DNA from: an uncultured Victivallales bacterium
GTDB taxonomy: Bacteria; Verrucomicrobiota; Lentisphaeria; Victivallales; UBA1829
DNA: 64,000 nucleotides
Assembly (NCBI GenBank): GCA_944391115.1
Contig: CALXSJ010000010.1
Span: 1-64,000 of the forward strand
Reading direction: 5' to 3'
Under the pieces are notes generated by a model. That model was not told the DNA's origin. It saw nothing but the letters and a program-made list of their open reading frames with translations, and ran no database searches. A program made the position numbers and the translations under genes. Of the stretch, positions 1 to 64,000 are shown one piece after another; the first letter of the stretch is position 1, and each line of letters starts with the position of its first letter.

Positions 1-28
1 CCTCTTCTGTTGGAGTTACAGATAACAT
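1..28 (-). CDS. possible 5' end of a further operon gene (partial)
   Basis: An ATG at 28-26 on the minus strand is preceded by an AAAAGG ribosome-binding-like sequence and opens a frame that runs off the window edge. It lies 30 bases past the stop of the small secreted gene at 59-583, so it could be the next gene of that operon. Only about nine codons are visible, so nothing can be said about function. It could also be the continuation of a longer version of the upstream protein broken by a stop codon. Confidence 0.25.
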
Positions 29-58
29 ACCACACCTTTTCAATATTACAATATAAAT

Positions 59-583
59 TTATGCAACTTTGCTTATGGGGAACAGACCGATTTCAAATAA
101 ATCGCAGGAAGAATGCGACAAGTGGAAGAACAGCCATTCCGGCTGATTTTTGAACTGGGCTATTTTCATTGTGAGACAGCCGTTTCCCGACGGAATGGAG
201 AAAAGCGCCATTTCCATTCCGTCATGTTCCAGAACCGAGATCCCGTCGGCTGCCCGCTCCCGAAACAGCGACCGGCCGTCTTTTGTCTTGACCGAAAGAA
301 AATTCGATGTGGACCAGCTTCCCGGATTGTTGGGGCGTCTCCAGTATTCGATTCCAAACATGAAGTCGCCCCACTGACTTTGAATCAACGTGTCATCCAT
401 GCCGCCGGTGGTGATTTTGTAATTGATTTTTCCATTTCCCAGATGAAGCGTGTAAGTCGTCTGCCGGCAAGAAATTCCGTTCCGCTGAATTGTCCCGTCT
501 TTTCGTTTGATTGAGGGAACGGCACACAGTGTCATGCCGAGAATCCCGATGCCCAGAATGAGGATGATTTTCTTCATAATCAT
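59..583 (-). CDS. small secreted protein, function unknown
   Basis: A 174-residue protein with an N-terminal signal peptide (MIMKK followed by a hydrophobic run ending near LCA, about residues 3-21). The rest looks like a beta-rich domain with many Trp, Phe and Gly residues and no catalytic motif I recognise. Its ATG overlaps the TGA of the preceding glycoside hydrolase gene (ATGA at 583-580), so translation is probably coupled. An AGGTGA sequence lies just upstream; the second ATG at 577 is an alternative start with better spacing. It is the last complete gene of the minus-strand cluster that begins with the GntR-type regulator. The domain feels short, so a truncated or split protein is possible. 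Confidence 0.65.
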   Translation of the reverse strand: MIMKKIILILGIGILGMTLCAVPSIKRKDGTIQRNGISCRQTTYTLHLGNGKINYKITTGGMDDTLIQSQWGDFMFGIEYWRRPNNPGSWSTSNFLSVKTKDGRSLFRERAADGISVLEHDGMEMALFSIPSGNGCLTMKIAQFKNQPEWLFFHLSHSSCDLFEIGLFPISKVA

Positions 584-3500
584 TTCACCTTTATTTTATG
601 TTTGGCAGACAATCCTGTCGCCGCATCGCTCACCGCGATGCAATAATCCCCGACAGGATCGCCGTATGCGAAATCCAGAAGATATTCCGATTTGCCGCAA
701 ACAGTTCTGCTGCGGTTTCTGATCTCCTGTCCATCCGGACCGGTGAGAGTAATCCTGTAAACACGTCCGGAGATATCTTCCGGGCCGGAAATCCGGAGTA
801 TCACCCTTCCTCCGCGATTTACCGTCCCGGGACATTGCAGGATCGGAGGAGACTGCTTTTTTTCAAACAAGGCAAAGCAGTGGAACGGAGTTTTCGAAAA
901 ATCAAATGCAAGCCGGGGAGATTGTCCGATCAGCCCCTTCCGGCATTCATAGATATATTTGCTTTTTTTCAATTCGGCATGAAGGACCCGGCCGATATCC
1001 TTTTCCCGGCAAAGCGCTGCCAGCATTTCAAATCCTTTCATTTTCCGCGGGCGCACCATCAGGTCATTGCTGAAATCAGGAATTGCAGCCATCGCCTCAA
1101 CACCGGCCGTCTGCATAAGACGGTCCAGGAACCCGTTGAGCGGTGCGTCCGATGCGGAGTTGTTTTCCATGACAGAAAGCGATGCGTTTAAAAGAACAGC
1201 CTTTCCTCTGCCGTATTTCCGAATGCGAAGCCCGGGATTTCCGGGAACGGCGTAAGCCTTCCCCGCCCGCAAAGTCAGATTTTCCGCAGCAGCGGCGTAG
1301 GGCAGAATTTCCAGTTCCTTTGCCGTTTCAAATGTCAGATCTCCGAAAAGCGCCGCCAGCGGATTTTTCCGGCGTTTCTTCAGATTTTCATTGAGAATCG
1401 CAATGTTCGCATCCGCCACGGTGATCCCGCCTCGTTCCGTGAATGCGAGAATGGCGGCACATTCACGGTCGCTCAGGGCTGATGTCCCGCAAAGGAAAAG
1501 AATTTTTGCCGATTGCAGGCGCTCCAGCGTATTCAATGATGTAAAATTGAATCCGAGTCCCCGTTGATAGCAATAGCGGAGCAGCGGATTCAAACTCGCC
1601 TCCGGCTTTACACAGCGGCTGTCGGCTGCTGCCGCAGCAGCGGATGCATGACTGTAATGGAACAGGATCCCGTCGTCCGGAAGCGGAGTGCGGATCAGAA
1701 GATGCGCAATCCCGTAATTCAGGTCATCCAGAAACGGCATGTAATTCCGCAGATACTCCGCCTCGGAAAGATCTCCGGCATGACTGCTTTCGCTCAGAGC
1801 CGGATTGATGATAAACCAGGCATGCCCGTTGATGGCGCCCTGGATCAGGTGTTCCCACAGTTTATAGGGATAAGAGGCGCGCTGGCTGCAATATCCGCCC
1901 CACCAGATCGTCCGGATGCGATCCGCTCCGAAGGCGCGCAGCGCTTCATTCCCGATCATGTTGCTGTATGGACCCCAGAAATCCAGCCCGGCAAGCATCT
2001 TTTCCAGGTTTCCCGCGGGAGATCCTTCTGCGCCGACCCGCGCCCGGGGATCGACTTTTTTGATCTCAGCGGCAAGAAAATGATGAAGGTCCACATACAT
2101 TTTCTCCACGTATTCCCGGTGATCGTTGAAGGCGATGAGATTGCCTGTCCGCTTTGCCTCTTCGGGCCGCAGGTGCGGGACCGATGCAAAATCCGGATAG
2201 TCCGCTTCGTATTCGCTGTTCAGGTTTCCGATATCCCCGTATTTTTCCTGAAGAAAGTCCGCAAATCCTTTCCGGTCGGATTTCCCGAATCCGGCATCAT
2301 AGGTGAAATGATTCTCATCTCCGAGATTGTAAAGCACGGGACTCAGATCCTTCAGATAGGAGGCCTGGCTGCGGACCGACAGGCTCCAAAGCCGCCGGAC
2401 TTCCGGACGGCAGAAGGATTCATCCCCGCCCAGTTCCCTCCAGTCTTTCCTGTAAGCCTGCGGCAGAAACCACCAGCGGGGAAATCTGACTTCCCCCTTC
2501 GGACCTGCGGTAAGTTCGATTCTAGTCACATACGGGCAGATTTTTTCATTCCGGAATGCGGTTTCATCTTTTCCCTTTTTAAAAAAGTGCAGCGCGATGT
2601 TCCAGCCCAGGCGGTCAATGATGCGTTCCCCGAAGGCCGGATTGAAGGTGCAGCCCACATGTCCCCAGGTAATCTGGATGTAATCCTCCAGCGAATAATC
2701 AGGAAACAGAATTTGACATTCCGCATGTGCACTTTCCCCTTCCGCATTGGAAACCGTACAGCGCAGATATCCCCCGATTGCGGGCATCCGGTAATTCTGC
2801 ATTTCAAAAGAAATCTCCTGTGCGCCTTTCGGAACGGACAGCATTTTTCTGGACCATATATTGCGGTAAGGGGCATCCAGAAGTTCAGCCTGAACTCTGA
2901 GGTCCGTCTTTGCGGCAGAAGCGAGTCTCAGTTTCCCGCGGAAGGGACGTCTGTCATTCACAACCCGGGGAGCCTCGACAGAAAGAGCGCCGAAGGCGGA
3001 CTCCACAAGAAAAGGATGCGTCATGAAAGCGGTCAGTTTTCCTTTTTCCCGGAGCAGAAAATCGGCCGCATATTTTCCAGCAGGAAGCCCCTGAAAATCC
3101 AGATTGTTCCGAATGACAGCATTCTCCTGATTCCGAATCCTTCCGGAAGCATCCGTCCCAGGAGGGGGACTCATGATGAAAGCCCCCCGATCTTTCCGGA
3201 CCGGAATGGCAGGAATTTCCCATCCGGATGCATAATACAGCAGACGGGCCAGAAAAACCTGAGAGGTTTCATACTGGAAAAACCAGTCATAATCATATTG
3301 GAAGAAAGGCGTCAGTGCGACGCCGTCCTGATATCCGGCCCCATAATCCACCTCGATGATCCGTCCTTTCCCGAAGCGCCACGCATTGAAAATGCGTTGC
3401 TCAAAATCGTTTGGACGGACACCCGGCAATTCCGATGCAAGAGACACCCATTCCGGGCGCGGCAGCGGTTCCGCATAAGGTTTGCGGTATGGTATCCGCT

Positions 3501-3984
3501 CCAGTTTTTTCCATGATTCCCGCGACTGGATCCTGACAAGTCCGCATCCATTCCGGATCATGGACAGAAGACGGAATTTCTGTTCATCCGGCAAAATGGA
3601 GAAATGGACATTTCCCATGACGACGATGTCATAGTTCTTTTCCAGTTCCCGTTCCAGTTCATTCAATTTTTCCGCCGAGGACAATCCCTCGACCTGATTC
3701 GCATAAATATCATCCGATCCAAGCGCCTTTTCGGAAGCGGTAAGCACCGTTTCACAGAGGAATCCGGGAAAGCGCTGCCGCAGTTCAATGATCTCCCTTG
3801 ACGCTGTTTGCGGCAGAATGAACAGCACTTTCCTGCGAGGCAGGTCGGATTTTTCATCCCAGGCCGCATGGGGGGTCTTCAGAGTCATACGCGCCTCATT
3901 TACATAGCTTCCCTCATGTTTGGCCAGGAGCGGCAGAAGCCATGAGAATGAAAAGAGAACCAGGAAAAGTGTCTGTTGTTTCAT
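580..3984 (-). CDS. large secreted glycoside hydrolase-like protein, GH42-like barrel
   Basis: A 1134-residue exported protein. I chose the ATG at 3984 because a signal peptide (MKQQTLFLVL to LLPLLA) follows directly and GGAAGG precedes it; the longer frame upstream has neither. An N-terminal amidotransferase-like alpha/beta domain (about 45-160) is followed by beta-sandwich sequence (about 270-420) and a TIM-barrel region (about 430-720). In the barrel, the motif NLGDENHF near residue 555 resembles the Asn/Asp-Glu acid-base strand of clan A hydrolases such as GH42. A Rossmann-like segment (about 750-930) matches the GH42 trimerisation-domain layout, and a beta domain ends the protein. The specific sugar target cannot be read from the sequence. 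It sits in the operon with a CBM9-like protein and a pseudopilin. Confidence 0.7.
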   Translation of the reverse strand: MKQQTLFLVLFSFSWLLPLLAKHEGSYVNEARMTLKTPHAAWDEKSDLPRRKVLFILPQTASREIIELRQRFPGFLCETVLTASEKALGSDDIYANQVEGLSSAEKLNELERELEKNYDIVVMGNVHFSILPDEQKFRLLSMIRNGCGLVRIQSRESWKKLERIPYRKPYAEPLPRPEWVSLASELPGVRPNDFEQRIFNAWRFGKGRIIEVDYGAGYQDGVALTPFFQYDYDWFFQYETSQVFLARLLYYASGWEIPAIPVRKDRGAFIMSPPPGTDASGRIRNQENAVIRNNLDFQGLPAGKYAADFLLREKGKLTAFMTHPFLVESAFGALSVEAPRVVNDRRPFRGKLRLASAAKTDLRVQAELLDAPYRNIWSRKMLSVPKGAQEISFEMQNYRMPAIGGYLRCTVSNAEGESAHAECQILFPDYSLEDYIQITWGHVGCTFNPAFGERIIDRLGWNIALHFFKKGKDETAFRNEKICPYVTRIELTAGPKGEVRFPRWWFLPQAYRKDWRELGGDESFCRPEVRRLWSLSVRSQASYLKDLSPVLYNLGDENHFTYDAGFGKSDRKGFADFLQEKYGDIGNLNSEYEADYPDFASVPHLRPEEAKRTGNLIAFNDHREYVEKMYVDLHHFLAAEIKKVDPRARVGAEGSPAGNLEKMLAGLDFWGPYSNMIGNEALRAFGADRIRTIWWGGYCSQRASYPYKLWEHLIQGAINGHAWFIINPALSESSHAGDLSEAEYLRNYMPFLDDLNYGIAHLLIRTPLPDDGILFHYSHASAAAAAADSRCVKPEASLNPLLRYCYQRGLGFNFTSLNTLERLQSAKILFLCGTSALSDRECAAILAFTERGGITVADANIAILNENLKKRRKNPLAALFGDLTFETAKELEILPYAAAAENLTLRAGKAYAVPGNPGLRIRKYGRGKAVLLNASLSVMENNSASDAPLNGFLDRLMQTAGVEAMAAIPDFSNDLMVRPRKMKGFEMLAALCREKDIGRVLHAELKKSKYIYECRKGLIGQSPRLAFDFSKTPFHCFALFEKKQSPPILQCPGTVNRGGRVILRISGPEDISGRVYRITLTGPDGQEIRNRSRTVCGKSEYLLDFAYGDPVGDYCIAVSDAATGLSAKHKIKVK

Positions 3985-4016
3985 GTAAATCCTTCCCTTC
4001 AAAAAACTTTCATGAC

Positions 4017-4048
4017 GCGATGCCCGGCATCGCAAGATTCTTTGCAGG
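4017..4048 (+). repeat. fragment of the dispersed multi-hairpin element (copy D)
   Basis: The 173-base gap between the CBM9-like gene and the large hydrolase gene contains a perfect 7-bp hairpin GCGATGC-ccg-GCATCGC at 4017-4033, followed by an A/T-rich stretch and TGCAGG. Stem, spacing and TGCAGG match the first part of the element at 44065-44101. The remaining hairpins are absent, so this is at best a truncated relic. On the minus strand it lies in the transcript between the two genes and could act as a processing or partial termination site. Confidence 0.4.
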
Positions 4049-4157
4049 CAATATATTCCATGCCGTACGTTTTGATGCAGAAAAACTCCCGCGAAAGATA
4101 AGAAACACAGGGAGACCTCTTCTCCGCATCCGATCTGTTTTCATTTCTCCGTCCGAT

Positions 4158-5210
4158 TCAGTTCAGCGTTTCCTCCAGCGCTATTTTCCACTTGAGCTTC
4201 CGATAACGTTCCTCCAGACGGAAGATCTGTTGCAGGAGATAAAAATTCCGCTCTTTCTGCTTTCTCAAAAGGTTCTGCTCCTGCTTCATCGCATTCAGTT
4301 CAGCATGAAAACGACGCCATTCAGGCTGTGTCCGGATTCTCTCCAGTTCCCGGGAGACTGCCTCCAGATTTCCGAATGCATCCCGGAATGCATCTTCCGC
4401 CTTCTTCAGCGCATGGACGCCTTTCTGTCGCAGTATCAGAGTATCTCCGAACTGCATTCCCCATGGTTCTTCTGCGGAACGTCCCAGGCGGGCGGCAATC
4501 TTTTCCGCTGTCACAGACTCATTTTTCCCCTTGAAATAAAGGTAGCCGAATTTGCGCGGATTGGAATAGCCGCCCAGCAGAGAACTTGTGACTCCGATAA
4601 AATTTCCGCTTGTATAGGCAAAACGGACATGGCAAAACATCCAGAGATCGGAAACATCCGCCTTTTCCGGCAAATCGCTCCAGGGGAAAAAGGCTTCGAT
4701 ATTCCATCTGTCTTTTTCAATTGCGGTACGTGCGGTCCAGCCGGTTCCGCTCCAGTCGGTCTGATAAACCGCAGCATCCATCCGCCGGAAATCCATGCGT
4801 GTCCCGATGCAGTTGATTTTGAAGCAATGATAACTGATTCCGTTTGCCCTGGCATCAAAAAACAGCTCGGCGCAGTCATCCCGCCAGATGTTTTCATTGT
4901 CAAAATCCGTGATCCTGCGCTGCAATTTTTCCGGATGCGGTTCGAAATTTACAATTCCGAGATAAATCCCCCGGTTGTCATAGAGCATGCGGAATTCCGT
5001 TCTGATCTTTCCCGGTTCCGGAAGAGGCCGGTTGAAAGTCAGATAATTGGAAAATACCGCTGCTTTTCTCCAGACGGCTTCGTCAAGTTTCCCGTCTATC
5101 ACGGGCGGCGGACCTGATAGAGGGTCAACGATGTAAAATGACAGTTCACGCGGCACGGCTCCCAGAAGCAGGGTTGCACTCAGCAGGGTGAAAATCAGCA
5201 ATTTCTTCAT
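4158..5210 (-). CDS. secreted CBM9-like carbohydrate-binding protein with coiled-coil tail
   Basis: A 350-residue exported protein with a signal peptide at residues 1-18. Residues about 25-245 carry the family 9 carbohydrate-binding-like fold (the DUF1083 type): PPVIDGKLDEAVW at the start, then EFRMLYDNRGIYLGI, the conserved WRDDCAELFFDA strand and FPWSDL near the end. The last hundred residues are charged and helical, probably a coiled coil. It starts three bases after the pseudopilin stop with AAGGAATG as ribosome-binding site, so the two are co-translated. No catalytic residues are evident; the likely role is binding polysaccharide at the cell surface for the hydrolase encoded downstream. 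Confidence 0.78.
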   Translation of the reverse strand: MKKLLIFTLLSATLLLGAVPRELSFYIVDPLSGPPPVIDGKLDEAVWRKAAVFSNYLTFNRPLPEPGKIRTEFRMLYDNRGIYLGIVNFEPHPEKLQRRITDFDNENIWRDDCAELFFDARANGISYHCFKINCIGTRMDFRRMDAAVYQTDWSGTGWTARTAIEKDRWNIEAFFPWSDLPEKADVSDLWMFCHVRFAYTSGNFIGVTSSLLGGYSNPRKFGYLYFKGKNESVTAEKIAARLGRSAEEPWGMQFGDTLILRQKGVHALKKAEDAFRDAFGNLEAVSRELERIRTQPEWRRFHAELNAMKQEQNLLRKQKERNFYLLQQIFRLEERYRKLKWKIALEETLN

Positions 5211-5213
5211 GCT

Positions 5214-5930
5214 TTACATTCCTTGAAAATTGGATTCGTTCATATCATGTCCCGTATTGAACCAGGTAAGTTTCAGTGTATTTACAGAAATTGAGGGATA
5301 GGATTCGCGGCAGGGAACACGCAGACGCTGACGCACTTCGCCGTGCCCGTCGTGAAACATGACGGACAGGGAATTCCGATGTCGGAAATCCGCCGCAGTA
5401 TTTGCTGTTCCCGATGCAGAGTATTCATAGCGGTAGCCATTCCGTGTTTCCAGAAACAGAGCGGTATGAGACGGTTTCTTGAACACCCGGGTTGCCAGGG
5501 TTGCCTTGCCGTCAAGATAAGCATCTTCATTCGGTGCGTAGGAATCATAGCCGGGTTTCTGACTGGGACAGACGCTCGCCTTGAGTGTCCTTCCAGTATT
5601 TCCATGAAGCAGTTCGTCCCGCAAAAAATCACTGAAAAATGCCCAGTTGGTCGGAGTCGCAGGTTCCGAAATTCTGTAATTCTTGCGGGAGGGATAATAT
5701 CCGTATGAATCCTCATACAGCCGGAAAAGAGTGTAAAAGGTTCTTTCATTGTTCATGCAGAAAATCCGATATGCCGCATCCCGGGCTCTTCCCAGAACCG
5801 GCAAAAGAAGGGATGCCAGAATCGCAATGATTGATATGACAACAAGAAGCTCAATCAATGTAAATTTATTGGAGAGCCTGGCCTGGCGGTGATCCGTATC
5901 AGGCCGTATGAAATACCCTGATAATGACAT
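5214..5930 (-). CDS. pseudopilin with H-X9-DG motif
   Basis: A 238-residue protein with a prepilin-type N-terminus: [20 protein letters not shown] at about residues 23-42, preceded by a 22-residue basic leader. The residue before FTLIE is Lys (SNK), not the Gly normally needed by prepilin peptidase. Near the C-terminus, a His, exactly nine residues and then Asp-Gly-His form the H-X9-DG motif (TIGR04294-type prepilin-processing-associated domain). The globular part is otherwise typical of Lentisphaerota/Planctomycetota pseudopilins. It lies 14 bases after the regulator gene and 3 bases before the CBM9-like gene, in one operon. It probably acts in the inner membrane and periplasm; whether it helps export the neighbouring enzymes is inference. 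Confidence 0.85.
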
Positions 5931-5944
5931 GGAAATTCGTCCCC

Positions 5945-6982
5945 TTATAAATAGTTATGAAATTTGCAATGAAAAATGTATTCCCCCGGTTTCCAGACAG
6001 GCTTCAGCATTTCCTCTGTCATAAAATCGCCGATCTCCAGGAAAGGAACCTCCAGAACACTCTGACGGGGATACCTTGCGGAAAAAGCGGAATCACGGGA
6101 AAAAGTTACCAGTTTCATTCTTTCTGGAAGACCCAGGTCATAATTCAGAGACTTTCCGGGATGATGTTCCGGCATCGGAATATCCAGAATTACGCCATCC
6201 GGAACATGCTTCAAGCAGAATGAGCGGACCGCGGAGAGTTCTTTGTCATGTGCATCAAAGAACAACGTCTCCAAACCGCGCCGCTGCATTGCCCGGCGAT
6301 ATCCAAGGCTCCGCATGTTGTCATCATTGAAGCAGTAGACCCCAGCATAGGCGATCCGTCTGCAATGTTTTTCAAGAAATGCATCCACAACCTCGTCCAT
6401 GGAAGGGAGATAATCCACAAATCCCCTGATCCATCCGGAGGAATCTTCTTCGTGCATGTGATAGGAGGTTGTCCGAATAAGTCCGACTTTGACTTTTCTC
6501 GCTTTCAGATAAGCAAAGATTTCCCGATACCAGCGGCTGTAAATCATCACACGGCTGCATTCATTCAAATGGGATAGCAGCTGCAGGTCAATATCATTGC
6601 AGCTGTTTGTTCTTGAAAAGGGTACCACTTCCACACGCCAGCCATATTTGCCGGCGACTGCAATTGCACGGAAAAGAAGATTCAGGAGCAGATGATTGCC
6701 GTTGAGGGACTCAGACAGATAATCCGGAGATGGCACAAGAAAAGTTAAAACAGGATTTTCACGGGGAATCTCGCAAATCAGTGTCCCTTTGCCGTGCGCC
6801 CTGGTAATCAGCTGGTCCGCTTCGAGATAAGCCAGCACTTTACGGATTGTCTCCCTGGCGACATGAAACCGCAATGCCAGTTCACGCTCACTGGACAGAA
6901 AAGTACCCGGAAGCAGTGCACGTGTCTGAATTTCTCCGGCAAGCACGTCGTAAATTCTTTTCTGGCATTTCGAAATTTTCAT
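5945..6982 (-). CDS. GntR-type HTH / LacI-like sensor transcriptional regulator
   Basis: A 345-residue regulator. Residues 1-72 form a GntR-family winged helix ([22 protein letters not shown] and the wing ending in HGKGTLICE). Residues about 75-345 look like the periplasmic-binding-protein-like sensor of LacI regulators, the combination known from AraR. It therefore probably binds a sugar and controls its own operon. It is the first gene of the minus-strand cluster reaching to position 59. The start is set by AGAGG ten bases upstream and by a consensus promoter at 7009-7037. Confidence 0.88.
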
Positions 6983-7000
6983 TTTTATACCTCTGGTCTA

Positions 7001-7037
7001 CATTTTATATTATAAATGCAAATTATTTCTTTGTCAA
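7001..7037 (-). promoter_or_regulatory. consensus promoter and candidate operator of the GntR-type gene
   Basis: On the minus strand, TTGACA at 7037-7032 is followed after exactly 17 bases by TATAAT at 7014-7009: a perfect sigma-70-type consensus about 25 bases upstream of the regulator's ATG. The -10 box lies inside an imperfect palindrome (CATTT...AAATG, 7001-7018), a plausible site for autorepression. A promoter this strong would normally need tight control. Confidence 0.75.
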
Positions 7038-7207
7038 GAAGCCACCAAGAAAAAAATAAATTTTTTTGACATGCTGCCATCTGGCCTGAGGGAAGAAAAA
7101 GGGAGAGGAAAAAAGCAGATATGCCTGTTCCCTCCTGGAGTCCATTCTCACGATTGCATCAATAATCAGGCAAATGAACTGCCCTGGCACAGAGCAGGCG
7201 AGGGTCT
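7038..7207. other. intergenic stretch, no gene seen
   Basis: Between the GntR-type promoter and the dispersed repeat I see no coding frame with a ribosome-binding site. The first 30 bases are very A/T rich; the rest is ordinary. A weak inverted repeat (CCCTGG / CGAGGG type) near 7182-7204 adjoins the multi-hairpin element. It may be the diverged distal part of that element. Confidence 0.4.
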
Positions 7208-7307
7208 GGGATTTCGCCTGTGGCGACCAGCTTACGCAGCTGGATTGAGAGTCCTGCATGAAGCCGTTTTGCGATGCAGAGTATTACGGTATTATCCTAA
7301 ATTTTTT
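7208..7307 (-). repeat. dispersed multi-hairpin element, copy A
   Basis: Read on the minus strand, this 100-base stretch aligns with 44045-44154 from AAAAAATTTAGG through to GGCGAAATCCC. It keeps hairpins TCGCC-tgt-GGCGA (7214-7226) and CCAGCT-tacgc-AGCTGG (7227-7243). The GGACT hairpin is shortened, and the GCGATGC hairpin is degraded (GCGATGC with GTATTAC). It lies just downstream of the GH78 rhamnosidase stop and reads in the same direction as that gene, so it would form a structured 3' untranslated region. No coding capacity is evident. Confidence 0.75.
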
Positions 7308-7376
7308 AATGACCTGATCCCATGGAAAAAGCGATCCATAGAGATTCCCATGAAAATCCTGAGGATTGACATCCTG

Positions 7377-9419
7377 TCAGGCGGGTATGGAACCTTTCCC
7401 CCGCAAAATGCGCCCATTGCATTCTGCAGTGCATCCCGGAGGAAGATCGAACAAAATCTGCTTTTCCCTTCTTACAATCTCAATGTTTCCCTGCGGTGCC
7501 GGAATCGTAAGAGCCGCCCACTCCAAGCCCCCCGCGACAGGCGCAAAACGGAAATGTTTCCAGCCGTCGGAAAGAATTTCCAGCCCGAAAAGAGCGCGCG
7601 GCAGGAATGCCGCAGGCCCCGCACTCCAGGCATGACAGAGACTTTTCCCGAAATGACGGTTGTAAAACATATACACTGAAGCATCTTTTTCTTCCGGATC
7701 GCAGGCCTCCCAGAATGTTGTGGCGCCGGCAGCGATCATGGCGCCCCAGTAACGCTTTACCCGTCTCAGCATTTCCGGCACTGCTTTGAGCTGCGCCAGT
7801 GCGAGATTCTCAAATGTCGCCATATAGGGTGTTCCCACAGGAGAAAATGCACCGCCCAGAAGCACGGAACGGACGGACGGCAGCTGCGTGCGTTCGGCGA
7901 TACCCGAAAGAACGCTGAAAAACTGTGCATGGCGTGATGCAGTGGGAACAGGATCGTCTGAAGGAAGCAGCCAATGCCCCGCTTCTGAATTCCAGGCGCG
8001 CTTCCGGAGAGTGCGCTTCAGTGTATGCGCCGTTTTCCGCCATCTTGCCGCAGAGGATTCCTCTCCCAGTCGTTCCGCCAGGCTGGACGCGGAAATCAGC
8101 GCCCAGTGCCAGAGCATCTGCAGTGCAGTATGTTTTTCGCACTTCACCCAGTCGATGAAAATCCAGTCCCCTGCATCGGGAATCAGGATCCCTTCCTCTG
8201 TACATTGGGATTCCAGACATCCCATCAGGTTCCGGATGCGCCGCCATTCCTTCCGCAGATATGCCGCGTCAGCAAAATAAAGCTGAAAACAGTGATGGCA
8301 AATCACCCACCAGAGGGAATAATCGACAATGCCGTTCAGATGGCAACTGGAAATTCCGCCCCGCCCAAGAACGCTCAGCGTTTGACGGATGATTTCCGCA
8401 TCGGCAAAAACATATGCGTCTACCATTAAACTGACCATCAGGTCCCCGACCCATGGCAGACGATCCCGCTTCAAACCGTCGAGCAGAAAATCCCGCATGC
8501 AGAGACGCAAGGTGTAGGCGCTGCGGCACCAGATATCGTTCAGCAGCGGATCGGAACAGGCAAACGCTCCACGGTAGCATTCCGGGCGGAATTCCGCAAG
8601 ACATGTGACTTTTTCCACCGTTTCCGCCCGGACATACCGAAATGCAAGCGAATCACGGCTCATCCACCGATCATCGCCGACTCTGACAATTTCCACGGAC
8701 TGTTCCTGATCTGCTTTTTTTTCATTCAAGGCCTCCTCCTCCGATTCCCCAACCGAGAGAGACGGTGTTTCCCTTCCATGCAGAAGAACTTTTCCATAAA
8801 GTTCCACTCCGAAATCAAAAAGCCTTCCAGCTTTGCCGCGCGGGGTGATTTCCCGGATTCCGGCACATTTTCTCTCATGCGGAGCCGTTCCATCGCGAGA
8901 CGGCTGGAATTTTGCGGGGAGGTGCCGCCTGGTCCCGTTGCTGCATTCCCATAACCCGTCGTCACTCCGGCAGGAGGCGGAAACAACCTGCAATCCGGGA
9001 AGTTCATTCCTGGAGGAGAGGGTAATCCGCAGACAGGAATCCGGTAAAAAACCTTCGGGAATAACGACTCTGTGAAGGTTGCTCCTCTGTTCCGCATGGT
9101 AAATCTCCACTCCGTCGATATCCACAGTGACATCGCCGCATGCACGGAAGCGGAGTTCCCGACTCTGCGCAAGCGGATGATAAAAACGGATTTTTTCCGC
9201 ATGGCGGTGAAATTCTCCGGGATAGCCGACCTTTAATCTGCTCTCTTCCACCAGCGACCGGAGTCGTTCCAGACGATAGCATTCCAATTCCAGTTCGCCA
9301 TAAAGCCAGGGAGCGGCATGAGGGTCGTCGTCCGGTTCCGGCTGCAGCTTTGACGCGGAATACAAGGGATCAATCTGCGATGAAAGCGAATGCCTGTGGG
9401 CAAACGATAATTTTTCCAT
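7377..9419 (-). CDS. intracellular alpha-L-rhamnosidase, GH78
   Basis: A 680-residue protein without a signal peptide. The (alpha/alpha)6 catalytic domain is shown by DGLKRDRLPWVGD near residue 310, matching the GH78 acid-containing DG-KRDR-W-GD motif, and by GATTFWE near 566. Beta-sandwich sequence precedes it and a small beta domain (residues 600-680) follows, as in GH78 enzymes. It should remove terminal alpha-L-rhamnose from imported oligosaccharides in the cytoplasm. I chose the ATG at 9419, with AGAGA upstream, over a TTG six bases earlier. A TATAAT at 9467-9462 without a good -35 box suggests control by the divergent AraC gene. Confidence 0.85.
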   Translation of the reverse strand: MEKLSFAHRHSLSSQIDPLYSASKLQPEPDDDPHAAPWLYGELELECYRLERLRSLVEESRLKVGYPGEFHRHAEKIRFYHPLAQSRELRFRACGDVTVDIDGVEIYHAEQRSNLHRVVIPEGFLPDSCLRITLSSRNELPGLQVVSASCRSDDGLWECSNGTRRHLPAKFQPSRDGTAPHERKCAGIREITPRGKAGRLFDFGVELYGKVLLHGRETPSLSVGESEEEALNEKKADQEQSVEIVRVGDDRWMSRDSLAFRYVRAETVEKVTCLAEFRPECYRGAFACSDPLLNDIWCRSAYTLRLCMRDFLLDGLKRDRLPWVGDLMVSLMVDAYVFADAEIIRQTLSVLGRGGISSCHLNGIVDYSLWWVICHHCFQLYFADAAYLRKEWRRIRNLMGCLESQCTEEGILIPDAGDWIFIDWVKCEKHTALQMLWHWALISASSLAERLGEESSAARWRKTAHTLKRTLRKRAWNSEAGHWLLPSDDPVPTASRHAQFFSVLSGIAERTQLPSVRSVLLGGAFSPVGTPYMATFENLALAQLKAVPEMLRRVKRYWGAMIAAGATTFWEACDPEEKDASVYMFYNRHFGKSLCHAWSAGPAAFLPRALFGLEILSDGWKHFRFAPVAGGLEWAALTIPAPQGNIEIVRREKQILFDLPPGCTAECNGRILRGKGSIPA

Positions 9420-9538
9420 TTGCAAATCTCTTTTCTGCTTTTATATTGATCTTCAATCGATATTATATTCGGAAGGAAAATAAAAAACATGGCTGAATTT
9501 TACTTTTGCATGTACAATTTTAATTTTTGAGCCGTTGC

Positions 9539-10447
9539 ATGATTTATTTCACACAGTCAGTGGATCGTCTGAACGCAGGAAGCGCCGCACCGCCTCTTCG
9601 TTTCATCGGTTTCGGAATCCGGCATCCGCGTTCCAATACGGAGCAGATCATTCCCAACCGTTACAATGCAGAAGCGCATATTTCGCTGGTCTTCAATCAC
9701 GAGCCGCTGCGGATCAGCGTGGATGGAAGAGTCTTGAATCTCCCCGCTGACACTCTTGTCGTATGGAATACAAAAGTACGGGTGATTTACGGAGAGGCGG
9801 GAAAACAATGGAGGATTTCCTGGTTGCAGATCGCAGGAGCGGAAGCGGATGCGTTTCCGGAAAAGAACGCGATTCCGTTCAACACACCGATTCCCTTCGG
9901 AAACGAGCGTGTCATCAACCTCTGCTGGATGCCGCTGCTGGAGGAGTTCTGCAGTACGGGTTCATTGGACATGCCGCTGATTCTCCATCATATTCAGGGA
10001 ATTTTTCTGGAGGCGCGCCGCATTCTGGCGCATTCGGCAGTCAGCAGTGAACCGGACCGGATTCCGGAAGCGTTCCTGCGCATCCGCAATAAGATGGACC
10101 GTCTTTGTCCGGCAGGAGGTGATCTGAATAAACTGGCTGCGGAAATCCATCTGGCGCCGGTTTATTTCTGCCGGAAATTTAAAGAATATTTCGGACTTCC
10201 GCCCGTGAATTACATGATAATCCGCCGCCTTCACAATGCGGCGCTTCTGCTGCGCAGTTCCGGCCTTTCCATTCAGGAAATCGCGGAACGGTCCGGATAT
10301 CATAACGCATTTCATTTCTCAAGGCAGTTCAAACGTCATTTTGGAATTCCTCCTACAGTATTTCGCAATGATTCCACGGGAAAATCCCGCGTCATATCGT
10401 CGAAGAAAAATCATATCTGCGGAATTCCGCCGGAGAAAAATTCCTGA
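9539..10447 (+). CDS. AraC-family transcriptional regulator
   Basis: A 302-residue regulator. The N-terminal half is a cupin-like sensing domain; the C-terminal double helix-turn-helix (about 190-285) includes LNKLAAEIHLAPVYFCRKFK and IQEIAERSGYHNAFHFSRQF followed by FGIPP. The gene is divergent from the GH78 rhamnosidase, 119 bases away, so rhamnosides are a plausible signal. The ATG at 9539 was preferred to a TTG at 9527; neither has a clear ribosome-binding site. Its last 56 bases overlap the 3' end of the opposing AraC gene, and the extra C-terminal tail after the HTH is encoded in that overlap. Confidence 0.85.
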   Translation: MIYFTQSVDRLNAGSAAPPLRFIGFGIRHPRSNTEQIIPNRYNAEAHISLVFNHEPLRISVDGRVLNLPADTLVVWNTKVRVIYGEAGKQWRISWLQIAGAEADAFPEKNAIPFNTPIPFGNERVINLCWMPLLEEFCSTGSLDMPLILHHIQGIFLEARRILAHSAVSSEPDRIPEAFLRIRNKMDRLCPAGGDLNKLAAEIHLAPVYFCRKFKEYFGLPPVNYMIIRRLHNAALLLRSSGLSIQEIAERSGYHNAFHFSRQFKRHFGIPPTVFRNDSTGKSRVISSKKNHICGIPPEKNS

Positions 10448-11192
10448 TCTGCTTGAATACACGGGTAAAATGATAACGTGAGGCAAAACCGCATTCTTCG
10501 GCAATTTCCGGGATGCTTTTTTCCGTATAGCGGAGAAGCACAGCCGCCTGTCTGATCCGTTTCTCCCGGAGATAATGCTGCGGTGCAACGCCTGTCTTCA
10601 AACGGAAAAGCCGAATAAAGGAATTGGTTGCCATTCCGCTGACGCGGGCCAGTTTCCGGTTGGACAGTTTTTCTCCGTAAAAACGGTCAATATAGTGAAG
10701 CGCCGTTTCAATCTGCTTGCTTGCATGATTCTGCAAAACGGCTTCCTCCGGGAAACGACTGAGAGCAAGTCCGCAGAGCGCCTCCAGGCGGATGGAAAAG
10801 AAACGGTCCGGAACAAGGGATTCCTTTTCTTCGGCTTCAGCCATTAAGCTCTCAAGCAGCTGGGACATCGCAGTGTCTGTTTCAATCGGATAGATGCCGG
10901 TCCGGCAGTGATCATAAGGAGCGGCAGCCAGGAAATGGATATAAAACTGTTTGAAATCGTGCTTCATATCATGAGTGAGCCTTGTATTCGGAGGGATCAG
11001 TATGAGTTTCCCGGAAGGGATCAGTGCGGGGGTGTTTTCCAGAAAAATGTTCACATGGCTGTCCGGATGATAATAAAGACGCCAGAAATCAAGTGGAAGA
11101 AAAATATTTTTCCTCCAGTCACGGGAAACCGAAACCAGGCGGCAGCGGCAGAGCAGAATATTGATTTCCGCATTGTAATATTGATTCAGCAT
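10392..11192 (-). CDS. AraC-family transcriptional regulator
   Basis: A 266-residue regulator with a cupin-type N-terminal sensor (LIPSGKLILIPPNTRLTHDM near 60-80). The C-terminal AraC double helix-turn-helix (about 165-262) includes LSNRKLARVSGMATNSFIRLF and IPEIAEECGFASRYHFTRVFK. It is transcribed away from the GH16 cluster that starts at 11354 and is the obvious candidate regulator of it. The ATG at 11192 has no strong Shine-Dalgarno. The 3' end overlaps the convergent AraC gene by 56 bases, so the two transcripts are complementary at their ends. Confidence 0.86.
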   Translation of the reverse strand: MLNQYYNAEINILLCRCRLVSVSRDWRKNIFLPLDFWRLYYHPDSHVNIFLENTPALIPSGKLILIPPNTRLTHDMKHDFKQFYIHFLAAAPYDHCRTGIYPIETDTAMSQLLESLMAEAEEKESLVPDRFFSIRLEALCGLALSRFPEEAVLQNHASKQIETALHYIDRFYGEKLSNRKLARVSGMATNSFIRLFRLKTGVAPQHYLREKRIRQAAVLLRYTEKSIPEIAEECGFASRYHFTRVFKQIRNFSPAEFRRYDFSSTI

Positions 11193-11271
11193 AATTGAAA
11201 ATATACATCGCTTTTCAATCTATACAAGAGAATAATGTTAGAAACAGATACATAATTTCAGAAAATGGATA

Positions 11272-11300
11272 TTTACGAAGGAAGCAAATCCGATTATAAT
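11272..11300 (+). promoter_or_regulatory. probable promoter of the GH16 cluster
   Basis: TTTACG (11272-11277), a 17-base spacer and a perfect TATAAT (11295-11300) lie 54 bases before the GH16 start. The poor -35 box fits a promoter activated by the AraC protein encoded divergently upstream. Confidence 0.5.
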
Positions 11301-11353
11301 ATCGGCAAAGAAGGATTGGGGAATCATGGGAAACGGAAAGGAGAGGAGATTTC

Positions 11354-14300
11354 ATGAGATACAGTATGTTTGCGTTACCGCTTCTGGCAGGACTCTTTCT
11401 GTTGTCCGGAAAAGAGCTGGATGTCAAAGGCGATTTTCAAACATGGAAGAAAGGGACTCCTGCCGGATGGCGTTTCAACCAGTGGAACGGATTTCAGCCT
11501 CTGGCGGAAATGCGGCTTATCGAGGAAAGTGATCTCCGGGTTCTCCACATCGACCACGCCATGGCAAAACATGGATTCGGCGTGCTGTCTGAAAAACATT
11601 TTCCCGCGAAATCCGGAGACCGCATACTCGTTTCGGCAAAAGTGCGCGGGAAAGGGGAAATTGCATTTCATCTCTGGTGTTACGGAAATAAGAAGCAGCT
11701 GGGAGCGACACGCAAATCCTTTCTGACTCTGACGGATCAATGGCGGGAACACACCTTCGAGCTTCTTGTGACGGATATGCCTTCCGGGATGACGGAAGAA
11801 GTGCAGATTTCCTTTTCCGGAGCCAGAAACACGGAACTGTTCATCACTGGAATCACAGCGGTGCAGCAGGAGGCGGAATATGCGGGGAATTTACGCTTTC
11901 CCGCAAAATGGAGAATCTTCGGACCGGTTCCCGCCACTTTTCGTGCGCCGGAGAATGTGCTGACCGGAGGAGTGCCGGATCAGCTCAACGGCGCTGCAGG
12001 AAAAGATGTTATGCTGTCTGCGGGGAAAATTGATTTCCGGATCCTGTATGGCAGCCAGAAAGCGCATGTCTGCGGATGGGCATTTGCGGAAATCGAATCG
12101 CCCTACGACTGCCGATATACAATCGGTGCAGGAGCGGACTGGTGGATGCAGTATTTCGTCAACGGCAGAATCGTGATCGACACTTCTGACAGCGGCAACG
12201 GAAAGCATCCGGTTTCATACAGCGATCATATCGTGACGGTTCCGTTGAAAAAAGGGAAAAATCTGCTGGCGGTCCGTTTCATCACAGGCGGAGGATCCTC
12301 CATACTGGCTCTGGGGGGAGCAGATGAACTGCGTCTTTCCCGGAAGAGTTTCCGGACCGTGAAGATTTTTCAAAGCGATGATTACGATACGCCCCGGCAG
12401 CGTTCGGGAAATCCCCGCCTGATCCAGGGGTATCCTACATTCGGCGTGTATACACTGACCGGACAGGGAGTCTATACGGCCGAACCTGCAACCGTGATAG
12501 CGGACAATGCCGGGCCGTACAAACTGCCGCGGGAAAAAGGAAATGAATATCTGGCCGCAGGACTCCGCATTCAGTCCATTGCAAAGGATACAGATACCAC
12601 GGTATTTTTTGACTGCGGGGGGAACTCCGGCATGAAAATCAGTACACGCAGAGGAGACAGCAATCTGTTTTTCAGTCTGATCTTCAACGGCGTGGAACAG
12701 AAACGGGGAGTGCTTCCGCTGTCACTCCTGCCTGCGGATTTTATTTTTGCGCAGAAGAATGACGAAAACTGTGCCGCAGTAAAAAGTCTGGTTGACAGCA
12801 GCAGCCGTTTTCTGAAGCATTCCCGGATTCCGTCCGACAATGCAACGGCAACGCTGAACTTGACCGTGCGTGCGGAAAACGGGAGCAGGACGCAAATTGT
12901 CGTGGACAACTTTTTCATCGCAACAGTTGTCCCGGAGGAGAAAGCCGCCATACCTTACATCAGTGAACGTTCGGAAACCTTTGATCCGGCAAAGAACGGA
13001 TGGCGCCTTGTCTGGCACGACGAGTTCGACGGCGGGGAAATCGACTGGAAAGACAAATGGTTTGTTCCTGCATGGTCCAAAGACAGGACCCGTGATTTCG
13101 CCAAGGTCGACGGCAAGGGTTTTCTGCACATCTTCCCCGGCATCAATCCGAAAGCCGGAAAGGTCAACACCGCAATGCTCTGGAGCAGGCAGACATTCGC
13201 TTACGGCTATTTCGAGGCTCGTCTGCGCTTTACGAGATCCCCCGGATGGAATGCCGCCTTCTGGTGTATTGGAAACGGAAGGAATCCGATGACCGGCGGA
13301 GGATATGAAATCGATATTTTTGAGGATTACTATACACGTCCGCGCTATGGCAGCGCACATTCCGGAGGATCGGTGATACTGGATCACAATCTGCATGCCT
13401 ATCTCGGAAACAAAACGCTGAAAAGTTTTAATCATACTTCCCGGATACCGGGTTCCATGGACGACTTTTATGTGATTGGAGCGAAATGGACACCATTTGA
13501 GATCTCGTATTATCTGAATGGGAAGCTGCTCAGAAGCATTGCAAAGGACCCGGTCGCTTTCAATGCGTTTGAAAATGCATTCTGCATGACACCGGTACAT
13601 GTGATTCTCAGTGCAAAAATTCATAACGGAACGGAAAAGCCGCCGGCGGAGGAGTTCCTTGTCGACTATGTCCGCGTCTGGCAGGAACCGGAGGGAATCA
13701 GGCCGGCTGCGGTATGGAAGACGTTCCCGGAGAAAAGCATTGTGGCGCCGGGAGAAAAATTCCGTCTCGGAATATCCGCGACACCGTCAGGCAGGACCCG
13801 CTCTCCGGTTGCTATCGCCTGTCTGTTTGACAACGGGTATCTGATTGACTACAAGACGGAAGAACCTTTTGTTTTTGATGTCGCCATTGATCCCGTTCAT
13901 TACAACGGAACGGCATACATGAGTACCGGCAGGCAGCGCCAGAAGCCGCTTCTGGACGGATATCCGCATTTCTTCAGCATTGCAGTTCAGGATGCGGCGG
14001 GAAAGGTCGCATCCACGCCGGTGCGGCCTGTGATTGTACGCAGGAAAGCGTCCGTACCGCATCAGGGAGTTTCCCGTTCGATTCCGGGAGACATCCAGGC
14101 GGGGATGTTTGATGACGGCGGCCTGAATACAGCGTATTATTCAGCAGAAGAACCGGAAAGAAGAACCCCCATCCGCCTGAATGTCAACGAGTGGGTCTCC
14201 TATACGCTTGATGCAGAAAAAAGCGGATATTATGATCTGGAGCTGGCCGCGGCAGGCGGAACATCGGGAGAATCACTCTTATGCGTGTATGTCGACGGCC

Positions 14301-14458
14301 GTCTGACCGCCGACTGCGCATATTCTCATGCGGAACGCACGTTCCGCATAAAGAACCTGAAACTGGAACAGGGGCGGCATATCTTCACGATTCTCAGGAG
14401 AGGAAATACAGGACTTCTTCTTCAAACACTGAAATTCCGAAAGGCGCCTCGTCCATGA
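11354..14458 (+). CDS. secreted multimodular GH16 endo-glycanase
   Basis: A 1034-residue exported protein with a signal peptide at 1-18. Residues about 20-175 resemble a CBM4/9-type jelly roll and 180-325 a GH2-like or PA14-like beta domain, followed by another beta region. The GH16 catalytic domain spans about 545-790: GWRLVWHDEFDGGEIDWKDKW, then YGYFEARLRF. The catalytic ExDxxE is EIDIFE, with nucleophile near Glu652 and acid-base near Glu657. A C-terminal CBM6/36-like module (about 945-1034, NEWVSYTLD to LLLQTLKF) ends it. GH16 covers laminarinases, lichenases, agarases, carrageenases and porphyranases; the substrate cannot be chosen from sequence. GGAGAGGAG precedes the ATG. It leads an operon with a beta-propeller hydrolase and a pseudopilin. 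Confidence 0.9.
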   Translation: MRYSMFALPLLAGLFLLSGKELDVKGDFQTWKKGTPAGWRFNQWNGFQPLAEMRLIEESDLRVLHIDHAMAKHGFGVLSEKHFPAKSGDRILVSAKVRGKGEIAFHLWCYGNKKQLGATRKSFLTLTDQWREHTFELLVTDMPSGMTEEVQISFSGARNTELFITGITAVQQEAEYAGNLRFPAKWRIFGPVPATFRAPENVLTGGVPDQLNGAAGKDVMLSAGKIDFRILYGSQKAHVCGWAFAEIESPYDCRYTIGAGADWWMQYFVNGRIVIDTSDSGNGKHPVSYSDHIVTVPLKKGKNLLAVRFITGGGSSILALGGADELRLSRKSFRTVKIFQSDDYDTPRQRSGNPRLIQGYPTFGVYTLTGQGVYTAEPATVIADNAGPYKLPREKGNEYLAAGLRIQSIAKDTDTTVFFDCGGNSGMKISTRRGDSNLFFSLIFNGVEQKRGVLPLSLLPADFIFAQKNDENCAAVKSLVDSSSRFLKHSRIPSDNATATLNLTVRAENGSRTQIVVDNFFIATVVPEEKAAIPYISERSETFDPAKNGWRLVWHDEFDGGEIDWKDKWFVPAWSKDRTRDFAKVDGKGFLHIFPGINPKAGKVNTAMLWSRQTFAYGYFEARLRFTRSPGWNAAFWCIGNGRNPMTGGGYEIDIFEDYYTRPRYGSAHSGGSVILDHNLHAYLGNKTLKSFNHTSRIPGSMDDFYVIGAKWTPFEISYYLNGKLLRSIAKDPVAFNAFENAFCMTPVHVILSAKIHNGTEKPPAEEFLVDYVRVWQEPEGIRPAAVWKTFPEKSIVAPGEKFRLGISATPSGRTRSPVAIACLFDNGYLIDYKTEEPFVFDVAIDPVHYNGTAYMSTGRQRQKPLLDGYPHFFSIAVQDAAGKVASTPVRPVIVRRKASVPHQGVSRSIPGDIQAGMFDDGGLNTAYYSAEEPERRTPIRLNVNEWVSYTLDAEKSGYYDLELAAAGGTSGESLLCVYVDGRLTADCAYSHAERTFRIKNLKLEQGRHIFTILRRGNTGLLLQTLKFRKAPRP

Positions 14459-15423
14459 AACTGTTATTCCGAGCGGAACGTCTTGAAAAGAATGGTATAT
14501 TCTCGCTTCCGGATATGTTTGTCTGGTGCGGGAGCATGGTATGCGACGCTTCCGGCTGTCACCTTTATTTTTCCGCCTGGGATCGGCAATACGGATTTGA
14601 CGCATGGGTGACACACTCCGGAATCGGATATGCTTTCGCTCCGGAACCGGGGGCGTCATATCGCTTCCGCTCCTGGTGTCTGCCCGGATCGGGGATCAAC
14701 GGGACTTGGGATCGGGATGTCACGCACAACCCCACGATTTTCAAATACGATGGCATTTATTATCTCTATTACACGGGAAATTTCAGTGACAGCAGAAACT
14801 GGTGGGATCATCGGAATCACCAGCGGATCGGTGCGGCATGGAGCAATGCGCCGGATGGACAGTTCCATCGCTCCGCCCTGCCGGTCGTCGAACACCCAAA
14901 TGCGGTCATGACGTCCAATCCGAGCGTCTGCCGGATGCCGGACGGCCGTTTCCTGATGATCTATAAATGGGTCGCCGCGGATCGGCCTTCCCCCTTTTAC
15001 GGTCCGGTACGTCATGCCGCCGCCTTTTCCTCTCATCCACTGGGGCCTTTCCGGGTGATGGAAGAAGATCTTTTTCCTGTTGAAGGGGGAGATTTCCCCG
15101 GTGAGGATCCATTTGTATTCGAACGGATGGGGAAACTCTATTGTCTCCTGAAAGATAATGGCAGAAATTATTCCGTTTTTTCAAGAGCCTTGATTCTGTT
15201 TGAATCCGAAGATGGAATCCAGTGGAAAAGGAAAGGTGCGGCGCTCTCCCGGAAGATAACCCTGGAGGATGGCAGCATAAAACGCTACTGCCGCCTGGAA
15301 CGTCCGCAGCTGACCTTCTGTGATGACGGAGTCCGTCTGTTCTGCGCAGTGAAACCTTCTGTTTCATCTGCGGAGTCCTTTTCCGTTAATCTGAAAATCC
15401 ACTCTCCTCTTTTTCATACCTGA
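14455..15423 (+). CDS. five-bladed beta-propeller glycoside hydrolase-like protein (GH43/GH117-like)
   Basis: A 322-residue protein without an obvious signal peptide. Repeated blade motifs of the GH43/32/117 kind are visible: MVCDASGCHLYFSAWD near 20, HNPTIFKYDGIYYLYYTGN near 90, SNPSVCRMPDGRFLMIYKW near 145 and EDPFVFERMGKLYCLLKDN near 220. The Asp and Glu residues in these blades suit a hydrolase, but I cannot place it in a single CAZy family. Its ATG overlaps the GH16 TGA (ATGA, 14455-14458), so the two are translationally coupled and probably act on the same polysaccharide. Cytoplasmic action on GH16 products is the simplest reading. Confidence 0.72.
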   Translation: MKLLFRAERLEKNGIFSLPDMFVWCGSMVCDASGCHLYFSAWDRQYGFDAWVTHSGIGYAFAPEPGASYRFRSWCLPGSGINGTWDRDVTHNPTIFKYDGIYYLYYTGNFSDSRNWWDHRNHQRIGAAWSNAPDGQFHRSALPVVEHPNAVMTSNPSVCRMPDGRFLMIYKWVAADRPSPFYGPVRHAAAFSSHPLGPFRVMEEDLFPVEGGDFPGEDPFVFERMGKLYCLLKDNGRNYSVFSRALILFESEDGIQWKRKGAALSRKITLEDGSIKRYCRLERPQLTFCDDGVRLFCAVKPSVSSAESFSVNLKIHSPLFHT

Positions 15424-15468
15424 GGGGCATGGGAAAAAAGCTGAAAACATTCTTGAAAGGAGAAGACA

Positions 15469-16245
15469 ATGGGAAAAAAGGGGTTCACACTAATAGAAAT
15501 CCTTGTCGTCATAGGAATCATAGCCATTCTTGCCGCAATGCTGTTTCCCGCGCTGAACCATGCCCGCGATGCGGCAAAACGAATTTCCTGTCTGAACAAT
15601 ATCCGGCAGATCGGCTACGGAGTAATCCAATATGGGCTGGATTACAATGACATTATTGTACCGTATAAAATCGGGGCGACGGAAAGCAGAGGACTTACCG
15701 GAGAAGACGGTGTCCCCTGGAGCTATATCATCGCACCGTACCTCGGAATTCGTGACATTTCCTGGAATACGGACAACGCAAGCAAAGCCTATTGGTACCC
15801 GTCATCCAGACGGCTGCCTGGAACTCTTCTCTGTCCGGCGGTGTCTCGAACCACGTATTATATCGGAATGATCTATTACGGGATGCTGTCCTACAATATC
15901 GGCGGTGATCTCTGGTACAATGATCCATATTACACGTCTCGAACCGTCATGAAATTCAGCAATGTGACCGGTTCCAGTAAAAAAGCAATGATTTGCGATT
16001 CCGTGTACAGTGAGAGGGCAGTTCACTTCTATGAAGGTCCTGATCTGAGCGCTTCAGAAGACGCCGGATACTTCGCTGTCGATAATCGAGGAAAGAGAAT
16101 CTCACGCAAACGGCATGCGCGAAGTACAAACTTCGTGTATCTGGACGGGCATACCGCCAATATTCCGGAAATGGAACTGCGGCGGACCCACATGCCCGCA
16201 CAATCATTCATCAAAACAGATGCTCTTCTTGGATACGGGAATTAA
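15469..16245 (+). CDS. pseudopilin with H-X9-DG motif
   Basis: A 258-residue prepilin-like protein. The N-terminus has a short basic leader and the canonical Gly before [20 protein letters not shown], so cleavage by prepilin peptidase is expected. Near residue 225, a His, nine residues and then Asp-Gly-His form the H-X9-DG motif seen in the other two pseudopilins of this window. AAGGAG precedes the ATG. It is the third gene of the GH16 operon, 45 bases after the propeller gene. Confidence 0.86.
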
Positions 16246-16617
16246 ATAGATCATCCTGAACGACACCTGATTTTCTGAAAACGATAATTCTCGTTACCCG
16301 TTGAAGCCGCGATTTCTATGCAGAATTTTCATTTCTGACATAACTTCCAGTGAGACTCTTTTCATGGTATATTGCATATTCCAACGATAACGTCCGGAAA
16401 ATTGCGCACATTTTGAGAGAAAGCCGTTGAAAAAGGGCCTGTTTTTGAAAGAACTCTCAAAAAAGAAGTCTGCATTTTTTGACTGCTTCTACGTAATGCC
16501 GCCCTTGAAAAAAGGGGCATTGCATCTCCGCTTTCGGGCAAAACGCGAGTTGAGCTCAAATTTACCCCCGAAACGAAAAAACCGACCGGAAGACCGGTCG
16601 GCAGAGATTTTTCAAAA
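16246..16617. other. gene-free region with several hairpins
   Basis: No coding frame with start signals is present between the pseudopilin and the tRNA. The region holds inverted repeats: a 10-bp stem with a 2-base bulge at 16495-16521 (AATGC/GCATT ends, A-rich loop), a weaker AGAAG/CTTCT hairpin at 16464-16490, a TTTGAGCTCAAA palindrome near 16550, and the tRNA terminator at 16582-16601. On the minus strand these would all lie downstream of tRNA-Val. A small structured RNA is possible but not shown. Confidence 0.4.
16582..16601 (-). terminator. rho-independent terminator of tRNA-Val
   Basis: A perfect 8-bp stem CCGACCGG/CCGGTCGG with a 4-base loop is followed, on the minus strand, by six T residues. 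It starts 17 bases after the 3' end of the tRNA. Confidence 0.85.
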
Positions 16618-16694
16618 TGGTGGGTATAACTGGACTCGAACCAGTGACCTTCACGATGTCAACGTGACGCTCTAACCAACTGAGCTATACACCC
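16618..16694 (-). tRNA. tRNA-Val (GAC)
   Basis: The minus strand folds into a standard 77-base cloverleaf. The acceptor stem GGGTGTA/TATACCC has one G-T pair, the D arm is GCTC/GAGC, and the anticodon stem is TCACG/CGTGA with loop TTGACAT, giving anticodon GAC. The T arm is ACTGG/CCAGT around TTCGAGT. Discriminator A and the 3' CCA are encoded. GAC reads GUC and GUU valine codons. It has its own promoter and terminator and appears to be monocistronic. Confidence 0.97.
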
Positions 16695-16715
16695 TTGGCT
16701 TTATTGACGCCTTTT

Positions 16716-16743
16716 AATATAATGGGGATCTTCGCAATTGCAA
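16716..16743 (-). promoter_or_regulatory. promoter of tRNA-Val
   Basis: On the minus strand, TTGCAA (16743-16738), a 16-base spacer and TATATT (16721-16716) lie about 22 bases before the tRNA 5' end. Good but not perfect boxes. Confidence 0.55.
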
Positions 16744-17022
16744 GCTGAAAATTAAAAAAAAATGAATTTTGCAGATGTTCCGGGAAAATGCCGGAACGGA
16801 GAACTGCGGCCGCCGGGAATGTCTTCCGGAAACGCGGATCTCTTCGGGAGTCTGCGAATCTTTTCTCCGAAGGTGATGATGAAATTCCGATTCACCTGAT
16901 ATTCCGCAGGTAACGCAAATCATTTTTTCTGCAATGCTTCCGCGCGGAATCTTGATAAATGGAAAATGGGGATTACATTAAAAACAGGAGAGATCAACAT
17001 TCAATCAAACAGGACGGAGACA

Positions 17023-17586
17023 ATGAAAAATTTTCCGAGGTGGGCCGGAGCCGCCGCGATTTACATCGGATCGGCGCTTATCGTAATTCTGCTGATGCAG
17101 TATTTCTATCACAGTTCGGATTTTTTCCGCTCCCTGTTTGAAGGCGGCGCACTGCAGGCCGCGCCGTCTTCTGGTGGATCGGCGCCCGTTTCCGGACAGA
17201 ATCTTGCTGAAACCACCGCGCGCCTCTCGTTCTATATTCTTGTTTTTGTCATGCTGCTGCAGCTCTTTGCATTTATCACTGCGCTGTGGGTGTTTCTGAA
17301 CATCGCGAAGAGCGGGGAATCTTATGACATCCGGATGAAGAAGATGGAGTATGCGGATCTTTTTCTTGATCTCCCGCTTTATTTCGGATTGTTCGGCACG
17401 GTATCGTCTTTTATCGTCATGTCCTTCAATCCTCAGATCAGCCGGCTGATCGCCTACTCATCCACACTGGTCGGCATCATCTTCAGTGTCGTGCTGCGTG
17501 TGGCGCTTCAATATCCGATCCGTCAGAAACTGCTCCGGGAGCGTCTCGAAGACCCCGCTTTCAAACCGGGAGGCCGCGAGTCGTGA
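17023..17586 (+). CDS. four-helix membrane protein resembling ExbB/TolQ/MotA
   Basis: A 187-residue inner-membrane protein with predicted helices at about 9-28, 69-94, 116-134 and 139-162. The third helix begins with GLFGTVSSFIVM, resembling the GLLGTVxG signature of ExbB/TolQ/MotA proton-channel subunits. The fourth (IAYSSTLVGIIFSVVLRV) has the matching small-residue pattern. The ATG at 17023 follows AGGACGGAGA and was preferred to an upstream in-frame start at 16966. The gene overlaps the next by four bases (GTGA), so the products are probably made as a pair. The family link is my inference from short motifs and topology; the protein is shorter than typical MotA. Confidence 0.6.
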   Translation: MKNFPRWAGAAAIYIGSALIVILLMQYFYHSSDFFRSLFEGGALQAAPSSGGSAPVSGQNLAETTARLSFYILVFVMLLQLFAFITALWVFLNIAKSGESYDIRMKKMEYADLFLDLPLYFGLFGTVSSFIVMSFNPQISRLIAYSSTLVGIIFSVVLRVALQYPIRQKLLRERLEDPAFKPGGRES

Positions 17587-19259
17587 ACCGTTCCATTCTG
17601 ATCGTCATCTGCGATTTTCTCGTGTTGTCGGCAATGTCCCTGTCGATCGGCGTCGGGGAAACGGCTTCCTCGCCGGGAGGCGGGACGGTGATTTCCCGCA
17701 CGGCCGCGCAGGACGCCCATATTGAACAGATGCACAGGGAATTGAAGAAACGCGCGCAGATTCAGTCGGAGAAAGCGCAGGCGGAGTCCGAACTGGAAAA
17801 ACTCCGCGCTCAGCTCGCCCAGCTCGCAGGAGATGTGGACAGCCGCACCATGAAGCTGAATGAAACGTCAAAGGCGCTTCTGGCCGCCCGCATGACTCTT
17901 CGGGAAAAGGAAAAGACTCTGAAGAGCCGCGATGAGGAGCTGGCCAGACAGAATGAAGCCTTGAAGCAGGCGCTTGCGAATATCCGGGACGTTTCCGCAA
18001 AATATGAAAATGCCAGCGCGGAGCTTCGGCATTCCCGGGCAGAGACTGCCTCCCGCACCGCCGAACTGAAGGAGTCAAAGGCGAATCTGGCCGCCGTTTC
18101 CGGAAAGTTGAAAACAGCCGAAGGCCGGCTGCGGGAGACTGAAATGGGGCTTTCCTATGCGAAAGGTTCGCTGAGCCGGACGGAAAAGGAGCTTGCCGAA
18201 GCGAAGATCAAAGAAGAGGCCTCGACAAAAGCGCTCTATACCCGCGGCGTTGAACTGGAGCAGACGCGCGTGGAGCTTGCGAATACGAAACGCCTGCTGG
18301 ATGCCGCGGTTCGGAATGCCGGAAAGACGCAGGAGGAACTCAGGCGCATGAGGAAAGACCTGGCGGATTCGAATTCGTCGCTTGCGAAGACACGGGAAAC
18401 TCTTTCCCGCGTGACTGCGGAATCCAGAGCGCGCGCGGAGAACCTTGCGGAAACCCGCCGCCGTCTCGCGGAGACCGAGAAACTCCTGCGCAGTGAAGCG
18501 CTGGAGAAGTATTCCGCCGCAGCCATGCAGCTCACTTTCCGCCTGAAAAACGAGCGTTTCATGAATGATTTCCAACTGAATAAGACTCTTTATGCGCCGG
18601 TAATCGAAATCGGCGGAAAAACCTATCTGCCCGGCGCCTTCCGCTCGCTGACGGGGCTCCTCAAACGCTATGCCGGCTATACGCGGATTGTCGAGCTGGC
18701 CTACACGGTGAAGAAACCGGGTGCGCCGGGTGCTCCCGCGCTGCTGCCCGGTCCGCTCTGGTCGCTCAATGCCGATCCGCGGGCCTGTCTCTTTGCCCTT
18801 CCCAAACCGTCCGGAACGCCGTTGAAGGCGATCACCGGGGCGGATCTGAAGAAACGCGGACTGCAGAATCTCACGCTGTTCAAGTTCGGGAGCTTCGGCA
18901 CGGAATCGGCATCCCTGAACGGACGCTGTTCCCTTCCGCTGGAACAGGGATATTCCTATCTGCATATCCGGAATTCACAGCGGAACGGCAGTGAACTGCC
19001 TGCGGAGGTCGGCGATTTTGTGATTTCCAAGGAGGGGGAGTTCATCGGCGTTGTCGTCAGCGTCTCGGTCAACTCGCTGGAGGGCCGGGAGGACGCGCTC
19101 TGTTACCTCTATCCTTCCGTGATTGACCTGAAGGATGCTTCCGCTCTTCCGCTTGGCAGAAACAGGGGCGCCGAATACTATACCGGATTCACCGATGCGC
19201 TGCAGAGAATTCTGCAGACGGTTACCGCTTTGGACCGCGGGGAAAAACCGGGAAAATGA
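17583..19259 (+). CDS. single-helix coiled-coil protein with Asp in the membrane helix; degenerate protease-like C-terminus
   Basis: A 558-residue protein starting with GTG inside the previous stop. One membrane helix (about 4-23) contains Asp11 (ILIVICDFLVLSAMSL), placed like the proton-carrying Asp of ExbD/TolR/MotB. A long Ala/Glu/Arg/Leu-rich coiled coil spans about 47-315. The C-terminal domain (about 320-540) is beta-rich. It has segments that recall trypsin-like folds (GGKTYLPGAF near 345; VGDFVISKEGEFIGVVV near 476), but no GDSGG-type nucleophile, so it would be a non-catalytic relative. Together with the upstream gene it resembles a two-part energised channel with a long periplasmic arm. 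I do not recognise a characterised homologue. Confidence 0.6.
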   Translation: MNRSILIVICDFLVLSAMSLSIGVGETASSPGGGTVISRTAAQDAHIEQMHRELKKRAQIQSEKAQAESELEKLRAQLAQLAGDVDSRTMKLNETSKALLAARMTLREKEKTLKSRDEELARQNEALKQALANIRDVSAKYENASAELRHSRAETASRTAELKESKANLAAVSGKLKTAEGRLRETEMGLSYAKGSLSRTEKELAEAKIKEEASTKALYTRGVELEQTRVELANTKRLLDAAVRNAGKTQEELRRMRKDLADSNSSLAKTRETLSRVTAESRARAENLAETRRRLAETEKLLRSEALEKYSAAAMQLTFRLKNERFMNDFQLNKTLYAPVIEIGGKTYLPGAFRSLTGLLKRYAGYTRIVELAYTVKKPGAPGAPALLPGPLWSLNADPRACLFALPKPSGTPLKAITGADLKKRGLQNLTLFKFGSFGTESASLNGRCSLPLEQGYSYLHIRNSQRNGSELPAEVGDFVISKEGEFIGVVVSVSVNSLEGREDALCYLYPSVIDLKDASALPLGRNRGAEYYTGFTDALQRILQTVTALDRGEKPGK

Positions 19260-19334
19260 CTGCTGTCCGGGGGCTTGCTTTTTTCTGAACAGGGGCTATG
19301 TTCCGGATATGGGGAAAAAGACCGGACGGCTCTT

Positions 19335-20462
19335 ATGCTTGACACAATTCAGAAACTGGACATTCTTTCCGAGGATTCGCAGTACGACCTTGCCTGTTCC
19401 TGCGGTTCTCCCGGAGACAACCGCCGCACGCGGACCGGCGAAGGCAGATGGCTGTATCCCGTGCCTCTGGCGCGCGGCGGGCGCGGAATCATGCTCAAAA
19501 CCCTGCTTTCGAATATCTGTTCCAGCGACTGCAGATACTGCCCGCTGCGTCATGACGGAAGCAGTGTGCGGCGCTGCACGCTCTCGCCGGACGAGACCGC
19601 GCGCGTCTTCATGGATCTTCTCTCCCGCCGATGGCTTCTCGGCATTTTCCTGAGTTCCGGGATCGTCGGATCGCCGGACCATACGATGCAGCTGCTCACG
19701 GACACCGCGGCGATTCTCCGGCGGAAATACCGTTACAAAGGCTATATTCATCTGAAGATCATTCCCGGCGCCTCGGATGCGGCCGTGCGCCGCGCCCTGC
19801 AGCTGTCCACCGCGGTTTCCCTGAATATCGAAACGCCCGGGGAGAAGCATTTTGCCAGACTTTCGGATTACAAGAATTACCGGCGTGACATCATCGCCCC
19901 GCTTCGGCTCATGGCCGCGGAAACGCGGAAAGGAGCGCGGCATGCCGGGGTCAAATGCACGACGCAGTTCATCGTCGGCGCATCCGATGAAACCGACCGT
20001 GAAATCGTCCGCTGCATGGACGGCATCTACAACCGTCTGAACTTCGAACGGGTCTACTTTTCCGCATATCAGACCGGGCTCGGGAAACCCGGTCTTCCCG
20101 GCGAGCGGGATTTTTCCCTGGAACCGGGCGACCGTCTGACGCGGGAGCATCGGCTTTACCAGGTGGATTTCCTGATGCGCTCCTACCGTTTCGGCGCCTC
20201 CGAGATGGTGTATGACAAAAACGGCAATCTGGATCTTTCCCGCGATCCGAAGGAAGCCTGGGCGGTTTCCCATCCGGAATTCTTCCCCGTGCGGATCAAC
20301 CGGGACGACCGCGAGGCGCTGCTCCGCGTTCCCGCGCTGGGGCCGGTTTCCGTGGAACGCATTCTCTGCGCCCGGCGGAACTTCCGCATCCGCGCCCTGG
20401 AGGATATCGGAATCCGGGGCCGGCCGGCCCGGAAGGCGTTTCCCTATCTGGATTTCTCCTGA
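19335..20462 (+). CDS. putative DNA modification/repair radical SAM protein (TIGR03916 type)
   Basis: A 375-residue radical SAM enzyme. The cluster-binding cysteines are C62, C66 and C69 (CSSDCRYC). The N-terminus (MLDTIQKLDILSEDSQYDLACSCG) matches the family that is usually paired with a uracil-DNA-glycosylase-like protein, and this decided the start at ATG 19335. A helix-hairpin-helix-like motif (LLRVPALGPVSVERILCARR) near the C-terminus suggests DNA binding. The expected UDG-like partner (TIGR03915) is not adjacent: the next gene is convergent and is an inositol monophosphatase, with which it overlaps by 19 bases at the 3' ends. The reaction is unknown. Confidence 0.82.
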   Translation: MLDTIQKLDILSEDSQYDLACSCGSPGDNRRTRTGEGRWLYPVPLARGGRGIMLKTLLSNICSSDCRYCPLRHDGSSVRRCTLSPDETARVFMDLLSRRWLLGIFLSSGIVGSPDHTMQLLTDTAAILRRKYRYKGYIHLKIIPGASDAAVRRALQLSTAVSLNIETPGEKHFARLSDYKNYRRDIIAPLRLMAAETRKGARHAGVKCTTQFIVGASDETDREIVRCMDGIYNRLNFERVYFSAYQTGLGKPGLPGERDFSLEPGDRLTREHRLYQVDFLMRSYRFGASEMVYDKNGNLDLSRDPKEAWAVSHPEFFPVRINRDDREALLRVPALGPVSVERILCARRNFRIRALEDIGIRGRPARKAFPYLDFS

Positions 20463-21220
20463 AAGAAAGGAAGAAAACACTCGACCAGCGCAGGATTGCC
20501 GCAGAGAATTCCCTTTTCCGGATAATCCGCGCCGCCGTGCAGGTCGCAGACCCGGCCTCCCGCGAGCGAGCAGATCAGGGCGCCCGCCGCGATGTCATAT
20601 TCCTGCAGGCAGAGTTCCCAGTAGGCGTCATAGCGTCCGGATGCGACGAAGCAGAGGTCCAGTGCGGCGGATCCGCAGCGTTTGATGTCGCGGATTTCCG
20701 GCACGATCGCATTGAAGTAGGCCAGATTGTTTTTCTTCAGGCCCGCCCGGATGCATGCGAATCCCGTGGAACACGCGGCTTCCGAAAGGCAGCGGCAGTC
20801 GGAAACGCGGATCGGAACGCCGTTTTCAAAAGCTCCGTGCCCCGTTTCGCCGGAAAACAGGAGCCCGAGCGCCGGAGCATAGACGCATCCCGCAATCGTC
20901 CTGCCGTTCTTCTGCAGCGCAACGGAAATGGAAAAGCAGGGATGATGCTTGACGAAGGATTGCGTCCCGTCGATGGGATCGATCACCCAGCAGTATTCGG
21001 AGGCGGTTCCGGAACGGCCCGATTCCTCTCCGAAAAAAGCGTCTTCCGGATAACGTTCGCGAATGGCTCCGATAATGACTTTTTCCACGGCTTTGTCCGC
21101 GGTGGAGACCAGATCGTTCCGGTTTTTCTTGGATGCGACGGCATTTTCCCGGTTGTGATTGAAATAAGCCATCGCCTCGGCTCCGGCGCGTTTGACCACG
21201 GATTCGAGAAACGGTATCAT
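20444..21220 (-). CDS. inositol-1-monophosphatase family protein
   Basis: A 258-residue cytosolic phosphatase of the IMPase/SuhB/CysQ fold. Metal and catalytic motifs are present: GEESG (Glu65) and WVIDPIDGTQSF (Asp81, Asp84). The C-terminal QEYDIAAG carries the third metal Asp, with Tyr in place of the usual Trp. Full length for the family. The substrate could be inositol phosphate, another sugar phosphate or PAP; sequence alone does not decide. Monocistronic and convergent with the radical SAM gene. Confidence 0.9.
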   Translation of the reverse strand: MIPFLESVVKRAGAEAMAYFNHNRENAVASKKNRNDLVSTADKAVEKVIIGAIRERYPEDAFFGEESGRSGTASEYCWVIDPIDGTQSFVKHHPCFSISVALQKNGRTIAGCVYAPALGLLFSGETGHGAFENGVPIRVSDCRCLSEAACSTGFACIRAGLKKNNLAYFNAIVPEIRDIKRCGSAALDLCFVASGRYDAYWELCLQEYDIAAGALICSLAGGRVCDLHGGADYPEKGILCGNPALVECFLPFFQEKSR

Positions 21221-21632
21221 GACAGTGCTCCGCTAGTTTTTCATTCTCATGATGGAAACGGCCGCTTCCGGCTCATTCCCGCGCAATTTTCCGGGCGCCG
21301 GATGAAAATCCATTTCCGGGTTCCATTTCCGGCTGTGTTCCTGTGCTGTTCCTTTTCATTATAACGGATGCGGGAAGGGAAATCAAGATTTTTTTTTGAA
21401 ATCTTCCGGAAATCGCGGAAAATCGGCCGGCGGCTGTGAAAAAAAACGAAGATTCGGGCAGCCGCCGATGTCTCTGACTGGAAAAAAGGAATGTCCGGCA
21501 GTATTATATTTCCGGCGGCCGGACGGTGCATCCGGCAGAGAAGGGAAATGAGGGTGTTGTCTTGCGGAATGAGGATTTCCCGGAAGAAGCGTATTTCCCG
21601 CCAGAGGCGGAAAGAAAGGGCGATAAGATACA
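21221..21632. other. 412-base gap between divergent genes; long hairpin
   Basis: No convincing gene is seen. The stretch holds an AAGATTT/AAATCTT inverted repeat near 21386-21406 and a perfect 9-bp stem CGGCGGCTG/CAGCCGCCG at 21428-21436 and 21459-21467 with a 22-base A-rich loop. A TATTATATTT sequence near 21501 could serve as a -10 region for the esterase gene at 21633. The last hundred bases are purine rich and carry the esterase leader. Confidence 0.4.
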
Positions 21633-23678
21633 ATGAAGAAACAGGATGAAGCTATGGAAAGGATTTCGAAAATCAGAGTCTGGAATTTCGATCTTCCCCC
21701 CTATCCGCGGGAAGGTCTGTTCCATCTGGACATGTCACCCGATTGCCAGGTCAGCCGCTTTCTGCGTTTCGAGGCGGGCCGTCTGGCATGTCTGCATCAG
21801 CTGGATGTGATTGCCGACAAAGCGCATCTCCGGAGCTTCCAGAGGGGGCTGCGGGCAAAACTGTGGCGGAAATTCGGATGCCGTTACGACGGAGCCCTGC
21901 CGCTGGAAGTCCGCGAGTTCGGAACGATCCGGAAACCTGATTTCTCCATCACGAAACTGATTTATCAGAGCCGCCCCGGAATATTTGTCACGGCGCTGCT
22001 TTACGTGCCGTCCGGGAAGGGACCGTTCCCCGGTGTGATCCAGATGCACGGGCACAATCCAGAGGGCAAGTTCGCTCACAATCCGCAGGCCATGTCCATG
22101 GCTCTGGTGAAAAGCGGTTATGTCTGCCTCATGGTGGACGCCTTCGGCACCTACGAACGGGCGGATGTCTGTTACACGAAGGAGCGGCACGGCGGTTTTC
22201 TCGGCGCGAGTCTGTTCAATGTCGGGGAAACCCTGATGGGGGCGCAGGTCGTGGACAACATGCGCGGCGTGGACCTTCTGCGCAGTCTTCCGTTTGTCCG
22301 GAAGGACCGGATCGGCGCGACCGGAGCCTCCGGCGGGGGAAACCAGACGATGTGGCTGAGCGCGATGGATCCGCGCATTGCCGCCGCGATGCCCGTGGTG
22401 AGCGTCGGATCCTTTGCTTCCTATGTCTATGGTGTGAACTGCGTCTGCGAACTGCTTCCGGACGGGCTGACCATCACGGAGGAGGCGGGCATTCTGGCGT
22501 TGATCGCGCCGCGCCCGCTCCGGATCGGCAACGCGCTGTATGACTGCAATCACGATTTCAGCGTTGCGGAAATGCTCAAGACCTATCATCCGGTCGAGCG
22601 GATCTACTGGAATCTCGGCGTGCCGGACAACATCTCCTTTTATGTCTCCGACCGGGTGCATGGAATGACGGACCGGCAGCGGGAGTCCGTGCTCGGCTTT
22701 TTCGCCTGTGCCTTGAAGGGGGAGGGCCGTGGCAATCCCCTGCCGGAACCGGAATACGAGATTCTGCCGGAGGAGGAGCTCCATCTTTTCGCGGACCCGT
22801 CGGAACGGCGGAAATATTGCGTGCGCTCCATACCGGAACACTGCCGTCTGACCGGGGAGGCTCTGCGCAAAGCCTATCTCGGACGTCCTTCGATTCTGGC
22901 CGCGAAGGCCCGGCGGGAACTGAAGGACATTCTCCGGCTGCGGGCCGTTCCGTCCGGGAGGCTGCACCGCTATGCGGATGCGGGAGGAGTCGGGCGCGCC
23001 GCCCTGGAGACCGGAGAGCATCTGATTCCATTCCTGATTGTCCCCGGGCGTGTTTCCGGAAAGTTCCGCGTGGTTCTTCATCCGGAGGGGAAGGGGATGC
23101 TGGAGGAGGAGACGCTCCGCCAGGCCGCCTCCGATGGCGCGACGCTGATTCTGCCGGACCTGTTCGGAACCGGGGAGACGGCGCAGCCGAACCATACCAT
23201 CTGTCTGCATCATCAGTTTTACCGCCAGCTGCTCTGGACGGGACGCTCCCTGATCGGCGAATGGACCTTTGACCTGCTTGCGCTGGTGAACATGCTCCGG
23301 CGCGATTTCAAAGCCCGCGATGTCCGCGTTTCCGGCATCCGCGAGACGGGCTTTGCCGCAATCTGCGGGAATGTGTTTTCCGGCGGGATCGACGGCGTGG
23401 ATGCGATTGATACGCCGCTCTCGCTGCTTTTCGACTCCAGGACCTCCAGCCTGATCCCCGCGGGACCGTTTGAGAAGTTTCTGCCGGGAGGAATTTACTC
23501 TCCCGCCCTTTCGATGCCCGGATTCCTGAAGTGGGGCGATGTGTCCCTGGCGGTTGCCCTGGGCGCGGGAAAGGTGAATTTCATCTCGCCCCGTTCGTTT
23601 GACGGAACTCCCTGCACGGAGCGGGAGAAAAGCGCGGCGGAAAAGGAAATCCGCATGGTCGGGAAACGTCTGAAGTGA
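21633..23678 (+). CDS. tandem alpha/beta-hydrolase esterase (acetylxylan-esterase-like), second half degenerate
   Basis: A 681-residue cytoplasmic protein with two alpha/beta-hydrolase halves. The first (about 60-365) has the oxyanion segment QMHGHNPEG, the nucleophile elbow GATGASGGG with Ser233, and a late DRVHGMTDRQ that can supply the His; it resembles acetylxylan-esterase/dienelactone-hydrolase-type proteins. The second half (about 440-675) keeps the fold pattern (ILPDLFGTGET and VSGIRETGF at the elbow) but has Arg where the Ser should be, so it is probably non-catalytic. It is followed after 28 bases by a barrel protein and likely deacetylates imported oligosaccharides. No signal peptide is present. 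Confidence 0.75.
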   Translation: MKKQDEAMERISKIRVWNFDLPPYPREGLFHLDMSPDCQVSRFLRFEAGRLACLHQLDVIADKAHLRSFQRGLRAKLWRKFGCRYDGALPLEVREFGTIRKPDFSITKLIYQSRPGIFVTALLYVPSGKGPFPGVIQMHGHNPEGKFAHNPQAMSMALVKSGYVCLMVDAFGTYERADVCYTKERHGGFLGASLFNVGETLMGAQVVDNMRGVDLLRSLPFVRKDRIGATGASGGGNQTMWLSAMDPRIAAAMPVVSVGSFASYVYGVNCVCELLPDGLTITEEAGILALIAPRPLRIGNALYDCNHDFSVAEMLKTYHPVERIYWNLGVPDNISFYVSDRVHGMTDRQRESVLGFFACALKGEGRGNPLPEPEYEILPEEELHLFADPSERRKYCVRSIPEHCRLTGEALRKAYLGRPSILAAKARRELKDILRLRAVPSGRLHRYADAGGVGRAALETGEHLIPFLIVPGRVSGKFRVVLHPEGKGMLEEETLRQAASDGATLILPDLFGTGETAQPNHTICLHHQFYRQLLWTGRSLIGEWTFDLLALVNMLRRDFKARDVRVSGIRETGFAAICGNVFSGGIDGVDAIDTPLSLLFDSRTSSLIPAGPFEKFLPGGIYSPALSMPGFLKWGDVSLAVALGAGKVNFISPRSFDGTPCTEREKSAAEKEIRMVGKRLK

Positions 23679-23706
23679 CAGGGAAACAGAGGGGAGACGG
23701 AGGGAA

Positions 23707-25896
23707 ATGGGAATGAAAACGGAGGATCTGCCCGCGGGAAGCCGCCCGCCCGCGCTGCATTTTGAGCATTTCCCGACGCGCTGGCAGGCTGTGGTCTGGC
23801 GCAACTGGAACCTGGTTGCGCCGGAAAGGATCGGCGAGGTCATCGGAGCTTCGCGGGAAGAGGTTGCGGCGGCGGCCGCCGCGCTGGGACTTCCGCCGGA
23901 AAACCGGGCGAAGTTCGGCGAATGGCTTTCTTCCGGCTATGTCACAATCATCCGGCGGAACTGGGAGCTGCTTCCCTATTCCCAGCTGCTCCGGCTGCTG
24001 GGCTGGACGGCGGAGCAGATGATGTTTGCGCTGAAGGAGGATGATTTCCTCTGGTCGAAGCTCGGGCATCTGAAACCGGAGTGCGAAGAAGTTTTTTACC
24101 GCCCCCTGACGAAACTCGAGACGCAGGAAACCGGGGAGATCCGGAAACTGGTTTCCCGCCATTTTGCGGGAATGGAGCCGGCGGCGGAACAGCCGTTTGA
24201 TTTCAAGCGGAAATTCGGACGGAGAATCCGGCGGGAATCCGCGAACCCTTCTCCGTTCTCCCTGCGGATGGTCTATCCCTATTCCGCTGTTTACGGCGAT
24301 TTCCTGCTTCATCCGGAGAATGCGCTTTTCCCGGATGAAGTGCTGTCGGATTATGCCGCTTCCGGCATCAACGCGTTCTGGCTTCAGGGTGTGCTGTATC
24401 AGCTGACGCCGTGGATGGGAGCGGACGAGGAATGCTCCCGGGACTGGGAGATCCGGCAGGAAAATCTGCGCACGCTGACACGCCGTCTGAAACAGCACGG
24501 CATCCGCCTGTTCCTCTATATGAACGAACCGCGCGGCATGCCGGAGCGTTTTTTTCAGAGGCATCCGGAGTGGCGCGGCGGAGTTTCCGCGCCGCACATG
24601 GACTGCGTTTCCATCTGCACCAGCGTGCCCGCGGTCCGGGATGCGCTGCGCAACGGAATGACGGATTTGTTCCGGAACGTGCCGGAACTGGGCGGCGTGT
24701 TTGTCATTACCATGTCGGAAAATCTGACAAACTGCTGCTCCAAATTCGAATCCTGCTGTCCCGTCTGCGGAAAACGGCATCCAGCAGAGGTCATTGCGGA
24801 GGTCTGCAATACGATCGGGGAGGGCGTGCACCGCGCCAGTCCGGAGGCGGACGTGATTGCGTGGGACTGGGCATGGAAGGAGGAGTGGGCGGTCCGGGCC
24901 GCGGAGCTCCTGGATCCGTCCGTTATCCTGATGGCGACCAGCGAAACCGGACTTCCGACTGAATGCGGCGGCGTGAAAGGCAAGGTTCTGGATTATTCCA
25001 TTTCCAAACCCGGCCCCGGAGCGCGGGCGAAACGTCTCTGGGAGGCGGCACGCCGGCGCGGACTGCGCCTGGCCGCCAAGATTCAGGTGAACAACTCCTG
25101 GGAAATGTCCGCGGTTCCCTATCTGCCGACTCCCGGCCTGGTGGAGCGGCATCTCGCAAATCTGAAAAAGGAGGGGATCACCGCGCTGATGGCGAGCTGG
25201 ACGCTCGGCGGATTCCCCGGCGGCAATCTGGAACTTCTGGTACGGAGCCGGAACGAAATTGCCGCGGACGAATTCGGCGACGCCGCGCCGGAGGTGCTCC
25301 GCGCATGGGACCGCATGGATGCCGCGTTCCGGCTGTTTCCGTTCAGCAGTTCCGCTCTGATCTACAACGGACCGCAGACCTCCGGGCCGGCGAACCTGCT
25401 GTTCCTGAAGCCGACGGGCCGCAGCGCGACAATGGTCTGTTTCCCGTATGACGATCTGGACCGCTGGCGGGGCGCGGAACATCCTGTGGAGCCCTATCCG
25501 CCCGAGGCGCTGGAGGAGGCGTTCCGGGAGATGTCCGAAGGCATCCGGTCCGGCCTCGCGATTCTGGAACGCGCAGCTTCCGGAATCCCGGATACGGGCG
25601 GCGGCGCCTATGCCGGTCTTCTGGCTGTTGCGCGCACCTTCTACTGCCATTTCCGGAGTTCCTTGCTGCAGATCTGCTTCATCCGGAGACGGGCAAAGCG
25701 CAATGCGGCGGAACTTCTGCCGATTCTGCAGGAGGAGATTGCGCTGGCAAAGCTTCAGATGCGGGCGCTCCGCGCCGATTCCCGGATGGGATACGAAGCG
25801 AGCAACCACTATTATTACACGGAAAACGACCTGATGGAAAAAGTCGTCAGCTGCGAGCGTCTGATCCGGGAGCTGACGGGGCGTGTGTCCGGGTGA
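23707..25896 (+). CDS. cytoplasmic TIM-barrel glycosidase-like protein, family unassigned
   Basis: A 729-residue protein without a signal peptide. Residues 1-165 are a helical extension with HTH-like segments (RIGEVIGASREEVAAAAAAL; YSQLLRLLGWTAEQM). From about 195 the sequence follows a (beta/alpha)8 barrel, with YAASGINAFWLQG, GIRLFLYMNEPRGMP and GGVFVITMSENLTNCC. Glu in MSEN is a plausible catalytic acid. It is followed by a cysteine cluster (CC, then CCPVCGKRH at about 346-360) that could bind zinc. A helical region ends the protein. I do not recognise the family; GH20-like or GHL-type enzymes are the nearest impression. Encoded in one transcript with the esterase. Confidence 0.6.
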   Translation: MGMKTEDLPAGSRPPALHFEHFPTRWQAVVWRNWNLVAPERIGEVIGASREEVAAAAAALGLPPENRAKFGEWLSSGYVTIIRRNWELLPYSQLLRLLGWTAEQMMFALKEDDFLWSKLGHLKPECEEVFYRPLTKLETQETGEIRKLVSRHFAGMEPAAEQPFDFKRKFGRRIRRESANPSPFSLRMVYPYSAVYGDFLLHPENALFPDEVLSDYAASGINAFWLQGVLYQLTPWMGADEECSRDWEIRQENLRTLTRRLKQHGIRLFLYMNEPRGMPERFFQRHPEWRGGVSAPHMDCVSICTSVPAVRDALRNGMTDLFRNVPELGGVFVITMSENLTNCCSKFESCCPVCGKRHPAEVIAEVCNTIGEGVHRASPEADVIAWDWAWKEEWAVRAAELLDPSVILMATSETGLPTECGGVKGKVLDYSISKPGPGARAKRLWEAARRRGLRLAAKIQVNNSWEMSAVPYLPTPGLVERHLANLKKEGITALMASWTLGGFPGGNLELLVRSRNEIAADEFGDAAPEVLRAWDRMDAAFRLFPFSSSALIYNGPQTSGPANLLFLKPTGRSATMVCFPYDDLDRWRGAEHPVEPYPPEALEEAFREMSEGIRSGLAILERAASGIPDTGGGAYAGLLAVARTFYCHFRSSLLQICFIRRRAKRNAAELLPILQEEIALAKLQMRALRADSRMGYEASNHYYYTENDLMEKVVSCERLIRELTGRVSG

Positions 25897-25908
25897 AACA
25901 TCCCGGAC
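25887..25908. terminator. hairpin at the convergent gene ends
   Basis: GTCCGGG and CCCGGAC form a perfect 7-bp stem around an 8-base loop that contains the TGA of the barrel gene. There is only a weak T-rich tail, so it may be a partial terminator for the convergent genes ending at 25896 and 25933. Confidence 0.4.
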
Positions 25909-25932
25909 AAGTCTTTCCGGAGCGCGTGGTGT

Positions 25933-27591
25933 TCAGGATTCCGCGCTGCTCTTCAGTTTTTTCAGATGTTCCGCGAGAGCTTCCCAGGCCAGTTTCGGAA
26001 CCCTGTACTCCGTGACAAGCCCCTTGTTGTTGAAACCGCGCGGGCGGTGGATCGCCCTGCCGTCGGAATAGGTTTTCGTATCGGAGAAATGCCAGAACGC
26101 CACGCCGGACCAGCGTTCTTCGCGCCAGATTTCCCCGAGAACGGTTTTCAGAAGTTCCGCCTGATACTCCTCCGACCAGCGCAGGCCGCTGTGATCGCCG
26201 GGCAATGCGGCGGCGCCGATCTCGCTCAGAATTACGCCCTTTTCGCGGTATTTCTCATCGGACACGAACCGAATGATCGCGCGGAGCGCGTCGAGCACCT
26301 CCTGTTCGGGGAACTGCTGGGCGTCCTGCATTCCGTACCAGCCGGGATAGGTGTTGAAGGAGACCACATCCAGGGAGTCCAGACACACGTCCCTGAAAAT
26401 CCTGTTGGAAGCGAAAGTGACCAGGCGGGAGCTGTCCTCTTCGCGGATCGTCCGGACCAGCGCATCCACAAGTTCCTTTGCACAGGGTTCGTGCGTTTCC
26501 GCCTCGTTCAGGAAGCCCCAGAGAATCACGCAGGGATGATTGACGCTTTTCCGCACCATCTGGCGGGTCTGCTCCAGCTGGCCGCGGATGAAGACGGGAT
26601 CGCGCAGGCTTTCCGCGCTGTTTCCCCATCCGAGCGACTCCTCCCAGACCAGAAGTCCGATTTCATCGCAGATCGACAGCATTGCTTCGGACTGCGGATA
26701 ATGACAGCCGCGGATGAAATTGTAACCCTTCGCCCTGATCCTTTCCAGATCCGCGCGCGTCAGTTCCCGGGGAATCGCATAGCCGTAATCCGGATGCGCG
26801 TCATGACGGTTGAATCCGATCAGCTTGATCGTTTCCCCGTTCAGGGTGATACGGCCGTCCCGGAGGCCCGCCTTGCGCATTCCGAACCGGATTTCGCGCT
26901 CATCTTCTCCGATTCCGAGATGCAGGGTATGGAGGTTCGGCGTCTCGGGAGTCCACAGCCTGTGCGCGGGAACTTTCCTCACAATGTCCGCCGTTTTCCC
27001 GTCTGTGGTAATCCGTTCGCACTCTCCTCCGTCGAAACAAAGTTCAAGCTCCTTTTTCTCTCCGGTTTCTCCGCCGAATTCGGCATGAATGGCGACGGTT
27101 CCCGCGTCAAGGTCCAGCGGCGTGACCCGCACATATTCAAAAAACGCGCCCGTCAGTTCCGTAATGGAGACGGCTCGGTAAATTCCCCCGTATGCGTAGA
27201 AATCGTAGAAGGGGTGAAACAGGGACGAGGCGCTCCGGTCGAAGACGTTTTCCGTCGCGATGACAAGTTCATGATTTTCCCGTGATCCCGCATCGAAAAG
27301 GAAGGATTCTTTCGTGAACGGTTTGTTCATGGAGCCGGTCTCTTTTCCATCCCAGAAAATTTTTGCGCGCAGACCGGATGCGCCGATCTCCAGCCTGACT
27401 TTCCCGCCGCAGAAGACGCTTCTCCGGTAAATGCCGCAGCCGCGGAGAAAACGGTAAGGCCCTTTTGCGTCAAAACATCCGGGAACCGGCATTTTGCACT
27501 CGTAAGAGATTTTGGACGGATCGATTTCGGAAAGGCGCTTTTCCGTAAAATGAAACTCCCATTCCCCGTTCAGGTTCTGTGTGTGCAGCAT
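25933..27591 (-). CDS. GH2 glycoside hydrolase (beta-glucuronidase/beta-galactosidase-like)
   Basis: A 552-residue cytoplasmic enzyme of the short GH2 type: sugar-binding jelly roll (about 1-150), immunoglobulin-like domain (155-245) and TIM barrel (250-545). The acid-base is in GFLNEAETH (about Glu363) and the nucleophile in VILSEIGAA (about Glu457), both at conserved positions. HPCVILWG before the acid-base is typical of GH2. Length and the lack of C-terminal domains fit beta-glucuronidase-like enzymes better than large beta-galactosidases. The ATG at 27591 has AGGA eight bases upstream and was preferred to one 15 bases earlier. Divergent from an AraC gene that probably controls it. Confidence 0.87.
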   Translation of the reverse strand: MLHTQNLNGEWEFHFTEKRLSEIDPSKISYECKMPVPGCFDAKGPYRFLRGCGIYRRSVFCGGKVRLEIGASGLRAKIFWDGKETGSMNKPFTKESFLFDAGSRENHELVIATENVFDRSASSLFHPFYDFYAYGGIYRAVSITELTGAFFEYVRVTPLDLDAGTVAIHAEFGGETGEKKELELCFDGGECERITTDGKTADIVRKVPAHRLWTPETPNLHTLHLGIGEDEREIRFGMRKAGLRDGRITLNGETIKLIGFNRHDAHPDYGYAIPRELTRADLERIRAKGYNFIRGCHYPQSEAMLSICDEIGLLVWEESLGWGNSAESLRDPVFIRGQLEQTRQMVRKSVNHPCVILWGFLNEAETHEPCAKELVDALVRTIREEDSSRLVTFASNRIFRDVCLDSLDVVSFNTYPGWYGMQDAQQFPEQEVLDALRAIIRFVSDEKYREKGVILSEIGAAALPGDHSGLRWSEEYQAELLKTVLGEIWREERWSGVAFWHFSDTKTYSDGRAIHRPRGFNNKGLVTEYRVPKLAWEALAEHLKKLKSSAES

Positions 27592-27728
27592 GATTCTCTT
27601 CCTCATTCCAATTTGTATTTTTATAATATGGTTTTATATTTCAAAACAGCATTATAATCATAAATTTAAAAACGGCAATGATAAAATTGTAACATGCATG
27701 TTGAATTTTGTAGCCTTCCTGAAATACG

Positions 27729-27745
27729 GTTTTGAGAATCAAAAC
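27729..27745 (+). promoter_or_regulatory. inverted repeat in the leader of an AraC gene
   Basis: GTTTTGA-gaa-TCAAAAC is a perfect 7-bp inverted repeat 14 bases before the AraC ATG at 27760, directly upstream of the CGGAG ribosome-binding site. It may be an operator or a hairpin that limits translation. The intergenic region also contains several TATAAT sequences (27653-27658 and nearby) for the two divergent genes. Confidence 0.4.
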
Positions 27746-27759
27746 GGAGTCCCTCAGTG

Positions 27760-28557
27760 ATGAAAACATTTGCAAACTGCAGTTTTGCTCCGATCCGGAA
27801 GAGCGAATTCGATTTTTTCGTTCGTTCCGCAGGTCATTTCCGTCTGGTGCGGATTGACCGCGGGTCCTGCAAGAAGGCGCATTTCCCCGAGATCTTCTGG
27901 GCGGTGGACGGCGCCGGATATTTCATGCTGAACGGGAAACAGCATCTTCTGAAACCGGGATATGTCTGGTATTATCCGCCCGGTTCGGAACATTTTTTCT
28001 TCCCTGCCGGAGATTTTTTCGAATACCGCTGGCTGACCATTGACGGCGTGTCCGCCCGCACCCTGTTTGAGGGGCTTGGATTCCGTCCCGGCGCCCGTTA
28101 TGCGGGGGAGTGTCCGGAGACCCTGTTCCGGAAGCTGGAGCTGGAGATCGCCTCGCCGGAGCGGAAACGCCGTCTGGCCTCCCTGTCGCTGGCGTTTTCC
28201 ATTCTGACGCTTGCAGTCACCGTCACGCGGCGGACGGGCTCCAGAAAAAGCTGTGCGGAGGAAGCCCGGCTTCTGATGGAAGCGGATTTCCCCGATCCGG
28301 AACTCAACGTGGCGCGTCTGGCGGAACTGCTCCATGTCAACCGTGTTTCGCTGAGCCGCAGTTTTTCCCGCCTGTACGGAACTTCTCTTTCCGGATATCT
28401 TGCCGGACGCAGAATTCAGGCGGCGCTGGACTATCTGAAAAACACCGCACTGCCCGTTTCGGAGATCGCGGCGATGTGCGGTTTTTCCTCGGTTTCCTAT
28501 TTTTCCCGGGTCATCTCCCGGGCAACAGGGCGTCCGCCCGGTAAAATCCGTTTCTGA
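27760..28557 (+). CDS. AraC-family transcriptional regulator
   Basis: A 265-residue regulator with a cupin sensor (VDGAGYFMLNGKQHLLKPG, then YYPPGSEHFFFPAG at about 45-85). The AraC double HTH (about 165-262) includes VARLAELLHVNRVSLSRSF and VSEIAAMCGFSSVSYFSRV with GRPPGKIR. ATG at 27760 is preceded by CGGAG; a GTG three bases earlier is in frame. It lies between the GH2 gene (divergent) and the sialate esterase gene (same strand, 84 bases on) and probably regulates both. Confidence 0.86.
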   Translation: MKTFANCSFAPIRKSEFDFFVRSAGHFRLVRIDRGSCKKAHFPEIFWAVDGAGYFMLNGKQHLLKPGYVWYYPPGSEHFFFPAGDFFEYRWLTIDGVSARTLFEGLGFRPGARYAGECPETLFRKLELEIASPERKRRLASLSLAFSILTLAVTVTRRTGSRKSCAEEARLLMEADFPDPELNVARLAELLHVNRVSLSRSFSRLYGTSLSGYLAGRRIQAALDYLKNTALPVSEIAAMCGFSSVSYFSRVISRATGRPPGKIRF

Positions 28558-28641
28558 GTCCGGTGCGGGGGATGGCAAAACGGGGATTTCATGGTATAGT
28601 ATTCGCCGTCTGTCGGTTTTTGAATGGAAAAGGAGAGTGGT

Positions 28642-30726
28642 ATGAAAAAAACAGTGCGGATCCTTGCCGCCGTTTTATGGATCGCCGGTGCGGCCGGGTG
28701 TGCCGATATCCCGGTGCGGGAGGAGATGGCGGAGCAGTTCACCCTGCATAAAATGTTTACTTCCCATATGGTGCTTCAGCGCCGGACGCCTGTGAAAATC
28801 TCCGGCACGGCCGAGCCGGGAAAAACGGTTGCGGTCAGCTTCTGCGGAAAGACAGTGTCCGCAAAAGCCGACGGGAGAGGCGAGTGGCTGGCGGAATTTC
28901 CGGCCATGGAGGCCGGCGGCCCTTACGAACTGACTGTCACGGGACGCGGCGGAGAAAACACCATCCGTCTTGCCGATATTCTGGTGGGCGAGGTCTGGCT
29001 CTGTTCCGGACAGTCCAATATGCAGATGCCTGTGAAAGGCGGAAAGTTCTGGCAGGTGCGGAACTGCGATGAGGAGTTGAGAAATGCCGATCATCCGCGG
29101 ATCCGGCTTTACGAGGTGAAGCGCACCGTTTCGCCGGGAAAAATCCGTACGGAAACGGACGGCTCGGGATGGCGCGCCTGCACACCGGAAACGGTCCGGC
29201 TGTTTTCCGCGGTCGGATATTTCTTCGGTCGGCAGCTGCAGAAGGATCTCAAGGTTCCCGTCGGACTGATTCACGCCTCCTGGGGCGGCACGCCGATCGA
29301 ACCCTGGATTTCCGGAGCCGCCTACGAGCGGGCGGGCCGCAATGAAATGGAGGCGATCCGCTTTGCGCAGTCTCCTACGGCGGAGCAGAAGGAGCGCCTC
29401 CGGAAAACGCAGGAGAAAATCCAGAAGGAGATGGACCGCTGGACGGAAAGATTCCTGCAGTCCGATCCCGTCCGGAGCCGGGAGGCGCAGGCGTGGAAAC
29501 AGCCCGGCTATGATGATTCAGACTGGCCCGTGCGGGAGAAGCCCGCTCCGTTTCCGGACAATGTCGACGGCGTCGGCTGGTATCGCCGCGCCGTTGAGAT
29601 TCCCGCCGAACTGGCGGGACGGGATGTGATTCTCCATCTCGGCGTTGTGGACGACTGCGACGAAACCTTTTTCAACGGGGAACTGGTCGGCAGGACCGGA
29701 ACCCGGACTCCGGGATACTGGAATGTGCAGCGCGTCTATCCGGTTCCGGGGAAACTGGTGAAGGCCGGCAGAAACGTCATCGCCGTCCGTGCCATCGATC
29801 ATTTCAGCGCGGGCGGTTTCAGCCGTCCCGGCGCTCTGGAATTCAAAGACTCCGGCCGGAAAATCTCCATTGCGGGGAACTGGAAATTCAAGCTTGAGTT
29901 TGCGGCCGATCCGAAAAAACTCGGTCCGCGTCCCGTGATTCCCGCGCATCATCTTTCAATGAAACATCCGAGTTTCCCTGCGACGCTGTTCAACTCCATG
30001 ATTGCGCCGTGGACGCGTTTCCCGATCCGCGGCGTCATCTGGTATCAGGGATGCTCGAACGCCGGGAGCGCGGACTACTATCCGCTTCACAAACTTCTGA
30101 TTTGCGACTGGCGCAGACAGTGGAACAATCCCGGAATGCCTTTTCTTCTCGTGCAGCTCGCCGGATTTGAGAAGCATACCCCGGTGCACCGTCTTCCGGA
30201 CGACTTCTGGCGGAAAAAGGCTCCCGCGGAGAATGTCCCTTATGCTCTGACGCGGGAGATTCAGGCGGAAATGCTGAAACTGCCCTTTACCGGAATGGCG
30301 GTTGCCATGGATGCCGGGGATCATTCCGACATTCATCCCGCCGACAAGCAGACGATCGGTTTCCGTCTGGCGAAGGAAGCCGGGCGTGTCGCCTACGGGA
30401 GCCGGGAAGTTTCACAGGGGCCGCTGTTTGCCTCGATGAAAGCGGAAAACGGGAAGATCCGTGTTTTCTTTCAGAATACCGGCGGCGGGCTGACCACCAG
30501 CGACGGAAAGGCGCCCGGCGCTTTCGCGGTTGCCGGAAAGGACGGGAAATATGTCTGGGCGGACGCCGTGATCGACGGCGACACGGTTGTGGTTTCCTCT
30601 CCGCGCGTGAAGAATCCTGTGAACGTCCGCTACGCCTGGGTTCAGTACCGCGGCGACGTCAACCTCTGCAACCGCGAGGGATTTGCCGCGCCTCCGTTCC
30701 GGAGCGACAAACCGGAATACCGCTGA
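28642..30726 (+). CDS. sialate O-acetylesterase-like SGNH hydrolase, exported
   Basis: A 694-residue exported esterase. The signal sequence ends in AGAAGC, a weak lipobox, so it may be a lipoprotein. SGNH block I is CSGQSNMQMPV (catalytic Ser) and the terminal DHSDIHPADK block supplies Asp and His. Block III reads WYQGCSNAG, with Cys where this family nearly always has Glu. A GH2-like jelly roll (about 285-410, GWYRRAVEIP to VIAVRAIDHF) is inserted between the blocks, as in other members. AAGGAGAG precedes the ATG at 28642. It should remove O-acetyl groups from glycans outside the cytoplasm; true sialate specificity is not certain. Confidence 0.85.
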   Translation: MKKTVRILAAVLWIAGAAGCADIPVREEMAEQFTLHKMFTSHMVLQRRTPVKISGTAEPGKTVAVSFCGKTVSAKADGRGEWLAEFPAMEAGGPYELTVTGRGGENTIRLADILVGEVWLCSGQSNMQMPVKGGKFWQVRNCDEELRNADHPRIRLYEVKRTVSPGKIRTETDGSGWRACTPETVRLFSAVGYFFGRQLQKDLKVPVGLIHASWGGTPIEPWISGAAYERAGRNEMEAIRFAQSPTAEQKERLRKTQEKIQKEMDRWTERFLQSDPVRSREAQAWKQPGYDDSDWPVREKPAPFPDNVDGVGWYRRAVEIPAELAGRDVILHLGVVDDCDETFFNGELVGRTGTRTPGYWNVQRVYPVPGKLVKAGRNVIAVRAIDHFSAGGFSRPGALEFKDSGRKISIAGNWKFKLEFAADPKKLGPRPVIPAHHLSMKHPSFPATLFNSMIAPWTRFPIRGVIWYQGCSNAGSADYYPLHKLLICDWRRQWNNPGMPFLLVQLAGFEKHTPVHRLPDDFWRKKAPAENVPYALTREIQAEMLKLPFTGMAVAMDAGDHSDIHPADKQTIGFRLAKEAGRVAYGSREVSQGPLFASMKAENGKIRVFFQNTGGGLTTSDGKAPGAFAVAGKDGKYVWADAVIDGDTVVVSSPRVKNPVNVRYAWVQYRGDVNLCNREGFAAPPFRSDKPEYR

Positions 30727-30753
30727 TTTCGTCCTGTACTGAAAGTGCGGGAT

Positions 30754-32655
30754 TCAGCTCCCGGCGAGTCTGCCGCAGCGGGCTGCCTCAGGCGCATGCG
30801 GCGCCGTTCCGGGCAGACGCTTTTCCAGAATTTCGCCGGGGGCGAGCGTGAAGGCCTCCTCCTGTCCCGGCGCGGCATGGAGTATGACGTCCTGGGAGAG
30901 TCGTTCCTCCGTGTTCAGGAAATAGAGAACACGTCCTTCCGGATGCGCATAGGAGGCGAACCGGACCCGGTCGGAGCATTCCACTTTCGGATAATCCTGA
31001 TTGGCTTCACAGCAGGAGTCCATCAGGAACCCGTAGAGATTTTTCAACCCGTCGGCGCCCGGATAATCCAGCGAATTGACGAGAACCGCGCAGCCGCGTC
31101 CCAGTGTTTTTGCATACAGAACTCCCCGCATGGCGTCGGACCACTCGCCGTCCACGAATCGGTCGGAGGCGACAGCCAGGACTTCCGCGTCCGTATTTTC
31201 CAGTTCTCCGAGCGGGAATCCCCCGTCGGTGTACTTCGGGTCGCAGTTCGGGGACCAGAGCGGAAAGCGCCATCCGCAGGACGGTTCCGCCTTGAACTTG
31301 ATTCCGCATGGGAGAGTCCATCCGTCCGCGCCTGCAAGGCGGACGCCGAAGAGTTCGCTCCAGTCTCCGTTCCGGAACGGTTCATATGCGCCGGAGGGGA
31401 GAGCGGATGCGTTCAGATGCGCCGCGCACATCAGGAGCTGTCCGCCGTTCTGAACGAAACGGATCAGCTTCCGGTAGAGTGTGTCGTCCATGGAATTCCT
31501 GCCGAGGAAGATGAGAGCCTTGTAGCGGAAGAAAAGTTCATCCGGCGCGTCGAACGGAATGATGTCCGCCTGACCGAGCGGCGGGTTCCCGGAGAAATCC
31601 GCGTCGCCGTATTTTTCACGGTTCTCCCACGAACGGCGGCGGTAGAGCCGTTCGAAAAGCTCCCAGGAACGGTCGGGTGCGCCGAGGCGGAAAGCCTCGT
31701 TTTTCCTCTGTCCCCAGAGATGGGTCTGACCCGCGCCTGTGAAGCCGTCGAACCGTCCCTGAACAACACCGAGCGCGCTTTCCGGAAAGCCTGCCGGGCG
31801 GGGATGTTTCGATGCATAGTCCGCGACTTCGGCAAGAATGGAGCGGAAGCGCCGGACCTGCGGATGATCCGTTCCGTAATGCTTGCCGAGCGCCTTGTAG
31901 TCCATGACGCCGTGTTCCGCGTAGATGGGATCCGCGCCTCGCAGAAACGCGTGGAAGAGCGAGGTGCGCCAGCGTTTCGCCCACAGTTCGTCATGCTGGC
32001 TGCCTCCGTACCAGACCATGGCCATGTCCACGCCGAAATGCGGTTTCCCGAAGGCAAGCGACGCCCCTTTCACGGCGGCGTAGCCGCGTTCCAGTTCCGC
32101 CGTGTAGATCACTTCCAGATCGACCCTGTCGATTCCCGCGCGGTAAAGAAACGATGCCGCGACTCCGCAGGCTTCGATGCAGATGAACGGCGCTTTCAAT
32201 CCGCTGGCGCGGGCGCAGGCGATGGCTTCCCGCATCCGCTGTTCCGTATTGCGCGCGGCCTCCTCGGAATCCGCCGCCGGCGGAGGAAGCGTCCGGCTTT
32301 CCGCAACGGTGCTCCAGGGCCAGTAGAACATCAGTCCTCCGTATTCGCACATCAGAAGCGATCCGTCGCAGACGTCCGCATACTCGGAGAGCGTTTTCAG
32401 CACTTCCGTGCGGATCGGCGCGTAGCCCTTCGTGATTTCCCCCGTAAGGCGGTTGACCATTTCGTCCATGACGAAACGCATGTTTTCCTTCCGGCAGAAT
32501 TGTCCGATTTCGTGCAGTTTCTCCGGCGTCCACGGTCCGACGAACAGCACCGTATAATTGCCGAGTTTTTCATTCCTGAAATGTTCCAGCGTGGCGATGC
32601 CGTAGCCGGATTCGCTCATCCCGCCGACGCGGACCGTCTGTTCTTCCTTTGTCAT
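30754..32655 (-). CDS. cytoplasmic TIM-barrel glycosidase-like protein, family unassigned
   Basis: A 633-residue protein without a signal peptide. The first two thirds follow a barrel (YTVLFVGPWTPEKLHEIG, MRFVMDEMVNRL, DGSLLMCEYGGLMFYW, APFICIEACGV, DMAMVWYGG). Glu in the MCEYGG and IEACG strands are catalytic candidates. A Rossmann-like segment (ALIFLGRNSMDDTLYRKLIRFVQNGGQLLM) resembles GH42-type trimerisation domains, and a beta domain ends it. The ATG at 32655 has AAGGAG upstream and overlaps the HAD phosphatase TGA (ATGA); a longer frame reading through the HAD gene is not real. Together with the HAD gene it may process a sugar or sugar phosphate. Confidence 0.65.
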   Translation of the reverse strand: MTKEEQTVRVGGMSESGYGIATLEHFRNEKLGNYTVLFVGPWTPEKLHEIGQFCRKENMRFVMDEMVNRLTGEITKGYAPIRTEVLKTLSEYADVCDGSLLMCEYGGLMFYWPWSTVAESRTLPPPAADSEEAARNTEQRMREAIACARASGLKAPFICIEACGVAASFLYRAGIDRVDLEVIYTAELERGYAAVKGASLAFGKPHFGVDMAMVWYGGSQHDELWAKRWRTSLFHAFLRGADPIYAEHGVMDYKALGKHYGTDHPQVRRFRSILAEVADYASKHPRPAGFPESALGVVQGRFDGFTGAGQTHLWGQRKNEAFRLGAPDRSWELFERLYRRRSWENREKYGDADFSGNPPLGQADIIPFDAPDELFFRYKALIFLGRNSMDDTLYRKLIRFVQNGGQLLMCAAHLNASALPSGAYEPFRNGDWSELFGVRLAGADGWTLPCGIKFKAEPSCGWRFPLWSPNCDPKYTDGGFPLGELENTDAEVLAVASDRFVDGEWSDAMRGVLYAKTLGRGCAVLVNSLDYPGADGLKNLYGFLMDSCCEANQDYPKVECSDRVRFASYAHPEGRVLYFLNTEERLSQDVILHAAPGQEEAFTLAPGEILEKRLPGTAPHAPEAARCGRLAGS

Positions 32656-33344
32656 GGATTCTCCTTCTGCTGAAAGAAATCTAGCACGTCCAGCGCATTT
32701 TCCAAGAGATGAATCCGGGGATCGGCGTTTTTTTCTGTTTCCCTGCGCGCCAGAATGAAGGCGCGTCCGGCTCCCATTGACAGCGGCAGGATTCCGTCTT
32801 CGCGCGGATCGTCTCCAAGGGTGTTGATTCGGTTCGGTTCCGCTCCGATCCGTGCGAGAACAAATTCCCAGACGTAATCCAGGGATTTGCATCCGCCGGT
32901 ATGGTCCGTGCTGAAAATATGTTCGAAGACGGCTGTGTTCAGGTTCGCGCGCTGCAGTTTCCAGCGGCAGCCCCAGTAGGGGTTGTTGCTGATGATGTAA
33001 AGATGCGCCCCCGCGGAGTGCAGATGCCGGATCAGGTCGACGGTGTCCGGCCATACGTCGAGCATCTCCTCATGCCTCCGGCGCATTGCCATTTCCGCTT
33101 CCTCCCGGGGAATCCGGAATTTTCTCAGGAGTTCCCCGTAATCCCACCGCAGGACATTGTTTACGCTTTCGAACAGAGCCTTTTCCGCGGCTTCCCTGTC
33201 CCAGCCGCGGGAAAGCATGAGATCCCGGATCACCGGAAGAAAACAGTTGTGGAAAAGCGTGGATTCCGGCCGTTTCGCCGTCTCCCTGTATCTTGTGATC
33301 GTCCCGTCGATGTCAATCAGGAAATGCTGTTCTTTGAGCTTCAT
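32652..33344 (-). CDS. HAD-family phosphatase
   Basis: A 230-residue soluble HAD hydrolase with all motifs: IDIDGTIT (nucleophile Asp11, acid Asp13), ISNNP as motif II, Lys in GGCKS as motif III and LGDDPREDG as motif IV. A helical cap of the C1 type lies between motifs I and II. Likely a sugar-phosphate or phosphoglycolate-type phosphatase. It is translationally coupled to the barrel protein downstream and separated from the upstream hydrolase gene by a terminator at 33391-33425. Confidence 0.87.
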   Translation of the reverse strand: MKLKEQHFLIDIDGTITRYRETAKRPESTLFHNCFLPVIRDLMLSRGWDREAAEKALFESVNNVLRWDYGELLRKFRIPREEAEMAMRRRHEEMLDVWPDTVDLIRHLHSAGAHLYIISNNPYWGCRWKLQRANLNTAVFEHIFSTDHTGGCKSLDYVWEFVLARIGAEPNRINTLGDDPREDGILPLSMGAGRAFILARRETEKNADPRIHLLENALDVLDFFQQKENP

Positions 33345-33390
33345 GGTTTGCAGAACTCCAGCTTTTTTTCAGAAGATTGAATCTGGAAAA

Positions 33391-33425
33391 GTCCGGAACG
33401 GCTTCTTTTTCCAGCCGTGCCGGAC
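33391..33425 (-). terminator. rho-independent terminator after the 1123-aa hydrolase gene
   Basis: GTCCGG-a-ACGGCT pairs with AGCCGT-g-CCGGAC (12 bp with one mismatch) around a 9-base loop. On the minus strand it is followed by TTTT. It lies 31 bases after the hydrolase stop and 47 bases before the HAD start, so it separates these transcripts. Confidence 0.75.
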
Positions 33426-33455
33426 CTTTCCGCGTTCTTTGTGGAGGAATTTTCC

Positions 33456-36400
33456 TTATTTCGCCGTTTGGATCATGTAGACGTGGCGTTCCATCGGCTG
33501 GAATACATCGCGGATCACGCCGTTGTCCAGGGCAATGGAGCGTTTTTCAAAACGGACGTCGGCTTTTTCCGCATATTTGTATTCCGCGGGGAGCCGGAAC
33601 GTCGCGCTGACGGTTTTTTTGCCGGGATTGAGCGCAATGACGCAGAGCGTGTTCCCGGATTTGCGCGTCATGACGGCAAGGGACTTGTCGGAAGGAATCG
33701 CCTCCGGACAGGTCTCCGCGGAAAAGATGATATCCTGCAGTTCCAGGAATTCCCGGTTGAGCTGCCGGAGCGCCTCCCAGTTGCGCGGATATTTCGGAAG
33801 TCCGGCGAAATGAACCAGCCCCGTGCATCCGCGGATCAGCATGCCGTAGCACTGCGCAATCTGTTCGTCGAAGGAGCATTCGCGGTAGTGGTTGTGCAGA
33901 TTGTCGCCGGACGGGAAAAACCATGCCGGCTTCCGCTCGGCGCGTCCGGCTTTCTCAACCATTTCCGCTCCGTTCAGCATCTCCTGGAGCGTGCGTGTCT
34001 CGCTGTTGGTCAGGTAGTCGTCGATCATGACGATGTCCGTTGCCAGATCGGCGAAACGGGCGGGGATTCCGATTACCGTATTGTTCATGAATACCGGGAA
34101 TTCGGGCAGGGCGGCCTGATATTTCCGCATGAACGCTTTCACTTCATCGCTTTTCGCATAGAGTTCCGGTTCGTCGACGATGAGCACTGCGATCAGGTTG
34201 GGATAGCGTCTCACTTTGGCGGCGAACTCTTCCGGATTCCATTTGTCGCGCATGCGCCATGCGTAGAAATTCCAGTAGACAACCTGGATTCCATGTTTTT
34301 CCGCTTCTTCCATGAAGGCGCGTGTGGCCGGATTGTCCGGCTCATGACTGCCGCAGGTCAGGTATTTGAATCCGGCTTCCGCAAAGGTCCGGACCAGATT
34401 CCGTGACATTTCCGGCGTGAACCTCCGTTCCACTCCAAGGAACGGAGCGACGATCAGAGCGGGTTTCCCGTCAATTTCCAGCGTGCGGAATTTCCGGTCG
34501 ATCCGGCAGTAATGTCGTTTGTCCTTCGGGAGAATTGTGATTTCCGCAGTCGCGGAGGCCGCTTTTCCGGCTTTTCCCGAAATCGTGAAGACGACCGGAT
34601 GTCTGCCCGGTTTCATGTCCTTCAGGGGGATTTGAATTCCGAGTTCCGGCGTCACGGGGAAGGTGAACTCTTTTCCGGCGAGGCGCGCCGTGCCCGTCCA
34701 GTTGCCGGACGGCAGTGAACAGCGGCCGAGAAATTCCGCTTTTTCTCCGCACAGGAAGAAATTGTAGCGGCTGTACAGTTCCAGCGGTCCGGCGACGCTC
34801 AGAATGAAATTTTTCCGGGTGAGCGTTTCTCCTCCGTCGGAGAGAACCAGCGTGACGTCGCGGTTCTTCTCGGCGTTCGGAAGCGTGGATGCAAACCGGA
34901 GTGTCGTATCGCCTGCGGGCAGGCGGACCGCGGAAGAACCGAGCGATTCTCCTGTTTTGGAATCCAGAAGACGGAGAGTTCCGTCCGGAATTGCTTTCCC
35001 CGTGAGATTGCGCACGGTTGCGCTGAAGGTCGCCTTGCCGTCCGCTCCTTCATGGAGTCCCGGCGAGACGAATCCGATCCGCGCCCGGTTCAGCATGCCC
35101 GGCGGGAAGACGAGTTTCGGATAGATCGAAACCAGATGATAATTCAGCTGCGGCGTGTGAAGCAGCGAGAGAAGCTGATTGGAGGCCCTGCAGTTGCGTC
35201 CGAGGTTGAATCCCCACGCATCCGTCATTTCCGCATCTGCAAAGTTGCTGAGGGGAATTGCGATTTCATAATGGATGCTGCTGGTTTCCGGATGGATCTT
35301 CACCGCGCTTTTCCAGTTGCCGTTCCAGCCGGAATTGCGTCCGGGCCCGCAGTCCGCCTGCGAATTGGCGGCATTGACGGCAAACTGGTAATACTGCCTG
35401 CGGCTGAAGGTCGGGTCGAAGAACATTTCAATGCTTTCCGGAGCGTAAACCCTGCCCATGTCCCGGGGGAACGCCTGCGCATTGATTTTCGAGACATCCG
35501 GAACGGAGCACTCGAATGCGACATAGAGATTCCGGGCGTCGCATGCAAGATAGGCGACGGTGTTTTCCCGGGGAGCTTCGCTTCCTTTGTGAAGGAACCC
35601 CGTCACTTTGCATTCTTTCGGAAAATCGGAGAGATCTCCGTCGATCACGGGCGCCTTCCGGGCGGCTGCGATTTTCACGTCCGGCATGATGGAGACGGTT
35701 TTGGCTTCCGAAGCATTGAATTTATCCGCGTCAAGCGCGCTTGCTTTGTAAGGAGTCGCCTTCTCCCCCAGTTCGACCTGAATGTCATCCGCCCAAATGA
35801 CGCCGGGGGTGCTGAGGGCGGCTCCGAACTGTACGCGGTTCCGCTCCGGTTTCAGCAGAGTGAACTCATAACGCTTCCACCGGTCGGTGACGGTGATTTT
35901 CCTGGAATGGGTTTTATGATGCAGTTCCCAGATGGTCAGTGTTGCGTCGAGCTGCGGGCGGTCCGCCTTGAGCCAGACGCTTCCCGTCACCGGTTTCCCG
36001 ACCGAGCATCCGGCGCTCCACATGAGGAAACCCGCCTTGGAAACCGAGTCGTTGAACGTGAGGCGGAGGGAATTGTTTCCGGAATGTTTTTCCTTCGTGT
36101 CGATCACGACGGTTTTCAGATACTCGCTGTAAGGAGTTTTCCAGGTGATGCTGCGGTTGGTTGTCAGGTTCACATAGATCGGCATTCCGTCCAGGAGATG
36201 TTCAAAGGAACTGTTGATGACCAGATTCGGAGAATCGGATCCCCTGGACACGGAATGAATTGCAACGTTGTCTATTGCAAGTTTCGCGCGGTAGGCGTAG
36301 ATTTTTACGGTGTCGGTCGGAAGCATGTCGCTGTCCTGAAAGGAGATCAGGGGCCTGCCGTTGACCTGGAAGACATACTTGCGCGATTTCCCGTTGTACT

Positions 36401-36827
36401 GACGGATCACCGTCACATTGCATGTATCGCCGAAGGTGTAGCCGGGAATCGCGGCGGCCTGCCCGAGAGAGCGTTTGTAAGTCGGGGGACGGTAGGCGGT
36501 TCCTGCTTTCCCGTTGGCATAAAGCATGAAGTGGATTCCGTCGATGATAAAGCCCGTATGTCCGTATTCCCCGTTGCTTTTTCCGGGAGTCAGGTCGGCG
36601 GAGACCGCGAAATCCTTGTCCGTCATTTTCCTGCGGAGCTGGATGTTCCCGTTCCCGTTGATGGAGAGGGATCCTTTTTCCGGTTTCAGCCCCTTGGAAG
36701 CATTCCAGTTTTCGGCAAAAAGGCCGGTGGTTTCAAAATCGTCCGAAAAGATCAGCGGTCCCGTGGCGGCATGGCAGATTCCCCCCGACAGGATCAGGGC
36801 GGACAAGAGTGTCAGAAGTTGTTTCAT
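33456..36827 (-). CDS. secreted multimodular protein: LamG-like, CBM4/9, CBM9-like and TIM-barrel hydrolase domains
   Basis: A 1123-residue exported protein. The ATG at 36827 is followed by a signal peptide (MKQLLTLLSALILSGGICHA) and preceded by GAGGA. Residues about 22-200 are LamG-like (IFSDDFETTGLFAENW), about 205-370 a CBM4/9 jelly roll, and about 395-575 a CBM9-like module (APVIDGDLSDFP, then PESIEMFFDP). Beta-sandwich sequence (580-745) is followed by a TIM barrel (about 750-1030) in which LIAVLIVDEPELYAKSDE carries a likely catalytic Glu. A beta domain ends it. The enzyme family is unclear. The domain set suggests cell-surface polysaccharide degradation. The gene follows a free-standing LamG-like protein and a pseudopilin. 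Confidence 0.75.
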   Translation of the reverse strand: MKQLLTLLSALILSGGICHAATGPLIFSDDFETTGLFAENWNASKGLKPEKGSLSINGNGNIQLRRKMTDKDFAVSADLTPGKSNGEYGHTGFIIDGIHFMLYANGKAGTAYRPPTYKRSLGQAAAIPGYTFGDTCNVTVIRQYNGKSRKYVFQVNGRPLISFQDSDMLPTDTVKIYAYRAKLAIDNVAIHSVSRGSDSPNLVINSSFEHLLDGMPIYVNLTTNRSITWKTPYSEYLKTVVIDTKEKHSGNNSLRLTFNDSVSKAGFLMWSAGCSVGKPVTGSVWLKADRPQLDATLTIWELHHKTHSRKITVTDRWKRYEFTLLKPERNRVQFGAALSTPGVIWADDIQVELGEKATPYKASALDADKFNASEAKTVSIMPDVKIAAARKAPVIDGDLSDFPKECKVTGFLHKGSEAPRENTVAYLACDARNLYVAFECSVPDVSKINAQAFPRDMGRVYAPESIEMFFDPTFSRRQYYQFAVNAANSQADCGPGRNSGWNGNWKSAVKIHPETSSIHYEIAIPLSNFADAEMTDAWGFNLGRNCRASNQLLSLLHTPQLNYHLVSIYPKLVFPPGMLNRARIGFVSPGLHEGADGKATFSATVRNLTGKAIPDGTLRLLDSKTGESLGSSAVRLPAGDTTLRFASTLPNAEKNRDVTLVLSDGGETLTRKNFILSVAGPLELYSRYNFFLCGEKAEFLGRCSLPSGNWTGTARLAGKEFTFPVTPELGIQIPLKDMKPGRHPVVFTISGKAGKAASATAEITILPKDKRHYCRIDRKFRTLEIDGKPALIVAPFLGVERRFTPEMSRNLVRTFAEAGFKYLTCGSHEPDNPATRAFMEEAEKHGIQVVYWNFYAWRMRDKWNPEEFAAKVRRYPNLIAVLIVDEPELYAKSDEVKAFMRKYQAALPEFPVFMNNTVIGIPARFADLATDIVMIDDYLTNSETRTLQEMLNGAEMVEKAGRAERKPAWFFPSGDNLHNHYRECSFDEQIAQCYGMLIRGCTGLVHFAGLPKYPRNWEALRQLNREFLELQDIIFSAETCPEAIPSDKSLAVMTRKSGNTLCVIALNPGKKTVSATFRLPAEYKYAEKADVRFEKRSIALDNGVIRDVFQPMERHVYMIQTAK

Positions 36828-36864
36828 GCGGCATCCTCGATTTGATGATTTCCTGATGGGGTGT

Positions 36865-37449
36865 TCACCTGGCGGCATCTTCCGAAACGCGGAAATTCTT
36901 CACTTTGATGTCCGTCTGGCTTTTGGAGAGGGAAACTTTGCCGGTCGCCGGGATCTTCTGGCCCTTCACCGTGCAGATTTCCCGGCCGTCGACCTGATAG
37001 AGATACTCGTAATCCTCACCGCTTTTTGTGCGTGTGACCGCAATCTTGAAAAATTTGTCCGCGGCAAAATCCGGGAGCTTTTTCAGTCTGCTGTCCGTGT
37101 AATTTTTGAGCGGGGATTTGAAAACCGCGACGGCGTTTCCCTCCCGGATGAAAAAAAGAAGGCCGTCGATGTTCAGACCGCCGAACCCTTTGCTGTTCAT
37201 GACTGCGACTTCCGCTTCGACGGTCACCTTGTCTTTTCCGGCAAGCGAGGTCCTGCAAACTGGAGCAAAATGGTTTTTCGCGAGAAAAAGAACACCGTTT
37301 TCCGGCTGCGTCGGAGAGCGGAAATCCCAGTTCCGCGCAAATGTTTTCGCATCCTTGAAATCGTCGCTGAATACGACGGTCCGGTTTTCCGCTCCCTGAA
37401 GAGCCGTTGCAAGAAGCGCAATTCCCGCAAAAATCACAACCGTTTTCAT
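36865..37449 (-). CDS. secreted LamG-like single-domain protein
   Basis: A 194-residue exported protein with a signal peptide (MKTVVIFAGIALLATALQGA). The single beta-sandwich domain starts VVFSDDFKDAKTFARNWDF, contains GGLNIDGLLFFIREGNA and YLYQVDGREICTVKGQ, and resembles LamG/concanavalin-like or DUF1080-type domains. It is visibly related to the first domain of the next gene's product (IFSDDFETTGLFAENW; IDGIHFMLYANGK; VFQVNGRPLISF). It sits 37 bases before that gene, so the two look like a duplicated domain, one free and one fused. Probably glycan-binding. Confidence 0.72.
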   Translation of the reverse strand: MKTVVIFAGIALLATALQGAENRTVVFSDDFKDAKTFARNWDFRSPTQPENGVLFLAKNHFAPVCRTSLAGKDKVTVEAEVAVMNSKGFGGLNIDGLLFFIREGNAVAVFKSPLKNYTDSRLKKLPDFAADKFFKIAVTRTKSGEDYEYLYQVDGREICTVKGQKIPATGKVSLSKSQTDIKVKNFRVSEDAAR

Positions 37450-37473
37450 AGAATCTTCTCCTTTTTTCTGATT

Positions 37474-38220
37474 TTATGACATTGTTTTTTTATTTGATTC
37501 ATTGATACATTTCCTGCCAATCCCCCACATTTTCTTCAGCGCCGCAGTCGCGGTTCCCAGAGAGCTGTTGTCGGAGGGAATGGCGCCCGGAATGGAAACC
37601 TCCTTCCGCTTCCGGTTTTCCACATGGCCGTCCAGGAATCCCAGTGGCGCGCCTCCGGAATGAAAATCTCCGATCAGATTCCAGCTCATATAAATGTTCG
37701 TATTCACATCGTCAGAAGCATAATTGTTTCCATCGGCATCGCCAATTGCAATAATTTGCGAGGGCCGTTTTACACGGTTGAGTTTGACAACGGGATAATT
37801 GGGGGAGTCCGGATAGAGGTAGGAATAACCAATGATTTTGTTGTATCCGTAGGAATATTGTTGCGGCGGAGTCTCCATGGAAGGGCAGTGGAAAAATTTT
37901 CTGTGCGCATTGGTTATTTCGGATTCTTTGTTCAAGCGGGGATATACCAGATAAATCACCTGATGCGTCCAGCGGCATCCCTCGTAGTTCCACCAGGGGA
38001 GACAGTCATTGTAAGTGACTGCGTATTGAAGGATTGCGGAAGTGATTGTCTTGACGTTGTTCGCGCAGGAAATCCGTCTCGCCTGTTCCCGCGCCTTGTT
38101 CAGGGCGGGCAGCAGCATGGCGGCCAGAATGGCGATGATCGCAATCACGACGAGGAGCTCGATCAATGTGAAAAATCCATGACCCATATCTGGAGAAAAC
38201 AGTCTTTTCCCGTTGTTCAT
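37474..38220 (-). CDS. pseudopilin with H-X9-DG motif
   Basis: A 248-residue prepilin-like protein. The ATG at 38220 follows AAAGGAAGGG; longer upstream frames overlap the isomerase gene and are rejected. The N-terminus reads GHGF directly before [20 protein letters not shown], so the residue before FTLIE is Phe and the Gly is one position early, which is non-canonical for prepilin peptidase. Near residue 193, His, nine residues and Asp-Gly-His make the H-X9-DG motif. It lies between the sugar isomerase and the LamG-like gene in one minus-strand operon. Confidence 0.85.
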
Positions 38221-38266
38221 GTCACCCTTCCTTTTTTGTTTTGTGGAACGCATTGGTTTCATCCGG

Positions 38267-39211
38267 TCAGTCCGCCATGTCTTCGACGGCGCGCCAGTAG
38301 GCGATTGCCAGACGGTAGCCTTCCGCACGGTCCGCAACCGGCCATCCGCCGGTTTCAAATGTCACTTCCTCAAGCTGCGATGCATCCCGGAGCGCGCTGA
38401 CGACGGCGCGCCAGTCAATGGTGCCGAAGCCCGGGGAAAGATGTTCGTCGATGCCCTGCGGCCAGATGAAAGGCGATTTGTCCTCCAGCGTTTTCCCGGG
38501 ACCGCGGTTGTCGTGCAGATGCGTGGTGAAGATCCGCCTGCCCATCCGTTCGATCCATGCCGTAATGCTGTTGCCCGCGCAGTGCGCGTGACCGGCGTCC
38601 AGGCAGTAACCCACATTGTCCAGTCCGATCCTGTCAACGAGGCGCGGCAGGAGCACGGGATCGCAGAGCGGTTCCGAACGGTCGATGTTCTCCAGCGCGA
38701 TCCTGACGCCGCAGCCTTTGGCGAATTCTCCGGCCTCCCGCAGGTTTTCCGCCGTGATTTCCAGCAGCGTGTCAAGCCCGATCCGTTCCACTTCCGCCAG
38801 ATAGAGTCCGCAGAAGGTCCGTACGGAATCGTGGTGTCCGAACGGACGCCCCGCATGCATCACCATGTTTTCCGCGCCCAGATTCGCCGTGAACTCGATC
38901 GCCCGGAACAGATGTTCCCGCACGGGAGCCTGCGAAGTCCCCGCCAGCGCGAACGAGGGGCATACGCTGTGGTGCTGCGTCGCCTTGACGCCGCGCGCTC
39001 TGAGAATCGCCCCGATTCTGCGCGATTCCGCATGCATGTCAAAGGCGGCCTTCTCCTCCACATGGTAGCCGGCCAGCATGACTTTCCCGATGGAGACGCT
39101 CTGGAAGACATCAAGCGAATGTTCCAGTTCTGCATCGGAGACCGCTGTGATGCATTCTCCGTCCCAGCGGACGGTCTGCAGCGGATATGCCAGATCAAAA
39201 TGCCGTTTCAT
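38267..39211 (-). CDS. sugar phosphate isomerase/epimerase-like TIM-barrel protein
   Basis: A 314-residue cytoplasmic protein of the AP-endonuclease-2/xylose-isomerase-like barrel superfamily. The typical metal-ligand strands are seen: [32 protein letters not shown] (Glu), [14 protein letters not shown] (Asp, His), [10 protein letters not shown] (His, Asp) and VTFETGGWP (Glu). The ATG at 39211 has GGAAGGA upstream. First gene of the operon that includes the pseudopilin and secreted proteins, and divergent from an AraC gene. It probably isomerises a sugar released by these enzymes; the substrate is unknown. Confidence 0.82.
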
Positions 39212-39303
39212 GAGAATCCTTCCCCGTTGCGGAATCCGTCCCCGCCATTTTCCGAACGGATTCCCGTTTCTCATTAATTATAACCGGAAATATGAAATCC
39301 GCC

Positions 39304-39341
39304 TTGACATTACTGCCAAAGAATCGTATAATACTGCCAAA
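39304..39341 (+). promoter_or_regulatory. consensus promoter with 21-bp-spaced direct repeat
   Basis: TTGACA (39304-39309), exactly 17 bases, TATAAT (39327-39332): perfect sigma-70-type boxes for the AraC gene at 39367. The 10-base sequence TACTGCCAAA occurs at 39311-39320, inside the spacer, and again at 39332-39341, starting on the last base of the -10 box. The 21-base period puts both on one face of the helix, as expected for AraC-family half-sites, so binding would block this promoter. The sites could also activate the divergent isomerase operon. Confidence 0.75.
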
Positions 39342-39366
39342 ATAGAAAAAACACTGCATTCCGTTC

Positions 39367-40224
39367 ATGAAAACGATTCTTTTTTCCGAACATTTTGTGC
39401 CGGGAGAGTTCCCCGTCATGGTGGAGCGCATGCCTTATTCCGGGATGTCCGCCGGGGATGCGCATTCGCATGAGTTTTCCGAGCTCACGCTGATTACAAA
39501 GGGAAAGTGTCTGCACTGCTGCAACGGGAAAAGCGCCGGAATCGGCCCGGAGGATGTGCTTCTTGTGCATCCCGGTTCCGTGCACTGGTTTGAACAGGCG
39601 GAGAAGGTGGAGGCGATCTCGCTGCTCTATGACGCCGAAGTGCCGTATGCGCCGCTGGCGTCAAGCGGATTTCCCCTGATGCGGGAGTTTTATCCGGAAC
39701 GCGGAGCCCCGAAACGGAACGAGGCGCAGCCGATCGGAAAATTCCCCGAATGCGACTTCGCCATGATGATGGGAATGCTGCTGCGCCTCCGCTATGAAGT
39801 GCGGCATAAGAGGATGGGGCACAAACTGCTGGTTCCGGCCCTGTTCACGGAGGTCGTCACCTATTTCGCCCGCGGATATTCGACTCATATCGAAGTGAAC
39901 GCGCACTGGCGTCTCCGCAAGGCCATTGTGTACATGAACATCCATTACCGGGAGAAAATTTCGATCGCCCGGCTCTGCCGCATTGCCGGCATGTCCGAGC
40001 GCAGTCTCTTCCGACAGTTTCACGAAAGCATCATGATGGGGCCGTATGAATATCTGATCCGGATCCGGACGCTGCATGCCATGGAGCTTCTGCGCGACAG
40101 AAAACTCTCCATCGCGGAAATCGCCCTCCGCTGCGGATTCTGCGACAGCAACCATCTCTGCAAGGTCTTCAAGCAGGAGTTCGGACGCACTCCGAAATAT
40201 TTCCGCAGCACGGACGGCGGATAA
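39367..40224 (+). CDS. AraC-family transcriptional regulator
   Basis: A 285-residue regulator with a cupin sensor (HSHEFSELTLITKGKCLH, then LLVHPGSVHWFEQ at about 32-80). The C-terminal AraC double HTH (about 183-280) includes ISIARLCRIAGMSERSLFRQF and IAEIALRCGFCDSNHLCKVFKQEFGRTP. It is divergent from the isomerase/pseudopilin/hydrolase operon and probably controls it. The leader is short and lacks an obvious Shine-Dalgarno. Confidence 0.88.
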   Translation: MKTILFSEHFVPGEFPVMVERMPYSGMSAGDAHSHEFSELTLITKGKCLHCCNGKSAGIGPEDVLLVHPGSVHWFEQAEKVEAISLLYDAEVPYAPLASSGFPLMREFYPERGAPKRNEAQPIGKFPECDFAMMMGMLLRLRYEVRHKRMGHKLLVPALFTEVVTYFARGYSTHIEVNAHWRLRKAIVYMNIHYREKISIARLCRIAGMSERSLFRQFHESIMMGPYEYLIRIRTLHAMELLRDRKLSIAEIALRCGFCDSNHLCKVFKQEFGRTPKYFRSTDGG

Positions 40225-40226
40225 AA

Positions 40227-40256
40227 AAACGGAATCCCGCGGAGGGGATTCCGTTT
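40227..40256. terminator. bidirectional rho-independent terminator
   Basis: A perfect 12-bp stem AAACGGAATCCC/GGGATTCCGTTT with a 6-base loop begins three bases after the AraC stop. It is A-rich on the left and T-rich on the right, so it can end both the AraC transcript and the convergent GHL6 transcript. Confidence 0.8.
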
Positions 40257-40296
40257 CAGACGGCTTTTTTACTTTTGATTCCGCCGTTCCGGGATG

Positions 40297-42261
40297 TCAC
40301 TCGAACACGATCAGCGCGTATCCCGCGATCAGCGGGACGTTCACGCAGCAGTATCCATCCCGGATTTCGAACGGCAGTTCCCGTCTGTCCGGAGCCAGAT
40401 AGACCCGTTTGACGTCTCTTCCGTCGGTCCGGATCCGGAGATCCGTGTCCACAAGCGTGATCCTGTCCTCAAGCGCGTTGGCGTTGCCGCGTCTCTCCGG
40501 GCAGTATGCCAGAACATGGACCATCTCCGTTTCCCCCTTTTTCTGGACGAATGCGCGGGCGAAGCTCGGAAGGGTGGCGGATTTGAATTTCGGATTTGGA
40601 TCCAGCGCTTCGAGCGCCCGGCCCAGAAGCTGACGCAGCTGGACGGGGGCGCGGTTGCAGTAGCCGAGGAAGATTTCCCCGGCGATGTAGATGACGGAGC
40701 CCTTCCGCAGAAAGAACGGTTCATCCGTGACTTCCTGCGGCGGAACATAATAGTTGGAGCGCAGCCCGTCCCATCCCTGGTTGAAGTAGGGTTTCACGTA
40801 ATACATTTCCGTATCCGCGCCTTCCGCCGCGCGGACCTTCGAGCCGGAAGCGTAGACGGAGAGCGGCATTTCCGGAAGTCCGTCGGCGAAGCCGCCCGCG
40901 GGCATGAAATAAAGCGGATGGTATCCGATGGGCCCCTCGTAGACCGCCGGCCAGGAGTCCAGGGCGAAACGTCTGCCTTCGGGATCCAGTCCGGAACGGG
41001 AGGTGGCGAGAACGGCGCCGCCGCGTTTCAGATGATTTTCCACGCGTTTCGCGTATTCTTCTGTGAACGGCACGTCGTCGGGGAAGATCAGAAGCTTGTA
41101 TTTGTCCCACGGCACAAATTCCGTGACAAGGTCAAACTGGACCTTGAGTTCCGTCAGCATCCGGACGGCGGATGCGGCGGAAGGCCGGGCCGGATGATGT
41201 TCCCCGCGGCGCGGATAGACCAGCGCGATTTCGGGATCGTTCACCGCGCCGAGCACCCATTCGTCGTATTGCTGCAGATTTCCGTACACTTCGCGGATGC
41301 GGTCGAAGACCGGAAGATCCAGATCTCCGCGCGGATGGAAATGTCCGCCGATATCCGGGCGCATGCTGTTTGCCGCCCCGTAGAACAGATCATATTCCAG
41401 CCCTTCCGCCGTGCGCAGGCCGCCGAAGTCGCCCCAGTCGTTGAAGCGTCCGGTCATGTTCAGAACGCTCTTGTCCGGTCCAGCCACCGTACGCATGTAA
41501 TGTGCCGCGACCGGCAGATACTCATATCCCCATCCGGCGGTCGGCAGGCATTCGCATTCCAGATGGCTTTCCATATGGATGACCTCTTCAAAGGGGCGGC
41601 CGTTGAAGAACAGCAGAGCGTCCGGCTTGACTTCCCGGATTGCGCGGTTCAGGTCCTCGCACATGCGGTGCACGGAAAACGCGCTGAAGGCGGTGACGGC
41701 TTTCGTGTCGCTGAGATCGATGCCTTTCTCCCGCATTTCCGCGGCGCAGTGCTCGCAGATGCAGGGATGGGCGCCGAGGCAGTCGAAGAAGAAGCCGTCC
41801 ACCGGATAGTTTTCCGCCAGTTCCAGCGCCATCTTCTTCAGGTGTTCCCGGAACGGGGAGTTGTAGCATGCCGTCCGGACCCACGGAGTTGTGAAGTCGC
41901 CCGGATTTCCGGCACTCCGATAGGTGTCCCCCTGTGGAGAAATTGCGATCCAGTCGCGGTGATGGAGCAGTTCCTCGTCGCTCAGGTGTCCGTTGAAATA
42001 CACGCTGAGAAGAATGCCTTTCCTGTGGCAGGATTCCCCCAGCGCGCGGATCAGATCGAACTGAAGCGATGGATGGCGCATGCCGATCTTCGTATTGTAA
42101 TAGGCGTTGCCCTGGTTGCAGCGCGCATGCCAGGTCAGAAAGTCGACTCCGCAGGATTTCACCTGATCCGTGAAGGCCTCCACGTCGAATTTCGCTCCGA
42201 CGTCGGGGATTGTCGTGACTGTGTGGAAATCATAGAACAGTCCGTAGTTGAACTTCGCCAT
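40297..42261 (-). CDS. GHL6-type putative glycoside hydrolase with GH42-like trimerisation domain
   Basis: A 654-residue cytoplasmic protein. The barrel (about 1-350) opens with FNYGLFYDFHTVTTIPDVG. The strand VDGFFFDCLGAHPCICEHC near 155-175 has the Asp followed by a Cys-x-Cys-x-x-Cys pattern typical of hypothetical glycosyl hydrolase 6 (GHL6), related in shape to GH29 fucosidases. A Rossmann-like segment (KYKLLIFPDDVPFTEEYAKRVENHLKRGGAVL, about 375-430) matches the GH42 trimerisation domain, and a beta domain ends it. GH29-like activity on fucosides is plausible but unproven. The gene lies 31 bases after a LacI regulator and is probably its target. Confidence 0.75.
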   Translation of the reverse strand: MAKFNYGLFYDFHTVTTIPDVGAKFDVEAFTDQVKSCGVDFLTWHARCNQGNAYYNTKIGMRHPSLQFDLIRALGESCHRKGILLSVYFNGHLSDEELLHHRDWIAISPQGDTYRSAGNPGDFTTPWVRTACYNSPFREHLKKMALELAENYPVDGFFFDCLGAHPCICEHCAAEMREKGIDLSDTKAVTAFSAFSVHRMCEDLNRAIREVKPDALLFFNGRPFEEVIHMESHLECECLPTAGWGYEYLPVAAHYMRTVAGPDKSVLNMTGRFNDWGDFGGLRTAEGLEYDLFYGAANSMRPDIGGHFHPRGDLDLPVFDRIREVYGNLQQYDEWVLGAVNDPEIALVYPRRGEHHPARPSAASAVRMLTELKVQFDLVTEFVPWDKYKLLIFPDDVPFTEEYAKRVENHLKRGGAVLATSRSGLDPEGRRFALDSWPAVYEGPIGYHPLYFMPAGGFADGLPEMPLSVYASGSKVRAAEGADTEMYYVKPYFNQGWDGLRSNYYVPPQEVTDEPFFLRKGSVIYIAGEIFLGYCNRAPVQLRQLLGRALEALDPNPKFKSATLPSFARAFVQKKGETEMVHVLAYCPERRGNANALEDRITLVDTDLRIRTDGRDVKRVYLAPDRRELPFEIRDGYCCVNVPLIAGYALIVFE

Positions 42262-42292
42262 GATGGGACTCCTTGATTGGTTGTGTGAAATC

Positions 42293-43363
42293 TTATTTTT
42301 TTGACTGGCGAACGTCTGCCGCAGTTTCCCCGCCGCGGAGAGCGTCCGGTGTTTTCCTCTGTCTTACGGAGGCTCGGATCAGCACGGATGCCGGCAGTTC
42401 CGTGATTCCGTCATCCGACGTCTTTCCCGCGCCGGCCGCGTCGATGATCGTTTCCGCGGCGAGCCGGCCCATTTCCTCGAAGGGCTGCTGCACTGTGGAC
42501 AAGGGCACCATTGCGTCGGCCGATCCGGAAAGATTGCCGTATCCGATGACGGAGAGCTCTTCCGGAACGCGGATTCCCAGTTCATAGGCCAGCTGGTAAA
42601 GATGGAAGGCGTGTCCGTCCGCGATGCAGAAGATCCCGTCCGGCCGCGCCGCCGGATTTTCCAGAAGCTTCCGGACCGGATTTGTGTTTTCCCTGTAGTG
42701 AAAAACGGTTCCGTCGAGAAACACGGGAGGACGGTCCGGCAGAAGTTCCCGCATTGCGTCCCGGTATCCCTCGTTCCTGAGACGGATGTAGTCATAGGTT
42801 CCCCGGTGCGTCATGCAGACAATGTTTCTGCATCCTGCGTCGTAAAGATGCCGCACCGCCGCACGTGCGCCCCCGCGGTCATCCGATGCGAAACTCGGGC
42901 AGCCGGGAATGTTCGCCCGGCAGTTGACCGCCGCCACGGGGATCCCCCGCCGCTGGAGTCCCAGGGCCAGCTCCCGGCATTTATTGAAATCCGAGGTGTG
43001 GAAGAGGACTCCCGCAACCCGCTGTTCCACCAGCATTTTCAGCGCGGCCGGCCCATCGTTCTCAAGCGCATGAACTTTGACTGCGTAATCCCGCGCGGTC
43101 GCCGTGCGGCAGATGCTGTTGAAGATGTTGTAGAAATAGTCCGAGGCAAGTCCCGTCGTGGATACGAGCGCGATCACATTCGAATGCCCTCTGCGGACGG
43201 AGCGTGCCAGTTCGTTGGGCTCGTATCCGAGCCGTTTTGCCGCGGCAAGCACCTTTTTCCGCGTCGGCGCCGAGATTTTCACCTTGGTGCTGCGGCTCAT
43301 CACATAGGAAACCGTCGCGGCGCTTACTCCGCTTGCGGCGGCAATGTCCTTCAGCGTGATCAT
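42293..43363 (-). CDS. LacI-family transcriptional regulator
   Basis: A 356-residue repressor. The N-terminal HTH and hinge helix are canonical: ITLKDIAAASGVSAATVSYVMS and KVLAAAKRLGYEPNELARSVRRG. The rest is the periplasmic-binding-like sugar sensor (about 62-335), with ENDGPAALKMLVEQRVAGVLF and GIFCIADGHAFHLY. It is followed by the GHL6 hydrolase, so the two form a small regulator-enzyme operon. Two LacI-type operators overlap its own promoter (43384-43420), indicating autoregulation. Confidence 0.93.
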   Translation of the reverse strand: MITLKDIAAASGVSAATVSYVMSRSTKVKISAPTRKKVLAAAKRLGYEPNELARSVRRGHSNVIALVSTTGLASDYFYNIFNSICRTATARDYAVKVHALENDGPAALKMLVEQRVAGVLFHTSDFNKCRELALGLQRRGIPVAAVNCRANIPGCPSFASDDRGGARAAVRHLYDAGCRNIVCMTHRGTYDYIRLRNEGYRDAMRELLPDRPPVFLDGTVFHYRENTNPVRKLLENPAARPDGIFCIADGHAFHLYQLAYELGIRVPEELSVIGYGNLSGSADAMVPLSTVQQPFEEMGRLAAETIIDAAGAGKTSDDGITELPASVLIRASVRQRKTPDALRGGETAADVRQSKK

Positions 43364-43383
43364 GAAGCGGAATCCCCCTCTTC

Positions 43384-43432
43384 AATTGAATCGTTTCAAT
43401 TAAGTTTAAACGATTCAATTGTTTTTTCAAGA
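43384..43432 (-). promoter_or_regulatory. tandem LacI-type operators over the lacI-hydrolase promoter
   Basis: A perfect 13-bp inverted repeat, AATTGAATCGTTT and AAACGATTCAATT (43384-43396 and 43408-43420), frames the region. Each arm is itself part of a palindrome with the central CG typical of LacI operators: ATTGAA-tcgt-TTCAAT at 43385-43400, and TTTAAACGATTCAA around 43411. On the minus strand TTGAAA (43432-43427) and TAAACT 16 bases later serve as -35 and -10, so both operators cover the promoter. Confidence 0.75.
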
Positions 43433-43556
43433 GGGAAAAATCAAAAAAAACTGTTTTTTTGCCGAATCGGATGACGGGACGGGAAAATGGACGCATGAAC
43501 CGCGGCCCGCACAGAGGGGAGGAGGAAGCGGCGGGACCCGCGGTCCGGGAACGGGG

Positions 43557-43955
43557 TTATTTTTCGAAGAAGAAGCCGGTGAACTGGAATTTCGCAACGA
43601 GCTTGTTTTCTTCGTTCCGGATTTCGACATCCATTACGCAGGATCGTCTGCCCTTGCTGACCTCCCGAGCGACAGCGCGCAGGGTATTGCCCGAACCGGG
43701 ACGGATGAAGGAAACCGCCGCGCTCATGGCGATGCACTTGTCGCCGTAGGAGTTCGCCGCGCCCGCAAACGCCATGTCCGCCAGCGTGAACATGGCGCCG
43801 CCCTGCACGGTGTGCACCGCGTTGTAGGAGTGTTCGGTCACGGTCATCACGGCTTCCGCGTAACCGGGCTTCACGACCTCCAGCGTCATATGGTTCGCCT
43901 TGCAGAAGGTGTCGTTTTCGTTGATGAATGCTTTGACCTGTTCCAGATATTCCAT
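43557..43955 (-). CDS. PaaI-type hotdog thioesterase
   Basis: A 132-residue hotdog-fold acyl-CoA thioesterase. NAVHTVQGGAMFTLADMAFAGAANSYGD is the long helix with the catalytic-site Asp of the PaaI subfamily, and VSFIRPGSGNTLRAVA follows. The ATG at 43955 (CAGGATT upstream) gives the family's usual length; a longer frame from 44045 extends into the repeat and is rejected. The natural acyl-CoA substrate is unknown. It lies downstream of purM, separated by the multi-hairpin element. Confidence 0.88.
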   Translation of the reverse strand: MEYLEQVKAFINENDTFCKANHMTLEVVKPGYAEAVMTVTEHSYNAVHTVQGGAMFTLADMAFAGAANSYGDKCIAMSAAVSFIRPGSGNTLRAVAREVSKGRRSCVMDVEIRNEENKLVAKFQFTGFFFEK

Positions 43956-44044
43956 AATCCTGTTTCCTTGTGATGTAAAAAAAAATACGGACGCGGAAGC
44001 ATCCGGAAAGGGATTTCCGCGTCCGGAGGAGATCCGTTTATTCA

Positions 44045-44185
44045 AAAAAATTTAGGTTAATACCGCGATGCTCTGCATCGCCAAAAATTGCTTCGTGCAG
44101 GACTCTCAGTCCTGCCGCGGTCCAGCTGCGTAAGCTGGTCGCCGGAGGCGAAATCCCCAATACCGCGCATGCTTGCATCGCGGTA
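44045..44185 (+). repeat. dispersed multi-hairpin element, copy B (most complete)
   Basis: A 141-base element in the gap between purM and the thioesterase gene. After AAAAAATTTAGG it contains five hairpins in a row: GCGATGC-tct-GCATCGC (44065-44081), GCAGGACT-ctc-AGTCCTGC (44097-44115), CCAGCT-gcgta-AGCTGG (44122-44138) and TCGCC-gga-GGCGA (44139-44151), plus an 11-bp stem with one bulge TACCGCG(C)ATGC/GCATCGCGGTA (44161-44185). TACCGCGATGC near the left end (44061-44071) recurs inverted at the right end, so it has terminal inverted repeats like a MITE or REP-type element. Copies A and C align with it. Confidence 0.8.
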
Positions 44186-44187
44186 AT

Positions 44188-45243
44188 TTATTTCACGTGG
44201 GATTTTCCGGTGCCGGCGACGACCTCGCCGCAGACGAATGCGTCGAATCCCGCCTCGCGGCAGAGACGGAGCGCCTCTTCTTTGTCATGCTCCGGAACGA
44301 AGAAGACCATGCCGACGCCCATGTTGAAGACGCGGAAGGCTTCGGAGTCCTCGATATTGCCCTCTTCGACGATCAGCTTGAAGATCGGCGGCGGATTCTG
44401 GATCGTCTCCTTGTAGAAGACCGCGTCCACGTCTTTGGGGAGAATGCGCGGAACGTTGTCATAGAGGCCGCCTCCCGTGATGTGGGCGACGCCGTCGAGA
44501 GAGACCTCCGAGTCCATCAGACTCCGGACCGCCTTCCAGTAGCAGGTGTGCGGCTTGAGGAGCGCTTCGCCGATGCTTTCTCCGTTGAGCTCCTTCAGAT
44601 GGGAGGACACTTCGTAGCGGCGCATCGTGAAGAGCACGCGGCGCGCAAGGCTGAAGCCGTTGGTGTGGAGTCCGTTCGAGGGCAGGGCGATCGCGACGTG
44701 TCCCGGACGGATTTTTTCCCCGGTGATGATGCGGTCCTTCTCCACCATGCCGGTGATGACGCCGACCAGGTCGAAATCGTCGCCGTACATGCCGGGCATT
44801 TCCGCAGTTTCCCCGCCGAGGAGCGCGCATCCGACCTCGCGGCAGGCGTCCGCGATTCCCCCGACGACCTCTTCATAGAGCGGGCTTCTGAGTTTTCCGA
44901 TGCCGATGTAGTCCAGGAAATAAACCGGTTCGGCGCCCTGGACGGAGATGTCGTTGACGCAGTGGTTGACGATGTCGTGCCCGACCGTGTCGAATTTGTG
45001 CATCATCGCCGCGACCATGAGCTTGGTTCCGACGCCGTCGATGCTGGCGACCATGACCGGATTCTTCCATTTCGACAGATCGATCTGAAAAAGTCCGCCG
45101 AATCCGCCGATCGGAGCAAGCATTTCGGGACGCTTCGCGGCGGCGAATTTCGGTTTGAGACGTTTCAGAAGGTCGGTTGCCAGATCGATATCCACTCCGG
45201 CGCTCTTGTAGGTCGAGTGCCCGTTTCCGCTGCTTTGTGTCAT
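44188..45243 (-). CDS. purM: phosphoribosylformylglycinamidine cyclo-ligase (AIR synthetase)
   Basis: A 351-residue cytosolic enzyme of purine synthesis that converts FGAM and ATP to AIR. Signature segments are all present: YKSAGVDIDLATDLLKRLKP, ASIDGVGTKLMVA, HDIVNHCVNDISVQGAEPVYFLDY, LLGGETAEMPGMY, LPSNGLHTNGFSLAR and AHITGGGLYDNVPRILP. The ATG at 45243 (GGAGC upstream) gives standard length; an upstream frame to 45420 has no support. The 3' end lies two bases beyond the multi-hairpin element, whose terminal stem could act in termination. No other pur genes are adjacent. Confidence 0.96.
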   Translation of the reverse strand: MTQSSGNGHSTYKSAGVDIDLATDLLKRLKPKFAAAKRPEMLAPIGGFGGLFQIDLSKWKNPVMVASIDGVGTKLMVAAMMHKFDTVGHDIVNHCVNDISVQGAEPVYFLDYIGIGKLRSPLYEEVVGGIADACREVGCALLGGETAEMPGMYGDDFDLVGVITGMVEKDRIITGEKIRPGHVAIALPSNGLHTNGFSLARRVLFTMRRYEVSSHLKELNGESIGEALLKPHTCYWKAVRSLMDSEVSLDGVAHITGGGLYDNVPRILPKDVDAVFYKETIQNPPPIFKLIVEEGNIEDSEAFRVFNMGVGMVFFVPEHDKEEALRLCREAGFDAFVCGEVVAGTGKSHVK

Positions 45244-45361
45244 GTTTTGCTCCGTTGTGTTTGCCCGTTCATGATGATGCGATCGCGGTAATATAGCATG
45301 GATTCCGGAAAGTTCAGCCCCGGAGAACTGTTTTTTTGCAAATAATCTGCCGCCGCCGCGT

Positions 45362-45390
45362 TTGCCGAAGCGGCGCTTTACGGTTATATT
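45362..45390 (+). promoter_or_regulatory. probable promoter of the lipase-like gene
   Basis: TTGCCG (45362-45367), a 17-base spacer and TATATT (45385-45390) lie 28 bases before the ATG at 45419. Confidence 0.5.
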
Positions 45391-45418
45391 ACGGAAATTT
45401 AACGGAACTGGAATTGTC

Positions 45419-46123
45419 ATGCCTTCTTGTGCAAAGGAAATCCGGCGTTTTGCGCCGCGCGGCGGATGTGCTTCCGGCGATCGGGTGATCCTTGTTCACG
45501 GACTCCTGATGTCCGGTCATGTGCTGTACCCGATCGGCGCGCATCTGGCGCGTCAGGGGTTCCTCTCCGTTCTTTACGATTATCCGACGCGGCGCGCGGG
45601 CGTGGACGAGCACGGTGCAGTGCTGGGAGCGTTCATCGAGAGGGAGACTTCCGCCATGGAACCGTCCGGAGGAAGGCTTCACTTCGTCACTCACAGCATG
45701 GGGGGGCTTCTCCTCCGTTCCGCGCTGCGGAAGCTTTCCCCCCGCGCGCGAGAGAGGGTCGGGAGAATCGTGATGATCGCGCCGCCGAACAAAGGTTCCG
45801 ACGTGGCCGAGGCCGTTCTGCGGAAGCTGTTCTTTGCGGGAAAAATCGTCAGATGTCTGCCGGATCTCTCCTCCGTGCCGCATTCGTTCGCAAATACCTT
45901 TCCCGAACCGGATGAGACTTTTGAAATCGGAATCATCGCCGGTTCGCACGACCGGAAAGTTGCCGTGGCGAGCACCCGCCTGATGCACGAGCGCGACCAT
46001 CTGACTCTGCGATCTTCCCATACCGCGATTCTGTTCCGGAAACAGACCGCGCATCAGACGGCGCATTTCCTTCTGCACGGCGCTTTTGAACGTCCTCCGG
46101 AACAGGGAGATTTGAAACCATGA
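45419..46123 (+). CDS. lipase-like alpha/beta hydrolase
   Basis: A 234-residue soluble alpha/beta hydrolase. VILVHGLLMSG supplies the oxyanion HG, FVTHSMGGLL the nucleophile elbow (Ser in HSMGG), and the late SSHTAILF region a candidate His. MIAPPNKGSDVAE is typical of the triacylglycerol-lipase/PGAP1-like group. Substrate unknown. It overlaps the next gene by four bases (ATGA), so the pair is co-translated. Confidence 0.82.
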   Translation: MPSCAKEIRRFAPRGGCASGDRVILVHGLLMSGHVLYPIGAHLARQGFLSVLYDYPTRRAGVDEHGAVLGAFIERETSAMEPSGGRLHFVTHSMGGLLLRSALRKLSPRARERVGRIVMIAPPNKGSDVAEAVLRKLFFAGKIVRCLPDLSSVPHSFANTFPEPDETFEIGIIAGSHDRKVAVASTRLMHERDHLTLRSSHTAILFRKQTAHQTAHFLLHGAFERPPEQGDLKP

Positions 46124-46968
46124 ATGAGATTGCCATCATCCGCGCAGCTGATCCGGACGCGTTGTTTGAACTTGCCGGAACCGTCGGCTGGAACCAGACG
46201 CGCCGCGACTGCCGCGAGATGCTTCTTGCTCCCGGCGCCACCGGCGTTTTCGCCGTCTGCGGCGGGCGCGTGATCGGTTCCGCCGCCGCGATGGTTTATG
46301 AGGAAAACCGGATCGGATACATCAACATGGTGATCGTGCGTGAACCGTTCCGGCGGCGCGGAATCGCGACAAAAATGCTCGAAACACTCATGGAGATGCT
46401 GCATCGCTGCCGCACGCTCCGGCTTTACGCCACGCCGGCAGGGAGCCATGTCTACGAAAAACTCGGATTCCGGACCTATGCGACACTGCACAAGTTCGCC
46501 TCGGACTCCTATGTCCCGCTTCCGGAACAGGACCGGCGCATTGTCCCGCTTCTGCCGTCCGACCTGCCCGAAATCACCGCGCTGGACAAACGGAGTTTCG
46601 GCGCGGAACGCGGCGCGCTTCTGGAGTATTTTTACAGCCGCCATCCGGAGCTCTCCTTTAAAATCACCGGAAAAGGGTGCATCACGGGATTCACGATCGG
46701 GCGGATCGGTCCCGTCTCGCGTCAGGCCGGCGCCTTGACGGCGGCGAAGGAGGAGGACGCGCTTGCGTTGTTTGACGCGGTCGCCCGTCAGGGGGAGCCT
46801 TCGCCGCGCGTGCTTCTGACCGCATTCGATACGCAGAAACGCCTGATTGCGCTGCTGGCGGAACGTGGAATTCCGCGTGCTTCGGAAATGGTCGCGATGG
46901 ATTTCGGAGAGGCCGGGCCGCTTCCCGCGGCGTGCTATTACGGTGTGCTCGGCGGCGATTTCGGCTGA
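46120..46968 (+). CDS. GNAT N-acetyltransferase with C-terminal acetyltransferase-like domain
   Basis: A 282-residue enzyme. The GNAT domain spans about 1-135, with YINMVIVREPFRRRGIATKMLE as the acetyl-CoA-binding motif A (RxxGxA type) and HVYEKLGFR as motif B. The second half (about 140-280) resembles the extra domain found in YitI-type GNAT proteins. The acceptor is unknown. Translationally coupled to the lipase-like gene. Confidence 0.85.
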   Translation: MNEIAIIRAADPDALFELAGTVGWNQTRRDCREMLLAPGATGVFAVCGGRVIGSAAAMVYEENRIGYINMVIVREPFRRRGIATKMLETLMEMLHRCRTLRLYATPAGSHVYEKLGFRTYATLHKFASDSYVPLPEQDRRIVPLLPSDLPEITALDKRSFGAERGALLEYFYSRHPELSFKITGKGCITGFTIGRIGPVSRQAGALTAAKEEDALALFDAVARQGEPSPRVLLTAFDTQKRLIALLAERGIPRASEMVAMDFGEAGPLPAACYYGVLGGDFG

Positions 46969-47216
46969 TCCTGCAGGATTCGCAGAGCGTTGTTCATTCT
47001 GTCCTTACCTTCCATGCGTTGCCGGCCTTGCCGTCTTCCATACCCCGGGATTTTTTTCAGCGGCGGAAGAAACACATCCCCCCCTTCCGCGCCTGCGCTC
47101 CGGAGGGACGGAAAAGCGTCAAAAGAGATGCGCGATGCATTGCAATTCCTTGTTTTTCGGATATTTTACCTTCAAAAATGATCTATATCCACAATTTGCA
47201 GAAGAGGTTCTGAAGA

Positions 47217-48311
47217 ATGGCAAAAGTGTATTTCGGTTCCGTCGCGGTGACAAAACCTTCCGCACCCTCCACGCTGCCGGGCAAACTGCAGCGGATTCTT
47301 AAAAAATGCAACCTGACCAGACTCTGTTCCGGAGACTGGGTGCCGATCAAAATGCATCTCGGAGGCGGGCTCGGCTATTCGACCGTGCATCCGCTTCTGG
47401 TGAGGATGGTTACGGAAGCGGTGCAGGAAGCGGGCGGGAAGCCCGTCGTCGTGGACGGCTACTTCGAGACGGTGGCGGAGGCGCATCTTCACGGCTACAC
47501 GCGCGAGACCGTCGGCTGTCCGATCGTCGCCGCCGGCGGCGTGTTCAACTCCCATGTGGTGGAAAAGCGCGCCGGGTATCTCACCTACGACACGGCGGAA
47601 ATTTTCGGACTTATCGCCGAGGCGAAATGTCTGATCAATCTCTCCCATGTCAAGGGGCATGGCGTCTGCGCCTACGGCGGCGCCTGCAAGAACATCGCCA
47701 TGGGATGCGTCAACGGCCGGACAAGACGCAAGATCCATGCGCTTCAGGGCGGAATCGACTGGGTCGCGGACCGCTGCCGTTTCTGCGGGAAATGCGCCGC
47801 CGCATGCGACCGTCACGCGATTGAAATCGATCCGAAGAAGAAAACGCTTCACATCGACTTTCACGCCTGCCGCTACTGCCGCCACTGCGCGCTCGCGTGT
47901 CCGGAGCATGCGCTTGTGGTCAACGACGAGCGGGGATTCCGCCATTTCCAGGAGGGGATGGCGATCACGACGAAACTTGCGCTCGAACACCTGGAACCGG
48001 AGCGTCTGCTGCACATCAATCTTCTGACGGACATCACGATGTTCTGCGACTGCTGGGGAATCACGACTCCGAGCATGGTGCCGGACATCGGCGTCCTTGC
48101 TTCGCACGATATCGTCGCCATTGAACAGGCATCGCTGGACATGATCCGCACCGAAAACTTCATCGAAGGCTCCCTGATCGGCGACGCCGCGCTCGGAGAG
48201 GGGACTCATCTGCTCGAAAAAATCCACGGCAAGGATCCCTTTGTCCAGGTCGACGCGCTGGAAAGGCACGGACTCGGCTCCCGCAAATACGAGCTGGAAG
48301 AGGTTTTCTGA
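47217..48311 (+). CDS. DUF362 protein with two 4Fe-4S ferredoxin motifs
   Basis: A 364-residue soluble iron-sulfur protein. The N-terminal DUF362 domain (about 1-180; VPIKMHLGGG, LINLSHVKGHGVCAYGGACKNIAMGC) is followed by two ferredoxin motifs at about 188-235 (CRFCGKCAAACDRHA and CRYCRHCALACPEHA), each with the CxxCxxCxxxC(P/D) ligand pattern. The remainder, about 240-364, has a Cys-rich FCDCWG segment. The family is widespread in anaerobes and probably transfers electrons, but its reaction is unknown. AGAGG precedes the ATG. Confidence 0.88.
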   Translation: MAKVYFGSVAVTKPSAPSTLPGKLQRILKKCNLTRLCSGDWVPIKMHLGGGLGYSTVHPLLVRMVTEAVQEAGGKPVVVDGYFETVAEAHLHGYTRETVGCPIVAAGGVFNSHVVEKRAGYLTYDTAEIFGLIAEAKCLINLSHVKGHGVCAYGGACKNIAMGCVNGRTRRKIHALQGGIDWVADRCRFCGKCAAACDRHAIEIDPKKKTLHIDFHACRYCRHCALACPEHALVVNDERGFRHFQEGMAITTKLALEHLEPERLLHINLLTDITMFCDCWGITTPSMVPDIGVLASHDIVAIEQASLDMIRTENFIEGSLIGDAALGEGTHLLEKIHGKDPFVQVDALERHGLGSRKYELEEVF

Positions 48312-48350
48312 ACCTTTGGGAGAATACGCTGTCTATTGGAGAATCCGGGG

Positions 48351-48373
48351 AGGGACACGCTCTGCGCGTCCCT
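48351..48373 (+). terminator. hairpin after the DUF362 gene
   Basis: AGGGACACGC and GCGCGTCCCT form a 10-bp stem with one mismatch around a 3-base loop, 40 bases after the DUF362 stop. The following sequence is only weakly T-rich, so termination is uncertain. Confidence 0.4.
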
Positions 48374-48427
48374 CTTCTGTTCCGGAACGGGAGCGTTGAA
48401 ATCAATTGAACTGGGAGGAGATTCCTG

Positions 48428-51379
48428 ATGAAAAAATGCCTGGCAGTCCTGCTGATCCTCGGTGTCGTCCTGACACTGGCGGCAAAGAATTATGAACTCA
48501 GGCGGGCCGTCGATCCGAACGGCTATGCCTACACCTTTGTGACGAACGACCCTTACAACGCCCGCGAATACACGCTGAAAAACGGCATGAAGGTCTATCT
48601 TTCCCGGATTCCCGTCAAACCGCGCATCTCCTTCAAGGCGGCGGTCCGGGCCGGCATGGCGGACTCTCCCGCGGACGTGACCGGACTGGCGCATTACTTC
48701 GAACACATGATGTTCAAGGGCACCGGGAAAATCGGGGCGCTGGACTATGCGAAGGAAAAAGCGCTCCTCGACCGGATCGAATCCCTGTTTGAAGAACGGC
48801 GCAGAACCGCTGATCCGGCAAAAAAGGCGGAACTGTATGCCGAAATCGACAAACTCTCCGCGGAAGCCGCGAAATATGCCTCCGCCGGCGAATACAGCAA
48901 ACTGGTTTCCTCCATCGGCGGAATGGGGCTCAATGCATTCACCGCCTCCGACATGACGGTCTACGTGGTGGACATTCCCTCGCAGGAACTGGAGAAACTT
49001 CTGAAGCTGGAATCCGAACGTTTCCGCGATCCGGTCATGCGCCTCTTCCATACCGAACTGGAAGCGGTTTACGAGGAATTCAACCAGGGGCAGGACAATG
49101 AGAACGGCCTGGTGTTCGAGGCGCTGTCCCGCCGTCTGTTTCCGTCGCATCCCTACGGCTGGACGCCGTTCATCGGGAAAGCCGAACATCTGAAAAATCC
49201 GTCCATCACGGAAATCAGGAAATTCTACCGCAGTTATTACACGCCGGAAAACATCGCGCTTCTGCTCAGCGGCGATCTGGATTTCGACAGAACCATTCAG
49301 CTTGTCGACCGCTATTTCGGCGCTCTGCAGGGCGGCGCGGCGCCCGTCCGCGATCTTCCGCGCGAAAAGCCGATGACCGCGAACGTTTCCGAGGACGTCA
49401 AGGGTCCCGGCCCCGAACGGATCATGATCGGATTCCGCGTCGAACCCGGACGCAGAAACGATCTTCTCGCGACCCTGACCGCGTCTCTGCTGAGCAACGG
49501 AACCTCCGGACTGATCGACCATGATCTGCTCCGCAGCCAGAAGGTGCTCGGCGCCGGCGCGGGATTCTACGACCGGCGCGACTATTCCATCTTCTATCTT
49601 TACGGCGCGCCGCGCGCGGGACAGACGCTGGATGAACTGGCTTCGCTGCTTCTCGGCGAACTCGACCGGATCAAAAAGGGCGATTTCCCCGAATGGCTTC
49701 TCAAGGCCGTCATCGACAATTACCGCAAAGGGCTTGTCCAGTCGCGCGAGAATCCCGAAAACGCCTCGTGGACCTATCTGGATTCCTTCATCAAGGGTAC
49801 TCCCTACATCGACAATCTCAGATACATCGATTCCCTTGCGGACATCCGGAAGGAGGAGATCGTGCGCTTTGCCGGATCGCTCCGCTACCATGCGCGGATC
49901 AACAAACGCACCGGAACGCCGGAAAACCGCGTGAAGGTGGAAAAGCCGAAAATCACTCCGGTGGCGATGAACGCGGACAAAACTTCCGATTACGGGAAAA
50001 AATTTGCCGCGCTGCCGCCGTCCCCGCTTCCGGAACTCGACACCGTTGACTTCAAAAAGGATTTCTCCGTGACGAACGAGGGCAACTGGAAGCTCTTTTA
50101 CAGCAACAAACCCTTTCCCGTGAACGATACGCTGTTTTCCCTGGGCATTGTCGCCGAATACGGACGGGATCACGATCTTCTGCTCCCGCTGGCGGCCGGT
50201 TACATGAACTTTCTCGGGACGGACCGCTACTCCGCCTCCGAATTCCGGAACGAGTTCTACAAGCTCGCGCTCGACTTCTCCATCTCCGGCTCCGACGAAC
50301 GGACCTCCATCCATCTGAGCGGATTTGCCGACAGGATGGAAGCCGGACTCAGGCTGATCCGCCATTTCCTCGACAGCGTGAAACCGGATGAGAATGCCTA
50401 CAGACTTTATGTCGCGCGTCTGATGAAGGCGCGCGCGGATGCGAAAAAGAGCCACGACGCACTGTTCCGCGCCGTCAACATGTATGCCGCCTACGGGCCC
50501 GGCATGAACAATCCTCTTCTGTATGAAAACTCCATGACGGAAAAACAGCTTCTGGCGGTCAGGCCCGCTGATCTGGTCGCCCTCATGAAGAAATACTTCG
50601 ATTTCAATGCGACGGAACATGTTGTGACCTATGTCGGACCGGCGCCGCGGGCCCGGGTCGCGGAACTCTGCACGGAAATTTTCGGCGGAAAAAACCCCGC
50701 TTCCGGCGCGCATCCCGCCCGGCGCGAATTCCGGCAGCTTGCGACGGAAAAGCCGAAAGTCTACCTGATTCCGTATGACTCGACTCAGCTTCTGATCGGG
50801 ATCCGGACGCGAGGCGCGAAATTCGACCTTGCGAATCTCCCCGTCTCCATGCTCTTCAACCAGTACTTCGGGGGCGGCGGACTGGACAGCATCGTGTTCC
50901 AGGAGATCCGCGAATCGCGCAGTCTGGCTTACAGCGCCTATGCCTATTACGGCAGCGCGATGGAGAAAGACAAATATGATGTCTTCATGGGGTTTGTCGC
51001 GACTCAGCCGGACAAATGCTTCACCGCGATCGACGAGATGCTCAGGCTTTTCCGGAAGATGCCGCTCCAGCCGGCCAGATTTGACAACGCCAGGGCGAAG
51101 CTTATGAAATCCATGACCTCGGAACGGAGTTTCGGAGACCTTTCCGGACTCTGGTTCCGCGCAAACAAAATGGGAATCGCGCATGACTGGCGCAAGGCGG
51201 CGTTCGAGAAGCTGCGGTCGCTGGAACTGAAAGACATTGCGGCGTTTGCGGAAAAGGAAGTCGCGCCGCGCGTCTATGAGGTTTTCATCGCCGGCGACGT
51301 GAAAAGCCTGGACCGGGAAAAGCTCAAACGCTACGGGGAAATCGTGGATCTCGCTCCGGAGCAGGTGTTCGGCTATTGA
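48428..51379 (+). CDS. exported M16 zinc peptidase (tandem-domain)
   Basis: A 983-residue protein with a signal peptide or N-terminal anchor (residues 1-19). The active M16 domain has the inverted zinc motif HYFEH (His89, Glu92, His93) and the distal Glu in ELEAVYEEFNQGQDNEN. A second M16 pair (about 540-983) has no HxxEH and would be the structural half, with FGGGGLDSIVFQEIRESRSLAYSAYAYYG as the R/Y substrate-binding motif. A charged helical insert (about 115-160) follows the zinc motif. Length and layout resemble pitrilysin-like exported peptidases. The likely role is degrading peptides in the periplasm. GGGAGGAG precedes the ATG. Confidence 0.92.
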   Translation: MKKCLAVLLILGVVLTLAAKNYELRRAVDPNGYAYTFVTNDPYNAREYTLKNGMKVYLSRIPVKPRISFKAAVRAGMADSPADVTGLAHYFEHMMFKGTGKIGALDYAKEKALLDRIESLFEERRRTADPAKKAELYAEIDKLSAEAAKYASAGEYSKLVSSIGGMGLNAFTASDMTVYVVDIPSQELEKLLKLESERFRDPVMRLFHTELEAVYEEFNQGQDNENGLVFEALSRRLFPSHPYGWTPFIGKAEHLKNPSITEIRKFYRSYYTPENIALLLSGDLDFDRTIQLVDRYFGALQGGAAPVRDLPREKPMTANVSEDVKGPGPERIMIGFRVEPGRRNDLLATLTASLLSNGTSGLIDHDLLRSQKVLGAGAGFYDRRDYSIFYLYGAPRAGQTLDELASLLLGELDRIKKGDFPEWLLKAVIDNYRKGLVQSRENPENASWTYLDSFIKGTPYIDNLRYIDSLADIRKEEIVRFAGSLRYHARINKRTGTPENRVKVEKPKITPVAMNADKTSDYGKKFAALPPSPLPELDTVDFKKDFSVTNEGNWKLFYSNKPFPVNDTLFSLGIVAEYGRDHDLLLPLAAGYMNFLGTDRYSASEFRNEFYKLALDFSISGSDERTSIHLSGFADRMEAGLRLIRHFLDSVKPDENAYRLYVARLMKARADAKKSHDALFRAVNMYAAYGPGMNNPLLYENSMTEKQLLAVRPADLVALMKKYFDFNATEHVVTYVGPAPRARVAELCTEIFGGKNPASGAHPARREFRQLATEKPKVYLIPYDSTQLLIGIRTRGAKFDLANLPVSMLFNQYFGGGGLDSIVFQEIRESRSLAYSAYAYYGSAMEKDKYDVFMGFVATQPDKCFTAIDEMLRLFRKMPLQPARFDNARAKLMKSMTSERSFGDLSGLWFRANKMGIAHDWRKAAFEKLRSLELKDIAAFAEKEVAPRVYEVFIAGDVKSLDREKLKRYGEIVDLAPEQVFGY

Positions 51380-51455
51380 ATGCCGCGCACCGGCCGCCGT
51401 GATTCCCGGATTCCGGAGAGGGCGGCCGCCGATGCGGAATCCCGGCATGAAAAAA

Positions 51456-51492
51456 GCCGCGGGAGGCGGAATGCTCCCCGCGGCCTGTTTTT
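51456..51492. terminator. bidirectional rho-independent terminator
   Basis: GCCGCGGG (51456-51463) and CCCGCGGC (51477-51484) form a perfect 8-bp stem flanked by AAAAA on the left and a T-rich run (CTGTTTTTTA) on the right. It lies between the convergent M16 and fucose isomerase genes. Confidence 0.85.
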
Positions 51493-51508
51493 TATTCAGA
51501 TTCCGGAA

Positions 51509-53260
51509 TCACTTCTTGTAAAGCGGTCCGAAATTCGCGCATGCGCGGTAATCCGCGCCTTCCTGATCCATGCCGAACGCAGCCCATGCCGCCGGACGGA
51601 AGATCTTTTCCGGCGCGACGTTGTGCATGCAGACGGGGATGCGGAGGATCGACGCCATCGTAATCAGATCCGCGCCGATGTGCCCGTAGTTGAAGGCTCC
51701 GTGGTTCGCGCCCCAGTTCGCCATGACGCTGTAGACATCCTTGAACGCGCCGGTTCCGGTCAGGTTCGGAACGAACCATGTGGTCGGCCAGCCGGGATCG
51801 GTCCGGTTGTCGAGGATCGCATGAATCTTCGCGGGCAGTTCATAGGTGTAGCCTTCCGCGATCTGAAGGACAGGGCCGAGGCCGTGGATGCGGTTGACGC
51901 GCGACATCGTGACGGGCATTCCGCCTTTCGTCAGGAAGTGGGACGAGAATCCGCCGCCGCGGAAATAGCCGAGGTTCGCGGGAACCCATTCCGTCGCGTC
52001 GAGACATGCCTGCGCCTCTTTCGCCGTGATTTCCCAGAAGGGCTTCATGGCGGGTTTTCCCTTGATCGTCTGGCGTCCGGTGGCGTCCATTGTTGTCGCG
52101 CCGGAGTTGATCAGATGAATCAGTCCCGGAACCGCGAGCTTGTGCCCTGTCGCCTTCTTGACCGCCTCGGGGCTCCAGAACGTGCGGACGTCGGAGAAGC
52201 CGGAGGCCGTGTTGGTGAGCAGGTGCCCGAACAGCATCGCGACGCCGTTCAGTCCGTCGTTTTCCGTTGCCAGGATGTAGGGTTTGCGGATGCCGTTCCA
52301 GTCGAACGAGGAGTTCAGGATTGTCTCCATGACGTCGCCGTTGGGCATATGGTCGGTCCACTGGCGCTGTCCCTGGAAGCCGGCCATGATGGCGTTGTGG
52401 CCCATGCCTTCCTCGATGAATCCGAGCTCTTTCAGGCGTTCGTTTCCGATCATGAGGTCGCGCGCGATCATCGTCATCTTGATGCAGTATTCGAATTTCG
52501 CCTGCTGCTCCTTCGCGGAGAGGCCTTTTTTGCCGTTGTAGACGTCCCTGCCGATTTTCAGGTTCTTCTTCGCCCACGCGATCGCCTTCTTCGCTTCCGC
52601 GGGATCGTAGATGTTTTCGTTGACGCGGCGGATGATCTCCGTCATGTCGACGGATTCGCAGCGCATGTTGAAATAGGATTCATAGAACTCGGGATCGAGG
52701 ATGGAACCGGCGATGCCCATCGCGACGGAGCCGATGGAAAGATAGGATTTGCCGCGCATTTCGGCAACCGCGATGCCGGCGCGCGCGAAACGGAGAATCT
52801 TTTCCGCGACGTCGTCCGGGATTTTCGTCTCATCGGCGTTCTGCACGTCGCGCCCGTAGATCCCGAATGCGGGAAGTCCCTTCTGCGCGTGGGCGGCGAG
52901 AACGGCGGCCAGATATACGGCTCCGGGACGCTCGGTGCCGTTGAATCCCCAAACGGCCTTCGGAGTATGCGGATCCATGTCCATGGTTTCCGATCCGTAG
53001 CACCAGCAGGGGGTGACGGTCAGGGAGACGCCCACGTTTTCCAGGCGGAATTTGTCCGCGCACGCGGCCGCTTCGGCGACTCCGCCGATCGTGGAATCGG
53101 CGATGACGCACTGCACCGGAGTGCCGTCCGTGTAGCGCAGATTTCTGGAAATCAGCTCTGCCGCGGCTTTCGCCATATTCATGGTCTGGTCTTCCAGGGA
53201 CTCGCGGATGCCTTTGCGGCGTCCGTCGATTGCGGGACGAATTCCAACTTTCGGATACAT
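51509..53260 (-). CDS. fucI: L-fucose isomerase
   Basis: A 583-residue cytosolic enzyme, close to the 591 residues of E. coli FucI, interconverting L-fucose and L-fuculose with Mn2+. Conserved segments include [69 protein letters not shown] and the C-terminal [16 protein letters not shown] with a metal-site His. Glu312 and Asp335 lie where the E. coli metal ligands are expected. The ATG at 53260 has AAGGAGGT upstream. It stands alone; fuculokinase and aldolase are not in the window. It supports use of fucose-containing glycans by the neighbouring hydrolases. Confidence 0.96.
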
Positions 53261-53414
53261 TTGGACATACCTCCTTGTTTGGGTTGTGAATGAGCGTATC
53301 ATTTTTGCGCCTGCACTGCCTTTGGAAAATCCGCCGGTTCAAAAAACATAAGCGGCGATATGAACTTCGTCAACGCAGGAAATATGAATAATCGGCGATT
53401 TTATATGAATAAAA

Positions 53415-54698
53415 CTAACATGCGTCTCCGCTGCATCCTCCGCTTTCCTTTTCCAGATTCCGGTAATACTGCGTGCCGAAGCGGTCCAGTCTGTCGGTCA
53501 GAAAGAAGAGTGTTCCGCTCCGGAGACGGCGTCCGGATCTGAGAATCCTGTGGAACGCCTTCTGCATGGAGGTAACCGCCGGACAGGCGAGGGGATCGAC
53601 GTCGTCCGCGCGCCCGAAAATGAAGAACACGCCGTCGCGTCCGTCGGTTTCCAGACCCGGCGTCATGTAACCTTCCCGCATGAATTTTGCAAGGTTCGAA
53701 TCCGGCAGCTCGGTTTCCCAGTCGGGATTCAGAATCCAGGAATGGCAGATGAAAATTTTGACATCCTGCTTGAAATATCTGCGGAAGAACTCCTTTGCAG
53801 CGATCAGGGATTCCTTCGCCAGTTCCGGTTTCATGCCGCCGCCGGCGGGGATGTGAATGCTCGGCGCAAGTTCCCACGGCTGGCAGATTCCCTCCCATTC
53901 GGCAAGATCGATCGTCACCTTGCGTCCGAGGAGCACTCTGCCGCGCGGCGTGACGGGCGTGCCTGTGACATGATTGTCAAGAATCTTCAGTCTTGTGAAC
54001 ACGACCTCCGAGTCCGGGGTTCCCGCCTTCGGGCGGCTGCCGTCCGGCAGGAAGCGCCATCCGTCGCGGCAGAACACCATCAGCGATCCGTCCTTGCGGT
54101 TCCGGTAGACAGCCGGCATCCACGGCGGGTATTCATGCATCAGGAATTCAAAGCGCCCGATCCGGAAGAGGCGTCCGTCGATGTAGTTGCGGATCCAGCT
54201 CGTCTGCTGGAGGGAATGTCCCGGAAGGCCGTTGTTTCCGGTTTCGAAAATCCCGATGGTGCCGCTGATCCATTTTGCAATGTCCGAAGCATAGGAGAGG
54301 GGGATTTTCATGCGTTCAAGGGTCTTTTCAATCAGGGGGATGGCGCTGACGGCCACCATCAGCTGGAAGATGCCCGCATTTTCTCCGAAGGTTTTTTCCG
54401 GCAGCGGGAGATTGCGGAGATTCGCCTGCATTTTCCTGAGGAAGAGCCCGTAATGGAGGAGCCATGCGTAAAGGGCGGCTTCCGGCGTCCGTTCAACGAT
54501 CCGGCAGACCTCCTCCATGCGTTCCAGGTGTTTTAGGTCGCCGCCTGTCACCGGGTAGTATTTCCTGCAGAAATCCATTGTCATGAATTCCGGGACGCCC
54601 TGCGGCGCGGTTTTCAGAACCTCGTCCCAGATTTCCTCCAGAAGATGTTTTTCCCCGTGTCCGAATCCCATTGCGGCGCAAAAATCGTCAATCGTCAT
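53415..54698 (-). CDS. NAT_N/GNAT_C-type acyltransferase domain protein
   Basis: A 427-residue soluble protein that looks like the two-part family with an N-terminal acyltransferase domain (about 1-160; IDDFCAAMGFGHGEKHLLEEIW) and a GNAT-like C-terminal domain (about 165-400). The latter contains LAEWEGICQPWELAPSIHIP, FICHSWILNPDWETELP and FFIFGRADDVDPLACPAVTSMQ. These are the patterns I associate with the NAT_N/GNAT_C families of gut bacteria; the acceptor is unknown. The ATG at 54698 has GGAGG upstream; in-frame ATGs at 54743 and 54761 lie in the repeat region and are less likely starts. Confidence 0.72.
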   Translation of the reverse strand: MTIDDFCAAMGFGHGEKHLLEEIWDEVLKTAPQGVPEFMTMDFCRKYYPVTGGDLKHLERMEEVCRIVERTPEAALYAWLLHYGLFLRKMQANLRNLPLPEKTFGENAGIFQLMVAVSAIPLIEKTLERMKIPLSYASDIAKWISGTIGIFETGNNGLPGHSLQQTSWIRNYIDGRLFRIGRFEFLMHEYPPWMPAVYRNRKDGSLMVFCRDGWRFLPDGSRPKAGTPDSEVVFTRLKILDNHVTGTPVTPRGRVLLGRKVTIDLAEWEGICQPWELAPSIHIPAGGGMKPELAKESLIAAKEFFRRYFKQDVKIFICHSWILNPDWETELPDSNLAKFMREGYMTPGLETDGRDGVFFIFGRADDVDPLACPAVTSMQKAFHRILRSGRRLRSGTLFFLTDRLDRFGTQYYRNLEKESGGCSGDAC

Positions 54699-54740
54699 GT
54701 TTTCCTCCGGTTTTCCGCTTGAAAAATACGGGAATGAGTT

Positions 54741-54774
54741 CATATTAGACATATTGTCCATATTGCTGTATAAT
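54741..54774 (+). promoter_or_regulatory. promoter overlapped by three tandem 9-bp repeats
   Basis: TAGACA (54746-54751), 17 bases, TATAAT (54769-54774) form a good promoter for the deoxyribosyltransferase gene at 54830. Three tandem copies of CATATTNNN (54741-54767) run from just before the -35 box to the -10 box. The region also lies upstream of the divergent acyltransferase gene, so a protein binding the repeats could control both directions. Confidence 0.6.
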
Positions 54775-54829
54775 ATAACGCGGCGGCGGAAAGTCAAGGG
54801 CGCCGCAATCCGTCAAGGGGGAAGATCTG

Positions 54830-55471
54830 ATGAACGTCTATCATGCGGGCGACCTGTTCGATTTCAAGCATCTCGCCGGAAACCTGCTTCTGAGCGCGGC
54901 GATCGCGGAGGCGTCCGCCGGAAAATACCGGACGCTTCTGCCCCAGGCGAACGAAGGGAACAAACTGCGCAATGCCAATATCCGGAACGGGGATCTCGAC
55001 ATGGTGATGAGCTGTCATCTGGCGCTGCTGAACTTTGACGGAACGGATCTGGATTCCGGCACCGTTGTGGAATTCATGGCCGCGAAAATGCTCGACATCC
55101 CCTGCGTCCTTCTGCGGACGGACTTCCGCAACGCCGGCGACCAGTCCGTCAGCGCCGATCCATGGAACCTGATGTGTTCCGGATATCCGCGCAGTCTGAC
55201 GCTGAAAATCAATGCGCTGACTCTCTACAACGAGCTTGTGGCAGGGCCCGGCGATCTGGATCATTATCTGCGCACGATCGCGCAGCGCGTGACTGCGGCG
55301 ATGGACGAAGTTTCCGCAAGGCCTTCGCTCTTCGGCGGAAATCTCCGGAAGGCGGAGGAGGTCTACCGCTGGTTTGTCAAAAGCTGCGGCTCGGATTTTG
55401 AAGCGCAGATGACGCCGGAGCGCATCGGCGCGATTCTCAGGGAAAAAGCGGAGCTCGGACTGTTGTCATGA
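54830..55471 (+). CDS. nucleoside 2-deoxyribosyltransferase-like protein
   Basis: A 213-residue soluble protein. MNVYHAGDLFDFKHLAGNLLL resembles the substrate-binding start of nucleoside 2-deoxyribosyltransferases. DLDSGTVVEFMAAKMLDIPCVLL is the signature strand-helix, in which Glu81 is the expected nucleophile. It probably swaps or hydrolyses the base of (deoxy)nucleosides. AAGGGGGA precedes the ATG. It overlaps the Nudix gene by four bases (ATGA), which suggests a joint role in nucleotide salvage or sanitation. Confidence 0.82.
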   Translation: MNVYHAGDLFDFKHLAGNLLLSAAIAEASAGKYRTLLPQANEGNKLRNANIRNGDLDMVMSCHLALLNFDGTDLDSGTVVEFMAAKMLDIPCVLLRTDFRNAGDQSVSADPWNLMCSGYPRSLTLKINALTLYNELVAGPGDLDHYLRTIAQRVTAAMDEVSARPSLFGGNLRKAEEVYRWFVKSCGSDFEAQMTPERIGAILREKAELGLLS

Positions 55472-56013
55472 AGCAATACCATCCGACTCTGGACGCCATC
55501 CGTTTCTGCCCGAAGTGCGGCGCACCCCTCGGCACGCCGCAGCGGGAGAATCATATGGAATGCGCACGCTGCGGATTTGTTCTCTTTTTCAATGCGGCCC
55601 TTGCCGCGGCCGTCCTTCTCCGGGATGCGTCGGGAAAACTTCTGCTGACCCGCCGCGCCATGGAGCCCGCGAAAGGGAAACTCGCCTTTCCCGGCGGATT
55701 CGCCGACATTTTTGAAACGCCGGAAGCCGCGGCATGCAGGGAGCTTGCCGAGGAGTGCGACATGGCTATCTCCCCGCAGGACATGACCTGTTTTTTCTGC
55801 GGATTCAACCGTTATCTTTACCGTGGTGTGACTTACGTTTCCACGGATCTCTACTTCAAAGCGGATGTCGCCGGATTTTCCTCCGCCCGTCCGCTGGACG
55901 AGAGTGCGGAGATTGTCTGCCTCCTCCCCGGAGAGATCGACCCGGAGGAGCTCTCCTCCGATTCGGCGCGGGACGCATTGCGCCGATTCATGGAACTGGA
56001 ACAACAATCATGA
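55468..56013 (+). CDS. Nudix hydrolase with N-terminal zinc ribbon
   Basis: A 181-residue enzyme. A four-Cys zinc ribbon (C14, C17, C32, C35) precedes the Nudix domain. The Nudix box (about 76-99) has the GG...E...RELAEE pattern needed for metal-dependent cleavage of nucleoside diphosphate-X compounds. The zinc ribbon is like that of NudC/NADH-pyrophosphatase-type and related Nudix proteins, but the NudC-specific SQPWPFP motif is absent. Co-translated with the deoxyribosyltransferase-like gene. Confidence 0.9.
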   Translation: MKQYHPTLDAIRFCPKCGAPLGTPQRENHMECARCGFVLFFNAALAAAVLLRDASGKLLLTRRAMEPAKGKLAFPGGFADIFETPEAAACRELAEECDMAISPQDMTCFFCGFNRYLYRGVTYVSTDLYFKADVAGFSSARPLDESAEIVCLLPGEIDPEELSSDSARDALRRFMELEQQS

Positions 56014-56066
56014 ACCAAACCATATCAACCCTTCAGGATGCGTCCTGAGAAAGCGAGAAAGTTGCG

Positions 56067-57746
56067 ATGAGCGAACAAACAAGAACGATGCCGGAGAAAA
56101 TTCTGGCATGGCAGCTGTTCGGCGCCGGATTTGAAAATTTCGGCAGAGACAACAACCCGTCCGTCCTCCCCATGCCGGAAATCGCGGACGACGAACTGCT
56201 GGTTAAGATCGAGGCGATCGGGCTCTGTTTTTCCGATGTGAAGCTGATCCGCGCCGGCGAGGCGCATCCGCGCGTGATTTCCAAAAACCTGAAGGAAGAT
56301 CCCGTGATCCCCGGTCATGAGGCCGTGATGAGCATTGTCAAGGTCGGTTCGAAGATTCAGGACAAGTTCCGGGTCGGCAGCCGCTACATCATTCAGGCGG
56401 ACATTTATGTCAACGGCGTCGGTTTCGCCTACGGCTACGCCCTGAACGGCGGCATGGCGCAGTACAGCGTCATCAACCAGAAAGTCCTGAACGGGGACGA
56501 GGGCTGTTATCTTCTGCCGATCGCGGATTCGATGCCCTCCGCCGTCGCGGCGCTGCTGGAACCCTGGACCTGCGTCCTGGCCAGCCATCTGATCCGGAAC
56601 CGCGTCAAACCCGCGGACGGCGGCGACATGCTGTTTGTCTTCGGTTCGAATGCCGCGCAGTATGAACTCGGAGCGCTGCTTTCGGAAGCGAAACCCGCCT
56701 CCGTCACGCTGGTGAAGGCGTCCGCCGACTTCGCTTCGAAAATCGCAAAGGCCTATCCCGGCGTCAAGGTCTGCGCCGCTTCCGCGCTTCCCGAAGGAGC
56801 GAAGTACGACGACATCTTCCTCTGCGGCTGCACGCGCGCCGAGGGCGAAGGCGCGGCGAAAGCCGGGAAAAACGGAGCCTGCATCAGCTTCGTCGGCGAT
56901 TATTCCTCCGAAAACTGGATGTTCGACGTCGGCAGCATCCATTATCAGGGCTGGTTCTATCAGGGCACGGCCGGCACGGATCTTTCCGGGGCATACGGAA
57001 GAAACGTCAGAAGCACCGTCAGAAAGGGCGGCGTCTGCTGGCTGCCCGGCGGCGCCGGCGCGATGGGGCAGATGCATACGCAGCTTGCCGTCGCCGACGA
57101 GAACGGTCCCTCCCGCGTGCTCGTGACGGATATGGACAATGCGCGCCTCGCTCATGTGAAGGAGCTGCTCGGGCCGATTGCCGAAAAACGCGGTGTCGAG
57201 TTCAAACTGATGAATCCCGGCGATTTCGCGTCGCCTGCCGAATTCGATGCTGCCGTGTCCGCGTTCGCACCGGAAGGATTTGACGACATCATCATGCTGG
57301 TTCCCGTTCCGGCGCTGGTTGCCGGTTCCGCGAAGCATCTCGGCAGGGACGGCGTCATGAACATTTTCGCCGGCATTCCGGCCGGCAAGGAGGCGGAACT
57401 GCCGACCGCCGGCATTGCCGCAAACGGCTGCCGCTTCATCGGTTCGAGCGGAAGCCGTACCGAGGATCTGCGGCACACGATCCGCATGGTGGAGGCTGGA
57501 AAGCTCAACCCGGTCTCCGCCCTGGCGGCGATCGGCGGCATGAAAGCCCTGAAGGAGGGGCTTGAGGCGGTCGCCAATGCGAAGTTCCCGGGCAAGACCG
57601 TGATTTTCCCGAACTGTCCCGACATGCCGCTGACGGCTGTGGACAGAATCGCCGATCTGGTTCCCGGACTGGAAAAGACATTCGCCGCGGACGGCACCTA
57701 TACCACGGCGACCGAAGCGGAACTGCTTGCCAAGTTCGAAGAGTGA
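56067..57746 (+). CDS. MDR-family zinc-type dehydrogenase, extended form
   Basis: A 559-residue protein, much longer than the usual 340-410 residues of medium-chain dehydrogenases. The GroES-like domain has LCFSD (Cys54) and IPGHEAV (His84, Glu85), the catalytic zinc residues, and LLEPWTCV carries the conserved Glu-Pro. Two nucleotide-binding-like stretches are visible: one near 208-300 (DMLFVFGSNAAQYELGAL, VKVCAAS) and a second near 340-460 (GGAGAMGQMHTQLAV, RVLVTDMDNARLAHVKELLG). The second is the real Rossmann pattern, so the first may be an inserted domain. It may oxidise a sugar alcohol or phosphate, as in the sorbitol or L-sorbose-1-phosphate reductase group. The substrate is not inferable. 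Confidence 0.78.
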   Translation: MSEQTRTMPEKILAWQLFGAGFENFGRDNNPSVLPMPEIADDELLVKIEAIGLCFSDVKLIRAGEAHPRVISKNLKEDPVIPGHEAVMSIVKVGSKIQDKFRVGSRYIIQADIYVNGVGFAYGYALNGGMAQYSVINQKVLNGDEGCYLLPIADSMPSAVAALLEPWTCVLASHLIRNRVKPADGGDMLFVFGSNAAQYELGALLSEAKPASVTLVKASADFASKIAKAYPGVKVCAASALPEGAKYDDIFLCGCTRAEGEGAAKAGKNGACISFVGDYSSENWMFDVGSIHYQGWFYQGTAGTDLSGAYGRNVRSTVRKGGVCWLPGGAGAMGQMHTQLAVADENGPSRVLVTDMDNARLAHVKELLGPIAEKRGVEFKLMNPGDFASPAEFDAAVSAFAPEGFDDIIMLVPVPALVAGSAKHLGRDGVMNIFAGIPAGKEAELPTAGIAANGCRFIGSSGSRTEDLRHTIRMVEAGKLNPVSALAAIGGMKALKEGLEAVANAKFPGKTVIFPNCPDMPLTAVDRIADLVPGLEKTFAADGTYTTATEAELLAKFEE

Positions 57747-57770
57747 GCATTCCGTAAAGGAAATCAGTGA

Positions 57771-57866
57771 ATCCCGCGATGCTTCGCATCGCAAAGACTG
57801 CTTCGGGAGTTTCAGTCCTGCTTCGGTCCAACCTGTACAAGCAGGCCGGGGCAGGCGGAATTCCGG
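57771..57866 (+). repeat. dispersed multi-hairpin element, copy C
   Basis: It lies between the convergent dehydrogenase and DNA methyltransferase genes. It aligns with copy B through GCGATGC-ttc-GCATCGC (57776-57792), a CTTCGGGAGTTTCAGTCCTGC stretch, and a CCTG-tacaag-CAGG stem (57832-57845) that replaces CCAGCT/AGCTGG. It ends with GGCAGGCGGAATTCC in place of GGAGGCGAAATCCC. The stem positions are kept although several bases differ. No gene is present in this gap. Confidence 0.65.
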
Positions 57867-57901
57867 ATGCGGGCGTGTGCTCCGCGCCGAGGCGGTTCAT
57901 T

Positions 57902-59095
57902 TCAATCCCGGCGGAACAGCACGATCCGGTTCGTGTTCGTTCCGCCGGTGTTGTTTGAGATGCCCCAGCAGTTCGCCGTCTTGGTGAAGCGCTGGCGGTT
58001 GATGAGAATCAGCTCGGGAACGAACCCGGCTTCCGCGCCGCAGGGGACGGCGTGCTCCTCCAGGCGGACGGAGCCGCGCCGCACCTCTCCTACTTCAAAT
58101 GCCACATGTCCGCCCGGTTTCACGATGCGGGCAAGTTCATGAAAGACTGCGCCCATCGCCTTCTTCCACCCGGACAGCGTCCGTTCCATTGTAACTGGAA
58201 CGGCGTCGGGATCAATTCCGGCAAACCAGGAACGGAGCCAGTTGTCCTGCCGGTAGTCCACGATGTCCAGAAAGGGCGGCGAGGTCACGACCAGCGAGAC
58301 GGCATTGCCGGGGATCTGCGGCGTCCGGTCGGAACTCCCGGTCAGAATCCAGGCGCGGGAGAGTTTTCCAAGTCTTTTCAGATCCGCTGCCGTGCAGTCC
58401 TTCAGGAGTGCGCGGCTTTTTTTCAGCAGAATGGCTTTCACGTCGCGCCGGGGGGGCGTCTGGCGGCGTTTTTCGTTGATTTTCCGCTGGGATTCCACGG
58501 AGACCGCCTGATTCGGCGGCAGCGTATAGACCGAAAAGAATCCTGCGGAATGCCCGGTGAGACGGTTGAGCGCGACCATCCGGAGCCATGCGTCGGTTCT
58601 GTCAAGGGGATGGCTCCGGAAATATTCCCGCAGGGCGCAGAGTTCCCGCAGCGTTTCCTCGTGATAGAAGACGAACAGCTCTTCCGGAAGTGCGCCGTTC
58701 CAGGTCAGATCCAGTGCGCGCAGGCGCTCCTCGAGTTCCCGCGGGGAGGGCGGGGCGAGACGCGGCGCAAGCAGAAAGGCGCTCAGTGGATTGACGTCGC
58801 ATCCCGCCGGAACGCGGCCTGAGAGCGCGGCCTCCAGCGGCGTGGTGCCGCGTCCCATGAAGGGATCGTAGACGACATCGCCCGGCCGGGTCAGACGCCG
58901 GATGAAGAATGCCGGAAGCTGCGGCTTGAAGCAGGCCCGGTAGGAAATTTCATGCAGGGAATGGCAGGCGCGCTGGGCGGAGGTCCAGAATTCGTTTGTG
59001 AATGTCTCAATTTCAAGTTTCAGCTCCGGAACCGCCGTGAAAGAGCGCTCCGTCACGCTTCCGAATTCGTGAAATTGGCGCAGTTCCTCTTTCAT
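57902..59095 (-). CDS. orphan site-specific DNA methyltransferase (TSPPF type)
   Basis: A 397-residue amino-methyltransferase. The SAM-binding motif VVYDPFMGRGTTPLEA (74-89) comes first and the catalytic TSPPF (271-275) later; SPP-type motifs are commonest in N4-cytosine or related N6-adenine enzymes. FEVGEVRRGSVRLEEHAVP and the C-terminal NCWGISNNTGGTNTNRIVLF match conserved ends of this type. No restriction endonuclease gene is adjacent. It is the last gene of a run with pheA and an ABC ATPase (19 bases after the latter). It may be regulatory or protective; the target sequence is unknown. Confidence 0.85.
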   Translation of the reverse strand: MKEELRQFHEFGSVTERSFTAVPELKLEIETFTNEFWTSAQRACHSLHEISYRACFKPQLPAFFIRRLTRPGDVVYDPFMGRGTTPLEAALSGRVPAGCDVNPLSAFLLAPRLAPPSPRELEERLRALDLTWNGALPEELFVFYHEETLRELCALREYFRSHPLDRTDAWLRMVALNRLTGHSAGFFSVYTLPPNQAVSVESQRKINEKRRQTPPRRDVKAILLKKSRALLKDCTAADLKRLGKLSRAWILTGSSDRTPQIPGNAVSLVVTSPPFLDIVDYRQDNWLRSWFAGIDPDAVPVTMERTLSGWKKAMGAVFHELARIVKPGGHVAFEVGEVRRGSVRLEEHAVPCGAEAGFVPELILINRQRFTKTANCWGISNNTGGTNTNRIVLFRRD

Positions 59096-59114
59096 GGGAA
59101 AGTTCCGGACGCTG

Positions 59115-59915
59115 TCAGCCGAGCACCGGCCAGAGCCGTCCGTCGGGGCGCGGATAGAGTTTGATCGGAATGCCGAAGGCGGTGCTCAGGTTTGCCTCAT
59201 TCAGAACGTCCGCGCGCAGTCCGCAGCTGGTGATCCGTCCGTCGCCGAGGATGATGCCGCGGTCGAAACTTGCGGTGATCTCCTCGATTCTCTGGGTGAT
59301 GAAAAGCATGGTCGGCGAGTTTTCCGCTTTCGCGAGTCCGTCGATCGCCTCCAGAAGATACTCGCGGCTCTTGAGATCAAGATAGACGCATGTTTCGTCC
59401 AGAATCACCAGTTCGGGTTTTGCGATCAGCGCACGGGCGATGAGGGCCTTGATCTGTTCTCCGGAGGAGAGGCGGTCGAAATAGCGGTCCGCCAGATGCT
59501 TTGCCCCGATCCGGTCGAGTGCGGTCAGGGCGAGCTCCATTTCGGCATCGGACGCCTTGCGGTAGAATCCGACGGTCGAATCCAGACCCGAAAGCGCCAC
59601 GTCGATGGTTTTCCAGCGGATGCTCGTATCCGCGGTCCACGCCTGCAGGAAGGGGCTGGCCCAGGCGACTTTCTTCCGTACCTCCGTGATGTCGCATGCG
59701 CCGTAGCGGTTGCCGAGAACGCTCACTTCCGCTCCGAAGAGCGGCCATGCCATGCCGAGGATCATTTTGACCAGCGTTGTTTTTCCGGCTCCGTTCGGTC
59801 CGAGGATGAACCAGTGTTCTCCGCGTCCGACCTCCCAGTTGAAGTCATGGAGGATTTCGTTGCCTTCGAGTTTCAGAGTTGCATTTTTTATGACCAGAGC
59901 GGGTGTTGTGTCCAT
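59115..59915 (-). CDS. stand-alone ABC-type ATPase (ModF/YlmA-like)
   Basis: A 266-residue single nucleotide-binding domain: Walker A GPNGAGKTT (about 40-48), ABC signature RLSSGEQ, Walker B LVILDETCVYLD and ITQRIEEI as the H-loop region, where Gln stands before Arg and the usual His is missing. No membrane subunit is encoded nearby. ABC ATPases of the ModF/YlmA type are often found alone. The ATG at 59915 follows GGAACGG; an upstream TTG start is unlikely. Confidence 0.85.
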   Translation of the reverse strand: MDTTPALVIKNATLKLEGNEILHDFNWEVGRGEHWFILGPNGAGKTTLVKMILGMAWPLFGAEVSVLGNRYGACDITEVRKKVAWASPFLQAWTADTSIRWKTIDVALSGLDSTVGFYRKASDAEMELALTALDRIGAKHLADRYFDRLSSGEQIKALIARALIAKPELVILDETCVYLDLKSREYLLEAIDGLAKAENSPTMLFITQRIEEITASFDRGIILGDGRITSCGLRADVLNEANLSTAFGIPIKLYPRPDGRLWPVLG

Positions 59916-59960
59916 AATTGCCGTTCCAACTTTCAAATCCGGGTGTTCCGCTGTTTTTCC

Positions 59961-61031
59961 TCAAACCGCCTCGTCGCCGCAGGGGTAGCTGCCCAGGACG
60001 CGAAGCGCCTGCGTCTGCGGACGCAGATATTCGATCGCGCGTTTGACCTTTTCGTCCTCGATATGGCCGAGCAGGTCGATGAAGAAGTAGTATTCCCAGT
60101 TCTGCACCTTGGAGGGGCGGCTTTCGATCATCGTGAGCGTGATTCCCTCGTTCTTGAAGGGAAGAAGCGCATCATAAAGAACGCCGACGCGGTCCTTGAT
60201 CGCAAAGCAGATGGAGGTCTTGTCGTTTCCGGTCGGGAGCGGCATCTGATTGCCGAGCACGAGAAAACGGGTCGTGTTGTTCGGATTGTCCTCGATGTTC
60301 TGCGCGAGAATGTTCAGTCCGTAGATTTCGCCTGCGAAACAGCCTGCGATGGCGGCGGAATCGGGTTCTTCCGCCGCGGTCGCCGCGGCGCGGGAGTTGC
60401 TGGAGCATTCATGAATTTCCACATCCGGCAGATATTCGCTGATCCATGCGCGGCACTGGCTGAGGGACTGCACATGGCTGTAGAGTTTCCGGATCGACTT
60501 CATCGGGAATTTCGAAAGCAGGGAGTGATGGACGCGCAGATTGATTTCCGCGCAGATTTTCGCATCGGAGTTGACAAAGATGTCGAGCGTGTGCGAGACA
60601 ACACCCTCCGTGGAGTTTTCAACCGGCACGCAGCCATAGTCGGCGCGCCCGTTGTGGACGTCCGCGAAAATGTCGTCGATGTTGCCCTTGGGCACGTAGG
60701 CGACGCTGTGCCCGAATTTGGAGACCGCCGCCAGATGGGTGAATGAGCCTTCCGGGCCGAGATAGGCGATATTCAGCGGATGCTCCAGCGCAAGCGCGCC
60801 GGACATGATCTCACGGTAGACCGCCTTGAGCGTTGTCTGGCTCATCGGCCCCTGATTGAGCGCCGCAACCTTTTCAAAAACGATCTTTTCACGTTCCGGC
60901 ACATAAATCGCCCCGAGAGAGTTCTTCTTCTGACGCCCGACTTCGATCACGGTCTGGTAGCGTTCATTGAGAAGCGCTACGATCCGTGTGTCGATTTCAT
61001 CGATTTTCTTCCGCAATTCATCCAGAGACAT
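59961..61031 (-). CDS. pheA: bifunctional chorismate mutase / prephenate dehydratase
   Basis: A 356-residue P-protein for phenylalanine synthesis. An AroQ-type chorismate mutase (1-85; LDELRKKIDEIDTRIVALLNER, then PEREK) precedes prephenate dehydratase (about 88-270; YLGPEGSFTHLAA, VPVENSTEGVV, NNTTRFLVLG with the catalytic Thr). A C-terminal ACT domain (about 275-355) contains the Phe-binding ESRPSK motif, so feedback inhibition is expected. I chose ATG 61031 with AAAGG upstream. An in-frame ATG at 61100 would add 23 residues encoded largely by the 18-bp tandem repeat. An ABC ATPase gene follows after 45 bases. Confidence 0.95.
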   Translation of the reverse strand: MSLDELRKKIDEIDTRIVALLNERYQTVIEVGRQKKNSLGAIYVPEREKIVFEKVAALNQGPMSQTTLKAVYREIMSGALALEHPLNIAYLGPEGSFTHLAAVSKFGHSVAYVPKGNIDDIFADVHNGRADYGCVPVENSTEGVVSHTLDIFVNSDAKICAEINLRVHHSLLSKFPMKSIRKLYSHVQSLSQCRAWISEYLPDVEIHECSSNSRAAATAAEEPDSAAIAGCFAGEIYGLNILAQNIEDNPNNTTRFLVLGNQMPLPTGNDKTSICFAIKDRVGVLYDALLPFKNEGITLTMIESRPSKVQNWEYYFFIDLLGHIEDEKVKRAIEYLRPQTQALRVLGSYPCGDEAV

Positions 61032-61042
61032 GGCAGCAACCT

Positions 61043-61078
61043 TTATCTTAAAACATTCTGTTATCTTAAAACATTCTG
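61043..61078. repeat. perfect 18-bp tandem duplication upstream of pheA
   Basis: TTATCTTAAAACATTCTG occurs twice without a gap (61043-61060, 61061-61078), ending 11 bases before the pheA start codon. It is in frame with pheA and free of stops, so it would encode a repeated ECFKIT if the upstream ATG at 61100 is used. Confidence 0.85.
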
Positions 61079-61103
61079 TCGATTTTTTGCAGGATTTCAT
61101 GCC

Positions 61104-61164
61104 GCGTCCCCGTGATCCCGGAGACGCAACCGCATAATTTACCACATTTTTTTCATTATCTCAA
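61104..61164 (-). promoter_or_regulatory. pheA promoter and leader hairpin
   Basis: On the minus strand TTGAGA (61164-61159), 17 bases, TAAATT (61141-61136) is a reasonable promoter. The RNA would begin near 61129 and immediately form a 9-bp stem GCGTCTCCG/CGGGGACGC with a 6-base loop (61127-61104). A hairpin at the very 5' end could protect or regulate the mRNA. I see no Phe-rich leader peptide. Confidence 0.5.
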
Positions 61165-61300
61165 GCTCCATACTTGATTTTCGCGCAAAAATGACGATAT
61201 TTACACACTTTGAAAACGGCGCGTCCGGGCATGGCGCGGGGACGCGTTTCCGGAAGGGGGGGTATTTCTCCCGGCAAGCACAAGGAGATTGCATTGCATC

Positions 61301-61642
61301 ATGGCGGTCATCATAAAAACGGTTCTTCTGCTGGTCTGCTCCAATCTGTTCATGACGTTCGCGTGGTATGCGCACTTGAAAAACATGTCCGCGAAACCCT
61401 GGTTCATCGCCGCGCTGGCAAGCTGGGGAATCGCATTTTTTGAATATATGATCCAGGTTCCGGCGAACCGGATCGGCTACACTCAGCTGTCGCTTGCGCA
61501 GCTGAAGATTCTGCAGGAAGTCATCACCCTTTCCGTTTTCGTGCCGTTTTCCATCCTCTACATGAAGGAAGGCTTCAAACTGGATTTCATCTGGGCCGGT
61601 CTCTGCCTGGTCGGCGCGGTTTATTTCATGTTCCGCACTTGA
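61301..61642 (+). CDS. DUF486 / DMT-like small membrane protein
   Basis: A 113-residue protein with four hydrophobic helices covering most of its length. It matches the DUF486 family: CSNLFMTFAWYAHLKNM, FFEYMIQVPANRIGY, QLKILQEVITLSVFVPF and a final LCLVGAVYFMF. It is related in size and shape to small drug/metabolite transporters; no substrate is known. The ATG at 61301 has AAGGAG thirteen bases upstream, a long spacing. Confidence 0.85.
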   Translation: MAVIIKTVLLLVCSNLFMTFAWYAHLKNMSAKPWFIAALASWGIAFFEYMIQVPANRIGYTQLSLAQLKILQEVITLSVFVPFSILYMKEGFKLDFIWAGLCLVGAVYFMFRT

Positions 61643-61717
61643 AAATTGCAAAACCCGCGTTATGCTACCTTTACGGGAAGCGGGGAAAACGGGGACCAAA
61701 ACAAGGGGAGAAGCGCA

Positions 61718-62311
61718 ATGATCGATACCATTCTGAGCGAAGTTGGCAACTTTCTTGCGGGCGCCCGGGCGATGATGATGTACTGGATTCTCGCCATAGC
61801 CGGAACGGTCTTTTTCGGAATTGTCTGCATTCTGAGTCTGTTCGGGCTCGGCGGGATCGATCATCCCGATTTCGACGCGGACGGTTCTGTTCTGGATCAT
61901 GCGGATACGGGATATCTGGATTTCAAGCTTTTCTCGCTGCGTTCCATTCTGGCGTTTCTCACGGTGTTCGGCTGGGGCGGCGTAATCTGGGGCAGCCGTG
62001 GGATTTCCGGTTTTCTTCTTGCTCTGTTCTGCGGTTTTCTGACCATGCTGATTACCGCATCCATCCTGTATTTCACGATGCGTCTGCAGTACAGCGGCAA
62101 CGTCGGAGCGGAGGATTTTGTCGGCCGGAGCGGAACCGTTTACCTGAGCATTCCCGGGGGCATGACGGAGACCGGAAAAGTGGTGATCTCCTGCGGCGGA
62201 GCCACGCATGAGCTTCCGGCCGTGGCGGAGGAACCTCTCTCCACGGGCACGCCGATTGTCGTGGTGAAGTCCGTGGACGGCAGACATTTTCTTGTGAAAA
62301 AAGCGCAGTGA
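61718..62311 (+). CDS. NfeD-like membrane protein
   Basis: A 197-residue protein with hydrophobic helices at about 20-42, 66-90 and 92-118 and a C-terminal OB-fold (about 125-197; VGRSGTVYLSIPGGMTETGKVVISCGG, TPIVVVKSVDGRHFLV). This is the NfeD1b/YuaF type. It sits 37 bases before the flotillin gene, the standard pairing, and probably helps build flotillin membrane domains. AAGGGGAG precedes the ATG. Confidence 0.85.
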   Translation: MIDTILSEVGNFLAGARAMMMYWILAIAGTVFFGIVCILSLFGLGGIDHPDFDADGSVLDHADTGYLDFKLFSLRSILAFLTVFGWGGVIWGSRGISGFLLALFCGFLTMLITASILYFTMRLQYSGNVGAEDFVGRSGTVYLSIPGGMTETGKVVISCGGATHELPAVAEEPLSTGTPIVVVKSVDGRHFLVKKAQ

Positions 62312-62348
62312 CCAGTCTGAAACATTCAACATAATTAAGGAGTCGCAT

Positions 62349-63917
62349 ATGGATTTCATGCCGCTGCTTGCAGCACAGCAGATCGGAGGCGGAGCAATTC
62401 TGCTCATCGTCATCATTGTCTTTGTGGCGTTCGCCGTACTCATCAGCGTCCTTGCCAGAATCAAAAAATGTCCGTCCGACCGGATCATGGTCATCTACGG
62501 CTCCCAGGTTCTCCACCGGGACAAGGCGACCCGGCATGCCGCGCGCTGCATTCATGGCGGAACGGCGTTCATCTGGCCGGTCATCCAGGATTACGGCTTC
62601 CTCTCGCTGCGGCCGATCCAGCTGGAGGTGAATCTGCGCAACGCCCTCTGCAAGCAGAATATCCGCATCAATGTCCCCTCGGTATTCACGGTGGGCGTCA
62701 GCACGGACGAAATGCTCATGGGGAATGCGGCGAACCGTCTGCTCGGACTTCAGCCGGACGCCATCGGCGAACTGGCCAAGGACATCATTTTCGGCCAGCT
62801 CCGCCTGGTGATCGCCTCCATGACGATCGAGCAGATCAATTCCGACCGCGAAACCTTCCTCCGGAGCATTGAGCAGAACGTCGCCGAGGAACTCAACAAG
62901 ATCGGTCTTCTTCTGCTGAACGTCAACATCACCGACATCACCGACGAGAGCGGATATATCGACGCCATCGGAAAACGTGCCGCGTCGGAAGCCATCAACA
63001 AGGCCCGCATCGAAGTCGCTGAAGAGGAGCGCAAGGGCGGAATCGGAGAAGCCGAGGCGCGCAAGGCTCAGCGCATCGCCGTTTCCCAGGCGGAGGCCGA
63101 GGCTCAGGCCGGAGAGGCCAATGCCGACCGGGAACGCCGCATCGCCGTGACCCAGGCGGAGGCCGAGGCCCAGATCGGAGAAGCCAACGCCGACAAGGAA
63201 CGCCGGATTTCCATCAAACAGGCGGAAGCCCTTGCGATCGAGGGCGAAAACGTCTCCGCGATTGAGATTGCAAAGTCCAATGCCACAAGGGTGGAAAACG
63301 AAGCCGACGCCTACCGTCAGGCGGAAGCCGCCAAGCGGATTGCGGAGGCCAAGATCAAGCAGGCCGATTACGAGGCGGAAATGCTTGCGCAGATCGCCCG
63401 CGCAAAGATGGAGACCGAAAAGCAGAAGGCTGAAACGCTTGTCCATGCGGAAATCGAGAAGGAGCAGGTGGTCATCCAGGCGGAGGCCGAGGCGGAGAAG
63501 CGCAGACGCGAAGCCAAGGGCGAAGCGGATGCGATCTATGCGAAACTCGAAGCCGAGGCACGGGGAAATTATGAAATCCTCAAAGCCAAAGGCGAAGGCT
63601 ATAACCAGATTATCTCCGCCTGCTGCGGCAACGCCGATGCCGCAGGAAAAATGCTTCTCATCGAAAAACTTGAGGAACTGGTCAAGCTGCAGACCGAGGC
63701 GATCCGGAATATCAAGATTGACAAGGTCACTGTCTGGGACGGCGGAAGCCAGGTCAACGGCAAAACCTCCACGGCCAATTTTCTCAGCGGCATGATGCAG
63801 AGCATTCCGCCGCTTCATGATGTGGCGGGAATGGCGGGAATCGATCTGCCCGGCTATCTTGGCAAACTCAAATCGGAGAATGCCGCGCCTGAGGATGTTT
63901 CTTCCGCACAGCAGTAA
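62349..63917 (+). CDS. floA: flotillin
   Basis: A 522-residue membrane scaffold protein of the FloT/YqiK type. An N-terminal hydrophobic hairpin or helix (about 13-35) is followed by the SPFH domain (about 38-200; VIYGSQVLHRD, TAFIWPVIQDYGFLSL, FLRSIEQNVAEELNKIGL) and a long Ala/Glu-rich coiled coil (about 205-430). The coil begins with nearly identical 22-residue units (RIAVSQAEAEAQAGEANADR; RIAVTQAEAEAQIGEANADK; then RISIKQAEALA). The C-terminus is Gly/Ser rich. It organises membrane domains with the NfeD partner. AAGGAG precedes the ATG. The symbol is by family; floT would be equally defensible. Confidence 0.88.
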   Translation: MDFMPLLAAQQIGGGAILLIVIIVFVAFAVLISVLARIKKCPSDRIMVIYGSQVLHRDKATRHAARCIHGGTAFIWPVIQDYGFLSLRPIQLEVNLRNALCKQNIRINVPSVFTVGVSTDEMLMGNAANRLLGLQPDAIGELAKDIIFGQLRLVIASMTIEQINSDRETFLRSIEQNVAEELNKIGLLLLNVNITDITDESGYIDAIGKRAASEAINKARIEVAEEERKGGIGEAEARKAQRIAVSQAEAEAQAGEANADRERRIAVTQAEAEAQIGEANADKERRISIKQAEALAIEGENVSAIEIAKSNATRVENEADAYRQAEAAKRIAEAKIKQADYEAEMLAQIARAKMETEKQKAETLVHAEIEKEQVVIQAEAEAEKRRREAKGEADAIYAKLEAEARGNYEILKAKGEGYNQIISACCGNADAAGKMLLIEKLEELVKLQTEAIRNIKIDKVTVWDGGSQVNGKTSTANFLSGMMQSIPPLHDVAGMAGIDLPGYLGKLKSENAAPEDVSSAQQ

Positions 63918-63936
63918 AGTCCGTCTGTTTTTTCCG

Positions 63937-63970
63937 CCCCTCCCGGATCCGCATCCCGGAGGGGTTTTTT
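63937..63970 (+). terminator. rho-independent terminator after flotillin
   Basis: CCCCTCC-c-GGAT pairs with ATCC-c-GGAGGGG (11 bp with one C/C mismatch) around a 4-base loop, followed by six T residues. It begins 20 bases after the flotillin stop codon. Confidence 0.9.
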
Positions 63971-64000
63971 GTTTCACCGCCATAAGCCGGAAATGTCCGG

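Follow-up and report, generated by a model that had tools for sequence, protein, structure and literature searches.

A PATE-like repeat of probable IS200/IS605 type in Victivallales with natural guide-base variants and matching targets

In the window, a 64,000-nucleotide stretch of contig CALXSJ010000010.1 from an uncultured Victivallales bacterium, the purM reading frame lies on the minus strand (44188–45195), and its stop codon TAA (44188–44190, minus strand) falls inside the right end of a repeat copy termed copy B. Copy B is a complete non-autonomous element of 150 bases on the plus strand (44043–44192, ends ±1 base because of a shared T); it carries no gene and is too short for a transposase. 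Its boundaries follow from about 20 nearly identical copies whose flanks are unrelated and from orthologous empty sites; with recent copies and their flanks aligned, the ends are placed with a precision of one base. The sequence-only reading, which had delimited the element at 44045–44185, identified a real unit that is slightly longer than proposed.

Five hairpins, as counted earlier, are present in copy B by direct reading and by folding, and its strand folds far better than shuffled sequences (RNA z = -5.1, 0/200). Recent copies begin, after host TT[T/C]ATT, with (T)CAAAAAAATTTAGGTT[A/G]ATACC and the left hairpin, continue with the three internal ones and then [A/G]ATACC and the right hairpin, and finish with GGTAATTTATT. 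At copy B, the host target TTTATT (C_L, 44037–44042, plus strand, as are all features that follow) forms the left flank and is present as a single TTTATT at the empty site in L073 and L071. The left guide tetranucleotide AATA (G_L, 44059–44062) belongs to a family-wide XATA ([A/G/C]ATA), whose first base tracks the target base across copies; it is situated just 5' of the left-end hairpin GCGATGC-TCT-GCATCGC (44065–44081, DNA folding), the place of the guide in IS608 (PMC5934647). Folding further gives internal hairpins 2 (GCAGGACT-CTC-AGTCCTGC, 44097–44115), 3 (CCAGCT-GCGTA-AGCTGG, 44122–44138, a module common to other repeats in the order) and 4 (CGCC-GGA-GGCG, 44140–44150), as well as the right-end hairpin TACCGCG-C-ATGC-TT-GCAT-CGCGGTA (about 44161–44184). 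The tetranucleotide AATA at 44159–44162 is placed as the putative right guide (G_R) by analogy with IS608; in related TnpA-bearing elements ending in GTTCATT, the right guide is GATA. The right end TTTATT (C_R, 44187–44192) is part of the element and constant in young copies even when the left flank is TTCATT. The element is thus asymmetric: its left and right ends differ, the target lies in host sequence beyond the left hairpin, and a terminal cleavage sequence belongs to the element itself. The TACCGCGATGC that had been noticed in inverted orientation at the start and end does lie near both ends, but it belongs to the outermost hairpins, which are subterminal, and does not form terminal repeats.

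To describe the distribution of the repeat, copy B was searched by BLASTN in its own genome (3.66 Mb, 44 contigs), which yielded 54 matches, about 20 of them 95–100% identical over the whole length (about 153 bases). A covariance model built from 30 copies gave at least 149 matches in the same genome; many of those below about 85 bits are, on inspection, a different hairpin-chain repeat that has only the internal hairpins in common with the element, and full-length-like copies are estimated from the score list at roughly 75–85 among the matches listed. Both searches place the copy number above about ten. Within the window, the model confirmed two older copies that had been aligned with copy B near 57771–57866 and 7208–7307 (minus), at 57755–57901 (plus strand, variant right end GTTCATT, 109.4 bits, E = 1.5e-24) and 7173–7308 (minus strand, 96.9 bits, E = 1.5e-21), whereas the proposed fragment at 4017–4048 was recovered only marginally, within a doubtful remnant at 3996–4145 (plus strand, 19.3 bits, E = 0.0065). 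Sister genomes G001 and G003 contain recent bursts of their own and G002 a few copies, and the named genomes with the internal hairpin module are uncultured Victivallales/Lentisphaeria. Tandem arrangement is frequent, with copies placed head to tail and one starting at the terminal TTTATT or TTCATT of another. Contigs C16, C17, C34, C35 and C44 of the own genome (G000) begin or end inside element copies, as expected of near-identical repeats in a short-read assembly. An Rfam search of the window, permissive E-values included, returned only a tRNA and no relevant sub-threshold match, in agreement with the earlier remark that no named family fits the element.

Next, the flanks of each of twelve young copies were joined, searched for in G001–G003 and aligned. 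Empty orthologous sites were found in these sister genomes, and they hold one TTYATT: the window site when compared with L073/L071, L012 with L070, and L007 with L079/L077. The empty counterpart of the window copy reads ...GTTTATT|TCACGTGGG, that of L012 reads ...TTCATT|CGAATTC (G001, flanks 96% identical) and that of L007 ...GGTTCATT|TCTTGAG; the site of L016 is similar, but with TTCATC. Since the empty sites carry one hexamer, the target pre-exists the insertion. Guide-A copies, i.e., those with A as the first guide base, have the same hexamer on both sides, and together with the short inverted TACCGCGATGC near both ends this would be expected of a classical MITE of a DDE transposase that duplicates the six bases TTTATT. 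However, guide-G copies have TTCATT at the left and TTTATT at the right, and their empty site has TTCATT, so that the right hexamer belongs to the element; the inverted sequences are parts of subterminal hairpins. A DDE-type MITE with target duplication is contradicted by these unequal hexamers and is the least credible of the readings weighed here. The same difference between the left and right hexamers of guide-G copies shows that insertion, which takes place 3' of TTNAT, makes no target duplication. The view of the repeat as a dispersed, non-autonomous mobile element, already put forward in the sequence-only reading, is borne out by the unrelated flanks, the constant ends and the empty sites.

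The first base of the left guide and the variable base of the target were then compared. Among young copies of the own genome (n = 20), guide A occurs with TTTAT in 8/8 cases and guide G with TTCAT in 10/12 (p = 6e-5), while the guide-C subfamily of G003 is found at TTGAT in ten of twelve clear cases, the other two lying directly behind another copy. When recent insertions of three species were pooled, guide and target formed a Watson-Crick match in 46 of 59, against 21.7 expected by permutation (p<=5e-6), and in 45 of 54 once copies directly behind another copy were omitted; members of a subfamily have inherited a common guide, and the permutation takes only the insertion events as independent. 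The background of the window does not explain the match, because TTCAT is the commonest TTNAT there (C 236, G 93, T 81). The association is not significant in G001 alone (p = 0.10) or in the older own copies alone (19/43 versus 16.7 expected), and its absence in the latter may reflect decay of guide and flank. Guide G is paired with target T in 6/17 recent cases, which a G–T wobble would allow. On these statistical grounds, the guide A, G and C subfamilies prefer TTTAT, TTCAT and TTGAT, respectively. A distant ~110-base element from a different family within the order (L060:1501-1534, minus strand, G025) has the same right end and an AATA guide with TTTATT, consistent with the guide rule.

Sequences resembling the ends of the element were found next to transposase genes. 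Seven loci in the order (L105, L112, L113, L135, L114, L117 and L119) contain an intact or relic IS200-type TnpA, and a short distance past its stop codon stands GATACC-hairpin-GGTAGTTCAT(T), which is the right end of the element; the autonomous relatives in the order encode an IS200-like TnpA of about 140–150 aa and have the same terminal GATACC-hairpin-GGTAGTTCATT. At L113 the left end matches the element too (TTTATT|CTTTTGGGTTTAATACC-hairpin), a likeness of the form TTTATT|...GGTTTAATACC-hairpin. The L113 TnpA matches Y1_Tnp (PF01797) with E = 2.7e-33, its nearest solved structures are IS200/IS605 transposases, IS608 TnpA included, and HVH (HUH) and Y-x3-Q motifs are seen by inspection. The autonomous Victivallales elements (L113, L135, L112, L114, L117, L119 and the relic L105) resemble the repeat in their right end, next to a TnpA of the Y1_Tnp family, but they measure about 560 bases with tnpA, belong to other genera or families, and have an interior unrelated to the three internal hairpins. 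A search for an intact TnpA of the L113 type in the own genome, G001 and G003 found none, and recent bursts are present in all three; the own genome yielded a single Y1 match, a stop-ridden IS200-like gene, and G002 contains a TnpA relic with 61% identity to the partner TnpA. In two species, a dead IS200-like TnpA gene immediately follows a tRNA gene on its downstream side (L050, G000:C35:25416-25862; L108, G002:C4:48773-49111).

A REP-associated transposase had been suggested as the mobiliser, and the suggestion holds as far as the broad HUH/Y1 class is concerned; the anatomy is nevertheless that of an IS200/IS605 element, not of a REP/BIME unit, and its right end recurs beside IS200-type TnpA genes of relatives. 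A REPIN/BIME-type element dispersed by a RAYT (TnpA_REP), a domesticated REP-associated transposase, would be a high-copy, often intergenic or extragenic palindrome that has a tetranucleotide at the foot of its hairpin and a Y1-class enzyme (PMC3116915, PMC6006769), all of which recalls the Victivallales repeat, and RAYT-like Y1 genes, judged by eye, occur in the order, e.g., L104 in G039. In contrast to such units, the 150-base element is asymmetric, with defined ends, an external left target and its own terminal cleavage sequence, and the TnpAs with the same right end are IS200-type and lie inside insertion sequences. In addition, no RAYT gene flanked by the repeat was found in the own genome, where the sole Y1 match is stop-ridden. 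Spread by a RAYT is accordingly considered very improbable.

The position of the copies relative to genes was assessed with a simple codon-usage script that predicted the genes around them. Of 69 analysed copies, 41 lie no more than 60 bases from a predicted gene 3' end, and for 8/20 young copies, that of the window purM among them, an antisense gene ends exactly in the TTTATT of the element. The target TT[T/C]ATT includes TTA or TCA, a stop codon on the opposite strand; at the empty sister site the purM stop codon falls in the target itself, and among the 73 TTYATT hexamers of the window one overlaps an antisense stop, namely that of the element. Insertion into a stop codon is tolerated because the right end of the element restores the stop, and the bias to gene 3' ends follows from a target with an antisense stop that is restored in this way. 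The proximity of the long copies to gene 3' ends, stressed in the sequence-only reading, is thus observed, but it is explained by the target and the restored stop. The proposal that the element shapes mRNA ends is not supported: the window copy showed no terminator-like site, and the one behind purM (44005–43988) is outside copy B.

A structured RNA or mRNA 3'-end element (terminator or stabiliser), kept for its function and spread secondarily, would likewise account for the stable consecutive hairpins and for the copies within 60 bases of predicted gene 3' ends. Conservation of the hairpins was evaluated over the 30 copies. The left, third and fourth hairpins are paired in 93–95% of cells (95%, 95% and 93%, respectively), with variation almost only one-sided, the second is broken at four pairs in about half the copies, and the right hairpin holds most of the compensatory changes. 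Double-sided changes affect 15 cells versus 8.0 in shuffles (3/500), but the pairs with such changes (5 versus 5.1) show no excess, so the earlier claim that structure rather than sequence is conserved is weakly supported. Such weak covariation, the lack of an Rfam match, the terminator-like site lying outside the element, the orthologous sites that are empty in sister species, and a gene-end bias explained by the target all make a functional RNA element improbable, if somewhat less so than the RAYT- and DDE-based readings. Conserved hairpins at the ends are what TnpA binding would predict, with no need for an RNA function; individual copies may nonetheless influence transcripts next to them.

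The anatomy, copy number, recent spread, empty sites, absence of target duplication, ends in common with TnpA-bearing relatives, guide–target association and stop-codon restoration were all read from sequence here, and with them the repeat is very probably a non-autonomous, PATE-like element of the IS200/IS605 type (single-strand, Y1 HUH), mobilised in trans by an IS200-type TnpA and directed to targets set by its guide. From IS608 and ISDra2 we infer the TnpA binding, the circle intermediate, the pairing geometry and the mobilisation by an IS200-type TnpA. On this model, TnpA would bind the hairpins near both ends on the top strand, and the cleavage positions would be set by base pairing of the guides rather than by the protein: the guides 5' of the hairpins ([A/G/C]ATA at the left, [A/G]ATA at the right) would pair with T[T/C/G]AT in the left flank (C_L) and the right end (C_R). 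The element would exit as a single-stranded circle and insert 3' of TTNAT, leaving no target duplication. A change of one base in the left guide would create a new preferred target (A, TTTAT; G, TTCAT; C, TTGAT), sister subfamilies would have colonised different sites through their differing guides, and insertions in gene stop codons, which restore the stop, would survive and accumulate at gene 3' ends.

Mobile elements of this kind are already known, while the family itself is new; no description of IS200-type PATE or MITE families in Lentisphaerae was found in openly licensed PMC literature. PATEs (palindrome-associated transposable elements) of Haloquadratum walsbyi are mobile even though almost every IS200-type transposase there is a pseudogene (PMC3119063). 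They are similarly transposase-free and numerous, with near-terminal palindromes related to IS605-type ends and no target duplication, but belong to another domain of life (PMC3119063); the Victivallales element differs in its readable guide and target, which covary between subfamilies, and in carrying a three-hairpin module in common with another repeat. In IS608, each hairpin has at its 5' foot a tetranucleotide that base-pairs with the cleavage site, and laboratory changes to the left guide have altered the choice of target (PMC5934647). IS608 (ISHp608, Helicobacter pylori) and ISDra2 (Deinococcus) resemble the element in their subterminal hairpins with tetranucleotide guides at the feet, insertion 3' of a short left-flank target (TTAC; TTGAT in ISDra2), a right-end cleavage sequence of their own and target choice by the left guide (PMC5934647). 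Both are autonomous, whereas the Victivallales element is gene-free; moreover, the retargeting of IS608 was laboratory-made, whereas this family has natural A, G and C guide variants with matching targets. The laboratory rule can thus be read from natural insertions, as one guide base, three subfamilies and three target preferences; the guide–target evolution of single-strand transposons becomes testable by insertion counts, and the crowding of such repeats at gene 3' ends is explained without a regulatory role. We consider it rather likely that new insertion niches evolve in nature via single-base changes of a DNA guide, with hits in antisense stops being harmless and sister subfamilies spreading in parallel within one genus, apparently even without an intact genomic transposase.

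Copies of the three-hairpin module that lack IS-like ends are found as well, in tandem units of ~80 bases at L057:1500-1800 and L066:1440-1725 (G019), and the element seems to have taken up or donated it. A second, larger repeat consists of chains of about ten consecutive hairpins (300–600 bases, conserved order, between genes), and three of its hairpins are in common with the 150-base element. It is located in the own genome outside the window at L281:1480-2105 and at L275:1355-1990 and 3870-4280, as well as at L271, L280, L284, L286 and L292; BLASTN gives 60–75 partial matches in each of G000, G001 and G003, and shorter matches in genus g10. Within the window, a long ORF on the plus strand contains three tandem 66-base repeats at 63044–63241, which are probably coding.
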